Source of the DNA: an uncultured Pelagibacteraceae bacterium
Lineage (GTDB): Bacteria; Pseudomonadota; Alphaproteobacteria; Pelagibacterales; Pelagibacteraceae
Assembly: GCA_902573905.1 (NCBI GenBank)
Contig: CACGLL010000001.1
Location: 1-64,000, forward strand
Direction of reading: 5' to 3'
DNA length: 64,000 nt
In this document: positions 1 through 64,000 of the stretch, one piece after another
Layout of the letters: each line of letters begins with the position of its first letter
Position numbering within the stretch: the first letter of the stretch is position 1
Position numbers and translations under genes: made by a program
The notes under the pieces: model-generated
Databases searched by the model: none
The model's input: only the letters and a program-made list of their open reading frames with translations
What the model was told of the DNA's origin: nothing

Positions 1-687
1 CTAAAAGTAAAATTATTTACTTTGTACCCAGATTTATTTCCGGGATTGCTTGATGTTGGAATATATAAAAAAGCAAAAGAAAATAAAAAATGGAGTCTTG
101 AAGTAATAAATATAAGAGATTACGCTTTTGATAGTAATCGTACGGTTGATGATACTCCATTTGGTGGTGGTAGCGGGATGCTTCTTAAGCCAGATGTGGT
201 TGCGGCTGCAATAGATAAAAATGTTACTTCAAAAGATAAGATTATTTATCTTTCACCTAAAGGTAAAAAACTTGATCAACATACAATTAAATCTTTAAGT
301 AAGTTAAAAAACATAAATATTTTATGTGGTCATTTTGAAGGTGTAGATCAAAGGCTTCTCGAGACAAGGAATATTGAGGAATATAGCATTGGTGATTTTA
401 TTTTATCAGGTGGTGAGAGCGCATCTTTTGTTTTAATTGATGCTTTAATTAGACTTTTACCAGGTGTTCTTGGTAATGAAAGTTCAGCTTTAGATGAAAG
501 TTTTGAAAATAATCTTTTAGAATATCCTCAATACACTAAACCTAGAGAATGGGAGGGAAAAAAAGTGCCAGAAGTGCTATTTTCAGGCGATCACGCCAAA
601 ATAAAGGGGTGGCGTTTATCTCAATCTGAGGCTATAACACGTCGCCAGAGACCTGATCTTTGGAAAAAATACATAGAAAAAAAATGA
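1..687 (+). CDS. trmD: tRNA (guanine-N1)-methyltransferase TrmD, 5' end truncated by window edge
   Basis: Frame is open from base 1 ([17 protein letters not shown]...); TrmD motifs [37 protein letters not shown]; followed by rplS. Confidence 0.96.
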
Positions 688-1193
688 AAAATATCGAGGA
701 CATAAATAAAGCAGCGATCCAAAAATTAACGGCCAACAAAAAAATAACTGAGTTTTCACCAGGAGATACAATAAAAGTCGGTGTTAAAATCGTTGAAGGA
801 AAAAGAGAAAGAATTCAGTATTTTGAAGGCGTATGTATTGCCAAAAAAAATAGAGATTTAAATTCTTCTTTTACAGTTAGAAAAATATCATTTGGTGAAG
901 GAGTTGAGAGAACTTTTGCACTTTACAGTCCAAACGTTGCATCAATAAAGGTTATAAGATCAGGAAAAGTAAGAAGAGCAAAACTTTATTATCTAAGAGA
1001 CAGAAAAGGAAAATCTGCAAGAATTGCTGAAAAAATTAAAAAGAAAATTGGTGTTGATGTTTCAGTAAAACTAGAAGAACCAAAAGTAACTCCAATAGCA
1101 TCACAAACTGAAGAAGTTAAAGTTACGGAGGAAAAAAAAGAAGCTCCAAAAGTTGAAACTAAATCTGAAAAGCCAGCTAGCGAAAAAAAATAA
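684..1193 (+). CDS. rplS: 50S ribosomal protein L19 with charged C-terminal extension
   Basis: [33 protein letters not shown]..., [22 protein letters not shown]; likely start MKNIEDIN at 684 in an ATGA overlap with the trmD stop, rather than 660. Confidence 0.95.
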
Positions 1194-1199
1194 GATTTA

Positions 1200-2597
1200 A
1201 TGTCTAAAACTCTATACGATAAGATATGGGAAAACCATCTTGTTCATAAACAAGATGATGGAACGTGTTTAATTTACGTTGATCGACATCTAGTTCATGA
1301 AGTAACTAGTCCCCAAGCTTTTGAAGGTTTAAGATTACAAAAAAGAAAAGTAAGAAGACCAGAACTTACCCTAGCTGTACCAGATCATAATGTTCCTACA
1401 ACTGATAGATCAAAAGGTATCGATGATGAGGAGTCTCGAATTCAAGTTGAAACACTAAGAAAAAATTGTAAAGAATTTGGAGTAGAACTTTTTGATGTAA
1501 ACGATAAAAGACAAGGAATAGTTCATATCATCGGGCCAGAACAAGGATTTACTCAACCTGGGACGGTTATTGTTTGTGGTGATAGTCATACAGCAACTCA
1601 TGGAGCATTTGGCTCATTAGCTTTTGGAATAGGAACTTCTGAAGTTGAGCATGTTCTTGCCACTCAGACTTTGATACAAAAAAAATCCAAGAATTTAAGA
1701 ATTAATGTTAACGGAGATTTACCTAAAGGTGTAACTGCAAAAGATGTTATTTTGAAAATAATAGGTACAATTGGAACTGCTGGTGGCACTGGATATGTAG
1801 TTGAATTCGCTGGCGATGTAATCAAAAACTTAAGCATGGAAGAGAGAATGACAGTTTGCAATATGACAATAGAAGCAGGAGCAAGAGCAGGTCTAATAGC
1901 ACCAGATGAAAAGACGTTTAAATATTTAGAGGGAAAAACAATGTCCCCTAAAGGAAAAAATTGGAAAAAGGCATTAGAATTTTGGAAAACTTTGTATTCC
2001 GATAAAGATTGTAAATTTGATAAAGAAGTAAACATCGAGGGAAAAGATATTGAACCTCTTGTTACTTGGGGTACTTCTCCTCAAGATGTATCTCCAATAA
2101 CTGGAGTAGTGCCAGATCCAGCTAATGAGAAAAATGAAGATAGAAAAATGGCCATGGAAAGATCACTTGAATATATGGGTCTTAAAGCTAATACAAAAAT
2201 TTCTGATATTAAAATTGATAAAATTTTTATAGGTAGTTGCACCAACGGTAGAATTGAAGATTTAAGATTAGCTGCAGATCTTTTAAAAGGTAAAAAAATT
2301 TCTTCAAATGTGAGCGCAATGGTCGTTCCTGGATCAGGATTGGTAAAGGAACAAGCAGAGAAAGAGGGATTAGATAAAATTTTTAAAGACGCTGGATTTG
2401 AATGGAGAGAGCCTGGTTGCTCAATGTGTTTAGGAATGAACCCAGATCAATTAAAACCAAAAGAGAGATGTGCTTCAACATCAAATAGAAACTTTGAAGG
2501 AAGACAAGGACGTGGAGGAAGAACACATTTAGTTAGCCCAGGTATGGCAATTGCAGCCGCTATCAACGGTCATTTAGCTGATGTGAGAAAAATTTAA
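1200..2597 (+). CDS. leuC: 3-isopropylmalate dehydratase large subunit
   Basis: [55 protein letters not shown]. Confidence 0.97.
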
Positions 2598-3206
2598 ATG
2601 GAAAAATTTACAAATCTAAAATCAATACCTTCTTACCTGTCTTTACAAAATATCGATACGGATATGATAATTCCTAAACAGTTTTTAAAAACTATTAAAA
2701 GAACCGGTTTAGGGAAAAGCTTATTTTATGAAATGCGCTATGATGAAAATGGAAAAGTTATTGAGGATTTCATTTTAAATAAAGTACCTTATAATAAATC
2801 TAGAATTTTATTAGCAGGAAAAAATTTTGGATGTGGTTCATCTAGAGAACATGCTCCTTGGGCACTTTCTGATTTTGGTATTAAATGCGTAATAAGTTCA
2901 AGTTTTGCTGACATATTTTATAATAACTGTTTTAAAAATGGAATTTTACCAATTAAAATTGAAGAACAAGTTGTTGTAGAGTTATCAGAATATTCAAAAA
3001 GAAAAGAAGAAATTGAAATTGATTTAGAAAAACAAGAAATTAAATATGGAAATAAAATTAAAAAATTTGAGGTCGATTCTTTTAAAAAAAAATGTTTGAT
3101 AGAGGGATTAGACGATATTGCCCTATCATTAGAAAAAACATCACAAATAGATAATTTTGAAAAAAAAATAAAAGAAAATTCACCTTGGCTATTAAAGAAT
3201 GATTAA
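2598..3206 (+). CDS. leuD: 3-isopropylmalate dehydratase small subunit
   Basis: [33 protein letters not shown]; follows leuC. Confidence 0.97.
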
Positions 3207-4305
3207 AGTAAAAGATAGAAAGCTTTTGCTTCTTCCGGGAGATGGTATTGGACCTGAAGTAGTAAGAGAGGTAAAAAAAATCATAGAATGGCTTAATAAA
3301 AATAAATCTTTAGATTTTAAAATTGAAGAAGGTTTAGTCGGCGGGGCCTCTTATGAAAAACACAAAACACCCATTACAGATGAAGTTTTTTATAAAGCTC
3401 TTGAAAGTGAAGCAGTAATCCTTGGGGCCGTAGGAGGACCTAAATATGATAATTTAGAGTTTTCAAAAAGACCTGAAAGGGCACTTTTAAAATTAAGAAA
3501 AGAATTAAAACTTTTTGCTAATTTACGTCCAGCTATTTGTTTTAAGCAATTAGTGGAAGCTTCATCCCTTAAGCCAGAAATAATCTCAGATTTAGATATA
3601 ATGATTGTTAGAGAATTAACTGGTGGAATTTATTTTGGTGAACCTAGAGGCATAGAACCCATTGAAAATGGTGAGCGAAAAGGAATTAATACTCATACTT
3701 ATACAACAAGTGAAATTCAAAGAGTTGCAAGAGTTGCTTTTGATTTAGCTAAGAAAAGAAAAAATAAAGTAACATCATGTGAAAAATCAAATGTAATGGA
3801 AGCTGGTATTTTATGGAGAGAAGAAGTTCAAGCTCTTAAAGACAAAGAATATAAAAAAGTCGAATTAGATCATATGCTAGCAGATAATTGTGCAATGCAA
3901 CTTTTAAGAAACCCAAAACAATTTGACGTGATAGTTACAGATAATTTATTCGGAGATATTTTATCTGATGAAGCAGCTATGTTAACCGGCTCACTAGGTT
4001 TACTGCCATCAGCTTCACTAGGGGCAAAAGACAAAAATGGAAAAATTAGATCAATGTATGAACCCGTTCACGGATCGGCGCCAGATATAGCTGGAAAAAA
4101 TATAGCTAACCCTATTGCAACAATTTTGAGTTTATCAATGGCATTAAAGTACTCGCTTGATCTAGATAAAGAAGCTGAACAATTAGACAAAGCTGTTCAG
4201 AGTGTTTTAGATGAAGGTCTGAGAACTAAAGATATAATGTCTAAAAATATGAAAGAAGTTTCTACATCAGATATGGGTGATGCAATCATAGCAAAATTGA
4301 AATAA
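3199..4305 (+). CDS. leuB: 3-isopropylmalate dehydrogenase
   Basis: [47 protein letters not shown]; follows leuCD. Confidence 0.97.
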
Positions 4306-4315
4306 TATAGTTATT

Positions 4316-5308
4316 ATGAACTTTGCAATAATTGGAGCATCTGGAAATGTAGGGAGAAAGACCATAGAAATTCTAGAGAAATCTAAAATTCCATTTAAAG
4401 AACTTTTTTTAGTAGCATCAGCAAAAAGTGCGGGGAAAAAAATTAAATTTAGAGACAAGGAAATTGAAATAATTAATTTAAAAAATTATGATTTTTCTAA
4501 AGCACAAATAACATTTTTTGCTGCAGGTAGTCAGATTGCAAAAGAGTGGGCTCATAAAGCAGCAAAAAAAACTATCGTTATTGATAATTCTAGTTACTTC
4601 AGAATGGAGAAAGAAATTCCTCTGGTTATACCTGAAGTTAATCCAGAAGCTTTAGACAAACATAAAAATATAATTGCAAATCCTAATTGCTCAACTATGC
4701 AAATGGTTCTTGCATTAAAACCTTTACATGATGAGTATAAAATAAACAGAGTCGTTGTATCAACTTACCAAGCTGTATCTGGCGCCGGAAAAGCTGCAAT
4801 GGATGAACTTTTTTCTCAAACAAAAGATTTTTTGGATGAAAAAAAAATAAATTCAAAAAACTTTACAAAACAAATAGCTTTTAATTTAATTCCTCACATC
4901 GATACTTTCGGTGCTGATGGTTATACGAAAGAAGAGCTTAAGATGACTAATGAGACAAAAAAAATATTAGATGAGGACATTGATGTTACCGCTACCTGTG
5001 TGCGCGTTCCTGTAAGAACCGGACACTCAGAGTCAATTAATATTGAATTCGATAATTTATTTGATTTAGAAAACGTAATAAGAATTTTAAAAAAAGCTCC
5101 AGGTTGTAAGGTGGTCGATGATCGTAATGATGGCGGGTATATAACACCTCTAGATGTAGAAGGAGATTATACCACTTATATTTCTAGAATTAGAAAAGAT
5201 AATTCAAATGTGAAAGCTATTAATATTTGGGTTGTATCTGATAATTTATTAAAAGGAGCAGCTTTAAATACTGTGCAAATTGCAGAGTGTTTAGTGAAAA
5301 AACTATAA
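4316..5308 (+). CDS. asd: Aspartate-semialdehyde dehydrogenase
   Basis: IIGASGNVGRKTIEIL, ANPNCSTMQMVLALKPL, VRVPVRTGHSESI. Confidence 0.95.
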   Translation: MNFAIIGASGNVGRKTIEILEKSKIPFKELFLVASAKSAGKKIKFRDKEIEIINLKNYDFSKAQITFFAAGSQIAKEWAHKAAKKTIVIDNSSYFRMEKEIPLVIPEVNPEALDKHKNIIANPNCSTMQMVLALKPLHDEYKINRVVVSTYQAVSGAGKAAMDELFSQTKDFLDEKKINSKNFTKQIAFNLIPHIDTFGADGYTKEELKMTNETKKILDEDIDVTATCVRVPVRTGHSESINIEFDNLFDLENVIRILKKAPGCKVVDDRNDGGYITPLDVEGDYTTYISRIRKDNSNVKAINIWVVSDNLLKGAALNTVQIAECLVKKL

Positions 5309-5328
5309 CTTTAGTTTATAAATTCTTT

Positions 5329-5715
5329 ATGCAAGATAATAAAAGTCCCTTAAGTCCACATCTTCAAATTTATAAATGGCAAATTTCATCTTTGCTTTCA
5401 ATAACTCATAGAATAGTTGGAGTAGTAAATTTTTTTGCAATTACATTAATTTGTTTTTGGAGTTTATCTTTATTATTAGGAGGTGAAAGTTATGAAATTA
5501 TACATACACTCTTTAACAGCTTTTTTGGAAAATTTATAGCAATTAGTCTTTGTTGGACTTTTAGTTTTCATATTCTAAATGAACTTAGACATTTATTTTG
5601 GGATCTCGGCTATGGATTTAATTTAAAAATATCAAAAATAACTGGAGCGTTAGCTTTAGTTGGTTCTTTTATATTAACAATTATATTTTATTTAATAGGG
5701 ACTAGTTTTTTTTAA
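5329..5715 (+). CDS. sdhC: Succinate dehydrogenase cytochrome b556 subunit
   Basis: SPLSPHLQIYKWQISSLLSITHRIVG signature; three TM segments; start MQDNKSPLSPHL preferred to the ORF start at 5287, which overlaps asd. Confidence 0.92.
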   Translation: MQDNKSPLSPHLQIYKWQISSLLSITHRIVGVVNFFAITLICFWSLSLLLGGESYEIIHTLFNSFFGKFIAISLCWTFSFHILNELRHLFWDLGYGFNLKISKITGALALVGSFILTIIFYLIGTSFF

Positions 5716-5716
5716 T

Positions 5717-6040
5717 ATGCACGTTTCAACAAAAAAATGGTTATTCACTAAATTAAGCTCATTTGTGCTTTTGCCTTTTATGGTTTGGTTTATCTTAAAC
5801 TTTATCTCCATTTATAAAAATAATTACACAGATGTAGCTTTATTCTTTTCAGAACAGCCTTCTCAAATTTTGTTTTCGATTTTTATAGTTATAGCGTTCT
5901 TTTTTTCAGCATTAACAATAAGTGAGATATTTGAAGACTATATACAGGATGAAAAAATCAAAAATGTCGCAAATAAACTACTCAATATATTTGCTATACT
6001 AATGCCATTAATTACTATTATTGGAATATTTAATTTATAA
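5717..6040 (+). CDS. sdhD: Succinate dehydrogenase membrane anchor subunit
   Basis: Small three-TM protein located between sdhC and sdhA. Confidence 0.85.
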   Translation: MHVSTKKWLFTKLSSFVLLPFMVWFILNFISIYKNNYTDVALFFSEQPSQILFSIFIVIAFFFSALTISEIFEDYIQDEKIKNVANKLLNIFAILMPLITIIGIFNL

Positions 6041-6047
6041 TTTATAA

Positions 6048-7823
6048 ATGACTGCATACAAAATTATTGATCACGAATATGACGTTGTTGTACTTGGAGC
6101 TGGAGGGTCAGGTTTAAGAGCAGCTGTAGGTTTATCTGAAGCAGGATTGAAAACTGCTTGTATCTCAAAAGTTTTTCCAACTAGAAGTCATACTTCTGCA
6201 GCTCAAGGAGGTATCTCTGCAGCCCTAGGAAATATGGGTGAAGATGATTGGAGATGGCATATGTACGATACTGTTAAAGGATCAGACTGGTTAGGAGATC
6301 AAGATGCTATAGAATATTTGTGTAAAGAAGCACCAAGAGCAGTCGTAGAGCTTGAAAGATACGGCGTGCCATTTAGCAGAACAGATGATGGAAAAATATA
6401 TCAGCGACCTTTCGGTGGAATGACAAAAAATTATGGAAATGGGACAGCACAAAGAACTTGTGCAGCTGCGGACAGAACAGGTCATGCAATTTTACACACA
6501 CTTTATGGTCAAGCACTGAAGCATAATACAGAGTTTTTTATTGAATATTTTGCATTAGATTTAATTATGAAAAACGGAGAGTGCAAAGGAGTGATTGCTT
6601 GGAACCTAACAGATGGAACCATTCACAGATTCAGATCACATATAACTATAATAGCCACAGGTGGTTATGGAAAAGTTTATTATTCCGCAACATCAGCACA
6701 CACTTGCACTGGAGATGGAAACGCGATGGTTTTGAGAGCAGGCTTGCCGTTACAGGATATGGAGTTCGTCCAGTTTCACCCAACAGGAATTTATGGTGTA
6801 GGTTGCCTAATCACTGAAGGAGCAAGAGGCGAAGGTGGTTTTTTAGTTAATGGTAAAGGTGAAAGATTTATGGAACGATACGCTCCTAACGCAAAAGATT
6901 TAGCTTCAAGAGATGTCGTAAGTAGATCAATGGAAATGGAAATTAATGAAGGAAGAGGAGTTGGAAAAGAAAAAGATCATATTAACTTACACTTAGATCA
7001 CTTGGATAAAGAAGTGTTAGAAGAAAGACTTCCAGGAATTACAGAAGCAGCAAAAACATTTGCAAATGTTGACGTTAATAAAGAACCAATACCAGTTGTA
7101 CCTACAGTGCATTACAACATGGGAGGTATACCTACAAATTATAAAGCAGAAGTTTTAACACTAAATGGATCAGAAAAAACAGTTCAAGGGTTAATGGCAA
7201 TTGGTGAAGCTGCATGTGTTTCAGTGCATGGTGCGAATAGACTTGGTTCTAACTCTTTAATTGATCTTGTTGTATTTGGAAGAGCAGCTGCAAAAAGAGC
7301 GGCAGAATTAGTTAAACCTGGAATGCCACATGAAGAAGTTTCAAAATCTGAAACTGACAAGTGTTTAGATAGATTTGATAAAATTAGAAATTCTAATGGT
7401 TCAACGAAAACTTCAGAACTAAGATTAAAGATGCAAAAAACAATGCAATCAAAATGTGCAGTTTTTAGAACAGAAAAAACTTTAAAAGAAGGCGTTGATC
7501 AAATCAGAAAACCTTATGATGGGCTTCAAGATATTTCAATAAAAGATAAATCATTACTATTTAATACTGATTTAGTTGAAACGTTGGAATTTGATAATTT
7601 AATTAGACAAGCTTTAACTACAATGGACTCTGCATATAATAGAAAAGAAAGCCGAGGCGCTCACGCAAGAGAAGATTATAGTAAAAGAGATGATAAAAAC
7701 TTTATGAAGCACACTCTTGCTTGGCAAAGTGATAAAAAGGTGGAGATAAAATATAGAGATGTTCATTCTAGAACTCTAACTAACGATGTACAATACTTTC
7801 CACCAAAGGAAAGAGTTTATTAA
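6048..7823 (+). CDS. sdhA: Succinate dehydrogenase flavoprotein subunit
   Basis: [52 protein letters not shown]. Confidence 0.98.
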
Positions 7824-7825
7824 AG

Positions 7826-8602
7826 ATGGCTCAATTTAACCTTCCTCAAAATTCAAAAATTGAAGTTGGTGAGTATTATAAAGATAAAACAAATTCCAAA
7901 AATTTAAAAAAAGTAAATGTGTACAGGTGGGATCCGTCTACAGGTAAAAACCCTAGAGTAGACACTTTTGAAGTTGACATGGACAACTGTGGTCCAAAAG
8001 TACTAGATATTTTATTTAAGATTAAAAATGAAATTGATCCTTCATTAACTTTTAGAAGATCATGCGCACATGGGGTTTGTGGTTCATGTGCAATGAATAT
8101 TGATGGTGTAAATACTCTTGCTTGTATTAAATCCCACACAGATATCAACGGCGAGTTAAATGTTTATCCTCTTCCACACCTAAAAGTAGTTAAAGATTTA
8201 ATTGGTGATTTAACGACTCTTTATAAACAATATGAGTCAATCAAGCCTTGGCTTCAAACACAACAAACCGGTAAAGAGAAAATTGAGTTAAAACAATCTC
8301 AGAAAGATAGAGAAAAATTAGATGGATATTACGAGTGCATTCTTTGTGCTTGTTGCTCAACATCGTGCCCAAGTTATTGGTGGAATGGTGATAAATATTT
8401 AGGCCCAGCTGTTTTGTTACAAGCTTATAGATGGATCAATGATAGTAGAGATGAAGACAAAAAAGAGAGGTTAAAAAAGGTAGCAGACGAGTTAAAACTA
8501 TATAGATGTCATACCATCATGAATTGTACTAATTCTTGTCCAAAAGGATTAAATCCTGCTAAAGCAATCAGTTCTATCAAGAAAATGCTTGCAACAGGTT
8601 AA
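7826..8602 (+). CDS. sdhB: Succinate dehydrogenase iron-sulfur subunit
   Basis: [51 protein letters not shown]. Confidence 0.98.
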
Positions 8603-8625
8603 ATCCTTATTTATTCAATACCATC

Positions 8626-10119
8626 ATGAAAACGATAAATCACTTTGTAAACGGCAAGTCTTTTTCTGGAAACTCAAAAAAAGTAGGTAAAGTATTTAAT
8701 CCAGCAACAGGAGAACAAAGTGCAGAGGTAAGGCTAGCTAGTACTAAAGATGTTAACGAAGCAATCGCTAGTGCAAAAAATGCTTTTGAATCTTGGTCAA
8801 ATAAACCTCCGCTTCAGCGGGCTAGAATAATGTTTAAATTTAAAGAGTTAATTGAGAAAAACTCTGATGAACTTACAAAAATTATCGTTTCAGAACATGG
8901 AAAAGTTTATGAAGATGCAAAAGGATCTTTAACAAGAGGTTTAGAGGTTGTTGAATACGCTTGTGGAATTCCACAAATGCTTAAAGGAGAGTTTACAGAG
9001 AACGTTGGAACTAATGTTGACAGTTGGTCCATTAGACAACCACTAGGAGTTTGTGCTGGTATTACACCTTTTAATTTTCCTGCAATGGTTCCAATGTGGA
9101 TGTTTCCAATGGCCATAGCATGTGGAAATACATTTGTACTAAAACCATCGGAGAAAGATCCGTCTTGCTCTATCAGATTAGCAGAACTTTTAAAAGAAGC
9201 TGGTCTGCCAGATGGAGTTTTAAATGTAGTGAATGGAGATAAAGAAGCTGTTGATGCATTAATTGATAGTAAAGATGTTGTAGCTATGAGCTTTGTTGGT
9301 TCAACACCAATTGCAAAATATATTTATGAAAATTGTGCTAAAAACGAAAAAAGAGTTCAGGCATTAGGCGGAGCTAAAAATCACTGTGTTGTTATGCCAG
9401 ACTGTGACTTAGATCAAGCCGTTAACGGTTTAATGGGAGCTGCTTATGGTTCGGCGGGTGAAAGATGTATGGCACAATCAGTAGCAGTGGCGGTTGGAGG
9501 AATTGGAGATAAGTTAGTATCTTCTTTAGCAAAAAAAGTTGAAGCGTTAAAAGTTGGTCCTGGTATGGATAAACAATCTGAAATGGGACCATTAGTTACT
9601 AAAGAACATTTAGAAAAAGTAAAAGGCTATGTAGACATTGGGGAAAAAGAAGGAGCTAAACTAGTTGTCGACGGAAGGAATTTTAAAATTCAAGGATATG
9701 AAAATGGATACTACATTGGAGGATGTTTGTTTGATTTTGTTACGAAGGATATGAGAATTTACAAAGAGGAAATATTTGGCCCAGTTTTATCTGTAGTTCG
9801 AGCTAAAGATTTTGATGAAGCTTTACAATTAGTGAATGACCACGAGTTTGGTAATGGTGTAAGCATATTTACAAGAGACGGTGATTCAGGAAGAACTTTT
9901 TCTAATAAAGCAAAAATAGGTATGGTTGGAATTAATATTCCAATACCAGTTCCTATGGCATTTCATAGTTTTGGTGGCTGGAAAAGATCTCTGTTTGGAG
10001 ATCAACATATGCATGGTCCCGAAGGTGTTAGATTTTATACAAAATTAAAAACAATTACATCTAGATGGCCATCAGGTCTTAGATCTGACCCGGAATTTGT
10101 TATGCCAACAATGAAATAA
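8626..10119 (+). CDS. mmsA: CoA-acylating methylmalonate-semialdehyde dehydrogenase
   Basis: ALDH fold with MmsA features: [49 protein letters not shown]. Confidence 0.92.
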
Positions 10120-10133
10120 TAAAAAGGATATTA

Positions 10134-11093
10134 ATGAGAAAAAAAATAACATTAATTGGAGCAGGTCAAATTGGTGGAACTTTAGCTCATTTAATTGCGT
10201 TAAAAGAATTAGCAGATATAGTTTTATTTGATGTTGCGGCTGGCACAGCAAAAGGTAAAGCACTCGATATCGCTCAATCGTCTCCAGTGAATGGCTTTAA
10301 TGTAAGCCTTATTGGTACTGATAATTATGAAGATACAAAAAATTCAGATGTTATAATTATTACTGCAGGTGTACCAAGGAAACCAGGTATGACAAGAGAT
10401 GATTTGCTTGGCATCAATCTAAAGATAATTAAACAGGTAGCTGAAGGAATCAAAAAAACATCACCCAATGCGTTCGTAATATGCATAACTAATCCTTTAG
10501 ATGTAATCGTAATGGCCTTGCAAAAATATTCAGGATTGCCCAAAAATAAAGTTGTAGGAATGGCAGGAATTTTAGACTCTTCAAGATTCATTTATTTTTT
10601 ATCTCAAGAACTTAAAGTTTCTGTTCAGAAGATAAAATCATTCGTATTAGGTGGCCATGGCGATAGCATGGTTGCTATGCTGGGGTCAACCGAAGTTGAA
10701 GGAAAAAAAATAGTCGAACTTGTTAAAGAAGGAAAAATCTCAAAAGAAAAATTAGATCAAATAGTTGATAGAACAAAAAAAGGTGGAGCCGAAATTGTTA
10801 AATATTTGGAGAAAGGATCAGCCTTTTATGCACCAGCAGCCTCTGGAGTTGAAATGGCAGAAAGCTATCTTAATGATTTAAAAAAACAATTACCTTGTGC
10901 AGTATATTTAAATGGAGAATATGGTGTTAAAAATATCTATGCAGGTGTTCCAGTTATTATCGGAAAAAATGGAGTTGAAAAAATAGTAGAATTGAATCTT
11001 AACGAAGAAGAAAAAATAAATTTTCAAAATTCGATAAAGTCCGTAGTAGATTTATTCAATGCAGCAAAAAAAATTGATAAAAATCTTGAATAA
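10134..11093 (+). CDS. mdh: Malate dehydrogenase
   Basis: [40 protein letters not shown]. Confidence 0.97.
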
Positions 11094-12645
11094 AAAAAAA
11101 CTATTTCATTTTGACTATTTAATTTTTTTAATAATAATTAATTCCATAGTTTTCACTTTTTACACAGGTTTTAGAGGTGTCTACCCAATTGATAGTTTTA
11201 TAATTTTTGACTCAGGATTTAAAGTTCTTAATGGAATTCATCCATTTAAAGACTATTGGACTATAACAGGCCCGTTACTAGATTATCTTCAGTCTATTTT
11301 TTTTTATTTATTCGATGTAAATTGGTTTAGTTATGTATTGCATGCTGGATTTATAAACTGTCTTGTTTCATTAAGTTTATTTTACTTTTTATTGAAAATT
11401 GGGGTTGAAAAAAAATACTCATTTTTTTATGCACTAAGTATATCTATACTTGCATATCCAAGCGCTGGAACACCTTTCGTAGATCATCACGCAGTTCTCC
11501 TGACTTTTATTGCTTTGCTTTTTTTTTTACTAGGAATAAAAAAAGATAAAAAAGTATTCTGGATTTTATCTGGTTTTTTTTTAGTATTTTCATTCTTTTC
11601 AAAACAAGTGCCTTCAGCATACGTTGGAATATTTTTTACCGTAATTTTAATTTTTAAACATTTTTTAAAAAATAAAACTAAAAATTATTTTTATTTTTTT
11701 TATAGTGGAATAACAGGGGTTTTTTTATTTTTAGGTTTTTTTTTCATTAACGGAATACCGCTTGAAAATTTTATAATTCAATATATTCTTTATCCTCTTA
11801 CGATAGGTGAAAATAGAGTTGAAAGTTATGTCTATAACTTAAAAAATACGATTTTAGACTTCAAATTTATTTATATTTCAATTTTACCTTTAATAATTAT
11901 ATTTCTTAATAAAAGTTTAAAAAAAAATATTTTTAATAATAAAGATGAATTATTATTTTTGGTAATTTTTATAATTTCAGTATTAATATTTATTTATAAT
12001 CAAACAATTACTAAAAATCAGATATTAATCTTTTTTTTAATACCGTTTTGTTTGGGTGTTTCTCATTATATTTTAATGAAGAAATTCAATAAAAATCAAA
12101 CTATTTATCTTCTACTAATTTTATTAGTGATAACAACCTCCAAATATCATTTTAGATACAATGAAAATAAAAAATTTATGGAGTTAGAAAATATAAATTT
12201 AAGCGGAGCTGTTGACGCCAAACTTCTTGACAAAAAGTTGTCTGGCTTGAAATGGATTACAAAAAAATACTTCAATAATCCTCAATTCGAAATAAATAAA
12301 CTTATAGAAATTAAAAAAATTATGACAAATGATAAAAATAATAAAATTCTTGTTAGCGATCATCAGGTTTTACCAGCTTTGATAGATAACAAAAATTTTG
12401 CTCCAAATAAATGGTTTGATCCCTTAAGTATACCTGGTAAAAAAAATAAATATTTTCAAACATATCAAAACTTCTTTTTATTAAAGTTAAAGGAGCAAAA
12501 TATTGTTAATGTATATGTAGTTGAAAGAGATAAATTAGAAATTTTTCAAACTATTTTTATAGACCACCAATGTTTCAAAAAAAATGTAATAAATGAAATG
12601 GGAATAATGCTTAATATTACTAATTGTTTGAATAAATCGTTATGA
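11059..12645 (+). CDS. Polytopic membrane protein, glycosyltransferase (GT39/PMT-like)
   Basis: Many TM segments; early acidic loop [36 protein letters not shown] typical of polyprenol-dependent glycosyltransferases; overlaps the mdh 3' end. Confidence 0.6.
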
Positions 12646-13352
12646 AATTTTTAAAATCAATTGCAATTATTTTTTTTAATTTTATAGATAATTATATTCA
12701 TCAAAAGAGAATATTATATTTTCTTAAAAAAAATAAAGTTTCTTTACAGACATTTATAGATGTTGGTGCTCACAAAGGATCATACACAGATTTTTTAAGA
12801 AATAATTTTAAAATCAAAAAGGCATATCTATTTGAGCCTCAAAAAAAAATATTTATGCATATTAAAAAAAAATATAAAAATAATAGGAACATACAAACGT
12901 ATGATAGCGCTGTATCTGATAAAAACCAGTATAAAAAAATTTTTATTAATAAGCATGATTTAACATCTTCGCTAACAAAAATGAACACTAGCAACGTATA
13001 CCTGAATCTAAAAGCACGATTATTTGGTGGAAATATTTACGATATGGTCACAGAGGAATATAATGTAAAGACGTTAAAATTATTTGAGTTTATAAAACAA
13101 AAAAAAATTAAGAATGTTGATTTAATAAAAATAGATACAGAAGGTCATGAGCTTAGTGTACTTAAAGGTTTAGGAAAAAAAATTAAAAACATTAAAATAA
13201 TTTTAATAGAGTTTCACAATAATAAAATTTACATTAATTATGACAGTTACAAAATTCATAGATACTTAATTAAAAATAAATTTACTTTAAAAAAGAAAAT
13301 TAAATTTCCATTTACAGAATGGGAGGATAGAATTTATTTTAATAAGAATTAA
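12642..13352 (+). CDS. FkbM-family SAM-dependent methyltransferase
   Basis: FIDVGAHKGSYTDFLRN, AYLFEPQKKIF, VDLIKIDTEGHELSVLKGL. Confidence 0.85.
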   Translation: MKFLKSIAIIFFNFIDNYIHQKRILYFLKKNKVSLQTFIDVGAHKGSYTDFLRNNFKIKKAYLFEPQKKIFMHIKKKYKNNRNIQTYDSAVSDKNQYKKIFINKHDLTSSLTKMNTSNVYLNLKARLFGGNIYDMVTEEYNVKTLKLFEFIKQKKIKNVDLIKIDTEGHELSVLKGLGKKIKNIKIILIEFHNNKIYINYDSYKIHRYLIKNKFTLKKKIKFPFTEWEDRIYFNKN

Positions 13353-13615
13353 TAGCCAGCATCTTTAATTTCTTTAGAAATTTTTCGAAAAAATGTACTT
13401 ATAAGAGCCGCATCTTCTTTTTCTAAAATATTATCTTTTTCTAATGAACTTTTAATTTCTTCCCTTACTTTTTCTTTCAACAAATTAACTTTTTCTTTTG
13501 AAGAAATTTCGTAAACTTTATCTTCAATATTACCTATCAAACTTCCAAAAGTAAGTTTAAAAGAAATTATTAAACATAAAAAAATAAATAATGTTTTATA
13601 AACAAATATTCTCAT
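13349..13615 (-). CDS. Small secreted or membrane-anchored protein of unknown function
   Basis: N-terminal signal/TM stretch (FVYKTLFIFLCLIISFKLTFG) followed by a charged helical region; immediately downstream of the next gene. Confidence 0.5.
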   Translation of the reverse strand: MRIFVYKTLFIFLCLIISFKLTFGSLIGNIEDKVYEISSKEKVNLLKEKVREEIKSSLEKDNILEKEDAALISTFFRKISKEIKDAGY

Positions 13616-13620
13616 TGGAA

Positions 13621-15279
13621 CTATTTTTTTTCAAAAATTTCATTAAGAATTATATTACCTCTTTTTAAAGTGAAAACTCTATAATAATTATTTGATATGA
13701 AGTATTTTTTTTCAAAAACTGGATTTTTATCATAAATATAATTTGTAAACACAAACTGCTGATCCAGATCAACGGTTCCAGCTATAGAAAATAAATCAAT
13801 ATCTGATTTATCTAAGATTAAATATGTATATTGCAATGGAGAAAAACTAGCTACGCGAACTTCAATTTTTTCTGATTGATTATTTTTTTTGGTAAGAAAT
13901 TTTAATGCCTCCTTATTTCCTAATCCCCAATAGTCAATTTCAAATGTTTCATTAGCCTTTTTTTCTGCCAAAATATTAAAAAAAATATTTTGATATGGAT
14001 GATATTTTATTAAATTAAATATATTAATTATAATTAAAGTAGCACATAATGAAACAGTAATAATCTTTTTTTTGTGTAGTAAATCTATTTTGCTAATAAC
14101 CATAAAACTTATAGCTAAAAAATAAATTAAGCTCGGATAAATAAAGTATAAATGTCTCCAACCACTATAAAGAGTTGATTCTAAAACTATCACTAAAAAA
14201 ATTGGTATTATAAAAAAAAATAAAATAAAGAAATCTTTTTTCTGATTTATATTCGACCATAATTTATTTTTTTCAGATAAGTTTAAAAAATTAGTAAAAA
14301 AACTTTTTCCTATTTTAAAAAAACCTCCGATGATAAAAAATAACATCAATATTGGCGTTGTTACCATTATTAAAACAGGAATATAATGCCAAGGTAAGTT
14401 TGAGCCTCTATAAAATTTTCCTAAATAAAAAACTTCTCCTGGCCAATTGTAATTTGCAAATGATTTAATTGTAAATATAAATTTATTTATAGGATCATCC
14501 CATAGGAATGGCCAAAATATATAAACAATCAAAGGAAATGAAATCAACAATGCTAGTAAATAGTATATTTTTCTCTTTGTTATTTTCTTTTCCTCTAAAC
14601 AATCAAGCAAAAAGAAAATTAAAAAAAGTGAAAATAAAAATATTCCCATTATTCTAATATTAGTTGCTAAAGCGGAAAATAAAGAAAACAGTAGTAAGTT
14701 TTTGTAATTTAAACTTTCGAAGCTTTTATGAGCAAAGTATAAAGAGATTACAGTTAATGACATAAAGACTATGTCTTTACAATTATAGAAAGCCTCTGCA
14801 AAAATTCTTGGTGACGATATATAAAAGAAAGTTACAAGTAATGAAAATAATTCGTTTTTGAACCTGTTATTAATAATTTTGAAAAAAAAAATTGAAGATA
14901 AAAAAAATATTATAAATGTTAGCAAATGTTTTAAGTAAAAAGCATCTTGATCTTCTTTCACATTGAGAGACTCTTCTACGAAGGCTGAAAATGTATCAAA
15001 TAAAATTCCGTATTGAATTAAGTTGCCATCTTTTAGATAATCAGACCAATACATTTGATCAAATTTTTGTTTTAAGAAATTAATATTCTCAGTTTCACTT
15101 GAAAACATTTCAAGTATAGAGATGTACCAATAGTATCCTACACTTCTTTGAAACGGCTCATCATTTGAAATTCCAAAACTTTTGTGAATCGAAATGCCTA
15201 CAATAAAAAAAAATAAAAAAAATAAAAAAATAATGATTAAATCGAAATTTTCTTTTAAAAATTTTTTAACATAACTCAT
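13621..15279 (-). CDS. Polytopic membrane protein, glycosyltransferase family 39-like
   Basis: ISNDEPFQRSVGYYW acidic loop after TM1; ~10 TM segments; SPRIFAEAFYNCKDIVFMSLTVISLYFAHKSF; GWRHLYFIYP. Confidence 0.6.
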   Translation of the reverse strand: MSYVKKFLKENFDLIIIFLFFLFFFIVGISIHKSFGISNDEPFQRSVGYYWYISILEMFSSETENINFLKQKFDQMYWSDYLKDGNLIQYGILFDTFSAFVEESLNVKEDQDAFYLKHLLTFIIFFLSSIFFFKIINNRFKNELFSLLVTFFYISSPRIFAEAFYNCKDIVFMSLTVISLYFAHKSFESLNYKNLLLFSLFSALATNIRIMGIFLFSLFLIFFLLDCLEEKKITKRKIYYLLALLISFPLIVYIFWPFLWDDPINKFIFTIKSFANYNWPGEVFYLGKFYRGSNLPWHYIPVLIMVTTPILMLFFIIGGFFKIGKSFFTNFLNLSEKNKLWSNINQKKDFFILFFFIIPIFLVIVLESTLYSGWRHLYFIYPSLIYFLAISFMVISKIDLLHKKKIITVSLCATLIIINIFNLIKYHPYQNIFFNILAEKKANETFEIDYWGLGNKEALKFLTKKNNQSEKIEVRVASFSPLQYTYLILDKSDIDLFSIAGTVDLDQQFVFTNYIYDKNPVFEKKYFISNNYYRVFTLKRGNIILNEIFEKK

Positions 15280-15372
15280 AACAATTTAATTTTTACATTA
15301 ACAATTAAGGTTAAATTTTTTTGGTTTCATCCTGTATTAATTTAGATTTTATGATACTAATAGCAACAAAAA

Positions 15373-16536
15373 ATGAATATTCACGAGCATCAAGCTAAAG
15401 AGATTTTAAATGAATTTGGAGCGCCGGTGTCAAAAGGCGTAGTTATTTTATCACCAGATGAAATTGAGCAAAAAATTGTAAATTTAAATAGCAAAAAATT
15501 TGTTCTTAAAGCCCAAATTCACGCTGGGGGAAGAGGGAAAGCTGGTGGTGTAAAATTGATAAAAAATACTAAAGACCTTATTAATGAGGCAAAAAAAATG
15601 TTTGGCAAAGTTTTGGTCACACACCAAACTGGTCCTGAAGGTAAGGAAGTTAAAAGACTTTATATTGAAGAAGCCTCAAGTATAGAAAAAGAATTTTATT
15701 TATCCTGTTTAGTAGATAGAGAAACTTCTAAAATTGCTTTTATAAGTAGCACAGAAGGTGGGATGGATATTGAAAAAGTAGCCTCAGAAAACCCAGAAAA
15801 AATAATTACTAATAAAATAGATTTAAAAAAAGATGGTCCTGAGGAAAAAGAAATAGATAAAATAATTTCAATTTTTAAATTTAATAACGAGCAAAAAAAA
15901 ATTGCGTCAAATTTAGTAAAATCACTTTACCAAATAATCGTTTCAAAAGATGCAAGTCTTATTGAAATAAATCCTTTGATAATAACCAAATCAAAAAAAA
16001 TAATTTGCTTAGATGCAAAAATGAATTTTGATGACAACGCTATTTTTAGACATCCTGAAATTTTAAAACTTAGAGATCTTAATGAAGAAGATCCTGCTGA
16101 AATTGAAGCAAGCAAATATGACTTAGCTTATATTAAATTAAATGGATCGATAGGTTGTATGGTTAATGGAGCAGGATTAGCTATGGCTACAATGGACATA
16201 ATTAAGCTCTACGGGGAGGAACCAGCTAATTTTTTAGATGTTGGAGGCGGTGCTTCAAAAGAAAAAGTATCAGCAGCCTTTAAACTAATTCTTTCTGACA
16301 AAAATGTTAAAGGAATATTAATAAATATTTTTGGAGGCATCATGCGATGCGATATACTTGCACAAGGAGTCGTTGATGCTGCAAAAGAAATAAATCTTTC
16401 TGTGCCTCTTGTTGTAAGGTTAGCTGGAACTAACTTTAAAGAGGGAAAAGAAATACTAGATAAATCAAACTTGAAAATTTTATCAGCCTCAGATTTAAAT
16501 GATGCGGCTAAAAAAATAGTAGGGGCTATAAAATAG
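15373..16536 (+). CDS. sucC: Succinyl-CoA synthetase beta subunit
   Basis: [56 protein letters not shown]. Confidence 0.98.
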
Positions 16537-16537
16537 A

Positions 16538-17413
16538 ATGCCGGTTTTAATCGATAAAAACACAAAAGTTATTTGCCAAGGATTTACAGGAACCCATGGA
16601 ACATTTCATTCTGAACAAGCTTTAAATTACGGAACAAAGCTAGTTGGAGGAGTAACACCAAAAAAAGGGGGACAAGAACACCTTGGTTTACCGGTCTTTG
16701 ATACAGTTCAAGAAGCAAAAGATAAAACATCTGCTGATGCTACGATGATATATGTTCCGCCAAAATTTGCTGGTGCTGCAATAATAGAAGCGATAGAAGC
16801 AAAAATAGAATTAATTGTATGCATCACTGAGGGCATTCCGGTCTTAGATATGCTTAAAGTAAAACAAGTTTTAAACAAAAGCTCATCAAGACTAATCGGA
16901 CCTAATTGTCCGGGAATAATAACTCCTGATGAATGTAAAATTGGAATAATGCCTGGCAACATCCACAAAAAAGGGACAGTAGGTATTGTCTCAAGGTCAG
17001 GTACTCTTACTTATGAAGCTGTAGCGCAAACTTCGGCGAACGGAATGGGTCAGTCAACTTGTATAGGTATTGGTGGTGATCCAATTAACGGAACAAACTT
17101 TATAGACTGCTTAGAACTTTTTTTAAAAGATGATGAGACTAAATCAATAGTTATGATAGGAGAAATAGGAGGATCTGCAGAGGAAGAAGCAGCAGATTTT
17201 CTTAAAAGAGAAAAAATTAAAAAGCCAATGGTTGGTTTTATTGCTGGTTTAACAGCACCACCTGGAAGAAGAATGGGACATGCTGGTGCAATTATTTCTG
17301 GAGGCAAAGGAGGAGCAGAAGATAAAATTGAAACAATGAAATCAGCTGGTATTACAATTTCTAAATCACCCGCCGATATTGGAAAAACACTACACCAAAA
17401 ACTTAATGGTTGA
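16538..17413 (+). CDS. sucD: Succinyl-CoA synthetase alpha subunit
   Basis: [47 protein letters not shown]. Confidence 0.98.
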
Positions 17414-17444
17414 TTTTTTATAGTTTATGTTACAATAAATTTTA

Positions 17445-20339
17445 ATGTCTTCTTCAAACGACAATACAATTTATAAAAAAACTTCATTTCTTGCAGGAAT
17501 GAACTCAGAATTTATTAATGAGTTTTATGCTGATTATATTTCTGATCCAAAATCATTACCTGAAAGCTGGAAAATTTTTTTTGATGGGCTAAGTGATGAT
17601 GAGAAACTTGTTTTCAATGATCTAAGAGGACCAACCTGGTCACCAGAAAAAAAGTTTAAAAAACTTGAAGAAGTCATAGAAGATAAAAAAGAATTAGTAA
17701 AAGAAAACATCAACACAGATTCAAAATCTGCTAAACAGGCATCAAAAGACTCTGTTCGAGCAATTATGTTAATTAGAGCCTATAGAATTAGAGGTCATCT
17801 AATCGCAAATTTAGACCCACTCTCAATACAAAAAAAAGAAGAACATCCTGAACTTAAACCAGAGTCATATGGTTTTACAAAAAGTGATTACAAAAGAAAA
17901 ATTTTTTTAGACGGTGTTTTAGGACTTCAGTATGCCAACTTAAATCAAATTTTGGATATTTTAAAAAGAACTTATTGCTCGACGATTGGATATGAATTTA
18001 TGCATATGGGAGATCCGGATGAAAAAGCATGGATAAGAGATAGAATAGAAGGACCAGAAAAAGATATTACCTTTACAGAAAATGGAAAAAAAGCAATTTT
18101 AAATAAAATTATTCAGGCTGAGGGATTTGAAAAATATTTGCATGTTAAATTTGTTGGTACAAAAAGATTCGGATTAGATGGAGGTGAAGCTCTTATACCT
18201 GCGCTAGAGCAAATAATTAAAAGAGGGGGAAATCTTGGAGCAAAAGAAATTAAAATTGGAATGCCTCACAGAGGAAGATTAAATGTATTGGCAAATGTTA
18301 TGGGAAAATCTTATAGAGCTATATTTAGTGAATTTTTTGGAAAAACGGTTTCTTCTAAAAAAGACTTTGAAGGAGATGTAAAGTATCATTTAGGCGCCTC
18401 CTCAAACCGAGACTTTGATGGAAATATTGTTCATATCAGCTTAACAGATAATCCATCTCACTTGGAAGCTGTTAATCCAGTAGTGCTTGGTCAAGTTAGA
18501 GCAAAACAATTTTTCCATAAAGATAAGGAAAGAAAAAAAGTTATTCCCGTTTTAATGCATGGTGATGCTGCGTTTGCAGGACAAGGTATTGTTGCTGAAT
18601 GTTTTGCAATGTCTGGATTACCAGGCCACAATATTGGAGGAACAATCCATATCATTGTAAATAATCAGATTGGATTTACAACAGCTCCACGATTTGCAAG
18701 ATCTTCGCCATACCCATCTGATGTCGCAAAAATCGCTCAAGCTCCAATTTTTCATGTCAATGGAGATGATCCAGAAGCAGTGGTTCACTGCGCTAAGGTA
18801 GCAACAGAGTACAGGCAAAAATTTAAAAGAGATGTTGTGATAGACATGGTTTGTTATAGAAGATTTGGACATAATGAAGGAGACGAACCGTCATTTACAC
18901 AACCGTTAATGTATAAAAAAATTAAGTCACATCCATCTACACTTACTTTATATGGTCAAAAACTAAGTAAAGAAGGACTTACCTCGGATAACGAATTACA
19001 AAAAAATAAAACTAATTTTAAAAAATGGTTAGAAAACGAGTTTGAAAAATCTAAAAGCTATAAATCTGATTTAAAATGGTTTGATGGTGTATGGTCAAGA
19101 TTTAAGCCAGGTTTAGGTAAAGATAAAAGAGGAGCAAGTGGCGTTGAAAGCAAATTATTAAAAGCTGTTGGAAAAAAAATTTCTACAATTCCTGCCGGTT
19201 TTTCTGTTCACAAAACTTTAAAAAAAATATTTGATTTAAGAAATCAATCAATAGAGAGAGAGAGTAGTATAGATTGGGCTACAGCCGAAAGTCTTGCATT
19301 TGGAACACTACTAGCCGAGGGCTTTTCAGTAAGACTATCAGGGCAGGACTCAGGAAGAGGAACTTTTAGTCAAAGACATGCTTTTCTAAGAAATCAAGAT
19401 AATCATCAAAGATACATACCATTGAACAACATTAAAGTTGGACAAAAGAATTTTGAAGTAATAGATAGTTTGCTTTCAGAATTTGCAGTATTAGGTTTTG
19501 AGTTTGGATACTCGCTTTCTGAACCTGAAACCCTAGTTTTATGGGAAGCACAATTTGGAGACTTTGCTAATGGAGCTCAGATAATTATAGATCAATTTAT
19601 CTCTTCAGGTGAGTCGAAATGGGGAAGAGCTAGTGGTTTAGTAATGCTCCTTCCACATGGTTATGAAGGACAAGGACCCGAGCATTCTTCTGCAAGGTTA
19701 GAAAGATTCTTACAGTTGTGTGCCGGTGAAAATATGCAAGTTGTAAATTGTACTACACCAGCAAACTATTTTCATGTTTTAAGACGTCAAATGCACAGAG
19801 AATTTAGAAAACCTCTAATAGTAATGACACCAAAATCTTTATTGAGACACAAAAGATGTATATCAAATTTATCAGATTTCTCTAAAAAAAGTACGTTCCA
19901 TAGAGTTTTAGAAGACGATGCTTATTCAAAGGTAAATAATTTATTAGAGCTTAAAAAAAGAGATGAAAAAATTGAAAAAGTTGTGATGTGCTCTGGAAAA
20001 ATTTATTATGATTTACTTGAAGCAAGAGAAAAAATGAAAAATGATAGAGTTACTTTTGTTAGAATAGAGCAGTTGTATCCTTTTCCTGCTAAAACTTTAG
20101 CCAACATCTTAAAAAGATACAATAAATCAGAATTTATTTGGTGCCAGGAAGAACCAAAAAATATGGGTGCCTGGAATACTGTAAGAAATTATATAGATAG
20201 AACTTTGGAAATGATTAATCTTGGTGATAAATCAGTAAAATATGTAGGCAGAAACGCTTCTTCTTCTACAGCGACAGGAAACCTCAATAAACATCTTGCA
20301 CAACAAAAAGAAATATTAGAAAAGATATTAAAAGACTAA
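17445..20339 (+). CDS. sucA: 2-oxoglutarate dehydrogenase E1 component
   Basis: [72 protein letters not shown]. Confidence 0.98.
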
Positions 20340-21682
20340 TGGCAGAAAAAATAACAGTTCCCACTCTTGGTGAATCAGTCACAGAGGCAACAGTATCGAA
20401 ATGGCTAAAAAATCAAGGAGAGAAAGTTGTAGCTGACGAACCCATTGTTGAACTTGAAACAGATAAAGTGAATGTTGAAGTGCCAGCACCAAGCAATGGA
20501 GTGTTAAGTAATATTGCAGTAAAAGAGGGTGAAACAGTCAATGTTGGATCTCTTCTTGGAACAATTAACGGAGGCACAAGTGCTCAAACAGCGGTAAAAG
20601 AGGTAAAAAAATATAGTCCTCCTCCTAAAAAAGAAAAAGAAAAAGAAATTAAAAAAGAGGTCAAACCAATTTTAGAGGAAATAAAAAAAACACCTCCAAT
20701 AAAAAAACCAGCGCCAGTTAAAAATATTGAAGTAACACAAGCTACCAAGGAAGAAGAACCTTTGATACTCGATCAAGTACATGAGGAGGTTTCAGTTAGT
20801 AAAAATATTTCTCAAAAACCACAAGAAGCAAGAATAGCTCCCTCTGCAAGAAAAATGGCAGTAGAATCAAATATAGATTTATCTAAAATTCAAGGTACAG
20901 GAAAAAATGGAACAATTTTAAAAGAAGATATTATGAGTTTAATGGGTTCCAAACCTTCTCCATCAGAAAGAAAAATTAAACACGGTCCTGAAGAGAGAAT
21001 TAAAATGACAAGGTTGAGACAAACAATTGCAAAAAGATTAAAAGAAGCTCAAGAAAATGCAGCAATGCTAACTACATTTAATGAAGTAGATATGAGTGAA
21101 GTCATTTCGATGAGAAGTCGATATAAAGATGAATTTTCAAATAAATACGGAGTAAAACTAGGTTTCATGTCTTTTTTTGTAAAAGCGTGCGTAATTGGTT
21201 TAAAAAATTATCCTTCGATCAATGCTGAAATACAAGGTAATGAAATAGTTTACAAAAATTATTATAATATAAGTATAGCCGTTGGAACTGACAAAGGCTT
21301 AGTGGTTCCTGTTTTAAGAGAGACTGATGAAATGTCTTTTGCAGATATTGAAAAAAATATTGGTGATCTTAGTCAAAAAGCAAGAGATGGAAAAATTACT
21401 ATCGAAGACTTACAAGGTGGAACTTTTACTATCACTAATGGAGGAATATATGGTTCTATGTTATCCACTCCAATTTTAAATCCACCTCAATCAGCAGTTC
21501 TTGGAATGCATAATATTTTACAAAGACCTGTTGTAGTTGATGGAAATGTTGAACCTAGGCCAGTGATGTATTTGGCATTATCTTATGATCATAGAATTAT
21601 TGATGGAAAAGAAGCAGTTTCGTTTTTAAAAATAGTAAAAGAGTGTCTAGAAAAACCTCAAAGACTTTTTCTTAACATATAA
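20339..21682 (+). CDS. sucB: 2-oxoglutarate dehydrogenase E2 (dihydrolipoamide succinyltransferase)
   Basis: Lipoyl domain [14 protein letters not shown]; catalytic [15 protein letters not shown]; follows sucA. Confidence 0.97.
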
Positions 21683-21684
21683 TT

Positions 21685-23091
21685 ATGGAAAGTAATTTTG
21701 ATTTAGTTGTTATTGGCGGTGGTCCAGGTGGTTATGTCTGTGCAATAAGAGCTGCACAGCTAGGGTTAAATACAGCTTGTATAGAATCAAGAGGGGCCTT
21801 AGGTGGCACATGTTTAAATGTTGGATGCATACCATCTAAAAGCTTATTAAATTTGTCTGAAAATTTTCATAAAGCAAAAAAAGACTTTAATAAACAAGGT
21901 ATAGAAATTGGCGGAATTAAACTTAACATTGAAAAAATGATGTCTAATAAGAACAAATCTATTCAAGTATTAACTAAAGGAGTAGAGTTTTTATTTAAAA
22001 AAAACAAGGTTACATATTTTAAAGGCAAAGGTGTTCTTTTTTCTAAAAACGATATTGTAGTTTATGAAGATAATAACAAAAGAACTAACGTAAAATCTAA
22101 AAATATTGTTATAGCCACTGGATCAACTGTATCCTCATTACCTGGAATAGAAATAGATGAAAAAAATATTGTATCTTCTACTGGTGCCCTATCTTTTGAC
22201 AAAGTCCCTAAGAAACTTGCAGTTATCGGGGGAGGTTATATTGGCTTGGAAATGGGATCTGTCTGGTCAAGATTAGGCTCTGAAGTTACAGTTATAGAGT
22301 ATTTAGACTACATAACTCCTGGAATGGATAGAGAAGTTTCAAATGAATTTCAAAAAATTTTAACAAAACAAGGAATCAAGTTTAAGATGGGTTCAAAAGT
22401 CGAGTCAGTAAAAGATCAAAGGGGCTCAGTATCCATCTCATATACAAATGTTAAGAGTTCAAAAAAAGAGAAATTAGAAGTAGATAAAGTTTTGGTATCA
22501 GTAGGAAGAAAACCATATACTGAAGGATTAAATCTTTCAAAAGTTGGAATTAAAAAAGACAATAAAGGAAGAATAGAAGTTAATGATAAATTACAAACTT
22601 CAGTGCATAATATTTACGCTATAGGTGATGTTATCAAAGGACCAATGTTAGCACATAAAGCAGAGGAAGAAGGCATCGCTGTTGCAGAAATTTTAGCAGG
22701 TCAAGCAGGTCATGTTAATTACGATGTAATACCAGGTGTGATATATACATCGCCAGAAGTTGCTACTGTTGGAAAAACAGAAGAACAATTAAAAGAGGAA
22801 AACAAATCTTATAAGATTGGCAAATTTCCATTTCTCGCTAACTCTAGAGCCAAAGTAAACAATGAAACTGAAGGCTTTGTAAAAATACTCGCTGATAGTA
22901 AAACTGACAAAGTTCTAGGCGTCCACATCATTGGGCCTCACTGTGGAGATATGATTGCAGAGATGGCTTTAGCGATGGAATTTGGAGCAAGTTCAGAAGA
23001 TATTGCTAGAACGTGTCACGCTCATCCTACACATACAGAAGCAATTAAAGAAGCAGCTTTAGCTGTTGATAAAAGACCAATTCATTTTTAA
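21685..23091 (+). CDS. lpdA: Dihydrolipoyl dehydrogenase
   Basis: VIGGGPGGYVCAIRAAQLG, GGTCLNVGCIPSKSLL, HAHPTHTEAIKEAAL. Confidence 0.97.
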   Translation: MESNFDLVVIGGGPGGYVCAIRAAQLGLNTACIESRGALGGTCLNVGCIPSKSLLNLSENFHKAKKDFNKQGIEIGGIKLNIEKMMSNKNKSIQVLTKGVEFLFKKNKVTYFKGKGVLFSKNDIVVYEDNNKRTNVKSKNIVIATGSTVSSLPGIEIDEKNIVSSTGALSFDKVPKKLAVIGGGYIGLEMGSVWSRLGSEVTVIEYLDYITPGMDREVSNEFQKILTKQGIKFKMGSKVESVKDQRGSVSISYTNVKSSKKEKLEVDKVLVSVGRKPYTEGLNLSKVGIKKDNKGRIEVNDKLQTSVHNIYAIGDVIKGPMLAHKAEEEGIAVAEILAGQAGHVNYDVIPGVIYTSPEVATVGKTEEQLKEENKSYKIGKFPFLANSRAKVNNETEGFVKILADSKTDKVLGVHIIGPHCGDMIAEMALAMEFGASSEDIARTCHAHPTHTEAIKEAALAVDKRPIHF

Positions 23092-23119
23092 AAAAGAAAA
23101 ATTCAACTACTATTAAAAT

Positions 23120-25069
23120 ATGAAAGCGCAAGTACTGCTGCCTAAAATATTCAATTTTTCATTCACATACAAAACAAAAAAAGAAAAATTGACCCCTGGT
23201 GATATTGTTGAAATCCCTTTTGGAAAGGAAAAGGTGATTGGTGTTGTGTGGCCAGACAAAAGTTTAACTCCAAAAGACATAAAAATTAAAAATATTCATA
23301 AAAAAATAGGCAAAATTTCTTTAAATAAAAATTTCATTAATTTCATTAAATGGTTTGCGATGTACAACGTAACACCCTTAGGGCTTGTTCTTAAAATGGT
23401 TATTGGAGGAAATAAAAATTTATTTATAAAAAATGATAAAAATTTTGACCTAAGAATTATTAAAGCAAAAAAATTTGATTTAAATCAAGAACAAAATAAT
23501 GCTTTAAAATTTTTAAATTCAAAAAATAATAGATTTGATGTTTCTGTCCTTCAAGGAACAACTGGTTCAGGCAAAACACTTGTATATTTTGAGAGAATAA
23601 AAAAAATTATTGCTGAAAATAAGCAAGCTTTAGTTTTGCTTCCTGAAATCTTTTTAACTAATGAATTTAAGACAAGGTTCTATGACTTTTTTGGTTTCGA
23701 ACCTGCAATTTGGCATTCGAAAATAACGCCAAAAAATAAAAGAATTATTTGGAATGGTGTAATTAATAATAATATTAAATTAGTAATTGGAGCGAGATCC
23801 TCTTTGCTTTTACCTTTTAAAAAACTTGGAGTTATAATAGTTGATGAAGAACATGACACTTCTTACAAGCAAGATGAAGGTGTAATATACCACGCGAGAG
23901 ATATGGCAATAGCCAGAGCCTCTTTTGAGAAAATACCCATTCATTTAGTTAGTTCTATACCATCGCTAGAAACTTTTAATAATATTCAAAATAAAAAATT
24001 TCGACATTTTAAAATCAACAAAAGATATGCCGACTATCCTTTACCAAAAACGAAAATTGTAAATTTAAATTTAAAAAAAATAAAGAATAGTTTAATTTCT
24101 GATGAGAGTATTAAAATTGTCAAAAAATTTCTTGAGAAAAATGAGCAGGTTTTATTCTTTTTAAATCGAAGAGGTTATGCTCCATATTTAATTTGTAAAA
24201 ACTGTGGATATAAGCAAATCTGTAATAATTGCTCGATGTATTTAACATTTCACAAAATAAAAAATAAAGCTGTTTGTCATCATTGTTCTTCTGAAAAAAA
24301 AATATCTAATAAATGTAAAGATGAAAAAAATTGTAATTTTATAATGTATGGACCAGGTGTTGAAAAAATTTATGAGGAAGTAAGTAAATTATTTCCTACT
24401 AGAAAAATAGAAATTTTTTCAAGTGATTATATGAAAAAAAAAGATCACACAAATTCCTTATTTAATAGAATCAGAAATAATCAGGTGGATATTTTAGTTG
24501 GAACTCAGATGATTTCAAAAGGTTTCAATTTTCCTAAGTTAAATTGTATAGTTGTAATTGATGCAGATTTTTCAGGAAGAGGTTATGACCTAAGGACCAC
24601 TGAAAAAAATATTCAATTGTATAATCAATTAAGTGGAAGAGCTGGTAGATTTAGCTCTGAGTCTTTAATTGTTTACCAAACATTATCTCCAGAGAATATT
24701 ACTTTAAATGAGTTGATAAAAAACAATCCTGATGAAATTTTAAAAAAAGAACTTATTACAAGAAAAGAAAATTCCCTACCTCCTTTTTGTAGACTTATTG
24801 CAATAATTATATCATCAAATAATCAATCTTTAAGTATTAAAGGAGCTAGAGAAATAAAAAAACGTATTAGTATGATTAATGGTTTAGAAATCATGGGCCC
24901 TGTGGACTCACCTTTACTAAAGATAAAAAAAAAATTTAGATCAAGATTATTAATTAGGTTTAGTGAGAAAAGCTTGAAGCAAAAAATGATTTCCAACCTT
25001 CTAAATTCATTGAAAATCTCAAGTAAAATTAAACTTACGGTTGATGTCGATCCCGTTAACTTTGGATAA
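23120..25069 (+). CDS. priA: Primosomal protein N' (replication restart helicase)
   Basis: LQGTTGSGKTLVYFERI, DEEHDTSYKQDEGVIYHARDMA, zinc-binding CKNCGYKQICNNCS...CHHC, GTQMISKGFNFP. Confidence 0.95.
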   Translation: MKAQVLLPKIFNFSFTYKTKKEKLTPGDIVEIPFGKEKVIGVVWPDKSLTPKDIKIKNIHKKIGKISLNKNFINFIKWFAMYNVTPLGLVLKMVIGGNKNLFIKNDKNFDLRIIKAKKFDLNQEQNNALKFLNSKNNRFDVSVLQGTTGSGKTLVYFERIKKIIAENKQALVLLPEIFLTNEFKTRFYDFFGFEPAIWHSKITPKNKRIIWNGVINNNIKLVIGARSSLLLPFKKLGVIIVDEEHDTSYKQDEGVIYHARDMAIARASFEKIPIHLVSSIPSLETFNNIQNKKFRHFKINKRYADYPLPKTKIVNLNLKKIKNSLISDESIKIVKKFLEKNEQVLFFLNRRGYAPYLICKNCGYKQICNNCSMYLTFHKIKNKAVCHHCSSEKKISNKCKDEKNCNFIMYGPGVEKIYEEVSKLFPTRKIEIFSSDYMKKKDHTNSLFNRIRNNQVDILVGTQMISKGFNFPKLNCIVVIDADFSGRGYDLRTTEKNIQLYNQLSGRAGRFSSESLIVYQTLSPENITLNELIKNNPDEILKKELITRKENSLPPFCRLIAIIISSNNQSLSIKGAREIKKRISMINGLEIMGPVDSPLLKIKKKFRSRLLIRFSEKSLKQKMISNLLNSLKISSKIKLTVDVDPVNFG

Positions 25070-25147
25070 TTTTTAAATTGGCAACTTGATCAAGGTAAAC
25101 TCTTATGATACGACACGCTCATTATTTCACATTAATTTCAATAAAAA

Positions 25148-25705
25148 ATGAGTACAAATAAATCTTTCTCAACAGAAACTTCAGAGAGATACTCCCGTGC
25201 GCTTTTTGAAGTAGCGCAAGAAGCTAGTGAATTAGAGAAAACAGAAAATGACATAAAGAACTTTGCCTCTTTATTGAACAATAGTCTTGAAATAAAAAAT
25301 TTCATACATAATCCAACTCAAAGTAAAGTTAATCAAAATAATGCATTAAAACTATTAGCTGAAAAATTAGACCTTTCAAAAAATTTAAAAAACTTTATGT
25401 TTTTATTAATAGAAAAAAGAAGAATATTTTTTGTTGAAAAAATTATTGATAGTTTTTTAAAATTATGTGCAAAAAAAAGAGGTGAAGTTAAAGCTTCGTT
25501 AATATCTTCAAAAGAATTATCAGAAACTGAACTTGAGAATATAAGTAAAGAACTATCTTCTTCATTAAGCTCTACTATAAAATTTAACTACAAGGTTGAT
25601 AAAGAACTAATCGGAGGATTAAAACTTCAACTTGGAAGCTTTATGATCGATACTTCGATTAAAAATAAATTAAATAAATACAAACAAGAAATGTTAGAAA
25701 ATTAA
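25148..25705 (+). CDS. atpH: ATP synthase F1 delta subunit
   Basis: [14 protein letters not shown]-terminal [26 protein letters not shown]; first gene of atpHAGDC. Confidence 0.95.
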
Positions 25706-25706
25706 T

Positions 25707-27229
25707 ATGTCTATAAATCCTTCAGAAGTTACTAAATTACTTAAAGATCAAATTAAAAATTTTGGTGAAAAAGCTGAAGTTTCAGAAATTGGAAAAGTTT
25801 TATCAGTTGGTGATGGAATCGCACGAGTTTACGGTTTGGACAATGTCCAGGCTGGAGAAATGGTTGAGTTTGAAGATGGTTCCAAAGGTATGGCATTAAA
25901 TCTAGAAAATGACAATGTTGGAGTTGTAATTTTTGGAGATGATAGAAAAATTAAAGAAGGCGATACAATAAAAAGAACTAACGCAATTGTGGATGTTCCG
26001 GTTGGAAAAGAATTATTAGGAAGAGTGGTTGATGGTTTAGGAAATCCAATAGATGGAAAAGGAGCTATCTCTTCTAAAGATAGAAAAAGAGTTGAAGTAA
26101 AAGCACCAGGAATAATTCCTAGACAATCTGTTAGTGAACCAATGCAGACAGGTTTAAAATCTATTGACTCACTTATACCTGTAGGAAGAGGCCAAAGGGA
26201 ATTAATTATCGGTGATAGACAAACAGGTAAAACAGCAGTTGCAATTGATGCAATAATCAATCAAAAAAAAATAAATGAGTCCTCTGATGAAAAGAAAAAA
26301 CTTTATTGTGTTTATGTAGCGATTGGACAAAAACGTTCAACTGTAGCTCAAATAACGAAAACTTTAGAAGAAGCAGGTGCACTTAAATATACAACAATAG
26401 TTGCTGCAACAGCATCAGACTCTGCACCACTTCAGTTTTTAGCTCCTTATACTGGCTGCACAATAGGTGAATATTTTAGAGATAACGGAATGCATGCGTT
26501 AATAGTTTACGACGACTTGTCAAAACAGGCAGTAGCATATAGACAAATGTCACTTTTACTTAGACGACCTCCAGGAAGAGAAGCTTACCCTGGTGATGTT
26601 TTTTATCTTCACAGTAGACTTCTAGAAAGATCTGCAAAATTAAGTGACGCTAATGGAGGCGGATCATTAACTGCATTACCAATTATTGAGACACAAGCAG
26701 GTGATGTTTCTGCTTATATTCCAACAAATGTAATTTCTATTACCGATGGACAAATATTTTTAGAAACTGAATTATTTAACCAAGGAATAAGACCTGCTGT
26801 TAACGTTGGTTTATCCGTATCGCGAGTAGGGTCTGCAGCACAAACAAAAGCCATGAAAAAAGTAGCTGGCTCAATTAAGTTAGAACTTGCTCAATACAGA
26901 GAAATGGCAGCCTTCGCTCAATTTGGATCAGACTTAGATGCTTCTACTCAACAACTATTAAATCGAGGAGCAAAATTAACAGAATTATTAAAACAAGACC
27001 AATACTCTCCAATGACTGTCGCAGAACAAGTAATTTCAGTTTTTGCTGGAGTAAAAGGATATTTGGATGATGTTGATTTAGGAAAAATTAAAGGATTTGA
27101 GAAAGATATAATCGAAAAAGTCAAAAATGAAAAACCAGAAATTATTGAAGATATTCAATCCTCAGGGAAATTAGATGAAGATACAGAAAATCAATTAAAA
27201 CAAGTAATAGAGGAATATAAGAAAAAATA

Positions 27230-27230
<1 letters not shown>
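25707..27230 (+). CDS. atpA: ATP synthase F1 alpha subunit
   Basis: [79 protein letters not shown]. Confidence 0.99.
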
Positions 27231-29495
<2,265 letters not shown>

Positions 29496-29496
<1 letters not shown>

Positions 29497-29882
29497 TGCC
29501 AGATAAGTTTACAGTTGAAATAATAAGTCCAGATCAAACAATTTTAAAGCAAGAAACGAATGAAGTAATAATTCCTTCTTTTGAAGGCCAGATGGGAATT
29601 TTAAATAATCATATCCCTCTAATCACATTTTTGAGACCCGGGATTATTACAATAAAGGCTGAAGGTGAAAAAAGATATTATGTAGAAGAGGGAACAGTTG
29701 AGTTTTCAAATAATAACTTATTAATTTTAACTTCAACTGCTATCGATCTAGTTAATCTAGATAAAAGTAAAATCAACGAACTTCTCCAAAAAGCAGAGGT
29801 AAACTTAAATAATCAGTCTACTGATAAAGAAAGATACATAGCGTCTTACAAATTAGAAACTCTAAAAGAAATTAGCCAATAA
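29496..29882 (+). CDS. atpC: ATP synthase F1 epsilon subunit
   Basis: FTVEIISPDQTIL...VIIPSFEGQMGILNNHIPLITFLRPGI; last gene of the operon. Confidence 0.95.
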
Positions 29883-30342
29883 CCAGGTTAATCTCTTTCA
29901 GAAGATTAAGATATAAATCTTTTTTAAAATTAACTATTACTTCAGGTAACAATTTAGGTTCTATCCATTTCCAATCTATAAATTCAGCGTGTTTTGTATT
30001 TAAATTTATCTCTTCTTCCTCTCCTAAGAATCTTGTGATAAACCATTTTTGTTTTTGTCCTCTGTATTTACCTTTCCAAATTATACCAACTAAATTTTCA
30101 GGTAATTCATATTGATAAATTTTGTCAATTTCTTTGATAATTTCAATATTTTGAATACTAGTTTCTTCCAACAATTCTCTCTTCATTGCAGTGATATAGT
30201 CTTCTCCCTCATCTACACCACCTTGTGGCATTTGCCATTTATCTCCAGGATTATCTTTTCTTTTACCTACAAAAATTTTATTTTTTTTATTTAAAACTAT
30301 TATGCCAACTCCTGTCCTTAATGGGAGTTTTTGTTCTTTCAT
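29872..30342 (-). CDS. rppH: RNA pyrophosphohydrolase (Nudix)
   Basis: LRTGVGIIVLNKKNKIFVGKR, WQMPQGGVDEGEDYITAMKRELLEETSI Nudix box. Confidence 0.93.
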   Translation of the reverse strand: MKEQKLPLRTGVGIIVLNKKNKIFVGKRKDNPGDKWQMPQGGVDEGEDYITAMKRELLEETSIQNIEIIKEIDKIYQYELPENLVGIIWKGKYRGQKQKWFITRFLGEEEEINLNTKHAEFIDWKWIEPKLLPEVIVNFKKDLYLNLLKEINLVIG

Positions 30343-30343
30343 C

Positions 30344-31477
30344 TTAAGAATTGAAAAGTTTAATAGCGTAATTTAATTGGTTATCTTTTTCTGATTTAAT
30401 TTTAAAATCATCACCAATCTCTTCTACCAAAATGTCAGGTATGACACCAACTTCAGAAATAGATTTACCAGATGGAAGATAGTATTTTGAAATTGTTAAT
30501 CTAATACCTCCACCATTTTTTAATGGTATTATAGATTGAACCGATCCTTTGCCGTAAGAGCTTTCACCTAAAATTATTGCTCTCTTATGATCTTTTAACG
30601 CACCAGCGAATATTTCAGCCGCAGATGCTGACCCATTGTTTATAAGTACAATAATTGGTTTTCCCTTAACTTCATCACCTTTTCTTGCAAAAAATTTTCT
30701 TGTTTCAGAAACATTTCTACCTTTTGTTGAAACTATTTCACCATCATCCAAGAAAAAATCAGTTATGTTAATTGCTTGTGTAAGAAGTCCTCCAGGATTA
30801 TTCCTTAAATCGAGAATATAACCCTTAATTTTTTTATTTTTCTCAAAATTTTTAATCGATTTTAAGAATTGTTTATCGCTATTTTCATTAAAAGATTTTA
30901 ATCTTATATATCCAATATTTTTTTCTTTACTTATAATTTCAGAATTAACAGATCTAACTTCTATTATTTTTCTAGTTATTTTAAATTCTAAAGGTTTTTT
31001 TACATTTTTTCTTCTAATCGTAAGATTAATCGAAGTTCCAACTGGTCCTCGCATTAATTTTACAGCTTCCATTAAAGTTTTACCTTGAACTTGATCTTCA
31101 CCAATTTTTACAATGTAATCACCAGCTTTAATTCCGGCCTCAGCAGCCGGTGTATCGTCAATAGGTGAAATAACTTTTACTACTCCAGCTTCCATTCCAA
31201 TTTCTATTCCAAGACCACCAAACTCACCTTTTGTATCAGTTTGCATTTCTTTAAAAAGCTCAGGAGACATGTAGGCAGAATAAGGATCTAAAGACTGCAA
31301 AACACCATTAATTGCTGAGTCCATCATTTTAGTTTGATCTACTTCATCTACATAATCTTTTTTAATATTTTCAAGGACTTCACCAAACAAATCAATTTTT
31401 TCATAAAGATCATTTTTGGAGAATGCAGTTGTGTTTAAATTAAATATAAATATTAAAAAAAATAAAAATTTTCTCAT
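30344..31477 (-). CDS. ctpA: Carboxyl-terminal processing protease (S41, PDZ)
   Basis: LDPYSAYMSPELFKEMQ; PDZ domain; NNGSASAAEIFAGALKDHKRAIILGESSYGKGSVQ. Confidence 0.93.
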   Translation of the reverse strand: MRKFLFFLIFIFNLNTTAFSKNDLYEKIDLFGEVLENIKKDYVDEVDQTKMMDSAINGVLQSLDPYSAYMSPELFKEMQTDTKGEFGGLGIEIGMEAGVVKVISPIDDTPAAEAGIKAGDYIVKIGEDQVQGKTLMEAVKLMRGPVGTSINLTIRRKNVKKPLEFKITRKIIEVRSVNSEIISKEKNIGYIRLKSFNENSDKQFLKSIKNFEKNKKIKGYILDLRNNPGGLLTQAINITDFFLDDGEIVSTKGRNVSETRKFFARKGDEVKGKPIIVLINNGSASAAEIFAGALKDHKRAIILGESSYGKGSVQSIIPLKNGGGIRLTISKYYLPSGKSISEVGVIPDILVEEIGDDFKIKSEKDNQLNYAIKLFNS

Positions 31478-31821
31478 AATGTGGCTCTCTCTTTAGGTAT
31501 TTCCTCAGACCACATTTTTTCAAGGTCGTAAAACTCTCTTTTTTCAGGATTAAAAATGTGAACTATTACATCATGGGCATCTACTAATTTCCAATCATTA
31601 CTATCTTTTCCCTCTATTCTACAATTTTCAATTCCTTTTTTTTTAAGTTCATTAACAAGAATTTCAGAAAGTGATTGAAGATGTTTTGAAGATGTGCCTG
31701 AGGCAATTATCATGTAATCGGCTATATAGGACTTATTCTTAAGATTTATTGAAGTGATGGTTTGAGCTTTATTATCGTCTAATATTTTTTCGATATTTTT
31801 TTTAATTTCAGCAACTTCCAT
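31474..31821 (-). CDS. rsfS: Ribosomal silencing factor RsfS
   Basis: ADYMIIASGTSSKHLQSL; DWKLVDAHDVIVHIFNPEKREFYDLEKMW. Confidence 0.95.
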   Translation of the reverse strand: MEVAEIKKNIEKILDDNKAQTITSINLKNKSYIADYMIIASGTSSKHLQSLSEILVNELKKKGIENCRIEGKDSNDWKLVDAHDVIVHIFNPEKREFYDLEKMWSEEIPKERATL

Positions 31822-32360
31822 TAATTATTTAATCTTGTTTGGTTTTTTAACTGTGTAGATGAAATTGTAAAATGTTTGTTTTTGATGAATATGATTTTAT
31901 TTTTAAAATTTTTAACCACAATTGATTTCATTCCTTTTCTATCATATCCCCTCCTAGAAAAAACAATTAATTTCACTAATTTTACAACTTTTTTCCAGCT
32001 TTTCCACTTGTGAAATCTGATTAAATTATCAGAACCAATTATAAAATATATATTCTTTATATTTTTTTTTCTTATAAAGTAATTAATCATATCAATAGTT
32101 CTGGGGGACTTGATGATATTTTCTAGATGCATTATTTGAATTTTTTTTTGTGTTCTAGAAATTTTTTTTGCATACTTAATTCTTTCATCTAAAGTATAAA
32201 AGGTTTCATTCTTAAAGGGGTTTTTTTTGGTTATAATCCAATAAATTTTTTTTAATTTAAATTTTTTAATAGCAATTTTTGATATGCTCAAGTGTCCTTT
32301 ATGTGCAGGATCAAAACTACCTCCCAATATTCCGATATATTTTTTTTGGATATTCACCAT
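31821..32360 (-). CDS. nadD: Nicotinate-mononucleotide adenylyltransferase
   Basis: IGILGGSFDPAHKGHLSISKIAIKKF; FIIGSDNLIRFHKWKSW; ISSTQLK. Confidence 0.93.
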   Translation of the reverse strand: MVNIQKKYIGILGGSFDPAHKGHLSISKIAIKKFKLKKIYWIITKKNPFKNETFYTLDERIKYAKKISRTQKKIQIMHLENIIKSPRTIDMINYFIRKKNIKNIYFIIGSDNLIRFHKWKSWKKVVKLVKLIVFSRRGYDRKGMKSIVVKNFKNKIIFIKNKHFTISSTQLKNQTRLNN

Positions 32361-32363
32361 TAA

Positions 32364-33605
32364 TTATGGTCTAATAATTCCTTTTCCAGATACAAGATAC
32401 TTATATGAAGTTAATTGATTAATTCCTACAGGACCTCTAGGTGGAAGTTTGTTAGTAGAGATACCAATTTCTCCACCAAAACCGAATTCACCACCATCTG
32501 CAAATTGAGTTGAAACATTATGCATAGCTATTGAGCTATTAACTCCATTTAAAAAAATTTTGGAGTTTTTTTTGCTATTAGAAATAATACTATCAGTGTG
32601 CATTGTGCCATATTTTAAAATATGTTCGACAGCACTTTTGACGTTTTTAACTGTTTTAACTGAAATAATTGCATCAAGATATTCTGTTTTCCAATCTCTC
32701 TCAGTAGTTTTTTTTAATTTACCTTTAAAAATTTTGTTAATTTTTTTATCAGCTCTAACTTCGCAACCTGAGTCTAAAAGAGTGTTAATGATTTCCTTAG
32801 CATGTGAGCCTAAAGCTTTTTCTTCGATCAGAAGAGTTTCAACCGCACCACAAATACTTGTCCTTCTCATTTTTGCATTAATAATTAAATCCTTCGCCAT
32901 TTTAATATTTGCAGTTTTATCAACATAAATATGGCACAATCCTTCAAGATGACCAATTACATGAACGTTAGAAAATTTTTGTACTTTTGCTACTAGTCCT
33001 TTCCCTCCTCTTGGTACAATTACATCAATGTATGCACTCATTTTTGATAATAGTTGATCTACTATTTTTCTATTTTTTTTTTCAATAAACTGAACACAGT
33101 TTTGATTAATATTATTTTTTCGTAAATTTTCTCTGAACAAGTTAGCTAATAATCTATTTGAATAAAAAGCTTCAGATCCACCTCTTAAAATAGAACAGTT
33201 TCCTGATTTTAAACATAATGCTGCTACATCAGCAGTTACATTAGGTCTGCTTTCATATATTACGCCTATAACCCCAATCGGAGTTGTAACTTTTTTAATA
33301 GTTAAATTATTTGGTCTGCGCCATGTTTCTAAAACTCTTCCAACAGGATCTTTAAACTTTGCTATTTCATTTATTGAGTGTCTAATACCTTCTATTCTCT
33401 TTTTATTTAAAATAAGTCTGTCAACTAAATGTTTTCTTTTAACATTTTTTACGTCTTTTAAATTTTCTTTGATTATCTTATTTGTATTTTTAAAAAGAGA
33501 TTGATTGTAATTTTCTAAAATTTTTTTTATTTTTTTATGTTTAACATTTTTTAAATCCTCAAAGGCTTTTTTCGCATTTTTTCCAACTTTTTCTAAATAA
33601 TTCAT
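32364..33605 (-). CDS. proA: Glutamate-5-semialdehyde (gamma-glutamyl phosphate) reductase
   Basis: RPNNLTIKKVTTPIGVIGVIYESRPNVTADVAALCLKSGN; MHTDSIIS; GGEIGISTNKLPPRGPVG. Confidence 0.96.
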   Translation of the reverse strand: MNYLEKVGKNAKKAFEDLKNVKHKKIKKILENYNQSLFKNTNKIIKENLKDVKNVKRKHLVDRLILNKKRIEGIRHSINEIAKFKDPVGRVLETWRRPNNLTIKKVTTPIGVIGVIYESRPNVTADVAALCLKSGNCSILRGGSEAFYSNRLLANLFRENLRKNNINQNCVQFIEKKNRKIVDQLLSKMSAYIDVIVPRGGKGLVAKVQKFSNVHVIGHLEGLCHIYVDKTANIKMAKDLIINAKMRRTSICGAVETLLIEEKALGSHAKEIINTLLDSGCEVRADKKINKIFKGKLKKTTERDWKTEYLDAIISVKTVKNVKSAVEHILKYGTMHTDSIISNSKKNSKIFLNGVNSSIAMHNVSTQFADGGEFGFGGEIGISTNKLPPRGPVGINQLTSYKYLVSGKGIIRP

Positions 33606-34697
33606 TTATAATAATACCATATCATCTTTATGAATGACCTCTGTTTTACTTAGATAACCAAGAATTGTTTCTATCTCTTTACTTTGTTTGCCCTTAATTT
33701 TATCTATTTCTACAGAGCTAAATGATGATAGCCCCCGAGCTAGCTGATTATTATTTTGATCTAAGATTATTACATTTTCTCCTTTTTTGAATTTTCCATT
33801 AATTTTAGTTATACCAGCTGCGAGTAAACTTTTACCATTTGATAAAGCTTTAGCTGCTCCGTTATCAATATAAATAGTTCCATTAAAGTTAACGGAGCCG
33901 ATAATCCATTTTTTTTTAGCATCTAATGTAGAAATTTTTGGTAAGAAATGTGTATATTTTTTATTTTTAATCATATTTGAAATTGGATTATTTACTTTAC
34001 CATTAGCAATAAACATATGACTTCCTGAATTCATACAAATTTTAGCCGCATCTAACTTTGTAGCAATACCTCCTGAACCAAATTTGTTTTTCTTGTTATC
34101 TATCATAGATGTTATTTTTTCATTAATTGAAGTTACTTCTCTTACAATTTTTTTTCCTTTCGACTTATCGTATAGTCCATCAACATCAGAAAACAAAATT
34201 AACATATCTGCTCCAATAATTTGAGCCACTCTTGCTGCCAGTCTGTCATTATCTCCATATTTTATTTCACTAGTTGCCGTTGAGTCATTTTCATTGACTA
34301 CAGGGATAGCTTTAAGTTTAAATAAATTATCAAATGTTCTTCTTACATTAATAGCTCTTCTTCTTTGCTCAGTGTCATCTGGACTAATTAAAATTTGGCC
34401 AGTTTTAATCTTATATTTATCAAATATTTTTTGAAATTCTCCTGCTAGATGAATTTGGCCAACTGCAGCAATAGCTTGGCTCATTTCTAATTTAATTTTT
34501 CCTTTTTTGATCTTTAGATATTTTTGGCCAAGAGCAATTGCACCTGATGAAACAATTACAAAGTTTTTCCCCTTGCCGTATTTTTTAATATCTTTAATAA
34601 GAGAAGCTACCCACTTTTTTTTGAAAATACCTTTACCGTCAACTACGGTCGCAGATCCAAGTTTTAAAACTATTTTATTTACATTTTTAATTAGCAT
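33606..34697 (-). CDS. proB: Glutamate 5-kinase (with PUA domain)
   Basis: KIVLKLGSATV, VSSGAIALG, VNENDSTATSEIKYGDNDRLAARVA; adjacent to proA. Confidence 0.95.
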   Translation of the reverse strand: MLIKNVNKIVLKLGSATVVDGKGIFKKKWVASLIKDIKKYGKGKNFVIVSSGAIALGQKYLKIKKGKIKLEMSQAIAAVGQIHLAGEFQKIFDKYKIKTGQILISPDDTEQRRRAINVRRTFDNLFKLKAIPVVNENDSTATSEIKYGDNDRLAARVAQIIGADMLILFSDVDGLYDKSKGKKIVREVTSINEKITSMIDNKKNKFGSGGIATKLDAAKICMNSGSHMFIANGKVNNPISNMIKNKKYTHFLPKISTLDAKKKWIIGSVNFNGTIYIDNGAAKALSNGKSLLAAGITKINGKFKKGENVIILDQNNNQLARGLSSFSSVEIDKIKGKQSKEIETILGYLSKTEVIHKDDMVLL

Positions 34698-35670
34698 ATT
34701 TAATTAATAATTTTTTTATTTTCTGAATGTCTTTGTTAGAATAAACAGATATAACTTCATAATTAGTTTTAATTTTTTTTTTAAATTCTTTTAATTGTTC
34801 ATTTATCTTATTATCATCTAATAAATCTGATTTATTAAATATAATGATTTCTTTCTTTTTTATTAAATCTTTATCATAATTAGATAACTCTGATTTAATT
34901 TTCTTATAAGAATTTAGTAAATCGTCTTCTGATAAATCTATTAAATGAAGTAAAATTTTACACCTTTCTATATGTCTTAAGAATTTATCTCCAAGACCAA
35001 CACCTTTATGTGCACCCTCTACTAAACCAGGAATATCAGCTAAAGTAATTTCTTTCCCTCCGTAGTAAGACACTCCTAAATTTGGATTTATTGTTGTAAA
35101 AGGATAGTTTGCTATTTTTGGCTTAGCTCTTGTCAATGCTGCGAGCAAACTAGATTTACCAGCATTTGGCTTACCAATAATTCCAATATCAGCAATTACT
35201 TTTAATTGAAGCCATATCCAAAATTCTTCACCTAATTTTCCACTAGTTTTTTTTCTTGGTGCTCTATTCGTCGAACTTTTAAATCTTACGTTTCCAAGTC
35301 CACCTTTTCCGCCTGATGCCACAAGATATTTTTCTTTATTTTTTGTAAAGTCATAAATTAAAGTATTATTATCTTCTTCATATACTTGGGTCCCTAAAGG
35401 AACTTTTAAAATCAAATTTTCCCCATTAGCTCCAGTTTTATTTCTTTTACTCCCAGATTTTCCATGTTGAGCTTTAAAATGTTGAGCATACCTGAAATCA
35501 ATTAATGTATTAAGGTTTCTATCTGATTGAACAATTATAGATCCACCGTCTCCACCATCGCCGCCATCTGGTCCGCCATATTCCACAAACTTTTCTCTTC
35601 TAAAGCTTGCGGATCCTGACCCTCCATTTCCAGCTTTAATATAAATCTTCGCTTGATCTAAAAATTTCAT
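34687..35670 (-). CDS. obgE: GTPase Obg/CgtA
   Basis: FLDQAKIYIKAGNGGSGSASFRREKFVEYGGPDGGDGGDGGSI; G1 GKPNAGKSSLL; ADIPGLVEGAHKGVGLGDKFLRHIERC. Confidence 0.97.
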   Translation of the reverse strand: MKFLDQAKIYIKAGNGGSGSASFRREKFVEYGGPDGGDGGDGGSIIVQSDRNLNTLIDFRYAQHFKAQHGKSGSKRNKTGANGENLILKVPLGTQVYEEDNNTLIYDFTKNKEKYLVASGGKGGLGNVRFKSSTNRAPRKKTSGKLGEEFWIWLQLKVIADIGIIGKPNAGKSSLLAALTRAKPKIANYPFTTINPNLGVSYYGGKEITLADIPGLVEGAHKGVGLGDKFLRHIERCKILLHLIDLSEDDLLNSYKKIKSELSNYDKDLIKKKEIIIFNKSDLLDDNKINEQLKEFKKKIKTNYEVISVYSNKDIQKIKKLLIKYAN

Positions 35671-35710
35671 TCTTATTACAATATAAATAACTTTAGTTAT
35701 TTATATAGAT

Positions 35711-35965
35711 TTAATTGGGGATTACAGAAACAAAAGTTCTGTTTAATTTAGATTTTTTGAATTTTACTTTTCCTTTAATCAAAGAAAAAATTGAGTGGTC
35801 TTTACCCATACCAACATTATCACCAGGATGAATTTTTGTTCCTCTTTGTCTAACTATAATGTTTCCAGGTATAACAATTTGATCACCGTATTTTTTTACT
35901 CCAAGACGTCTACCTTTACTATCTCGGCCGTTTTTCGATGATCCACCTGCTTTTTTAGTTGCCAT
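35711..35965 (-). CDS. rpmA: 50S ribosomal protein L27
   Basis: [48 protein letters not shown]. Confidence 0.98.
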
Positions 35966-35973
35966 TCAATTTC

Positions 35974-36381
35974 CTATTTTTTTACTTCCTTTTTTATAAC
36001 TTTTTTCTCTTCTTTAACAGGTTTCTTTTTTTCAATAATTTTAGCTTCATCTATAACTTTGCCACCTTTTGCTAGAATTTTTGTTATTTGTATTTTAGAA
36101 TGACGTTGTCTATGACCATTCTTTTTTCTTGAATGTTTTCTTCTTCTTTTATGAAAAACTAATACAGTTCTATCTTTAACGATGTCTAAAAGCTTAGCTT
36201 CTACTGTAGCTCCATCAACTTTAGGACTACCAACCTCAGTAGTTTTGTCATCATTTAAAAGCAAAACATTATCAAACTTAATGGTTTGACCGACTTTAGC
36301 GTTTAGTTTTTCTATTTCTAATATTTTACTCGCAGAAACTTTGTATTGTTTTCCACCAGTTTCAATTATAGCAAATGACAT
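35974..36381 (-). CDS. rplU: 50S ribosomal protein L21 with Lys-rich C-terminal extension
   Basis: MSFAIIETGGKQYKVSASKILEIEKLNAKVGQ, KRRRKHSRKKNGHRQRHSKIQITKI; start MSFAIIE preferred to the ORF start at 36405. Confidence 0.95.
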   Translation of the reverse strand: MSFAIIETGGKQYKVSASKILEIEKLNAKVGQTIKFDNVLLLNDDKTTEVGSPKVDGATVEAKLLDIVKDRTVLVFHKRRRKHSRKKNGHRQRHSKIQITKILAKGGKVIDEAKIIEKKKPVKEEKKVIKKEVKK

Positions 36382-36446
36382 AAAATCTCTTTTTTTAATT
36401 TCCACGCAATATATCTGTCAGTGCTAGCAAGTCAAGATTATTGAAG

Positions 36447-37205
36447 CTAAAAAGAGTCCTTTAAATCTCGTAATTTTGAAAAAACTTCAACATCAGATGA
36501 ATCTTTTAAGCCTAAGCCTTGCTTTATTACAGGGTCATCAAACCTTAGGAAAATATTCGTTTTAATTTCTTCGGCTATAGTAGACGGAATAGTCGGTTGG
36601 TTAGAGTTTAATTTTTTTTCGATGTCAATTTTTTTTTCTATTAAATAAGAATTTTTTGGGTCATGCTTTAAACAGAAAATTAAATTTGAATTTGTGTACT
36701 CATGTCCACAATAGATTTTTGTATCAAGAGGAAGATTTTTTATTTTGTTCAAAGAATTAAACATTTCTTTATGAGTACCTTCAAACACCCTCCCACACCC
36801 TAAAGAAAATAATGTGTCTCCAGTAAAAGCAATTTTTTCTTTTTTAAAGAAAAAAGCAATATGACCCTTTGTGTGACCTGGAATAAAAATTACTTCAAAT
36901 TCTAAATTGCCAATTTTATATTTTTGATTTTCCTTAAGCAATATATCTATTCCTGGAATACGATTTTTATCTGAGTTAAAGCCTAAAATCTTTGAGTTAT
37001 ATTTTTTTTTTAGTTCCAGGTTAGCACCAACATGATCAGCATGATGATGAGTATTTAAAACAAAGTCTAACTTTTTATATTTATCAATTATTTTATCACA
37101 GGCATTAAATTCAGAAGGATCTACTATTGAAACAGTGCCTGTTTCTTTTTCATGAATTAAATAACTGTAATTGTCACTTAAGCATGGAATAATTTTTACA
37201 ATCAT
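36447..37205 (-). CDS. gloB: Hydroxyacylglutathione hydrolase (glyoxalase II)
   Basis: LNTHHHADHVGANLELKKKY, FIPGHTKGHIAFFF, FTGDTLFSLGCGRVFEGTHKEMF, YCGHEYT. Confidence 0.95.
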   Translation of the reverse strand: MIVKIIPCLSDNYSYLIHEKETGTVSIVDPSEFNACDKIIDKYKKLDFVLNTHHHADHVGANLELKKKYNSKILGFNSDKNRIPGIDILLKENQKYKIGNLEFEVIFIPGHTKGHIAFFFKKEKIAFTGDTLFSLGCGRVFEGTHKEMFNSLNKIKNLPLDTKIYCGHEYTNSNLIFCLKHDPKNSYLIEKKIDIEKKLNSNQPTIPSTIAEEIKTNIFLRFDDPVIKQGLGLKDSSDVEVFSKLRDLKDSF

Positions 37206-37799
37206 TTACCCTATTAAAAAAATCCCTAATTTTGAAAAGAGATTTTTTAATTCTAAATTGCTTTTTTTTATTGGCGAAGTTTTATCTTCATTAACTCCAA
37301 CTACTTTTTTGATATTTATATTTTTTTCATCACAAAACTTAAATAAATCTTTAATAGTGCACATATGTAAGTTAGGAGTATTATACCAAGTATTTGGCAA
37401 TGTTTTTGTAACTGGCATTTCACCAAAAAATAAAAGCTTCATTCTTACTTTCCAATATCCGAAATTTGGAATGGAAACAATTACTGCTTTACCAATTCTC
37501 AGAAGATTTTTTAAAACTTCTTCCGGGTTATAAAAAGCTTGTAACGTTTGACTAAGCACAACATAGTCAAAAGATTGATCGGGAAATTGATGAAGTTCAG
37601 TTTCAGCGTTTCCTTGTATGACCGGCAAACCTTTGCGTATGCACAGTTGCACATTTTCTTGATTAAGTTCCAATCCACGAACCTCTATTTTTTTTTCCTC
37701 TCTAAGAAAATTCATTAGAGATCCATCTCCACAACCAACATCCAATACTCTTGTGTTCTTAGGTAACAATTCAGCTATTACTTTAAATTCTTTTTTCAT
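37206..37799 (-). CDS. metW: Methionine biosynthesis protein MetW
   Basis: RVLDVGCGDGSLMNFL; YVVLSQTLQAFYNPEEVLKNLLRIGK; PNTWYNTPNLHMCTIKDL; overlaps metX. Confidence 0.93.
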   Translation of the reverse strand: MKKEFKVIAELLPKNTRVLDVGCGDGSLMNFLREEKKIEVRGLELNQENVQLCIRKGLPVIQGNAETELHQFPDQSFDYVVLSQTLQAFYNPEEVLKNLLRIGKAVIVSIPNFGYWKVRMKLLFFGEMPVTKTLPNTWYNTPNLHMCTIKDLFKFCDEKNINIKKVVGVNEDKTSPIKKSNLELKNLFSKLGIFLIG

Positions 37800-38922
37800 T
37801 TTTAAACTTTTCGTACATTGAGTCTATAAAACCCTTAAGAGTTTTTAAAAATTCTGGTTCTTTTAATAAGAAGGAGTCGTGTCCCTTATCTGTTACTATT
37901 TCTGAGTAGGAAACATCAGCGCCAGATGCATTTAATGCAATTACTATATCCTTATTTTCTTTTGTTGTATAAAGCCAGTCAGAAGAAAATGATATTACTA
38001 GAAATTTCGTATTTTGATTTTTAAAAGCTTCAACTAACCCATCTTTATATTGCTTGGAAAGATCAAAATAATCCATTGCTCTAGTTATATAAAGAATTGA
38101 ATTCGCATCAAATCTTTCTACAAAAGCATAACCTTGATGTCTTAAATAACTCTCTACCTGAAAATCTGCGTTAAAACTAAATTCGTAATCAGCTTTTTCT
38201 TGTAATTTTCTTCCAAATTTTTCCTGCATACCTTTTTCAGATAAATAACTTATATGCCCAACCATTCTTGCAACTGCTAAGCCATTTTTAGGTTGCACAT
38301 CTTTTGAGACATATTTTCCATTATCCCAAACAGGGTCAGCCATAATTGCTTGGCGTGCTAGTTCGTTTAGCGCAATATTCTGAGCACTATGACTTGAACT
38401 ACAAGCTATTGGAATAGCCGAAAAAGCTTTATCAGGAAATGTTGCGCAAAACTGCAATAACTGCATTCCACCCATAGATCCGCCAGTAGCACATAAAAGT
38501 TTTTTTATACCGAGGTGTTCCAGTAAAGACTCTTGTGCTTTTACCATATCTCTAATGGTGATAACTGGAAAATCTAAACCGTAGGGTTGGTTATTTTCAG
38601 GATTTGTATCTTTTGGTCCAAGAGAACCCATACATCCACCAATTACATTTGCGCAAATCACAAAATATTTATCTGTATCAATAGCTTTGCCAGGACCAAC
38701 AGCAGTGACCCACCAACCCTCTTTATTTGTAATAGGGTTAGTACCAGTTACAAATTGATCTCCCGTCAAAGCATGAAATACAAGAATAGCGTTATCTTTA
38801 TTTGCGTTTAATTTTCCGTAAGTCTCGTATGCTAGTGGAAAATTATTTATTGTTTTACCACAATCAAGTTTGAGTGGTTTTTTTACTATAATTTTATTTA
38901 TATCTTCAGTTTTTCTATTCAT
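37783..38922 (-). CDS. metX: Homoserine O-acetyltransferase
   Basis: LVFHALTGDQFVTGTNP, ATGGSMGGMQLLQF, GHDSFLLKEPEF; start set at MNRKTED because the longer ORF start (38952) runs through the SAM-II/terminator leader. Confidence 0.95.
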   Translation of the reverse strand: MNRKTEDINKIIVKKPLKLDCGKTINNFPLAYETYGKLNANKDNAILVFHALTGDQFVTGTNPITNKEGWWVTAVGPGKAIDTDKYFVICANVIGGCMGSLGPKDTNPENNQPYGLDFPVITIRDMVKAQESLLEHLGIKKLLCATGGSMGGMQLLQFCATFPDKAFSAIPIACSSSHSAQNIALNELARQAIMADPVWDNGKYVSKDVQPKNGLAVARMVGHISYLSEKGMQEKFGRKLQEKADYEFSFNADFQVESYLRHQGYAFVERFDANSILYITRAMDYFDLSKQYKDGLVEAFKNQNTKFLVISFSSDWLYTTKENKDIVIALNASGADVSYSEIVTDKGHDSFLLKEPEFLKTLKGFIDSMYEKFKNEKRI

Positions 38923-38924
38923 CC

Positions 38925-38950
38925 AAAAAAAAAGCCCAGCTAAACTGGGC
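38925..38950 (-). terminator. Intrinsic terminator between SAM-II riboswitch and metX
   Basis: Minus strand GCCCAG-TTTAG-CTGGGC (6-bp perfect stem) followed by 9 T. Confidence 0.8.
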
Positions 38951-38952
38951 AT

Positions 38953-39007
38953 CTCCCTTTTTAGCTAAATTTATTATGCGCTTGCAATATGGTTAAATCA
39001 GCGCGAT
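38953..39007 (-). promoter_or_regulatory. SAM-II riboswitch in metX 5' leader
   Basis: Minus strand ATCGCGCTGATTTAACCATATTGCAAGCGCATAATAAATTTAGCTAAAAAGGGAG closely matches the SAM-II consensus as recalled (CGCUGAUUUAACC..UUGCAAGCG..UAAA...AGCUAAAAAGGG); placed before metX. Confidence 0.96.
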
Positions 39008-39098
39008 ATCTATTTACTAGATCATCACAAACTTGTCAATTTTATATAAGATAAAGACTTCTAGAAAAACTCTAACAATTTGGATATTACATTAATAA

Positions 39099-40181
39099 AT
39101 GAGATTACCTAAACCAAATAACATAATAGCTGAAAAATACGTGGTAGGAATGAGCTTATTTAAAAATAGACTAGCTAAGATAAAATTATCAGCTAATGAG
39201 TCTGCGCTTGGACCTAGTCCAAAAGCAAAAAAGGAATATATAAAAGTATCAAAAAGTTTTGCAAGATATCCCGATACCAATGGTACTTTCTTAAGAGAAA
39301 CCTTATCAAAAAAATTTAAACTAGATAAAAATAGAATTGTTTTGGGATCAGGTTCAGATCAAATTTTTGAATTAATCTGTAAAGCATATCTAAAAAAAGG
39401 TGACGAGGTAATTGTGCCTAAGTATAGTTTTATTATTTATAGAATTTATAGCAAAATGAATGGAGCAAAAGTTATTTATTCAAAAGAAAATAACTTTACA
39501 GTTTCAGTAAAAGATATTTTAAAAAAAGTAACTACCAAGACAAAAGTTGTATTTTTAGCTAATCCTAATAATCCAACCGGGACCTATGTTGCAAAAAAAG
39601 ATTTGTTGTTTTTACGAAAAAAACTACGAAGCAATATTTTGTTAGTAGTTGATGATGCTTATTTTGAATATGTAAAACAAAAAAACTATTCTTCAGCGTT
39701 AAAATTATTTTCTAACTTTAAAAATGTAGTAATGACAAGAACATTTTCAAAAATTTATGGCCTAGCAGGATTGAGAGTTGGGTGGGGATATGGATCAAAA
39801 GAGATTATTGATACGTTAAATAAAATTAAGCCACCTTTTAATGTAAACAAAGCAGCTTTGTTTGCTGCATCTGCCGCAGTAAAAGATAGTACTTGGTTAA
39901 ATAAAGAAATTAAACACGTAAATAATTGGAATAAAAAAATGTTTAATGAATTTAGAAAAATGAAAATTGAAACTAATAGAAGCTATAGTAATTTTTTATT
40001 AGTTAATTTTGATAAAGTAAAAATTAATTCATCAAGAGTTTTTAAATTACTAGCGAAATCAGGAATTTTAGTTCGTAAAATGGATGTTTATGGTATTAAG
40101 AATTCACTAAGAATAACAATTGGAAAAAGTGAAGAAAATAGAAAATTAATATTTAAAATGAAAAAAATATTAAATGTTTAG
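39099..40181 (+). CDS. hisC: Histidinol-phosphate aminotransferase
   Basis: KLSANESALGPSPKA, NPNNPTGTYV, TRTFSKIYGLAGLRVGWGYG; adjacent to tyrA and divergent from metXW. Confidence 0.92.
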   Translation: MRLPKPNNIIAEKYVVGMSLFKNRLAKIKLSANESALGPSPKAKKEYIKVSKSFARYPDTNGTFLRETLSKKFKLDKNRIVLGSGSDQIFELICKAYLKKGDEVIVPKYSFIIYRIYSKMNGAKVIYSKENNFTVSVKDILKKVTTKTKVVFLANPNNPTGTYVAKKDLLFLRKKLRSNILLVVDDAYFEYVKQKNYSSALKLFSNFKNVVMTRTFSKIYGLAGLRVGWGYGSKEIIDTLNKIKPPFNVNKAALFAASAAVKDSTWLNKEIKHVNNWNKKMFNEFRKMKIETNRSYSNFLLVNFDKVKINSSRVFKLLAKSGILVRKMDVYGIKNSLRITIGKSEENRKLIFKMKKILNV

Positions 40182-41070
40182 TAAGATTAGTATAATTGGT
40201 TGTGGTTTAATCGGTTCTTCAATATTAAGAGCTGTGAAAGAAAAAAAATTAGCATCTAAAATAAGTGTTTATGATAAGTCTTCAAAAGTAAACGACTATT
40301 TAAAAAAGAACTTTTCAGTTGAAATAAATAATAATATCTCAGATGCAGTCAAAGACTCTGATCTAGTAATTATTTCTTCTCCATTAAGTAGTTACAAAGA
40401 AATACTTCTTTCTATTCATTCAAATTTGAAAGAAAATGTGATTTTAACTGATACAGGCTCTGCTAAAAAAGAAGTAAATAAAATTATTAGCAACTCAAAT
40501 CTTAAAAATGTTAATTGGATTGCCTCACATCCTATAGCAGGAACTGAGTACAGCGGACCCGAAGCTGGTTTTGCAAGCTTATTTAATAATAGATGGTGTA
40601 TTTTATCTGCAGATAAAAAAGCTAATAAAGACAAAATTAATGAATTAGAAAAGTTTTGGTCTAGTCTTGGAAGTAAAGTAAAATTCATGTCATTTGAAGA
40701 TCATGATTATATTTTATCACTCACAAGTCATTTACCACATGCTGTTGCTTACAGTATTGTCAAAACAGCAATTAATAATGAAGACAAATTTAAAGATGAT
40801 GTTATTCAATATAGCGCTGGTGGATTAAGAGATTTTACAAGAATAGCTGCATCAGACCCATTAATGTGGAAAGATATTTTTATTGATAATAGTGATAATA
40901 TTTTAAATGTATTAGATAATTACCATAAAAATCTTGAGGAAATTAAAAACGCTATTAAAAATAAGGACAGTAAAAAACTTCTAGAAATATTCTCATCGAC
41001 TAAAAAAGTGAGAAAAGAAATTATTGAAGCTGGACAAGATACAGACAAACCTGGATTTGGTAGGAATTAA
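40174..41070 (+). CDS. tyrA: Prephenate/arogenate dehydrogenase
   Basis: ISIIGCGLIGSSILRAVKEK, TDTGSAKKEV, ASHPIAGTEYSGPEAG, SHLPHAVAYSIV. Confidence 0.92.
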   Translation: MFSKISIIGCGLIGSSILRAVKEKKLASKISVYDKSSKVNDYLKKNFSVEINNNISDAVKDSDLVIISSPLSSYKEILLSIHSNLKENVILTDTGSAKKEVNKIISNSNLKNVNWIASHPIAGTEYSGPEAGFASLFNNRWCILSADKKANKDKINELEKFWSSLGSKVKFMSFEDHDYILSLTSHLPHAVAYSIVKTAINNEDKFKDDVIQYSAGGLRDFTRIAASDPLMWKDIFIDNSDNILNVLDNYHKNLEEIKNAIKNKDSKKLLEIFSSTKKVRKEIIEAGQDTDKPGFGRN

Positions 41071-41073
41071 TTT

Positions 41074-42138
41074 ATGAAAGAATATAATATTGCATCAATA
41101 CCAGGCGACGGAATAGGAAAAGAAGTAGTTCCTGAAGGCTTAAAAGTTTTAAAAGATGCTGCAGAAAAGCATCAATTTAAAATAAATTTTACAGAATATG
41201 ATTTTGCCTCTTGTGATTATTACGAAAAACACGGGAAAATGCTTCCAGATGATTGGAAAGAAAAATTAGGAAAACATGATGCTATATTTTTTGGAGCAGT
41301 TGGTATGCCAGACCAAGTTCCTGACCATATTTCTTTATGGGGTTCGCTACTTCAGTTTAGAAGAGAGTTTGATCAATATATTAATCTTAGACCTGTAAAA
41401 TTATTTCCTGGGATTAAACCGCCATTAGCAAACAAAAAACCAGGTGATATAGACATGTTGATTGTCAGAGAAAATACTGAGGGTGAGTATTCTTCAGTTG
41501 GTGGAAGAATGTTTAAAAATACAGAAAGAGAAATAGCCGTCCAAGAAACAATAATGTCTGCACACGGAACAGACAGAGTTCAAAAATTTGCTTTTGAACT
41601 AGCTAAACAAAGAAAAAGAAAAAAATTAACCAATGCAACAAAATCAAATGGAATTTCAATAACGATGCCATTTTGGGATGAGCGTTTTAATCAGATGAAG
41701 AAAAATTATCCAGATATTGAAACAGATCAGTTTCATATAGATATTTTGGTAGCAAGATTTGTACTTAATCCCGAATGGTTTGATGTAGTAGTTGCATCTA
41801 ATTTATTTGGAGACATCCTTTCTGATTTAGGACCTGCTTGCACTGGAACTATTGGAATTGCTCCATCTGGTAATATTAATCCAGAAAATAAATTTCCATC
41901 TCTATTTGAACCAGTGCATGGCTCAGCCCCCGATATTGCTGGTAAAGGAATTGCAAACCCTGTAGGTCAAATTTGGTCCGGCGCAATGATGTTAGATTAT
42001 TTAGGAGAAAAACAAGCCTCCAATTCAATCGTTCAAGCTATTGAAAAATCTTTAAGTGAAAAAAATAACAGAACTAAAGATTTAGGCGGGAACGCTGATA
42101 CTATTAAATGTTCTAATTCAATACTATCTAATCTCTAA
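41074..42138 (+). CDS. Isocitrate/isopropylmalate dehydrogenase family, D-malate/tartrate dehydrogenase-like
   Basis: [88 protein letters not shown]. Confidence 0.85.
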   Translation: MKEYNIASIPGDGIGKEVVPEGLKVLKDAAEKHQFKINFTEYDFASCDYYEKHGKMLPDDWKEKLGKHDAIFFGAVGMPDQVPDHISLWGSLLQFRREFDQYINLRPVKLFPGIKPPLANKKPGDIDMLIVRENTEGEYSSVGGRMFKNTEREIAVQETIMSAHGTDRVQKFAFELAKQRKRKKLTNATKSNGISITMPFWDERFNQMKKNYPDIETDQFHIDILVARFVLNPEWFDVVVASNLFGDILSDLGPACTGTIGIAPSGNINPENKFPSLFEPVHGSAPDIAGKGIANPVGQIWSGAMMLDYLGEKQASNSIVQAIEKSLSEKNNRTKDLGGNADTIKCSNSILSNL

Positions 42139-42837
42139 TTTTTTTATCTCAGTATAAATTTTATCTTCTATTTCTTTGACAAATTCATCGCTTTCTTTAC
42201 CAGGCATGATGGGTTCTAAAAATGAAATATGTATATCACCTGTATATTTCATAAAACTATTCTTTGGCCAAACTTTTCCAGTGTTTAAAGCAACAGGTAT
42301 GCAGGGTAAATTTAAGGCTTTATAAATTCTACCGGCTCCCTTCTTAAATGGCGGTCGTTCATCAAGTTTTACTCTAGTCCCCTGAGGAAATATAAGTAAA
42401 GGTCTTTTACTTTTATCTATTGTTTCTTTAATTTTATCAAAAAAGTTTAAATTTTCTTTTGTGGTTGTTTGCCTAACTATTGCGATTGATCCTATTTTTC
42501 TTAAATACCAACCAAATAGTGGAATATTTAATAGTTCTTTTTTTAAAATAAATACTGGACCATCTAATGGAATTTGAAAGGCGAAAGTCTCAAACATAGA
42601 TTGATGGGCTGAAGCAACAAAAAAATTATCTACCTTTTTTAAATTTTCAACGCCATGAAATATTACTTTTGAATGAAGAATAATTTTTATTAGAAAAACT
42701 ATGTACTTAGCTGACACTCTACCAAAAAATATTGTGAATTTACTAGGTAGAACTAATGTTGGTATAGCTAGGATAAAAATTGTTATGAGCCCAGCAAATA
42801 AAAAAATATTAAAGATTAAAGATTTTAAAAATTGCAT
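42124..42837 (-). CDS. plsC: 1-acyl-sn-glycerol-3-phosphate acyltransferase
   Basis: ASAHQSMFETFAF (HX4D-like site is HQSMFE), LLIFPQGTRVKLDE, PCIPVALNTGKVWPKN. Confidence 0.88.
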   Translation of the reverse strand: MQFLKSLIFNIFLFAGLITIFILAIPTLVLPSKFTIFFGRVSAKYIVFLIKIILHSKVIFHGVENLKKVDNFFVASAHQSMFETFAFQIPLDGPVFILKKELLNIPLFGWYLRKIGSIAIVRQTTTKENLNFFDKIKETIDKSKRPLLIFPQGTRVKLDERPPFKKGAGRIYKALNLPCIPVALNTGKVWPKNSFMKYTGDIHISFLEPIMPGKESDEFVKEIEDKIYTEIKKLEIR

Positions 42838-44066
42838 TAAGAACTAATCAATTTTAGTAAATTTTGTTTCTTTCTAATATATCTTAATTTATTTTTATTG
42901 ATTAAAATTTCAGCAATTAATGGTCTAGTATTATAGTTAGAGGATAATGATGAACCGTAGGCTCCTACATTAGTAATAGCTATAAAGTCGTTTTCATTTA
43001 TTTTCTGATAATTTTTATATATTCCAAATTTGCAAGTACTTTCACAAATAGGTCCTACAAATTCTATTTTACCTTTTGACTTTGCTGAGTTTTTAGAAAC
43101 AGGAATAATTTGGTGAAATGCATCATACAAAGCAGGGCGCATAAAATCATTCATACCAGCGTCTAATATAATAAAGTTTTTATTAGCTCCTTTTTTTATG
43201 AATTGTACTTTGCTTACTAAAAGACCAGTATTTCCTATTATTGATCTACCTGGTTCAAAAATTATTTTACAATTTAATTTTTTTGAAAAATATTCTACAA
43301 GTTTAGAATATTTATTAAGATTAATTGGCCTTTCTTTATTTGTATAATTTATTCCAAATCCACCTCCTAAATCTACATAATTTAAATTAAGTCTTAATTC
43401 TTTAATTAGATTACTCATCACACTTAGAGTTTTTATGAATGGAGCGTCATTTAGGATCTGGCTTCCAATGTGAACACTTAGAGCATCTAGCTTAATATTT
43501 TTTAGAGAATTAATTGTTTTAAGAAAAATCTTAAAACTCTTAATTGACAATCCAAATTTATTTTCAGCCTTACCAGTTGATATATTTTTATGTGTTTTTG
43601 CATCAACATTTGGATTCAATCTAAATCCTATTGAAACTTTTTTTCTTAATTTTTTTGCTAAGTTATTTACTAATTTGGCCTCACTTTCTGTCTCACAGTT
43701 AATTAATAAAATATTTTTATTAATAGCTATTTTCAATTCTTCCTCAGTTTTTCCTACACCTGAGAAAACAATTTTTTTTGCTTTTATACCTGCTTTAAGA
43801 GCTTTCAATAATTCACCACCTGACACTACATCAGCACCAGCACCTAATTTTCCAAGTACTCTAAGTATATTCAAATTACTATTAGATTTTGCCGCAAAGC
43901 AAATTAAAGGATTAGTTTTTTTAAATGTATTTTTAAATTTAAGAAAATTTGTAATTATTTGATTTTCTGAATAAATGTAAAAAGGTGTTTTTTGTTTTTT
44001 TAAGATATTTTTAATTGATAACTTTTCAATAAATAAATTTTTGCCAACATATCTTAAGTTTTGCAT
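42837..44066 (-). CDS. lysA: Diaminopimelate decarboxylase
   Basis: PFYIYSENQI, FAAKSNSNLNILRVLGKLGAGADVVSGGEL, HIGSQI, FEPGRSIIGNTG, GPICESTCKFG. Confidence 0.95.
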   Translation of the reverse strand: MQNLRYVGKNLFIEKLSIKNILKKQKTPFYIYSENQIITNFLKFKNTFKKTNPLICFAAKSNSNLNILRVLGKLGAGADVVSGGELLKALKAGIKAKKIVFSGVGKTEEELKIAINKNILLINCETESEAKLVNNLAKKLRKKVSIGFRLNPNVDAKTHKNISTGKAENKFGLSIKSFKIFLKTINSLKNIKLDALSVHIGSQILNDAPFIKTLSVMSNLIKELRLNLNYVDLGGGFGINYTNKERPINLNKYSKLVEYFSKKLNCKIIFEPGRSIIGNTGLLVSKVQFIKKGANKNFIILDAGMNDFMRPALYDAFHQIIPVSKNSAKSKGKIEFVGPICESTCKFGIYKNYQKINENDFIAITNVGAYGSSLSSNYNTRPLIAEILINKNKLRYIRKKQNLLKLISS

Positions 44067-44070
44067 TTGA

Positions 44071-44181
44071 TTATGAGATTATATTTATCTGATTAATTTT
44101 ACCTTGATATTTAGGTTCAGATTTTTTTCCACAACTTGAAAGGACAAATATTATTAAGAAAAATGTAGCAATAATTTTCAT
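44071..44181 (-). CDS. Small LptM-like lipoprotein (36 aa)
   Basis: Read manually: MKIIATFFLIIFVLSSCGKKSEPKYQGKINQINIIS; lipobox LSSC|G; TAATG overlap with the argH stop; argH-lipoprotein-lysA arrangement. Confidence 0.8.
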   Translation of the reverse strand: MKIIATFFLIIFVLSSCGKKSEPKYQGKINQINIIS

Positions 44182-45566
44182 TAAATTTCCTTTTTATATT
44201 TTTTTATCATTGATTTAACATTAATTATAGATGTTCCTCCATGAGATTTTTTCATATTCATAGAATTTTTAACATCAAATACTTTTAAAACGCTTTTATC
44301 TAAATTTTTATAAAATTTTTTGACTTCTTCCAGACTTAATTCAGATAATAATTTTTCGTTTTTTTCTGCAAAATTTACAAGTTTAGCTGAAATAGAATAA
44401 GACTCTCTAAAAGATAAATTTTTATTCTTAACAAGATAGTCTGCAAAGTCAGTAGCCGTCGTATGACCTTGGTTAGCCATAAAAAGCATGTTTGATTTAT
44501 TTGCATAAACTGAATTAATTAATTCAGCGCTCATTGTTAGAGTATCTTTTAAAGTATCAAAACCACTGAAAACTAATTCTTTATCGTCCTGCATATCTTT
44601 AAAATATGACATAGGAAGACCTTTCATGATTGTTAAAATTGCATTCAGTTTCCCATAATTAATTCCAACTTTCCCTCTTATAAGTTCTGCGGGATCAGGA
44701 TTCTTCTTTTGTGGCATTATTGAAGAACCTGTAAGCATGCTATCTTTAAAAGAAATAAGTTTAAAAGCATCAGAATTATAAATAATAAAATCTTCTGCTA
44801 ATCTTGAAAGATGCATTGCACAAACAGCCGAAGCGTATAAAAAATCTATTGCAAAATCTCTATCAGATACAGAGTCGATAGAATTATCAGTCGGTTTTTT
44901 AAACCCGAGTTTTTTTGCAGTATAAGTTCTATCTATCTTATACGATGTTCCAGATAACGCAGCTGATCCAAGAGGACATTCATCCAAAAGGTTTAGGTTA
45001 TTTTCAAATCTTTTCTTATCTCTCTTTAACATTTCAAAATAAGATAAAAGATAATGCGCAAATGAAATTGGCTGTGCGTTTTTTAAATGAGTCAATCCAG
45101 GCATAACTGTGTCTGTATTTTTTTCTGCTTTTTTAAGCAAATTTTTCATTACTAAAGAAATGTCTTTTAAAATTTCTTTAGACGCATCTTTGATCCATAA
45201 TTTAAAATCAGTAACCACTTGATCATTTCTTGATCTAGCAGTGTGCATATATCCAGCTGAAGGACCAATGATATCAAATAGTGCTTTTTCAATGTTTAAA
45301 TGAATATCCTCAAATTTTTCTTTAAATTCAAAATTACCTTTATCTATTTTCACCTTAATTTTTTTAAGACCATTGATAATTTTGTTTGCATCCTCACTTT
45401 TAATGATCTTTTGTTTTGATAGCATTTGAGTATGTACAATAGACGCAGCTATATCTTGTTCATAAAGTCTTTTATCAATATGAATTGAAGACCCTATCTT
45501 TTGAAAAGATTGGGACGTTTTACTCTTAAATCTATTTGACCAAACAGTTTTATTTTTATTTTTCAT
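44181..45566 (-). CDS. argH: Argininosuccinate lyase
   Basis: HTARSRNDQVVTDFKLW, LTHLKNAQPISFAHYLLSY, TGSSIMPQKKNPDPAELIRGK. Confidence 0.97.
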   Translation of the reverse strand: MKNKNKTVWSNRFKSKTSQSFQKIGSSIHIDKRLYEQDIAASIVHTQMLSKQKIIKSEDANKIINGLKKIKVKIDKGNFEFKEKFEDIHLNIEKALFDIIGPSAGYMHTARSRNDQVVTDFKLWIKDASKEILKDISLVMKNLLKKAEKNTDTVMPGLTHLKNAQPISFAHYLLSYFEMLKRDKKRFENNLNLLDECPLGSAALSGTSYKIDRTYTAKKLGFKKPTDNSIDSVSDRDFAIDFLYASAVCAMHLSRLAEDFIIYNSDAFKLISFKDSMLTGSSIMPQKKNPDPAELIRGKVGINYGKLNAILTIMKGLPMSYFKDMQDDKELVFSGFDTLKDTLTMSAELINSVYANKSNMLFMANQGHTTATDFADYLVKNKNLSFRESYSISAKLVNFAEKNEKLLSELSLEEVKKFYKNLDKSVLKVFDVKNSMNMKKSHGGTSIINVKSMIKKYKKEI

Positions 45567-45596
45567 TTTACTGTGCTATTTCTAATTTAAATTAAT

Positions 45597-46124
45597 ATGA
45601 AAATTAGTAAATCGTTTAAAATCTATATTCACATAATCCTTCTATATCTGATTAACCACAATCTTTACGGGGCAGAAGATTTTTCAAAAAATATAATAAT
45701 CCACGAAAAACCGACTCAAATTAAAGAATTAAAATTCAAAGATTCAGATCTTAATGATGTCGATTTAACTAACAAAAAAGGCAACATCATGATCTTGAAT
45801 TTCTGGGCAACCTGGTGTGCTCCATGTAAAAGAGAGATGCCTTCCCTTGAAAAATTAACTAATCAATTTCCACAAGTTAAAGTTTATGCCATTAACATGG
45901 AACAACCTAATAAGCTAAAAGTCAGAGATTTTTTCAGAAGTATTGGTGTTGCTAGTTTAGATACTTACTATGATCCAAAGTTGAAATTAGTAAAGCAATT
46001 CAAAATGCGAGGACTTCCCACAAGTATTTTGATCGATAAAAATGGTGATGAATTTGGTAGAGTCATCGGTGAAGTTGATTTTGTGAGTGATGACTTTATA
46101 AGTTTAATTAAAAAATATATTTAG
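45597..46124 (+). CDS. TlpA/ResA-like periplasmic thiol-disulfide oxidoreductase
   Basis: N-terminal signal segment; LNFWATWCAPCKREMPSLEKL; GLPTSILIDKNG; divergent from argH. Confidence 0.9.
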   Translation: MKISKSFKIYIHIILLYLINHNLYGAEDFSKNIIIHEKPTQIKELKFKDSDLNDVDLTNKKGNIMILNFWATWCAPCKREMPSLEKLTNQFPQVKVYAINMEQPNKLKVRDFFRSIGVASLDTYYDPKLKLVKQFKMRGLPTSILIDKNGDEFGRVIGEVDFVSDDFISLIKKYI

Positions 46125-46321
46125 TTTTTAAAAAAATAGGCCATTAAAACCAGAACTATAATTGCAATAAACTGAAGCAAGACCCGTAATTGCATTAATT
46201 TATTAGAATATTTTTTACTAGTACTTCCGCCCTTAAATAAAGTATATATACCCATTATTAAAACTATGGCTACAGCACCTAACAAAGTAAATCCTATAAA
46301 ATTAAAAAAAAATTCAGACAT
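46121..46321 (-). CDS. HIG1-domain twin-TM protein
   Basis: Two TM segments; SNKLMQLRVLLQFIAIIVLVLMAYF matches the HIG1-type pattern. Confidence 0.7.
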   Translation of the reverse strand: MSEFFFNFIGFTLLGAVAIVLIMGIYTLFKGGSTSKKYSNKLMQLRVLLQFIAIIVLVLMAYFFKN

Positions 46322-46337
46322 TTAATATTCTACTATC

Positions 46338-46994
46338 ATGACCTATTCATTAAATACAATTGTTTTAGAACCACTTTCTAAAAATAAACCCAAAAACGCC
46401 GTAATACTTTGCCACGGTTATGGTGGTGATGGTAACGATATCTCAATCCTTGCAAATTACTGGCGCGCTCATTTACCAGACACAATATTCATTTGTCCTG
46501 ATGCTCCTGAGAAATGCGCAGCAAGCCCATCCGGTTTTCAATGGTTTGATTTAATGGATCAAACGCCAGAACAAGTTTTAGCTAAATCACTGGTTGCCGA
46601 GAATAAATTAAACAAACTTATAGATGAGGTTAAAGAAAAAAATAAATTAAGCGCAGATCAAATAATTATAGGAGGTTTTAGTCAAGGATGTATGATCACA
46701 TTACAAACTGGATTAAAACGAAAAGATAAAGTAAATTCTGTAATCGGCTATTCTGGTAGAATTATAGACACAGAACATTTATCAAAAAATATAAATTCTA
46801 GGCCAAATGTAATCTTAATGCATGGTGATCTTGATCAAGTTGTATCGATTGACTCATTCTTAGAAGCGAAAGAATTTTTTGGAAAAAATAATTATGAAAT
46901 TGAAACAAAAATATTTAAAAATTGTGAACACCGAATACCCACTGAGGGTTCTAGTTTGGGACTTCAATTCATAAAAAAACATTTTAATACATAA
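46338..46994 (+). CDS. Phospholipase/carboxylesterase (alpha/beta hydrolase)
   Basis: VILCHGYGGDGNDI, IIGGFSQGCMITLQTGL, MHGDLDQVV, CEHRIP. Confidence 0.88.
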   Translation: MTYSLNTIVLEPLSKNKPKNAVILCHGYGGDGNDISILANYWRAHLPDTIFICPDAPEKCAASPSGFQWFDLMDQTPEQVLAKSLVAENKLNKLIDEVKEKNKLSADQIIIGGFSQGCMITLQTGLKRKDKVNSVIGYSGRIIDTEHLSKNINSRPNVILMHGDLDQVVSIDSFLEAKEFFGKNNYEIETKIFKNCEHRIPTEGSSLGLQFIKKHFNT

Positions 46995-47055
46995 GCTTTA
47001 AAACTGTAACATATTTATAACTTGATAAAATTTTTAGTATCAGTTAGCTTTAGGT

Positions 47056-47625
47056 ATGATTATTTCTTCTGCAGATAAAGTTCCATTAGAAAAATGTCCA
47101 GCGCTAGTTTTAAACGCTGATTTTAGACCTTTAAGCTATTACCCTTTATCAATTTGGTGTTGGCAAGACGCAGTAAAATCAGTTTTCTTAGACCGTGTAA
47201 GTATAGTTTCAAATTATAAAAGAAAAATAAGAAGTCCATCTTTTGAAATGAATTTACCAAGTGTAATAGCTCTTAAAAATTTTATTCAACCTTCAAAAAA
47301 TCCAAACTTTACAAGGTTCAATGTTTTTTTAAGAGATAAGTTTGCCTGTCAATATTGCGGAGATAAAAAAGATTTAACTTTCGATCATTTATTACCAAAA
47401 TCTAGAGGAGGACTAACAGATTGGAATAATGTTGTAACAGCTTGTTCAAGTTGTAATGTTAAGAAAGGCGGCAAACTTTATAAAGATTGTGATTTAAAGT
47501 TGGCTAACAAACCTTACGCACCTACTGTAGAAGATCTTCATAGAAATGGCAGAAACTTTCCACCAAACTTTTTACATGAAAGCTGGATGGATTACTTGTA
47601 TTGGGATATTGAATTAGAACCCTAA
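47056..47625 (+). CDS. HNH endonuclease family protein
   Basis: FACQYCGDKKDLTFDHLLPKSRGGLTDWNNVVTACSSCNVKKGGK. Confidence 0.9.
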   Translation: MIISSADKVPLEKCPALVLNADFRPLSYYPLSIWCWQDAVKSVFLDRVSIVSNYKRKIRSPSFEMNLPSVIALKNFIQPSKNPNFTRFNVFLRDKFACQYCGDKKDLTFDHLLPKSRGGLTDWNNVVTACSSCNVKKGGKLYKDCDLKLANKPYAPTVEDLHRNGRNFPPNFLHESWMDYLYWDIELEP

Positions 47626-48159
47626 TTAAATTTTTTCTGAAATTGTTATTGCTATTCTAGATGAAGTTTTAATTACTTTATCCAAAACTCCAAATAAACC
47701 TTTTTTTGTTGCCCCATGTTCATAAGCAATGTCTCTGTGATCTAATTCATCTTGACGAAATTTCATTATCTTTTCTTTTAACTCTTTTTCATCATCACCA
47801 AGTTTGTAAGTTTGATTTTTATAGTGATCATCAATTACTTCTTCCACAGAAGCTGTGCACAGCATAGCTGCTTTTTCACCAAGCATTGCAGTACCAAAAC
47901 CAAGTGTTACTCCTAAGATATCCCAAAGAGGTAAAAGTTTTGTAGGTTTAATATTTCTTTTTTGAATCTCTCCATCGAAATATTCGTAATGTTCTTTTTC
48001 ATGCTCTTTCATCTCTTCAATTTTTCGTTTTAAATATTCATCTTGCTTAAAAGTTTTAAGAGCTAAAAGTTGACCTTCGTATATTTTAATAGCGCCACGC
48101 TCACCAGCGTGATCTACTCGGATAATTTCTTCTAAATATTTCTTATTAGTTTTTTCCAT
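47626..48159 (-). CDS. coq7: Demethoxyubiquinone hydroxylase (Coq7)
   Basis: IIRVDHAGERGAIKIYEGQL, EMKEHEKEHYEYF, EEVIDDHYKNQ, RQDELDHRDIAYEHGA. Confidence 0.93.
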   Translation of the reverse strand: MEKTNKKYLEEIIRVDHAGERGAIKIYEGQLLALKTFKQDEYLKRKIEEMKEHEKEHYEYFDGEIQKRNIKPTKLLPLWDILGVTLGFGTAMLGEKAAMLCTASVEEVIDDHYKNQTYKLGDDEKELKEKIMKFRQDELDHRDIAYEHGATKKGLFGVLDKVIKTSSRIAITISEKI

Positions 48160-48628
48160 AATTTTTAATAACTTTAATCATAATAACACTTAATAAAATT
48201 GAAATAATTGTATTTATTGTAGCAAGAGAAAGCCCAAAAAACCTAAAAGTTACATCTTTACAGCTCACAGCTGTTTTACTTTCAAGCTGTTTTAAAAGCT
48301 CCTTTGAAGATAGATTTTCAGAAGATGTACCTAGATCACACACTAACGACTCGCTAAAAAAACCTTGTTCGATCCCCATATGATAAAAAGAAACTAACGC
48401 ACCAAAAATAAAAAGTAACAATAATATGCCGGCAATAACTTTTTGAAATTTATTTAATATAAATATTAATGAAATTAAAATTAATGCTGAAATATATGGA
48501 ATTCTCTCAATTAAGCATAAATTACAAGGTTTGTGACCTAATTTATATTGAATGAAGTAGGCAATAGCTAATGATAGAAAACTAAAAACTAAAATACTGT
48601 TTAAGATAAATTTATTACTATTAATCAT
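48146..48628 (-). CDS. Disulfide bond formation protein B (DsbB)
   Basis: KPCNLCLIERIPY (CxxC), four TM, FYHMGIEQGFF; start MINSNKF at 48628 in an ATGA overlap with the upstream gene. Confidence 0.85.
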   Translation of the reverse strand: MINSNKFILNSILVFSFLSLAIAYFIQYKLGHKPCNLCLIERIPYISALILISLIFILNKFQKVIAGILLLLFIFGALVSFYHMGIEQGFFSESLVCDLGTSSENLSSKELLKQLESKTAVSCKDVTFRFFGLSLATINTIISILLSVIMIKVIKNYGKN

Positions 48629-49239
48629 TTGACGAAAATCATATACAGGGCGATCGCTAAAACTACAATAAAAATACCGGTTAAAGTAAACCAAAGCGCA
48701 CCTCTTTTCTCTATGAAATCACCAAATTTTTTTCCAAATAGATATGTAAAATAAGAAACTAAGAAAAATCTTAGTCCTCTAGTAAATAAACAAATAAAAA
48801 AGAATACAGGAAGATTATAGGCAATAACCCCACTTGTTATTGTAAAGACTTTAAAGGGAAGAGGAGTAAACCCAGCTAAAAACATAATTCCTAGCCAAGC
48901 TAAAAAACCACCTTTTGTTGACATCTTATCTTGCATCTCAAAAACTTTTTCCTCATAGCCATAAAATTCAATTATGACCATTGAAGCGTCTAAGAAAAAA
49001 ACTCCAAGCATATACCCGAACAATCCTCCAAGAACTGAGCCAGTTGTAGCGATTAAAAAAATTTTTAAATAGTCTTCTCGCTTAGCTACAACCATTGGCA
49101 CAATCATTAAATCTGGTGGAACAGGAAAAAAGAAACTTTCGATAAAGGCTACAAAGCTAAGCAAAGGCTTAGAAAATTTATGTCTAGCAAGTTCTACACA
49201 TCTGTCGTATAATTTTTTTAACATGAATTTAAAATGCAC
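48625..49239 (-). CDS. YqaA/DedA family inner-membrane protein
   Basis: FIESFFFPVPPDLMIVPMVVAKRED, GSVLGGLFGYMLG, FTPLPFKVFTITSGVI; start may be MLKKLYD at 49224. Confidence 0.85.
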   Translation of the reverse strand: MHFKFMLKKLYDRCVELARHKFSKPLLSFVAFIESFFFPVPPDLMIVPMVVAKREDYLKIFLIATTGSVLGGLFGYMLGVFFLDASMVIIEFYGYEEKVFEMQDKMSTKGGFLAWLGIMFLAGFTPLPFKVFTITSGVIAYNLPVFFFICLFTRGLRFFLVSYFTYLFGKKFGDFIEKRGALWFTLTGIFIVVLAIALYMIFVK

Positions 49240-49408
49240 AATTCTTAGATACCTCGCAAGTTTAATTTTATCGACAGTTGTGATCTACGCTATCGTAATA
49301 GTTGCGGGAATGTTTGGTGCAGACTATGGGTTCTCTCCAAGTGATACCTTTATCATTTGGATTTTAATGGCTATTCTTATTAATCAAAGCGTTACTTGGA
49401 AAAAATAA
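49223..49408 (+). CDS. Small two-TM membrane protein of unknown function
   Basis: 61-aa ORF with two hydrophobic segments, directly upstream of the HTH regulator. Confidence 0.55.
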   Translation: MNLKCTILRYLASLILSTVVIYAIVIVAGMFGADYGFSPSDTFIIWILMAILINQSVTWKK

Positions 49409-49414
49409 TTTTTA

Positions 49415-50440
49415 ATGAGCAAAACTGTAGATATAAAAATTGCTCAATTTACAAAGCCTGACAATCTAGAACAATCTATAGATAGCTCTTTAGTTTGGGA
49501 AATCTTTCAAAAAAATAATAATGAAGTTTTAAAAAACTTCATAAAATTTCAACAAACTTGGGTTAATCAAGCTTATTCCGTATTTAGAGATTTTGATACT
49601 TACTTAGTGTTAATATATTTAATTAATAAAGTTTTTCTTAATTTGTCTGATCGATTTCACTATATGTCTTTTGAAAGTTTTTATAATCAAGAGAGGTTAT
49701 CAATAGACAAAATAAATTTAATTGAAATATCTAAAAATTTGAACATTCCAAAAGAAACAATAAGACGAAAAGTAAACTTTTTACAGGATCAGGGCATAAT
49801 TTATAGAGATGGTAAATCTATATTTTTGAATGTATCTAAAATTGCGATACAAAAACCAGTAACATCGATAGGTTTACTCGCAGCGTGTTTGGCAAATTTT
49901 TCAAATTTATTGTCATCAGAAAAATGGTTTGGAGATAAAATTAGACAAGAAACAATAATAAAGTTTATTCATGATCATTTTACTGTAAGCTGGGAATATT
50001 TCTTTAGATTTCAGATACCTTATTTAGTCCGTCATAGAACATTTTTTGGTGACTTAGAGTCTTGGAATGTATTTGGCTCAATCGCAATAGTTCAAATGAG
50101 AGAATTGATAGAAAAAGCTCAAAAACAGGTTGTTGATATTCCAGGTAGTTTTAAGGATTTTTTTATACATTTGTTAAAACATAAAGCGAAAAGAGGTATT
50201 AACGCATCATCGATATCTGATATTTCAGCCATTCCTAGAGCTACAGTAATTAGAAAGCTTAAAGTGATGGAAAAGAAAAAAATTATTAATAGAAATAAAA
50301 ACTTAGAATATTCGATGGGCAATCAACCAGTTCACCTTAAGGGGTTAGAAGAAAATTATCTTGTTCATCAAAAACAATGGTCAGATTTTACATCAACTAT
50401 GTATAATTTGATGAAACACTCAAAATTAAAAATTAATTAA
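49415..50440 (+). CDS. Predicted transcriptional regulator with two winged-HTH-like segments
   Basis: ISKNLNIPKETIRRKVNFLQDQGIIYRDGKSIFLN and SISDISAIPRATVIRKLKVMEKKKIINRNKNLEYS. Confidence 0.65.
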   Translation: MSKTVDIKIAQFTKPDNLEQSIDSSLVWEIFQKNNNEVLKNFIKFQQTWVNQAYSVFRDFDTYLVLIYLINKVFLNLSDRFHYMSFESFYNQERLSIDKINLIEISKNLNIPKETIRRKVNFLQDQGIIYRDGKSIFLNVSKIAIQKPVTSIGLLAACLANFSNLLSSEKWFGDKIRQETIIKFIHDHFTVSWEYFFRFQIPYLVRHRTFFGDLESWNVFGSIAIVQMRELIEKAQKQVVDIPGSFKDFFIHLLKHKAKRGINASSISDISAIPRATVIRKLKVMEKKKIINRNKNLEYSMGNQPVHLKGLEENYLVHQKQWSDFTSTMYNLMKHSKLKIN

Positions 50441-50444
50441 AATT

Positions 50445-51290
50445 ATGGAGATAGCAAAAACAATAGCCCCGGTGTGTTTAGCCATAATAATGTTCGGTTT
50501 GGGCCTTGGTCTTACTTTAACAGATTTCAAAAGAGTAATTACAATCCCTAGAGATTTTATAATAGGTTTTTTTGGTCAAGTTATAATACTTCCAATTATC
50601 GCTTTTATCTTAATTCATATTATTTCAATGCCACCAGAAATCGCTCTTGGTGTAATGGTAATTGCAGCAGCACCTGGTGGAGTTACTTCAAATATATTAA
50701 CTAAATTTGCGAATGGTGACGTTGCTTTATCTGTAACTTTAACAGCAGTTGTGAGTTTAATTTCTGTAATTACAGTGCCTTTAATCGTCCATAATTCAGC
50801 AAGCTTTCTCGGTTTTGAAATAACCAAAGAAATTTCTATGATTAGTATTGCTGTTAAAATGTTTTTTGTAGTTACTATTCCTGTAATCTTTGGCATGATT
50901 GTTAGAAGCTTAATGACAGATTTCATTGTATCTAAAACTTTGTTAATTCAGAGATTGTCAGTAATACTGTTTCTAATTGTCTTTATTTCTATATGGGTAG
51001 AAGAGTGGGATAGAATTATTAATTTTATTACAAGAGCAGGTTTTGTAGCTTTCATATTAAACATCACAATGATTTTTACAGGTTACTATATGGCAAAATT
51101 TTTATCTTCTGGTTTGGAACAAAGAAAATGTATTTCACTTGAGTGCGGTTTACAAAACGGAACTTTAGCTGTGTTTGTGGCTACACAACTATTCGACGAT
51201 ATAGTATTTATGGTGCCAACAGCCGCATATGCACTAATTATGTTCGTTACCTCAATTATTTTTGTTCTCATAGTTAGAAAAATAAATTAG
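50445..51290 (+). CDS. Bile acid:sodium symporter (BASS) family transporter
   Basis: FGLGLGLTLTDFKRV, ALGVMVIAAAPGGVTSNILTKFANGDVALSVTLTAV, ECGLQNGTLAVFVA. Confidence 0.9.
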   Translation: MEIAKTIAPVCLAIIMFGLGLGLTLTDFKRVITIPRDFIIGFFGQVIILPIIAFILIHIISMPPEIALGVMVIAAAPGGVTSNILTKFANGDVALSVTLTAVVSLISVITVPLIVHNSASFLGFEITKEISMISIAVKMFFVVTIPVIFGMIVRSLMTDFIVSKTLLIQRLSVILFLIVFISIWVEEWDRIINFITRAGFVAFILNITMIFTGYYMAKFLSSGLEQRKCISLECGLQNGTLAVFVATQLFDDIVFMVPTAAYALIMFVTSIIFVLIVRKIN

Positions 51291-51305
51291 ATTATTTCAA
51301 AAAAT

Positions 51306-51392
51306 GGGCGAATGGTGGAACTGGTAGACGCGCCGGACTCAAAATCCGGTGGTAGCAATACCTTGAGAGTTCGAGTCTCTCTTCGCCCACCA
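51306..51392 (+). tRNA. tRNA-Leu (anticodon CAA), CCA encoded
   Basis: Acceptor GGGCGAA/TTCGCCC; anticodon stem-loop CCGGA-CTCAAAA-TCCGG; long variable arm; GTTCGAGTC T-loop; ends ACCA. Confidence 0.97.
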
Positions 51393-51396
51393 AGTT

Positions 51397-53073
51397 ATGG
51401 AAATAGATAAACTTAATAGTCTTGTAGAATTATACTTTAAAAAGTGTGAGGAAGTTGATCCTAATAGGCCTTTTTTAAAATGGCTAAAACCTAATAAACC
51501 AACTTATACCTGGGGCGATATCAAAGAGAGAATATTTAAGCTTTCTACAAAAATAAAAACTTTAATCAAAGAAGGAGACCGATGTTTAATATTATCTGAG
51601 AATAGACCTTATTGGCTGATGTCAGATCTTGCAGTTATGAATGCAGGTGGAATTTCAGTTCCAATTTTTACAACATATTCATCAAATGATTATAAATATA
51701 TTCTAAACGACTGTAATCCGTCTTTAATTATTGTCTCTAACAATGATCAATTTAAGAAAATAAAAAATTATGTAAATTTAAATAAGCAAAAAATAATCTC
51801 TTTTGAAGAGATAGAAGCTGATAGTTTATTAATTAAGAATGTTCTTAACGAAGATAATTATAAAAAAGAAATTAATGATAATTTAAAAAGAAATATGCCT
51901 GCATGTATTATATATACATCAGGTACTTCAGGTAATCCTAAAGGAGTAATTTTAAGTCACGGGGGGATATTATCTAATTGTGAAGGTGCAGTAGAATTAC
52001 TTGAAACTTTAACTAAAAAAAAAAATCCTACATTTTTAACTTGGTTACCTTTATCGCATTCTTATGAACACACAGTACAATTTATACAAATCATTGTAGG
52101 TGCTAAAGTTTTTTATGCTGAAAGTTTGGAAAAATTAATTGCTAATATGGAAACTGCTAAACCAACTATCATGACCGCTGTTCCAAGATTTTACCAAAAT
52201 CTCTTTACCAAAATAAATATGAATTTTGAAAAACAAAAAGGACTTAAAAGAAAACTAATTAATCAAACTTTGTATCTAGGAAAAAAGACACTTAAAAAAG
52301 AGGAACTAACCTTAGCTGAAAAAATCATAAACTTTTTATGTGAAAAATTAGTCAGAAAAAAAATAAGAAATCAATTCGGCGGAAATCTTCAAGCCTTTGT
52401 TTCCGGTGGAGGAGCTTTAGATCAAAATATTGGAGAATTTCTTAATGCTATAGGACTGCCAACCTTACAAGGGTACGGCCTTACCGAGACATCTCCTGTA
52501 GTAAGCTGCAATTTACCAAATTTAATAAAAGTAGAAACAGTGGGTCCTCCATTTAGAACCAATAAAGTGAGAATAGCAGAGGATGGTGAAATTTTAATAA
52601 AGGGTGAAAATGTAATGCTGGGTTATTGGAATCTTAAAGAGGAAACTGAGAGAGTAATTAAAGACGGTTGGTTGCATACAGGTGATATTGGCGAGCTTGA
52701 TCACAATAATTATTTAAAAATAACTGATAGAAAAAAAGATATTATTGTTAATTTAGGCGGAGATAATATTTCACCAAGTAAAATTGAAAATATTTTATGC
52801 TTAAACGAATTTATTAAACAATCTTTTGTTTACGGAGATAAGAAAAACTATTTAGTTGCTTTACTAGTTACCGAAAAAGAAATTAGTAAAGATAAAATAA
52901 AACTTATAATTGAAAATATAAATAAAAGTTTAACTTTAATAGAAAAAGTTAAAAAGTTTGTTTTAATTAACGAAGAATTTACAATTGAAAACGGAATGTT
53001 AACACCTACTTTAAAGTTAAAAAGAAAAGAAATAATTAAAAAATATAAACAACAATTAGAAAATCTTTATTAA
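51397..53073 (+). CDS. AMP-dependent long-chain fatty-acid CoA ligase
   Basis: IIYTSGTSGNPKGVILSHGG, LPLSHSYEHT, LQGYGLTETSPVVSCN, GWLHTGDIGELDHNNYLKITDRKKDIIVNLGGDNISP. Confidence 0.92.
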   Translation: MEIDKLNSLVELYFKKCEEVDPNRPFLKWLKPNKPTYTWGDIKERIFKLSTKIKTLIKEGDRCLILSENRPYWLMSDLAVMNAGGISVPIFTTYSSNDYKYILNDCNPSLIIVSNNDQFKKIKNYVNLNKQKIISFEEIEADSLLIKNVLNEDNYKKEINDNLKRNMPACIIYTSGTSGNPKGVILSHGGILSNCEGAVELLETLTKKKNPTFLTWLPLSHSYEHTVQFIQIIVGAKVFYAESLEKLIANMETAKPTIMTAVPRFYQNLFTKINMNFEKQKGLKRKLINQTLYLGKKTLKKEELTLAEKIINFLCEKLVRKKIRNQFGGNLQAFVSGGGALDQNIGEFLNAIGLPTLQGYGLTETSPVVSCNLPNLIKVETVGPPFRTNKVRIAEDGEILIKGENVMLGYWNLKEETERVIKDGWLHTGDIGELDHNNYLKITDRKKDIIVNLGGDNISPSKIENILCLNEFIKQSFVYGDKKNYLVALLVTEKEISKDKIKLIIENINKSLTLIEKVKKFVLINEEFTIENGMLTPTLKLKRKEIIKKYKQQLENLY

Positions 53074-53202
53074 TTTTTTAAAAAAATTAAATAAAATTGC
53101 TTAAAAAAACATTGATATTGCTAACTTTTTATAAATATTTAAAAAAATAAAAAAATAATTAAAAAATTAAATTTTGAATCAATTTCATAAAATAATTTAT
53201 GT

Positions 53203-53231
53203 TTGACATGAATCTTTTAATAATTAATGTT
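53203..53231 (+). promoter_or_regulatory. Candidate sigma-70 promoter for the hyperbasic mini-ORF
   Basis: TTGACA at 53203-53208 with an AT-rich -10-like region (TAATGT, 16-nt spacer) downstream. Confidence 0.4.
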
Positions 53232-53280
53232 TAATTAACAAACGAATCATTAAGATTTGTTTAATAACAAGGGAGAAAAG

Positions 53281-53352
53281 ATGGCTAAAAGAAGAAAAAA
53301 AGCTAAAAAGAAAACTAAAAAGAAAGCAAAAAAGAGAAGAAGAAGAAGATAG
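53281..53352 (+). CDS. Hyperbasic 23-aa mini-protein MAKRRKKAKKKTKKKAKKRRRRR
   Basis: ATG preceded by AAGGGAGAAAAG Shine-Dalgarno; 18 of 23 residues Lys/Arg; 208-bp leader region and terminator flank it. Confidence 0.75.
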   Translation: MAKRRKKAKKKTKKKAKKRRRRR

Positions 53353-53366
53353 TTTTCTGTTTAACT

Positions 53367-53404
53367 AAACGCCCTTTTTATTTTTTAAAGAGGGCGTTTT
53401 TTAT
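53367..53404 (+). terminator. Intrinsic terminator after the mini-ORF (possibly bidirectional)
   Basis: AAACGCCCT...AGGGCGTTT stem followed by a T-run, between convergent genes. Confidence 0.85.
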
Positions 53405-54102
53405 TCTGCATTCTCTGAAATATTTGTTCTACCTAAAGCTTTATCCATTTTCTTTTGAACTTCTTCAGGGCTTGTTTTTAGAACTGCCTCGAACTCAGAT
53501 TTAAGCCTTTCGTACGCTTTTTCAAATAATTGTCTTTCAGAATAAGACTGATCGGCTATGATATCTGTGTTCTTATTAAGATCTTTTACCACCTCAGCTA
53601 ATTCATAGATTTTACCCGAGTTGATTTTTTGATCATACTCTTGAGCGCGTCTACTCCACATTGTTCTTTTTATTTTTGGCTTAGTTTTTAAAATAGAAAC
53701 ACATTTATTAATTTGATTAATAGAAGAAATTGGTCTTAGTTTTGATTGTTGATTTATAGGAACAGTTAAAGTTAATTTTTCTTTTTCAACAAGTATTTTA
53801 TAAAATTGAATATCGATTTCTCCAATTTTAGCTTTTTCAATAGCTGTGATTTTACCCACACCATGTTTTGGATACACCACAAAATCTTTTAAATTATAAA
53901 TACGTTTTTCTGTGGGTTGTTTTTTTATTTTTTTAATTTCTGGTTTTTCATCTTGACCAGGGATACTGTTTTTTTTATCAATTGGATTGGCTACAGATTT
54001 AGCAGAATTCTTAATTTTTTCCTTTTTTAATTTTTTAGTTTTTTTTATTTTTTTTGTTTTTTTTATTTTTTTTGTTTTTTTTACTTTTTTCTTTTTAGGC
54101 AT
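53401..54102 (-). CDS. CarD/CdnL-family RNA polymerase-binding regulator with Lys-rich N-terminal tail
   Basis: YNLKDFVVYPKHGVGKITAIEKAKIG...FYKILVEKEKLTLTVPINQ; WSRRAQEYDQKINSGKIYELAEVVKDL. Confidence 0.93.
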   Translation of the reverse strand: MPKKKKVKKTKKIKKTKKIKKTKKLKKEKIKNSAKSVANPIDKKNSIPGQDEKPEIKKIKKQPTEKRIYNLKDFVVYPKHGVGKITAIEKAKIGEIDIQFYKILVEKEKLTLTVPINQQSKLRPISSINQINKCVSILKTKPKIKRTMWSRRAQEYDQKINSGKIYELAEVVKDLNKNTDIIADQSYSERQLFEKAYERLKSEFEAVLKTSPEEVQKKMDKALGRTNISENAE

Positions 54103-54107
54103 ATTTT

Positions 54108-54449
54108 TTATTTTCCAGGTTTATCGGAGAAGTGCTTATCGTATTTATCTTTAATTTCTCTAAATTTCTCATGTTCAGCCATCGGCTCTTTTTTTTTTGA
54201 AATATTAGGCCATATTGCAGAAAACTTTTTATTAAGCAACAACCATTTTTCCATTCCTTTTACGCTTTCATCAGTGTCAGCCTTTATAGCATCAATTGGA
54301 CATTCAGGTTCGCAAACTCCACAGTCAATACATTCATCTGGATTGATCACCAACATGTTTTCACCTTCATAAAAACAGTCTACTGGACAAACCTCCACAC
54401 AGTCAGTCAGCTTACATTTTATACATTCATCTTTTACAATATATGTCAT
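54108..54449 (-). CDS. fdxA: 7Fe/8Fe ferredoxin (FdxA type)
   Basis: [55 protein letters not shown]. Confidence 0.95.
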
Positions 54450-54835
54450 TTTGAATTAAGTAAGTTTAATTTAATTTCAGCACATTCTTTATCTGAAAAA
54501 TATATTAGCCCACAAATCCGTCTCATTAAATTAGACTCATATTGGTCTACAGTATTATCAGATATTAATACTTTCCACAGATGTTCAATAATATCCTTTT
54601 TTATTTCTAATGAATTTTGTTTTATAATATTTGTGTAATTAAGCAACTGATTAGAGTTTTTTTCTATTTCTTCAGCCTTTTTTAAAATTTCATCAGAATT
54701 TTCTTCTTTTAGATATGACTTTATAAATTCTTTAACAAGCTCTTTTTCATGGTCCGAATAATTCTCATCAATATTTGCAGCATGTACTAGCAATGCAGTT
54801 ACACCGATTACACTTTCTTTATCTAGTTTACTCAT
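54446..54835 (-). CDS. TerB-like (DnaJ/TerB helical) protein
   Basis: [25 protein letters not shown]...[32 protein letters not shown]. Confidence 0.7.
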
Positions 54836-54838
54836 GAG

Positions 54839-56362
54839 TTATTTAATATTTAAAGCACGAAGTTTATTAAATGGATTCTCTTTATTGTCAAACTTAAATA
54901 ATTTCTCTTTTTTCTTCTTTTCACCTTTAAAAATGTAAGTATCTTCATTTTTATCCTTTTTATAATTCATATAATTCATTAATTTTAAGAAATTTTCTCT
55001 AGAACAACCCAATAAATTCATCATACTTGCGTTAATTTTAAATTTCTTATCTTTTGTATTATCTATTATCTTAATAAATAATTTCTCTAAAATATCAATT
55101 CTTACAAAAAATTCCTTAAATTTTTCAAAACCACAAAGCAATAAGAAGTTTCTTTCTAGTTTTTTATCTATTAAGAAATTCAACCCTGACTTAGGTATTT
55201 TTTTTCCAGACAAGTTATGAAATAAACTCCATAAACTAATTCGAAATTCTACAGCTTTTGGTTTTAACATTTTAGGTAAGTAAATATGATATCTTCCTAT
55301 TTTAATCCCCATGCCCCATAATTTTTTTCTTTCTTCGGAAGGAATTAACTTTACAATTTTATCAACTTCATTTCGTTTAACTACCCCATTTTTTTCATAA
55401 AGTTGAAATACTAGCCCTCTTAGATACTGATTATTAATTTTATGTTTAGTAAGCTTAATTAAATCTCCCAAAATATCATTAATATAATTATCTAACCATT
55501 TTGCTAAAAAATTAGTCAATTTTATTTTAGATGTCTCATCTAGAGAATCGTCAGCAATTATATCAATTTCTGGATTTAAATAGCTGCTGCCTTTTTTTAA
55601 TCGAGCAATAGGATTATTTTTCCATATAATTTTATTTTCATAATTAACTGATAAATCTTTACTAATAAAAATATTTTCTACTCTTTTTATTAATTCTTTT
55701 TCAACACCTTTTCTTGCAGCTTTTTTAATTGATTTAATATCTGTATCTAAAGTTTTAGATGTAACTTCTATTAAAAATTTTAAACCTTTTAATTCACCAA
55801 TTAACTGCCCATCTATATAAATTTTATCATCTTCATTGATTTCTGTATTTAGGACTAAATCTTGTTTAAGACTACGTGAGAGAATACTAATTTTTTTATC
55901 AATAAAACTTTTAGTCAATTCATTATGTAATTTATCCGAAAGTTTATCTTCGATACTTTTTGTTAGTTGAACCCAATAATCTGAATTTTCTACCCAATTC
56001 TTTTTATTAGCAACATATGACCAAGTTCTTACATTTGATAGTCTGTGTGATAACAAATCTACATTCCCATGATCTTTTTCAAGGCCTTTTAGTTGTTCTT
56101 TCATAAAAGTACTTGGAATTCTTTTTTTTCTTGTAGAAAGAAATTGGAACACTTTATCAATAACATTAATATGTTGACCGTAAGCTTTTTTTTCAAAATC
56201 AGGTATCTGACAACATTCCCAGAGTAGTTCTAAGTTTTTATGATAAATAATGTTGTTGTCACCTTTTTTAAGAAAAAATCTTAATACACTTTCATCAAGC
56301 GAATCGTTCGTTCTTAATAAATTTTTTTTATCAGGTCTAAGCTCTAATGATGCAATTAGTTT
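54839..56362 (-). CDS. C-terminal part of SUV3-like/alphaproteobacterial helicase, frameshifted relative to N-terminal part
   Basis: Open frame extends 70 codons beyond the track ORF (KLIASLELRPDKKNLLRTNDSLDESVLRFF...LELLWECCQIPDFEKKAYGQHINVIDK); LSHRLSNVRTWSYVANKKNWVENSDYWVQLTKSIEDKLSDKLHNELTKSFIDKK. Confidence 0.85.
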   Translation of the reverse strand, partial: KLIASLELRPDKKNLLRTNDSLDESVLRFFLKKGDNNIIYHKNLELLWECCQIPDFEKKAYGQHINVIDKVFQFLSTRKKRIPSTFMKEQLKGLEKDHGNVDLLSHRLSNVRTWSYVANKKNWVENSDYWVQLTKSIEDKLSDKLHNELTKSFIDKKISILSRSLKQDLVLNTEINEDDKIYIDGQLIGELKGLKFLIEVTSKTLDTDIKSIKKAARKGVEKELIKRVENIFISKDLSVNYENKIIWKNNPIARLKKGSSYLNPEIDIIADDSLDETSKIKLTNFLAKWLDNYINDILGDLIKLTKHKINNQYLRGLVFQLYEKNGVVKRNEVDKIVKLIPSEERKKLWGMGIKIGRYHIYLPKMLKPKAVEFRISLWSLFHNLSGKKIPKSGLNFLIDKKLERNFLLLCGFEKFKEFFVRIDILEKLFIKIIDNTKDKKFKINASMMNLLGCSRENFLKLMNYMNYKKDKNEDTYIFKGEKKKKEKLFKFDNKENPFNKLRALNIK

Positions 56363-57300
56363 TTAGGGTTGCTAAAATTAAGGTTAGAATTTCTCCAATA
56401 AATTGATTTGGTGTCTGGTAATTGATGTTTTTCTATTTTTTCTATTTCATCTGAATTTAAAGTTTCACAATCACCTGTTGTTCCAAATCCGCCATCATTT
56501 TTATATCTCCCTGCACGGCCGGCGATTTGGGACATTTCAATTAGGTTGAGACGTCTAGTTTTTTTGCCATCAAATTTTTTTAAATTTGAGAAATAGATTT
56601 CATTTATGTCCATATTTAACCCCATGCCAATCGCATCCGTTGCAATTAAATAGTCTACGTCTCCAGATTGATACAATCCTACTTGTGAGTTTCTAGTTTT
56701 TGGACTCAAGGAACCCATAATAACTGCAGCTCCTCCTTTTTGTCTTCTTACTAATTCTGCAATCGCGTAAACTTCTTCAATTGAAAAGGCTATTATTGCA
56801 ACTTTACGATCCAAACGTGATATTTTTTTTATCCCCGAGTAACTTAATTTTGAAAACCTTTCCTTTTTCTCAAATTCTACGCCTTCGACAAGTTCACTAA
56901 TTATATTTTCCATTACTTGTGAACCTAGGAACATTGTTAATTTTGTTCCTCTAGACTCTAGCATTCTTTCAGTAAAGATGTGGCCACGTTCTCTGTCAGA
57001 ACACATTTGTATTTCGTCAATTGCAATAAAGTCGACTTCTTTATTTTTAGGCATTGACTCAACGGTACAAATGAAATAGGTAGCAGTGCTTGGGATAATT
57101 TTTTCTTCACCCGTTATTAAAGCTACTTTTTCTGCCCCGACTTTATTTACGCATTTGTCATAAACTTCTCTTGCCAGTAATCTCAAGGGTAAACCAAAAA
57201 TGCCTGAGGAAAATTCAAGCATTTTTTCTATTGCAACATAAGTTTTCCCCGTATTCGTAGGACCTAGTAATGCAATTATTCTTTGAGATTGATTAGTCAT
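56356..57300 (-). CDS. N-terminal ATPase part of SUV3-like helicase
   Basis: ALLGPTNTGKTYVAIEKM (Walker A), FIAIDEIQMCSDRERGHIF, ATDAIGMGLNMDI, MSQIAGRAGRYKNDG; ends YWRNSNLNFSNPKN*. Confidence 0.9.
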   Translation of the reverse strand: MTNQSQRIIALLGPTNTGKTYVAIEKMLEFSSGIFGLPLRLLAREVYDKCVNKVGAEKVALITGEEKIIPSTATYFICTVESMPKNKEVDFIAIDEIQMCSDRERGHIFTERMLESRGTKLTMFLGSQVMENIISELVEGVEFEKKERFSKLSYSGIKKISRLDRKVAIIAFSIEEVYAIAELVRRQKGGAAVIMGSLSPKTRNSQVGLYQSGDVDYLIATDAIGMGLNMDINEIYFSNLKKFDGKKTRRLNLIEMSQIAGRAGRYKNDGGFGTTGDCETLNSDEIEKIEKHQLPDTKSIYWRNSNLNFSNPKN

Positions 57301-57457
57301 TTTTTGTGTTAGAGATTTTTATTTACACTATATGTAGACCTAAGTTGAGAACAAAATAAGATTAAAACATGACCGAATCGTTTTGTCAAATGTTCCAATT
57401 TTCACAATTGATTTGACTTCCAATAGGCAGTCCCCGTATAGGTAATTAAAAGTTAAA

Positions 57458-58696
57458 ATGTCATCTAAAGTAAAAAAGAAAATTCTAAAACTCAAAGAAT
57501 CCTCAACACTTGTAATTAATGAAAAGTCCAAAGAGCTAATATCCAATGGAAAGAAAGTATATCAATTTGGCTTTGGACAATCTCCATTTCCAGTTCCAGA
57601 AAAAATTGTAGAGGCTTTAAAAAAGAACGCTCATAGAAAAGAATACTTACCTATTCAAGGATTACCTGAACTAAGAGAAAATATTTCAAAGTATTTAGCA
57701 AAAAGAACAGGAAATGATTACCCAAAAGAAAATATATTAATCACACCTGGTTCGAAGGAAGCAATGTTATTGATACATATTGCTTTTAATGGTGAAATTA
57801 TAATTCCTGCCCCTGGTTGGGTTTCTTATGAACCACAAGCAGAGATAGGTTCAAATAAAGTTCACTGGTTAGAAACTACAAGAGAAAATAATTGGTTTCC
57901 AACTGGAAAAGAACTTGAAAAAAAAATCAAATCAGTTGGAAAAAATAAAAATCTAATTTTAATTCTTAATTCTCCAAACAATCCGTCGGGAGCAGTTTGT
58001 AAAAATTTAGAGGAATTAGCTAAAGTAGCAAAAAAATATAAGATAATGGTTTTGTCAGATGAAATTTATACTGATCTCACTTTTACAAATCAATATAACT
58101 CAATATCAAAATTTTATCCTGAATTGACTTTTATAACTGGCGGATTAAGTAAATGGTGTGGTGCAGGAGGTTGGAGATTAGGTTTTCTAGCTGTTCCAAA
58201 AAAATTAACAGAGTTTTTAAAAAGTTTAAAATCACTTGCTAGTGAGTCTTATTCAACAGTTAATACACCCACACAATATGCGTCTGTAGAAGCTTACGCT
58301 CATGAGCATGATCAATATAAACTTAAAGTTAGAGCAATATTAAATGCTGTTGGATATTATGTTTATAATAATCTGAAATCAAACAAGGTATTAATTGCTC
58401 CTCCACAAGGCGCTTTTTATTTGATGCCAGAATTTAAAAACAAAAAATATAAAACTTCATCAAAATTATGTGAAGTAATTTTAAACGAAACAGGTGTAGC
58501 AATGTTACCAGGATCGGACTTTGGGTTTAAACCAAGTAAAATGTTAACAAGATTAAGCTATACTGATTTTGATGGAACAGAATTTTTTAAAAACGTTACA
58601 AACTGCAAAATGATAGATGATGAGATGATTAAAAAGCATGCACCAAATGTGGTTGAAGGCGTTTCAAAATTGTCAAATTGGGTTAAAAATTTATAA
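57458..58696 (+). CDS. Class I/II PLP-dependent aminotransferase (aspartate aminotransferase-like)
   Basis: INEKSKELISNGKKVYQFGFGQSPFPVPEKIVEAL, NSPNNPSGAVC, SDEIYTDLTF, GGLSKWCGAGGWRLGFLAVPK. Confidence 0.9.
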   Translation: MSSKVKKKILKLKESSTLVINEKSKELISNGKKVYQFGFGQSPFPVPEKIVEALKKNAHRKEYLPIQGLPELRENISKYLAKRTGNDYPKENILITPGSKEAMLLIHIAFNGEIIIPAPGWVSYEPQAEIGSNKVHWLETTRENNWFPTGKELEKKIKSVGKNKNLILILNSPNNPSGAVCKNLEELAKVAKKYKIMVLSDEIYTDLTFTNQYNSISKFYPELTFITGGLSKWCGAGGWRLGFLAVPKKLTEFLKSLKSLASESYSTVNTPTQYASVEAYAHEHDQYKLKVRAILNAVGYYVYNNLKSNKVLIAPPQGAFYLMPEFKNKKYKTSSKLCEVILNETGVAMLPGSDFGFKPSKMLTRLSYTDFDGTEFFKNVTNCKMIDDEMIKKHAPNVVEGVSKLSNWVKNL

Positions 58697-58704
58697 GAAT
58701 CTCT

Positions 58705-58733
58705 TTGACCTCAATACAATAACGTAGTTAAAT
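58705..58733 (+). promoter_or_regulatory. Candidate sigma-70 promoter of the TAXI solute-binding protein gene
   Basis: TTGACC, 17-nt spacer, TTAAAT, upstream of GGGAG Shine-Dalgarno. Confidence 0.5.
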
Positions 58734-58759
58734 TCAATAATAAACAAAAGGGAGAACAC

Positions 58760-59764
58760 ATGAAAAAAATGATATCAATGATTTCAGCTGTTCTAGTAAT
58801 GATAGCTTTCTCAAGCCCATTCACTTCAATAGCAAAATCAGCAGAGTTCTTTACAATAGGAACAGGCGGACCAACAGGAGTATATTTCCAAACAGGTAAC
58901 GCTATATGTAAAATGTTACATAAGTCAGCAATTAGTGCTGATCATGGTAGAAAAAAAGGTACTGCAAAAGCTTATAGATGTACTGCACCTTCAACAGGTG
59001 GTTCTAACTACAACATTGGACAAATCAAAGATGGTGAGTTTCAATTTGGTGTTGCCCAGTCTGACTGGCAGTATCATGCTTACAACGGTTCAAGCAAATG
59101 GGAAGGAAATCAGTTCAGTAATTTAAGAGCTGTATTTTCTGTTCATAATGAACCTTTCCAAATTTGGGCAAGCAAAAAATCTAAAATTAAAGATTTTAAA
59201 GGTCTAAAAGGAAAAACAGTAAACATTGGTAACCCAGGTTCTGGACAAAGAGGAACTATGGAAGAATTAATGAAAGCTATGGGAGCAGACATGAGTATGT
59301 TCAAAGCTACTACTGAACTTACTTCTTCTGAACAAGTTAAAGCTCTTTGTGATGGTAAAATAGATGCATTTGGATATTCAGTAGGATTTCCAAATGGTGC
59401 TATGGAACAAGCAGCAACTTGTAAAGCAAAAGCTAGCCCGATCAATTTAACTGGAGCACCTGTGCAAGGTTTAATTGACGGAGCTGACTATTATGCTAAA
59501 GCAGTTATCCCAGCAGGGACTTACTCAAATCAGAAAAAAGATGCTACAACTTTTGGTGTAAAAGCTACAGTTGTTACAAGCGCAGATGTTTCTGAAGAAC
59601 TTGTATACTTAGTAACAAAAGCGGTAATGGAAAACTTTGATGATTTCAGAGCTCAACATCCTGCTTTTGCTCCTTTGGAAAAGAAAAATATGATAGCTGA
59701 TGGTTTATCGGCTCCATTACATCCAGGTGCAATTAAGTACTACAAAGAAGCTGGATTAATGTAA
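58760..59764 (+). CDS. TAXI-family TRAP transporter solute-binding protein
   Basis: Signal peptide; FTIGTGGPTGVYFQTGNAICKMLHK...YRCTAPSTGGSNYNIGQIKDGEFQFGVAQSDWQYHAYNG; NIGNPGSGQRGTMEELM. Confidence 0.93.
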   Translation: MKKMISMISAVLVMIAFSSPFTSIAKSAEFFTIGTGGPTGVYFQTGNAICKMLHKSAISADHGRKKGTAKAYRCTAPSTGGSNYNIGQIKDGEFQFGVAQSDWQYHAYNGSSKWEGNQFSNLRAVFSVHNEPFQIWASKKSKIKDFKGLKGKTVNIGNPGSGQRGTMEELMKAMGADMSMFKATTELTSSEQVKALCDGKIDAFGYSVGFPNGAMEQAATCKAKASPINLTGAPVQGLIDGADYYAKAVIPAGTYSNQKKDATTFGVKATVVTSADVSEELVYLVTKAVMENFDDFRAQHPAFAPLEKKNMIADGLSAPLHPGAIKYYKEAGLM

Positions 59765-59784
59765 TTCAACTTTTTAGTTTAATT

Positions 59785-59819
59785 AAAAAAGGCCCAATAT
59801 TTCTTGGGCCTTTTTTTTT
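59785..59819 (+). terminator. Intrinsic terminator between TRAP solute-binding and permease genes
   Basis: AAAAAAGGCCCAA-tatttc-TTGGGCC followed by nine T. Confidence 0.9.
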
Positions 59820-59841
59820 ATAATAATGTATCTTAAGTTAA

Positions 59842-62166
59842 ATGAATCAAACTATTCAAAGTAAGATAAAAGACAAAATTCATGAAGATATTTCACCAAC
59901 TCGAAATTTATCAGGGATTCATCTAAAAATAGTTTTTGTAATAGCGATTCTTTGGACACTATTCCAACTTTGGTATGCTTCTCCTTTTCCTTTCTGGTTT
60001 AATTTTGGAATGTTTAAAGGTTTGCCTGCTAGAGCCATACATTTAGGTTTCGCACTTACACTTACATTTTTAATTTTTCCTGTTATGCGAGGAAAGAAAA
60101 TATCAGTTTTTGATATTCTTATAAGTATAGTTGCTGCATTCTGCTGCCTTTACATTTATTTTTTTTATGATGATCTTGTTAATAGGGGCGGTATTCTTTT
60201 AGTTAGAGAGATATTTGGATTTAAAGTTCCAGTCGAACTTATTATTGGAGCAACAGGTATTTTAATACTTTTAGAGGCCACAAGGAGAGCAATAGGCTTA
60301 CCTTTGGTAATTATCGCTATCTGCTTTCTTTTATTTTCTTATTTTGGAAAATATGCACCTGATATTATTTCTCATGGAGGTCTATCTGTTAAAAGATTAG
60401 TTGGATTTCAATGGTTTGATCAAGAAGCTATTTTTGGAATACCAATAGGTGTCTCTGTTGATTTCATATTTTTATTTGTACTTTTTGGAGCTTTACTAGA
60501 AACAGCTGGAGGAGGAAAATACTTCTTAGATTTAGCATTTGCCATGGTAGGCAAGATGCGGGGAGGACCTGCTAAAGCTGCTATTCTAGGATCTGGAATG
60601 ACAGGAATGATTTCAGGTTCTTCAATTGCAAATACTGTTACTACCGGAACTTTTACAATTCCGATTATGAAAAAAACTGGATTCTCTCAAGAGAAGGCCG
60701 GAGCTATTGAAGTTTCATCATCTGTAAATGGTCAAATAATGCCTCCAGTTATGGGAGCTGCGGCTTTCGTAATGGCAAGTTTTATAGGCGTTACTTATTT
60801 TGAAGTTGTTAAACATGCATTTTTACCAGCTATCATTTCATACATTGCTTTATTTTATATATCCCATCTAGAGGCTCTTAAATTAGGACTAAAAGGAATG
60901 GATGATGCTGACGTTCCTCACCTGAAGAGAACATTTTTATCTGGATTACATTTTTTAATACCAATTTTTGTTTTAATTTTTTTACTTGTTTACATGAGAT
61001 ACACAGCAGGTTTTTCAATTTTTTACGCAACCATTTCTTTGATTCTAGTGAATTTGATAAATCGTATAATTAAAAACTCAGATTATAAAACTGGCTTAAT
61101 CGAATGGTGGAACCAAACAATTGTTGGGCTCCAAAAAGGAGCAATTAACATGGTGGGAGTTGGAATTGCGATTGCTACTGCAGGTATAATAGTAGGAGCG
61201 GTTGGTTCAACAGGGTTAAGCACTAATTTGATTATAGTCATTGAGACAATAGCAAGAGATAATGTAATCATATTAATTTTATTAACTATTATTCTTTGTT
61301 TACTTCTAGGAATGGGTCTTCCCACGACTGCAAACTATGTGGTAGTCGCTTCGCTAATGGCTACGGTTTTAGTAGACGTTGGAAATGCTTCGGGCTTTAT
61401 TTTTCCATTAATAGCAGTTCATTTATTCGTATTTTATTTTGGACTGATGGCCGATGTTACACCTCCTGTTGGTTTAGCATCTTATGCAGCCGCCGCAATA
61501 TCTGGTGGAGATCCTTTAAGAACAGGGCTTCAAGCTATTTGGTATAGTTTAAGAACGGGAATTTTACCTATAGTTTTTTTATTTAATCATGAACTTTTAT
61601 TAATTGGAGTAGAAAGTATCTGGCAAGCTTTATTGGTAATAGCAACTTCTTTAATTGGTATTTTGGTTTTTACTGCAGCTACACAACAATGGTTCATAAA
61701 TAAATTAAGATGGTATGAGACTATAGCTTTCCTAATAATATCTTTATCTTTTTTAGCTCCAGACTATGTATTAGGTAAATTCTATCCGAAATTTAACGAA
61801 CAAAAACTTTCAGCAGAAAATATTCAAAATTTATCTTTCGATCCTTCAAAAGAAGTTCACATAAAAGTAACTCGAGTTACTGAATACGGAGAAAGATATA
61901 AACTATTTGTTATTGATAAAGGAAAATTTGAAAATGATTACAATCTAGAAGAATATGGAGTAACATTAGTAGATCAGAATAACCAACTTACTGTAGATAA
62001 ATTAAATTGGAAAGGGGAAGCAAAAAAATCTGGTATTCAAATGGGTGATATCATTAGTAATTTTAAAATTGAAAATCCAGAAAGACCAAATAAAGTAATC
62101 GTTTATCCGTTTGCTCTTACATTTTTATTTATTATTGGTTATTTGAACTATAGAAGAAAAGCTTAA
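59842..62166 (+). CDS. TRAP transporter fused permease (DctQM type) with C-terminal DUF3394-like region
   Basis: Many TM; GSGMTGMISGSSIANTVTTGTFTIPIMKKTGFSQEKAGAIEVSSSVNGQIMPPVMGAAAFVMA; GMGLPTTANYVVVASLMA; extramembrane C-terminus. Confidence 0.92.
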   Translation: MNQTIQSKIKDKIHEDISPTRNLSGIHLKIVFVIAILWTLFQLWYASPFPFWFNFGMFKGLPARAIHLGFALTLTFLIFPVMRGKKISVFDILISIVAAFCCLYIYFFYDDLVNRGGILLVREIFGFKVPVELIIGATGILILLEATRRAIGLPLVIIAICFLLFSYFGKYAPDIISHGGLSVKRLVGFQWFDQEAIFGIPIGVSVDFIFLFVLFGALLETAGGGKYFLDLAFAMVGKMRGGPAKAAILGSGMTGMISGSSIANTVTTGTFTIPIMKKTGFSQEKAGAIEVSSSVNGQIMPPVMGAAAFVMASFIGVTYFEVVKHAFLPAIISYIALFYISHLEALKLGLKGMDDADVPHLKRTFLSGLHFLIPIFVLIFLLVYMRYTAGFSIFYATISLILVNLINRIIKNSDYKTGLIEWWNQTIVGLQKGAINMVGVGIAIATAGIIVGAVGSTGLSTNLIIVIETIARDNVIILILLTIILCLLLGMGLPTTANYVVVASLMATVLVDVGNASGFIFPLIAVHLFVFYFGLMADVTPPVGLASYAAAAISGGDPLRTGLQAIWYSLRTGILPIVFLFNHELLLIGVESIWQALLVIATSLIGILVFTAATQQWFINKLRWYETIAFLIISLSFLAPDYVLGKFYPKFNEQKLSAENIQNLSFDPSKEVHIKVTRVTEYGERYKLFVIDKGKFENDYNLEEYGVTLVDQNNQLTVDKLNWKGEAKKSGIQMGDIISNFKIENPERPNKVIVYPFALTFLFIIGYLNYRRKA

Positions 62167-62552
62167 AGAATTTTCCAGGTTCCAGAGGCAGAAACGACAA
62201 TTTCTTTATCATTAGAAATTTCACAGCTTATAAAAACAAGAGTCTTTGTTTTTTTTAAAATTTTTACATCACCTTTAAGCTTGTCACCCAATTGACCCGC
62301 TGAAATAAATTTCATATCTAAATTAATTGTTACACATCTCTTGTCACCAGCAACTCTGTGAGCAGCAGTTCCCATTCCAGTATCGGCAATAGTGGAGAGG
62401 AATCCACCATGTGCAATTTTACCTGTGTTTAAATGTATTTCTTTAACCTCCACTGAAAACTCATACTGAGTATCACTAATTTTTTTTAGCTCTAACCCGC
62501 CCAGATGTTTCATAAACCCTCGATTAGACTCGTCCATACTTTTTTTTATCAT
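62163..62552 (-). CDS. PaaI-family hotdog thioesterase
   Basis: NTGKIAHGGFLSTIADTGMGTAAHRVAGDKRCVTINLDMKFI. Confidence 0.88.
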   Translation of the reverse strand: MIKKSMDESNRGFMKHLGGLELKKISDTQYEFSVEVKEIHLNTGKIAHGGFLSTIADTGMGTAAHRVAGDKRCVTINLDMKFISAGQLGDKLKGDVKILKKTKTLVFISCEISNDKEIVVSASGTWKIL

Positions 62553-63423
62553 ATAACGGAGCTAATTGTGAAAAAATAACTGCAAATAAAATAAGAGTTA
62601 TTCCTAAAATTTTTATTTCATTTAAAAACTGACTTAAAATTATATATCCGAAAATTGAAGCGAATACACCTTCTAGTGAAAATATAATAGCTACAGGTGC
62701 TGGAGAAAGGTTTTGTTGTCCGTAAATTTGAAGAAGAAACGCCACTCCACTTGATAGAATTCCGGCGTATAACATCTCTTTTCCATCCATTACCATATTT
62801 GAAAACTTAACACTTTCAAAAACAAAAGCCGGCATCAATGCAAATATAGATGCAATTAGGCATTGAAGGCAGGCAATAGTGATTGGATAATTAAATATCC
62901 TTAAAAATCTTGAAATAAAAACAATATGGAACGCCCAAAATAATGCGTTAAAAACTGCAATACTATCTCCTATTCTTACTTGAATATTATCGAACTCTGT
63001 TAAAAGTATACCTCCAAATAAACAAATAATAATAGATAGCCAAACAGACTTATGAATATTTTTTGAAAAAAAATAGTAAGCAACAAATGGAACTAAAACT
63101 ACATAAAAAATTGTAAATACTGCTGTATTAGCTACATCTGTATAAAGTAGAGCATATTGTTGTAAAACATTTCCCATCGAAAGAAGAAATCCAATAAGCA
63201 ATAGATTTAAAATGTTAACTTTTTTAAAAACTATTGAATTAACCTTTTTATATTCGAAAATATAAAAAAATGGGACTAGCGTTAGAAATCCAAGAAATAG
63301 CCTGCCGAAAGTAAAAGTAAATGGTCCGTTATAATCCATTCCCATATCTTGAGCCACGAAAGCTGAACCCCAAATTAAAGAACAGCTAATAGCACATATA
63401 AGAGAAAATACTTTTTTATTCAT
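62524..63423 (-). CDS. DMT-superfamily (EamA) transporter
   Basis: ~10 TM; CSLIWGSAFVAQDMGMDYNGPFTFTFGRLFLGFLTLVPFF; ALLYTDVANTAVFTIFYVVLVPF; LSPAPVAIIFSLEGVFASIFGYIIL. Confidence 0.88.
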   Translation of the reverse strand: MNKKVFSLICAISCSLIWGSAFVAQDMGMDYNGPFTFTFGRLFLGFLTLVPFFYIFEYKKVNSIVFKKVNILNLLLIGFLLSMGNVLQQYALLYTDVANTAVFTIFYVVLVPFVAYYFFSKNIHKSVWLSIIICLFGGILLTEFDNIQVRIGDSIAVFNALFWAFHIVFISRFLRIFNYPITIACLQCLIASIFALMPAFVFESVKFSNMVMDGKEMLYAGILSSGVAFLLQIYGQQNLSPAPVAIIFSLEGVFASIFGYIILSQFLNEIKILGITLILFAVIFSQLAPLYDKKKYGRV

Positions 63424-63447
63424 TAAGGCTTATTAGGTTAAGAGCAA

Positions 63448-64000
63448 CTAAACAGCAAGTTTAAAGGCAAAATCTTTTCCAAGACATTTTCCAAGATAGA
63501 CACAAAATCTAGCACCTTCCGCACCATCTATTAATCTGTGATCATAAGATAATGAGATCGGAAGTATTTTTTTAGAAACTATTTGATTTTTTTCTTTAAC
63601 AAGCCGATCAAAAGTCCTACCAACTCCCAAAATTGCTACTTCCGGCGGATTAATGATAGGTGTAAAATGAGTTCCGCCAATACCTCCTAAACTAGAAATA
63701 GTCATCGAACCTCCAAAAAATTCTTTTTTATCGATTTTAAGTTCTCTGCAAAGTTGACTTGTATTTTTAAGTTCTTCTCCAATTTTTTGAATACTCATTT
63801 GATCAACGTTTCTTAATTTAGGAACCATTAGACCGTGGGGAGTATCAACAGCAAAACCAATATGAAAATATTTTTTATAAATGATTTTATTATTCTCAGG
63901 ATTTAATGATGCGTTAAAGTTTGGAAATTCTTTTAGAGCACTTACTAAGGCTTTTGCAATAAATGCGAGGGGCGTTACTTTAATTTTTTCTCCGGTATAA
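63448..64000 (-). CDS. Dihydrolipoamide acyltransferase (E2) catalytic domain, 5' end beyond window
   Basis: Frame stays open to the right edge (YTGEKIKVTPLAFIAKALVSALKEFPNFNASLNPENNKIIYKKYFHIGFAVDTPHGLMVPKLRNVD...); catalytic SYDHRLIDGAEGARF. Confidence 0.92.
   Translation of the reverse strand, partial: YTGEKIKVTPLAFIAKALVSALKEFPNFNASLNPENNKIIYKKYFHIGFAVDTPHGLMVPKLRNVDQMSIQKIGEELKNTSQLCRELKIDKKEFFGGSMTISSLGGIGGTHFTPIINPPEVAILGVGRTFDRLVKEKNQIVSKKILPISLSYDHRLIDGAEGARFCVYLGKCLGKDFAFKLAV

Follow-up and report, generated by a model that had tools for sequence, protein, structure and literature searches.

The question raised by this locus, situated between a fadD-like gene and carD in an uncultured member of the Pelagibacteraceae, is whether a frame of only 23 codons, in whose translated product (MAKRRKKAKKKTKKKAKKRRRRR) 18 of the 23 residues are Lys or Arg, could be a gene, and, if so, what a protein made of little more than charge might do. 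The window, that is, the whole stretch of DNA analysed (64,000 nucleotides), belongs to an incomplete assembly (620,759 bases, 59% complete), and among named relatives, the nearest carD genes come from uncultured Pelagibacteraceae (SAR11), such as AG-453-G04 and SAR11 PRT-SC02. An earlier note, made from the letters alone, had claimed this ATG...TAG frame, with its 23 residues and 18 basic ones, and the frame is present exactly as described. In the whole window it is the only ATG-initiated ORF of at least 20 aa with K+R of at least 70%, and simulation of 100 windows under a second-order Markov model produced none of this class, a comparison by which a chance ORF was rejected: the micro-ORF is real, and a chance origin very unlikely.

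As a peptide so short and basic makes a poor query, carD was chosen as the search anchor, and the neighbourhoods of this gene were read directly. A convergent hyperbasic (K/R-rich) ORF lies tail-to-tail with carD at all 161 checkable Pelagibacterales loci, a locus being checkable when its sequence includes the stop of carD and continues for 200 nt or more past it; these loci are drawn from two collections, with some genomes present twice, and five further loci, which end at contig edges, stand outside the count. A stricter ORF script missed 15 of the 161, mostly in short fetched stretches, and there the direct reading shows the ORF. By another route, a pattern back-translated from the N-terminus found matches in 51 of the 297 genomes of the order, and its reversed control in none of the 297. 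Outside the order, the carD loci of non-SAR11 Alphaproteobacteria carried a convergent K-rich ORF in 0 of 29 cases (one of these loci being shortened by a contig end), which rules out a neighbour conserved in other Alphaproteobacteria. The gene, apparently unannotated, is kept at every checkable carD locus of the SAR11 order.

The manner in which the frame varies points to translation. Among 72 distinct ORF sequences, the close pairs, differing by at most three bases, hold 48 synonymous and 22 replacement differences where random placement gives 19.8 and 50.2, counts that are not independent because the pairs overlap; third codon positions hold most of the changes, and the replacements are K<->R in 20 of 22 cases and A<->P in the other two. 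All the ORFs, from 20 to 99 aa, are in frame, their length differences being whole codons (multiples of three), and start, Shine-Dalgarno (SD) sequence and stop are preserved in relatives along with the frame. A loss of the frame in close relatives, which the earlier note had named as the result that would speak against its coding reading, was looked for, and the frame proved to be kept, so that this reading is not refuted. On these comparisons the protein-coding status of the micro-gene is close to certain, and the synonymous excess, together with replacements that are almost exclusively K<->R, argues for purifying selection on positive charge rather than on the exact sequence.

Table 1. Features of the micro-gene and its surroundings, with positions in the window.
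Feature	Position	Strand	Remarks
fadD-like AMP-dependent acyl-CoA ligase, upstream neighbour	51397-53073	+	
Genus-only block AAAAAAACATTGATATTGCTAACTTT / AAAAAAACATTGATATTGCTAACTTTTT	53102-53129	+	Constant 173-176 nt before the ATG of the micro-ORF
TTGACA, probable -35 element	53203-53208	+	Conserved spacing to CGAATC
TAATGT, weak putative -10	53225-53230	+	From spacing only; would put the transcription start near 53237-53238
5′ leader hairpin, AAACGAATC-ATTAA-GATTTGTTT	53240-53262	+	Just 5′ of the SD; fold -7.2 kcal/mol
CGAATCA, reverse complement of TGATTCG	53243-53249	+	GANTC core 53244-53248; only copy in the window
Shine-Dalgarno AAGGGAG	53269-53275	+	Almost all f1 relatives have an SD-like purine block in this position
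Hyperbasic micro-protein ORF	53281-53352	+	ATG at 53281, TAG at 53350-53352; 23 aa
Intrinsic terminator, 14-bp stem and T-run	53367-53402	+	Hairpin 53367-53399
carD (CarD_TRCF_RID + CarD_C), convergent neighbour	53401-54102	-	Next to the micro-gene in each of the order's two families

The frame is surrounded by signals for its own expression (Table 1). The SD sequence, the upstream TTGACA and the terminator after the stop are all present, as the earlier note had said, and with both frame and signals kept in relatives, there is strong support for its proposal of a micro-protein gene that has a promoter, SD and terminator of its own. Its figure of about 200 bp of dedicated upstream sequence stood only in part: the intergenic distance to the fadD-like gene is indeed 207 nt (53074-53280), but conservation beyond the genus is restricted to approximately the last 80 nt, and the block AAAAAAACATTGATATTGCTAACTTTTT was not found by pattern in other genera. 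At each of the 146 loci with complete upstream sequence, TTGACA (TTGACT in six) is followed by CGAATC after 32-35 nt, and none of 12 genomes searched has more than one copy of the arrangement TTGACA-N-ACGAATCA, which rules out a general 5′ motif of many SAR11 genes.

In g1, g3 and the sister family f2, the CGAATC arm would be able to pair with a following GATTYG or GATTCA to form the leader hairpin; g2, g4 and g5 have a different hairpin, TCAC...GTGA, at the same place, and the arm is paired in most of 131 predicted transcripts (mean 0.87). The f2 family adds a further short hairpin at the SD, formed by CCC/GGG in most members and by CGC/GCG in two, a paired change. The f2 leaders also share a conserved stretch, TAACCTCTAACTAAACCC, which together with this short SD hairpin suggests translational control. 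At the other end, the terminator stem begins 14 nt past the stop codon of the micro-ORF, its sequence changing between genera with the pairing kept, and the T-run extends into the carD stop codon, which is read from the opposite strand. CarD itself has a long Lys-rich N-terminal tail (MPKKKKVKKTKKIKKTKK..., window 54010-54102, minus strand), which differs between SAR11 lineages. From the leader hairpin to just past the terminator, the predicted transcript has 175 nt in the window, and Rfam gave only sub-threshold matches over 52900-53700, mostly over the terminator. In f2 the upstream place is taken by a short ORF that looks CsaA-like (a label given by eye), and given this change of neighbour the micro-gene is probably its own transcription unit and the locus a monocistronic gene.

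The CGAATC element reads CGAATCA at 145 of the 146 loci and CGAATCG at the remaining one. TGATTCG/YGAKTCK has been proposed in Caulobacter as the extended motif for activation by GcrA on CcrM-methylated GANTC (PMC7987155), and this extended motif is present at the micro-gene promoter. As regards the proteins, GcrA (PF07750) was found in 9 of 11 SAR11 genomes searched, with none seen in G004 or in the window genome (59% complete), and the RAMA domain of CcrM-type methylases (PF18755) in 9 of 9; in cultured Pelagibacter, GANTC is methylated at 99.86%, and a cell-cycle link has been suggested there (PMC9516812). The likeness to Caulobacter GcrA/CcrM promoters extends to a TGATTCG/YGAKTCK motif on GANTC near a sigma-70-like promoter, but in Caulobacter one main class of GANTC sites with a cell-cycle role is found between -35 and -10 (PMC4287350), whereas the SAR11 site would be near +7 if TTGACA is the -35, that is, downstream of the inferred start.

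The motif is rare. GANTC is depleted in the window (1-64000), with 94 copies observed against 177 expected from dinucleotide shuffles, and TGATTCG occurs once against 4.35 expected. In the 1.32-Mb genome G005, TGATTCG is strongly depleted, with 14 occurrences against 52 for the reversed control, and 9 of the 14 copies precede a start codon by no more than about 45 nt; it is found upstream of the micro-gene (twice, as a palindrome), clpP, clpX, recA, an acyl-CoA synthetase and a TPR protein (names by eye), and also at a divergent pair with ubiA (by eye) and at one more divergent pair. The copies upstream of genes are 4 of 14 in G070, including those of the micro-gene, clpX and the ubiA pair, and 3 of 16 examined in G002, so that the enrichment before genes is clear in G005, weaker in G070 and weak in G002. 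One copy in G070 (L272) lies between divergent helicase-like and aminotransferase genes, whose ORFs match window 56356-57300 and 57458-58696; the window has no TGATTCG between these two ORFs. Since copies are clustered before start codons, it is plausible that TGATTCG marks a small candidate GcrA/CcrM regulon, clearest in G005, and replication-coupled control of the micro-gene by GcrA/CcrM would likewise be plausible, as a well-motivated hypothesis.

What the product might do is best approached through its length, which is 21-24 aa in the genus of the window, 20-35 aa in the Pelagibacter-like g3, and 31-58 aa in g2, g4 and g5, with AAKKKAPAKKRK-type repeats in g5. In the sister family f2 it is mostly 76-99 aa, with one protein of 40; these forms start with MEELKVIFAKARKKAKKKAAPKKK and carry AAPKKK and KRKPAKKK repeats, KRKPAKKK-like repeats being present in g5 as well, and the f2 protein MEELKVIFAKARKKAKKKAAPKKKRKAAKRKPAKKK... 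stands under the same TTGACA...ACGAATCA promoter as the f1 genes. Sharing place, orientation and promoter, the short and long forms are, to judge from these traits, one orthologous series. On the carD tree length is graded, with the long forms in f2 and intermediate forms in other f1 branches; shrinking rather than growth is the likely direction, though not proven, because this tree is midpoint-rooted, with long outgroup branches, and not reliably rooted. Over the whole range, 20-99 aa, length varies among relatives through the number of repeats, as in H1-like proteins, and always in frame. The Lys/Ala/Pro-rich low-complexity repeats belong to the forms of f2 and g5; in the 23-aa form, K and R are joined only by three A and one T, with no P, and the H1 look therefore sits in the relatives.

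Low-complexity basic sequences are a hard case for profile searches, and neither Pfam nor NCBIfam gave a match for any of five length forms, nor PHROGs for any form tried. In the absence of a family-profile match, the term “H1-like” rests on composition, repeats and position, and the protein is not filed as a member of the Hc2 or AlgP families but proposed to work like them. The long SAR11 forms resemble a histone H1 tail, Hc2 of Chlamydia or AlgP of Pseudomonas, the likeness to Hc2 and AlgP being one of composition, repeats and length variation. Protamines, the sperm nuclear basic proteins, are short chains dominated by Arg and Lys, and the micro-protein is likewise such a chain with little else, although it has no Cys and its first half is Lys-rich; no homology is claimed. 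In Chlamydia, Hc2 (HctB) combines Lys/Arg with Ala, Thr and Pro in repeats, and the long SAR11 forms look alike; its length of 165-237 aa varies by repeat number (PMC2848022), which sets the differences between close relatives as in the SAR11 series, but the SAR11 forms have only 20-99 aa, come from free-living marine bacteria and have no Pfam match. With the C-terminal KPAA domains of Pseudomonas AlgP and PhaF, the likeness is that of a disordered, H1-like Lys/Ala/Pro tail, with KRKPAKKK-like repeats in f2 and g5; AlgP, however, has a helical N-terminal domain of 124 aa (PMC9239181), whereas in SAR11 the basic tail is the whole protein.

For these reasons the view of the earlier note that the function is not deducible from the sequence is too pessimistic: the comparison links the micro-protein to histone-H1-like Lys/Ala/Pro-repeat proteins, and the invariant GcrA/CcrM-type motif, which that note had missed, also argues against it. 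Judging by the charge and by the H1-like long forms, the likeliest function is charge-driven binding to DNA or RNA, and to the reading that the product is a minimal histone-H1-like polycation, binding nucleic acids and made under GcrA/CcrM-tied synthesis, we would give a probability of about 0.6. The mechanism could comprise the following: (i) a disordered, highly basic chain would bind the phosphates of nucleic acids non-specifically; (ii) it would thereby contribute to charge neutralisation and compaction of the small nucleoid of SAR11 (or of RNA); (iii) GcrA, acting at the CcrM-methylated CGAATCA, would tie its synthesis to the replication cycle; (iv) and finally, the 5′ hairpin would stabilise, or tune the translation of, a very short mRNA. 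A bolder form, in which SAR11 would have the smallest known histone-H1-like chromatin protein (20-35 residues, little more than charge), made in step with replication through GcrA/CcrM just after the transcription start, is put forward only tentatively. Searches of the SAR11 literature for H1-like proteins, small basic proteins and intergenic RNAs gave no description of the micro-gene, which is apparently undescribed and without a database family.

Other explanations can be set against the H1-like polycation. The ribosomal micro-proteins bTHX, bL37 and bS22 are very basic, of some 23-33 aa, fixed in length and distinct in sequence. A short basic peptide of this kind, lodged in an rRNA cavity, would fit the size and charge of the micro-protein, and its presence throughout the order and the leader hairpin before the SD resemble what is found in ribosomal-protein genes; nevertheless, a length that is not fixed but spans 20-99 aa, with a drifting repeat number, would be unusual for a fixed rRNA pocket, the neighbours of the micro-gene are non-ribosomal, and the 23-aa form matches neither these families nor anything in Pfam, NCBIfam or the PDB, where the 85-aa form gave only a weak graze of one L29 chain (E=0.52), so this explanation appears unlikely. 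Less probable still would be a general counter-ion for polyanions, AlgP-like, serving as a scaffold of polyphosphate or RNA condensates and not as a chromatin protein: a chain purely of K and R would bind polyanions of any kind, and the organisation of polyphosphate granules depends on AlgP, itself H1-like and rich in Lys, Pro and Ala (PMC9239181), but no tie of the micro-gene to polyphosphate genes was found in this analysis, and the GcrA/CcrM-type site better suits chromosome biology.

The lasting pairing with carD, which persists in two families despite the changed upstream neighbour, could also be read as a sign that the peptide is a partner or antagonist of CarD acting on CarD-dependent transcription, which the Lys-rich tail of CarD itself would suit, but direct binding between two strongly basic chains is not to be expected, and a shared terminator can by itself keep convergent genes together, which makes this highly improbable. 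Weakest of all, a small regulatory RNA whose A-rich frame is incidental would suit the short predicted transcript and its structured ends, but is ruled out as far as the codon pattern and the kept frame, with its start, SD and stop, can decide.

A K/R-only peptide would be missed by standard proteomics, since trypsin destroys it. SAR11 bacteria are among the most abundant cell types of the ocean and their genomes are highly streamlined, and yet a gene of some 100-400 bp has been kept throughout the order. If its product packs DNA or RNA, it would show what minimum size is possible for a histone-like protein, and the lengths from 99 to 20 residues would offer a natural series in which the requirements of such tails could be tested. 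The invariant CGAATCA, for its part, provides a concrete candidate, open to testing, for regulation by GcrA/CcrM in SAR11, whose cell-cycle control is little understood.
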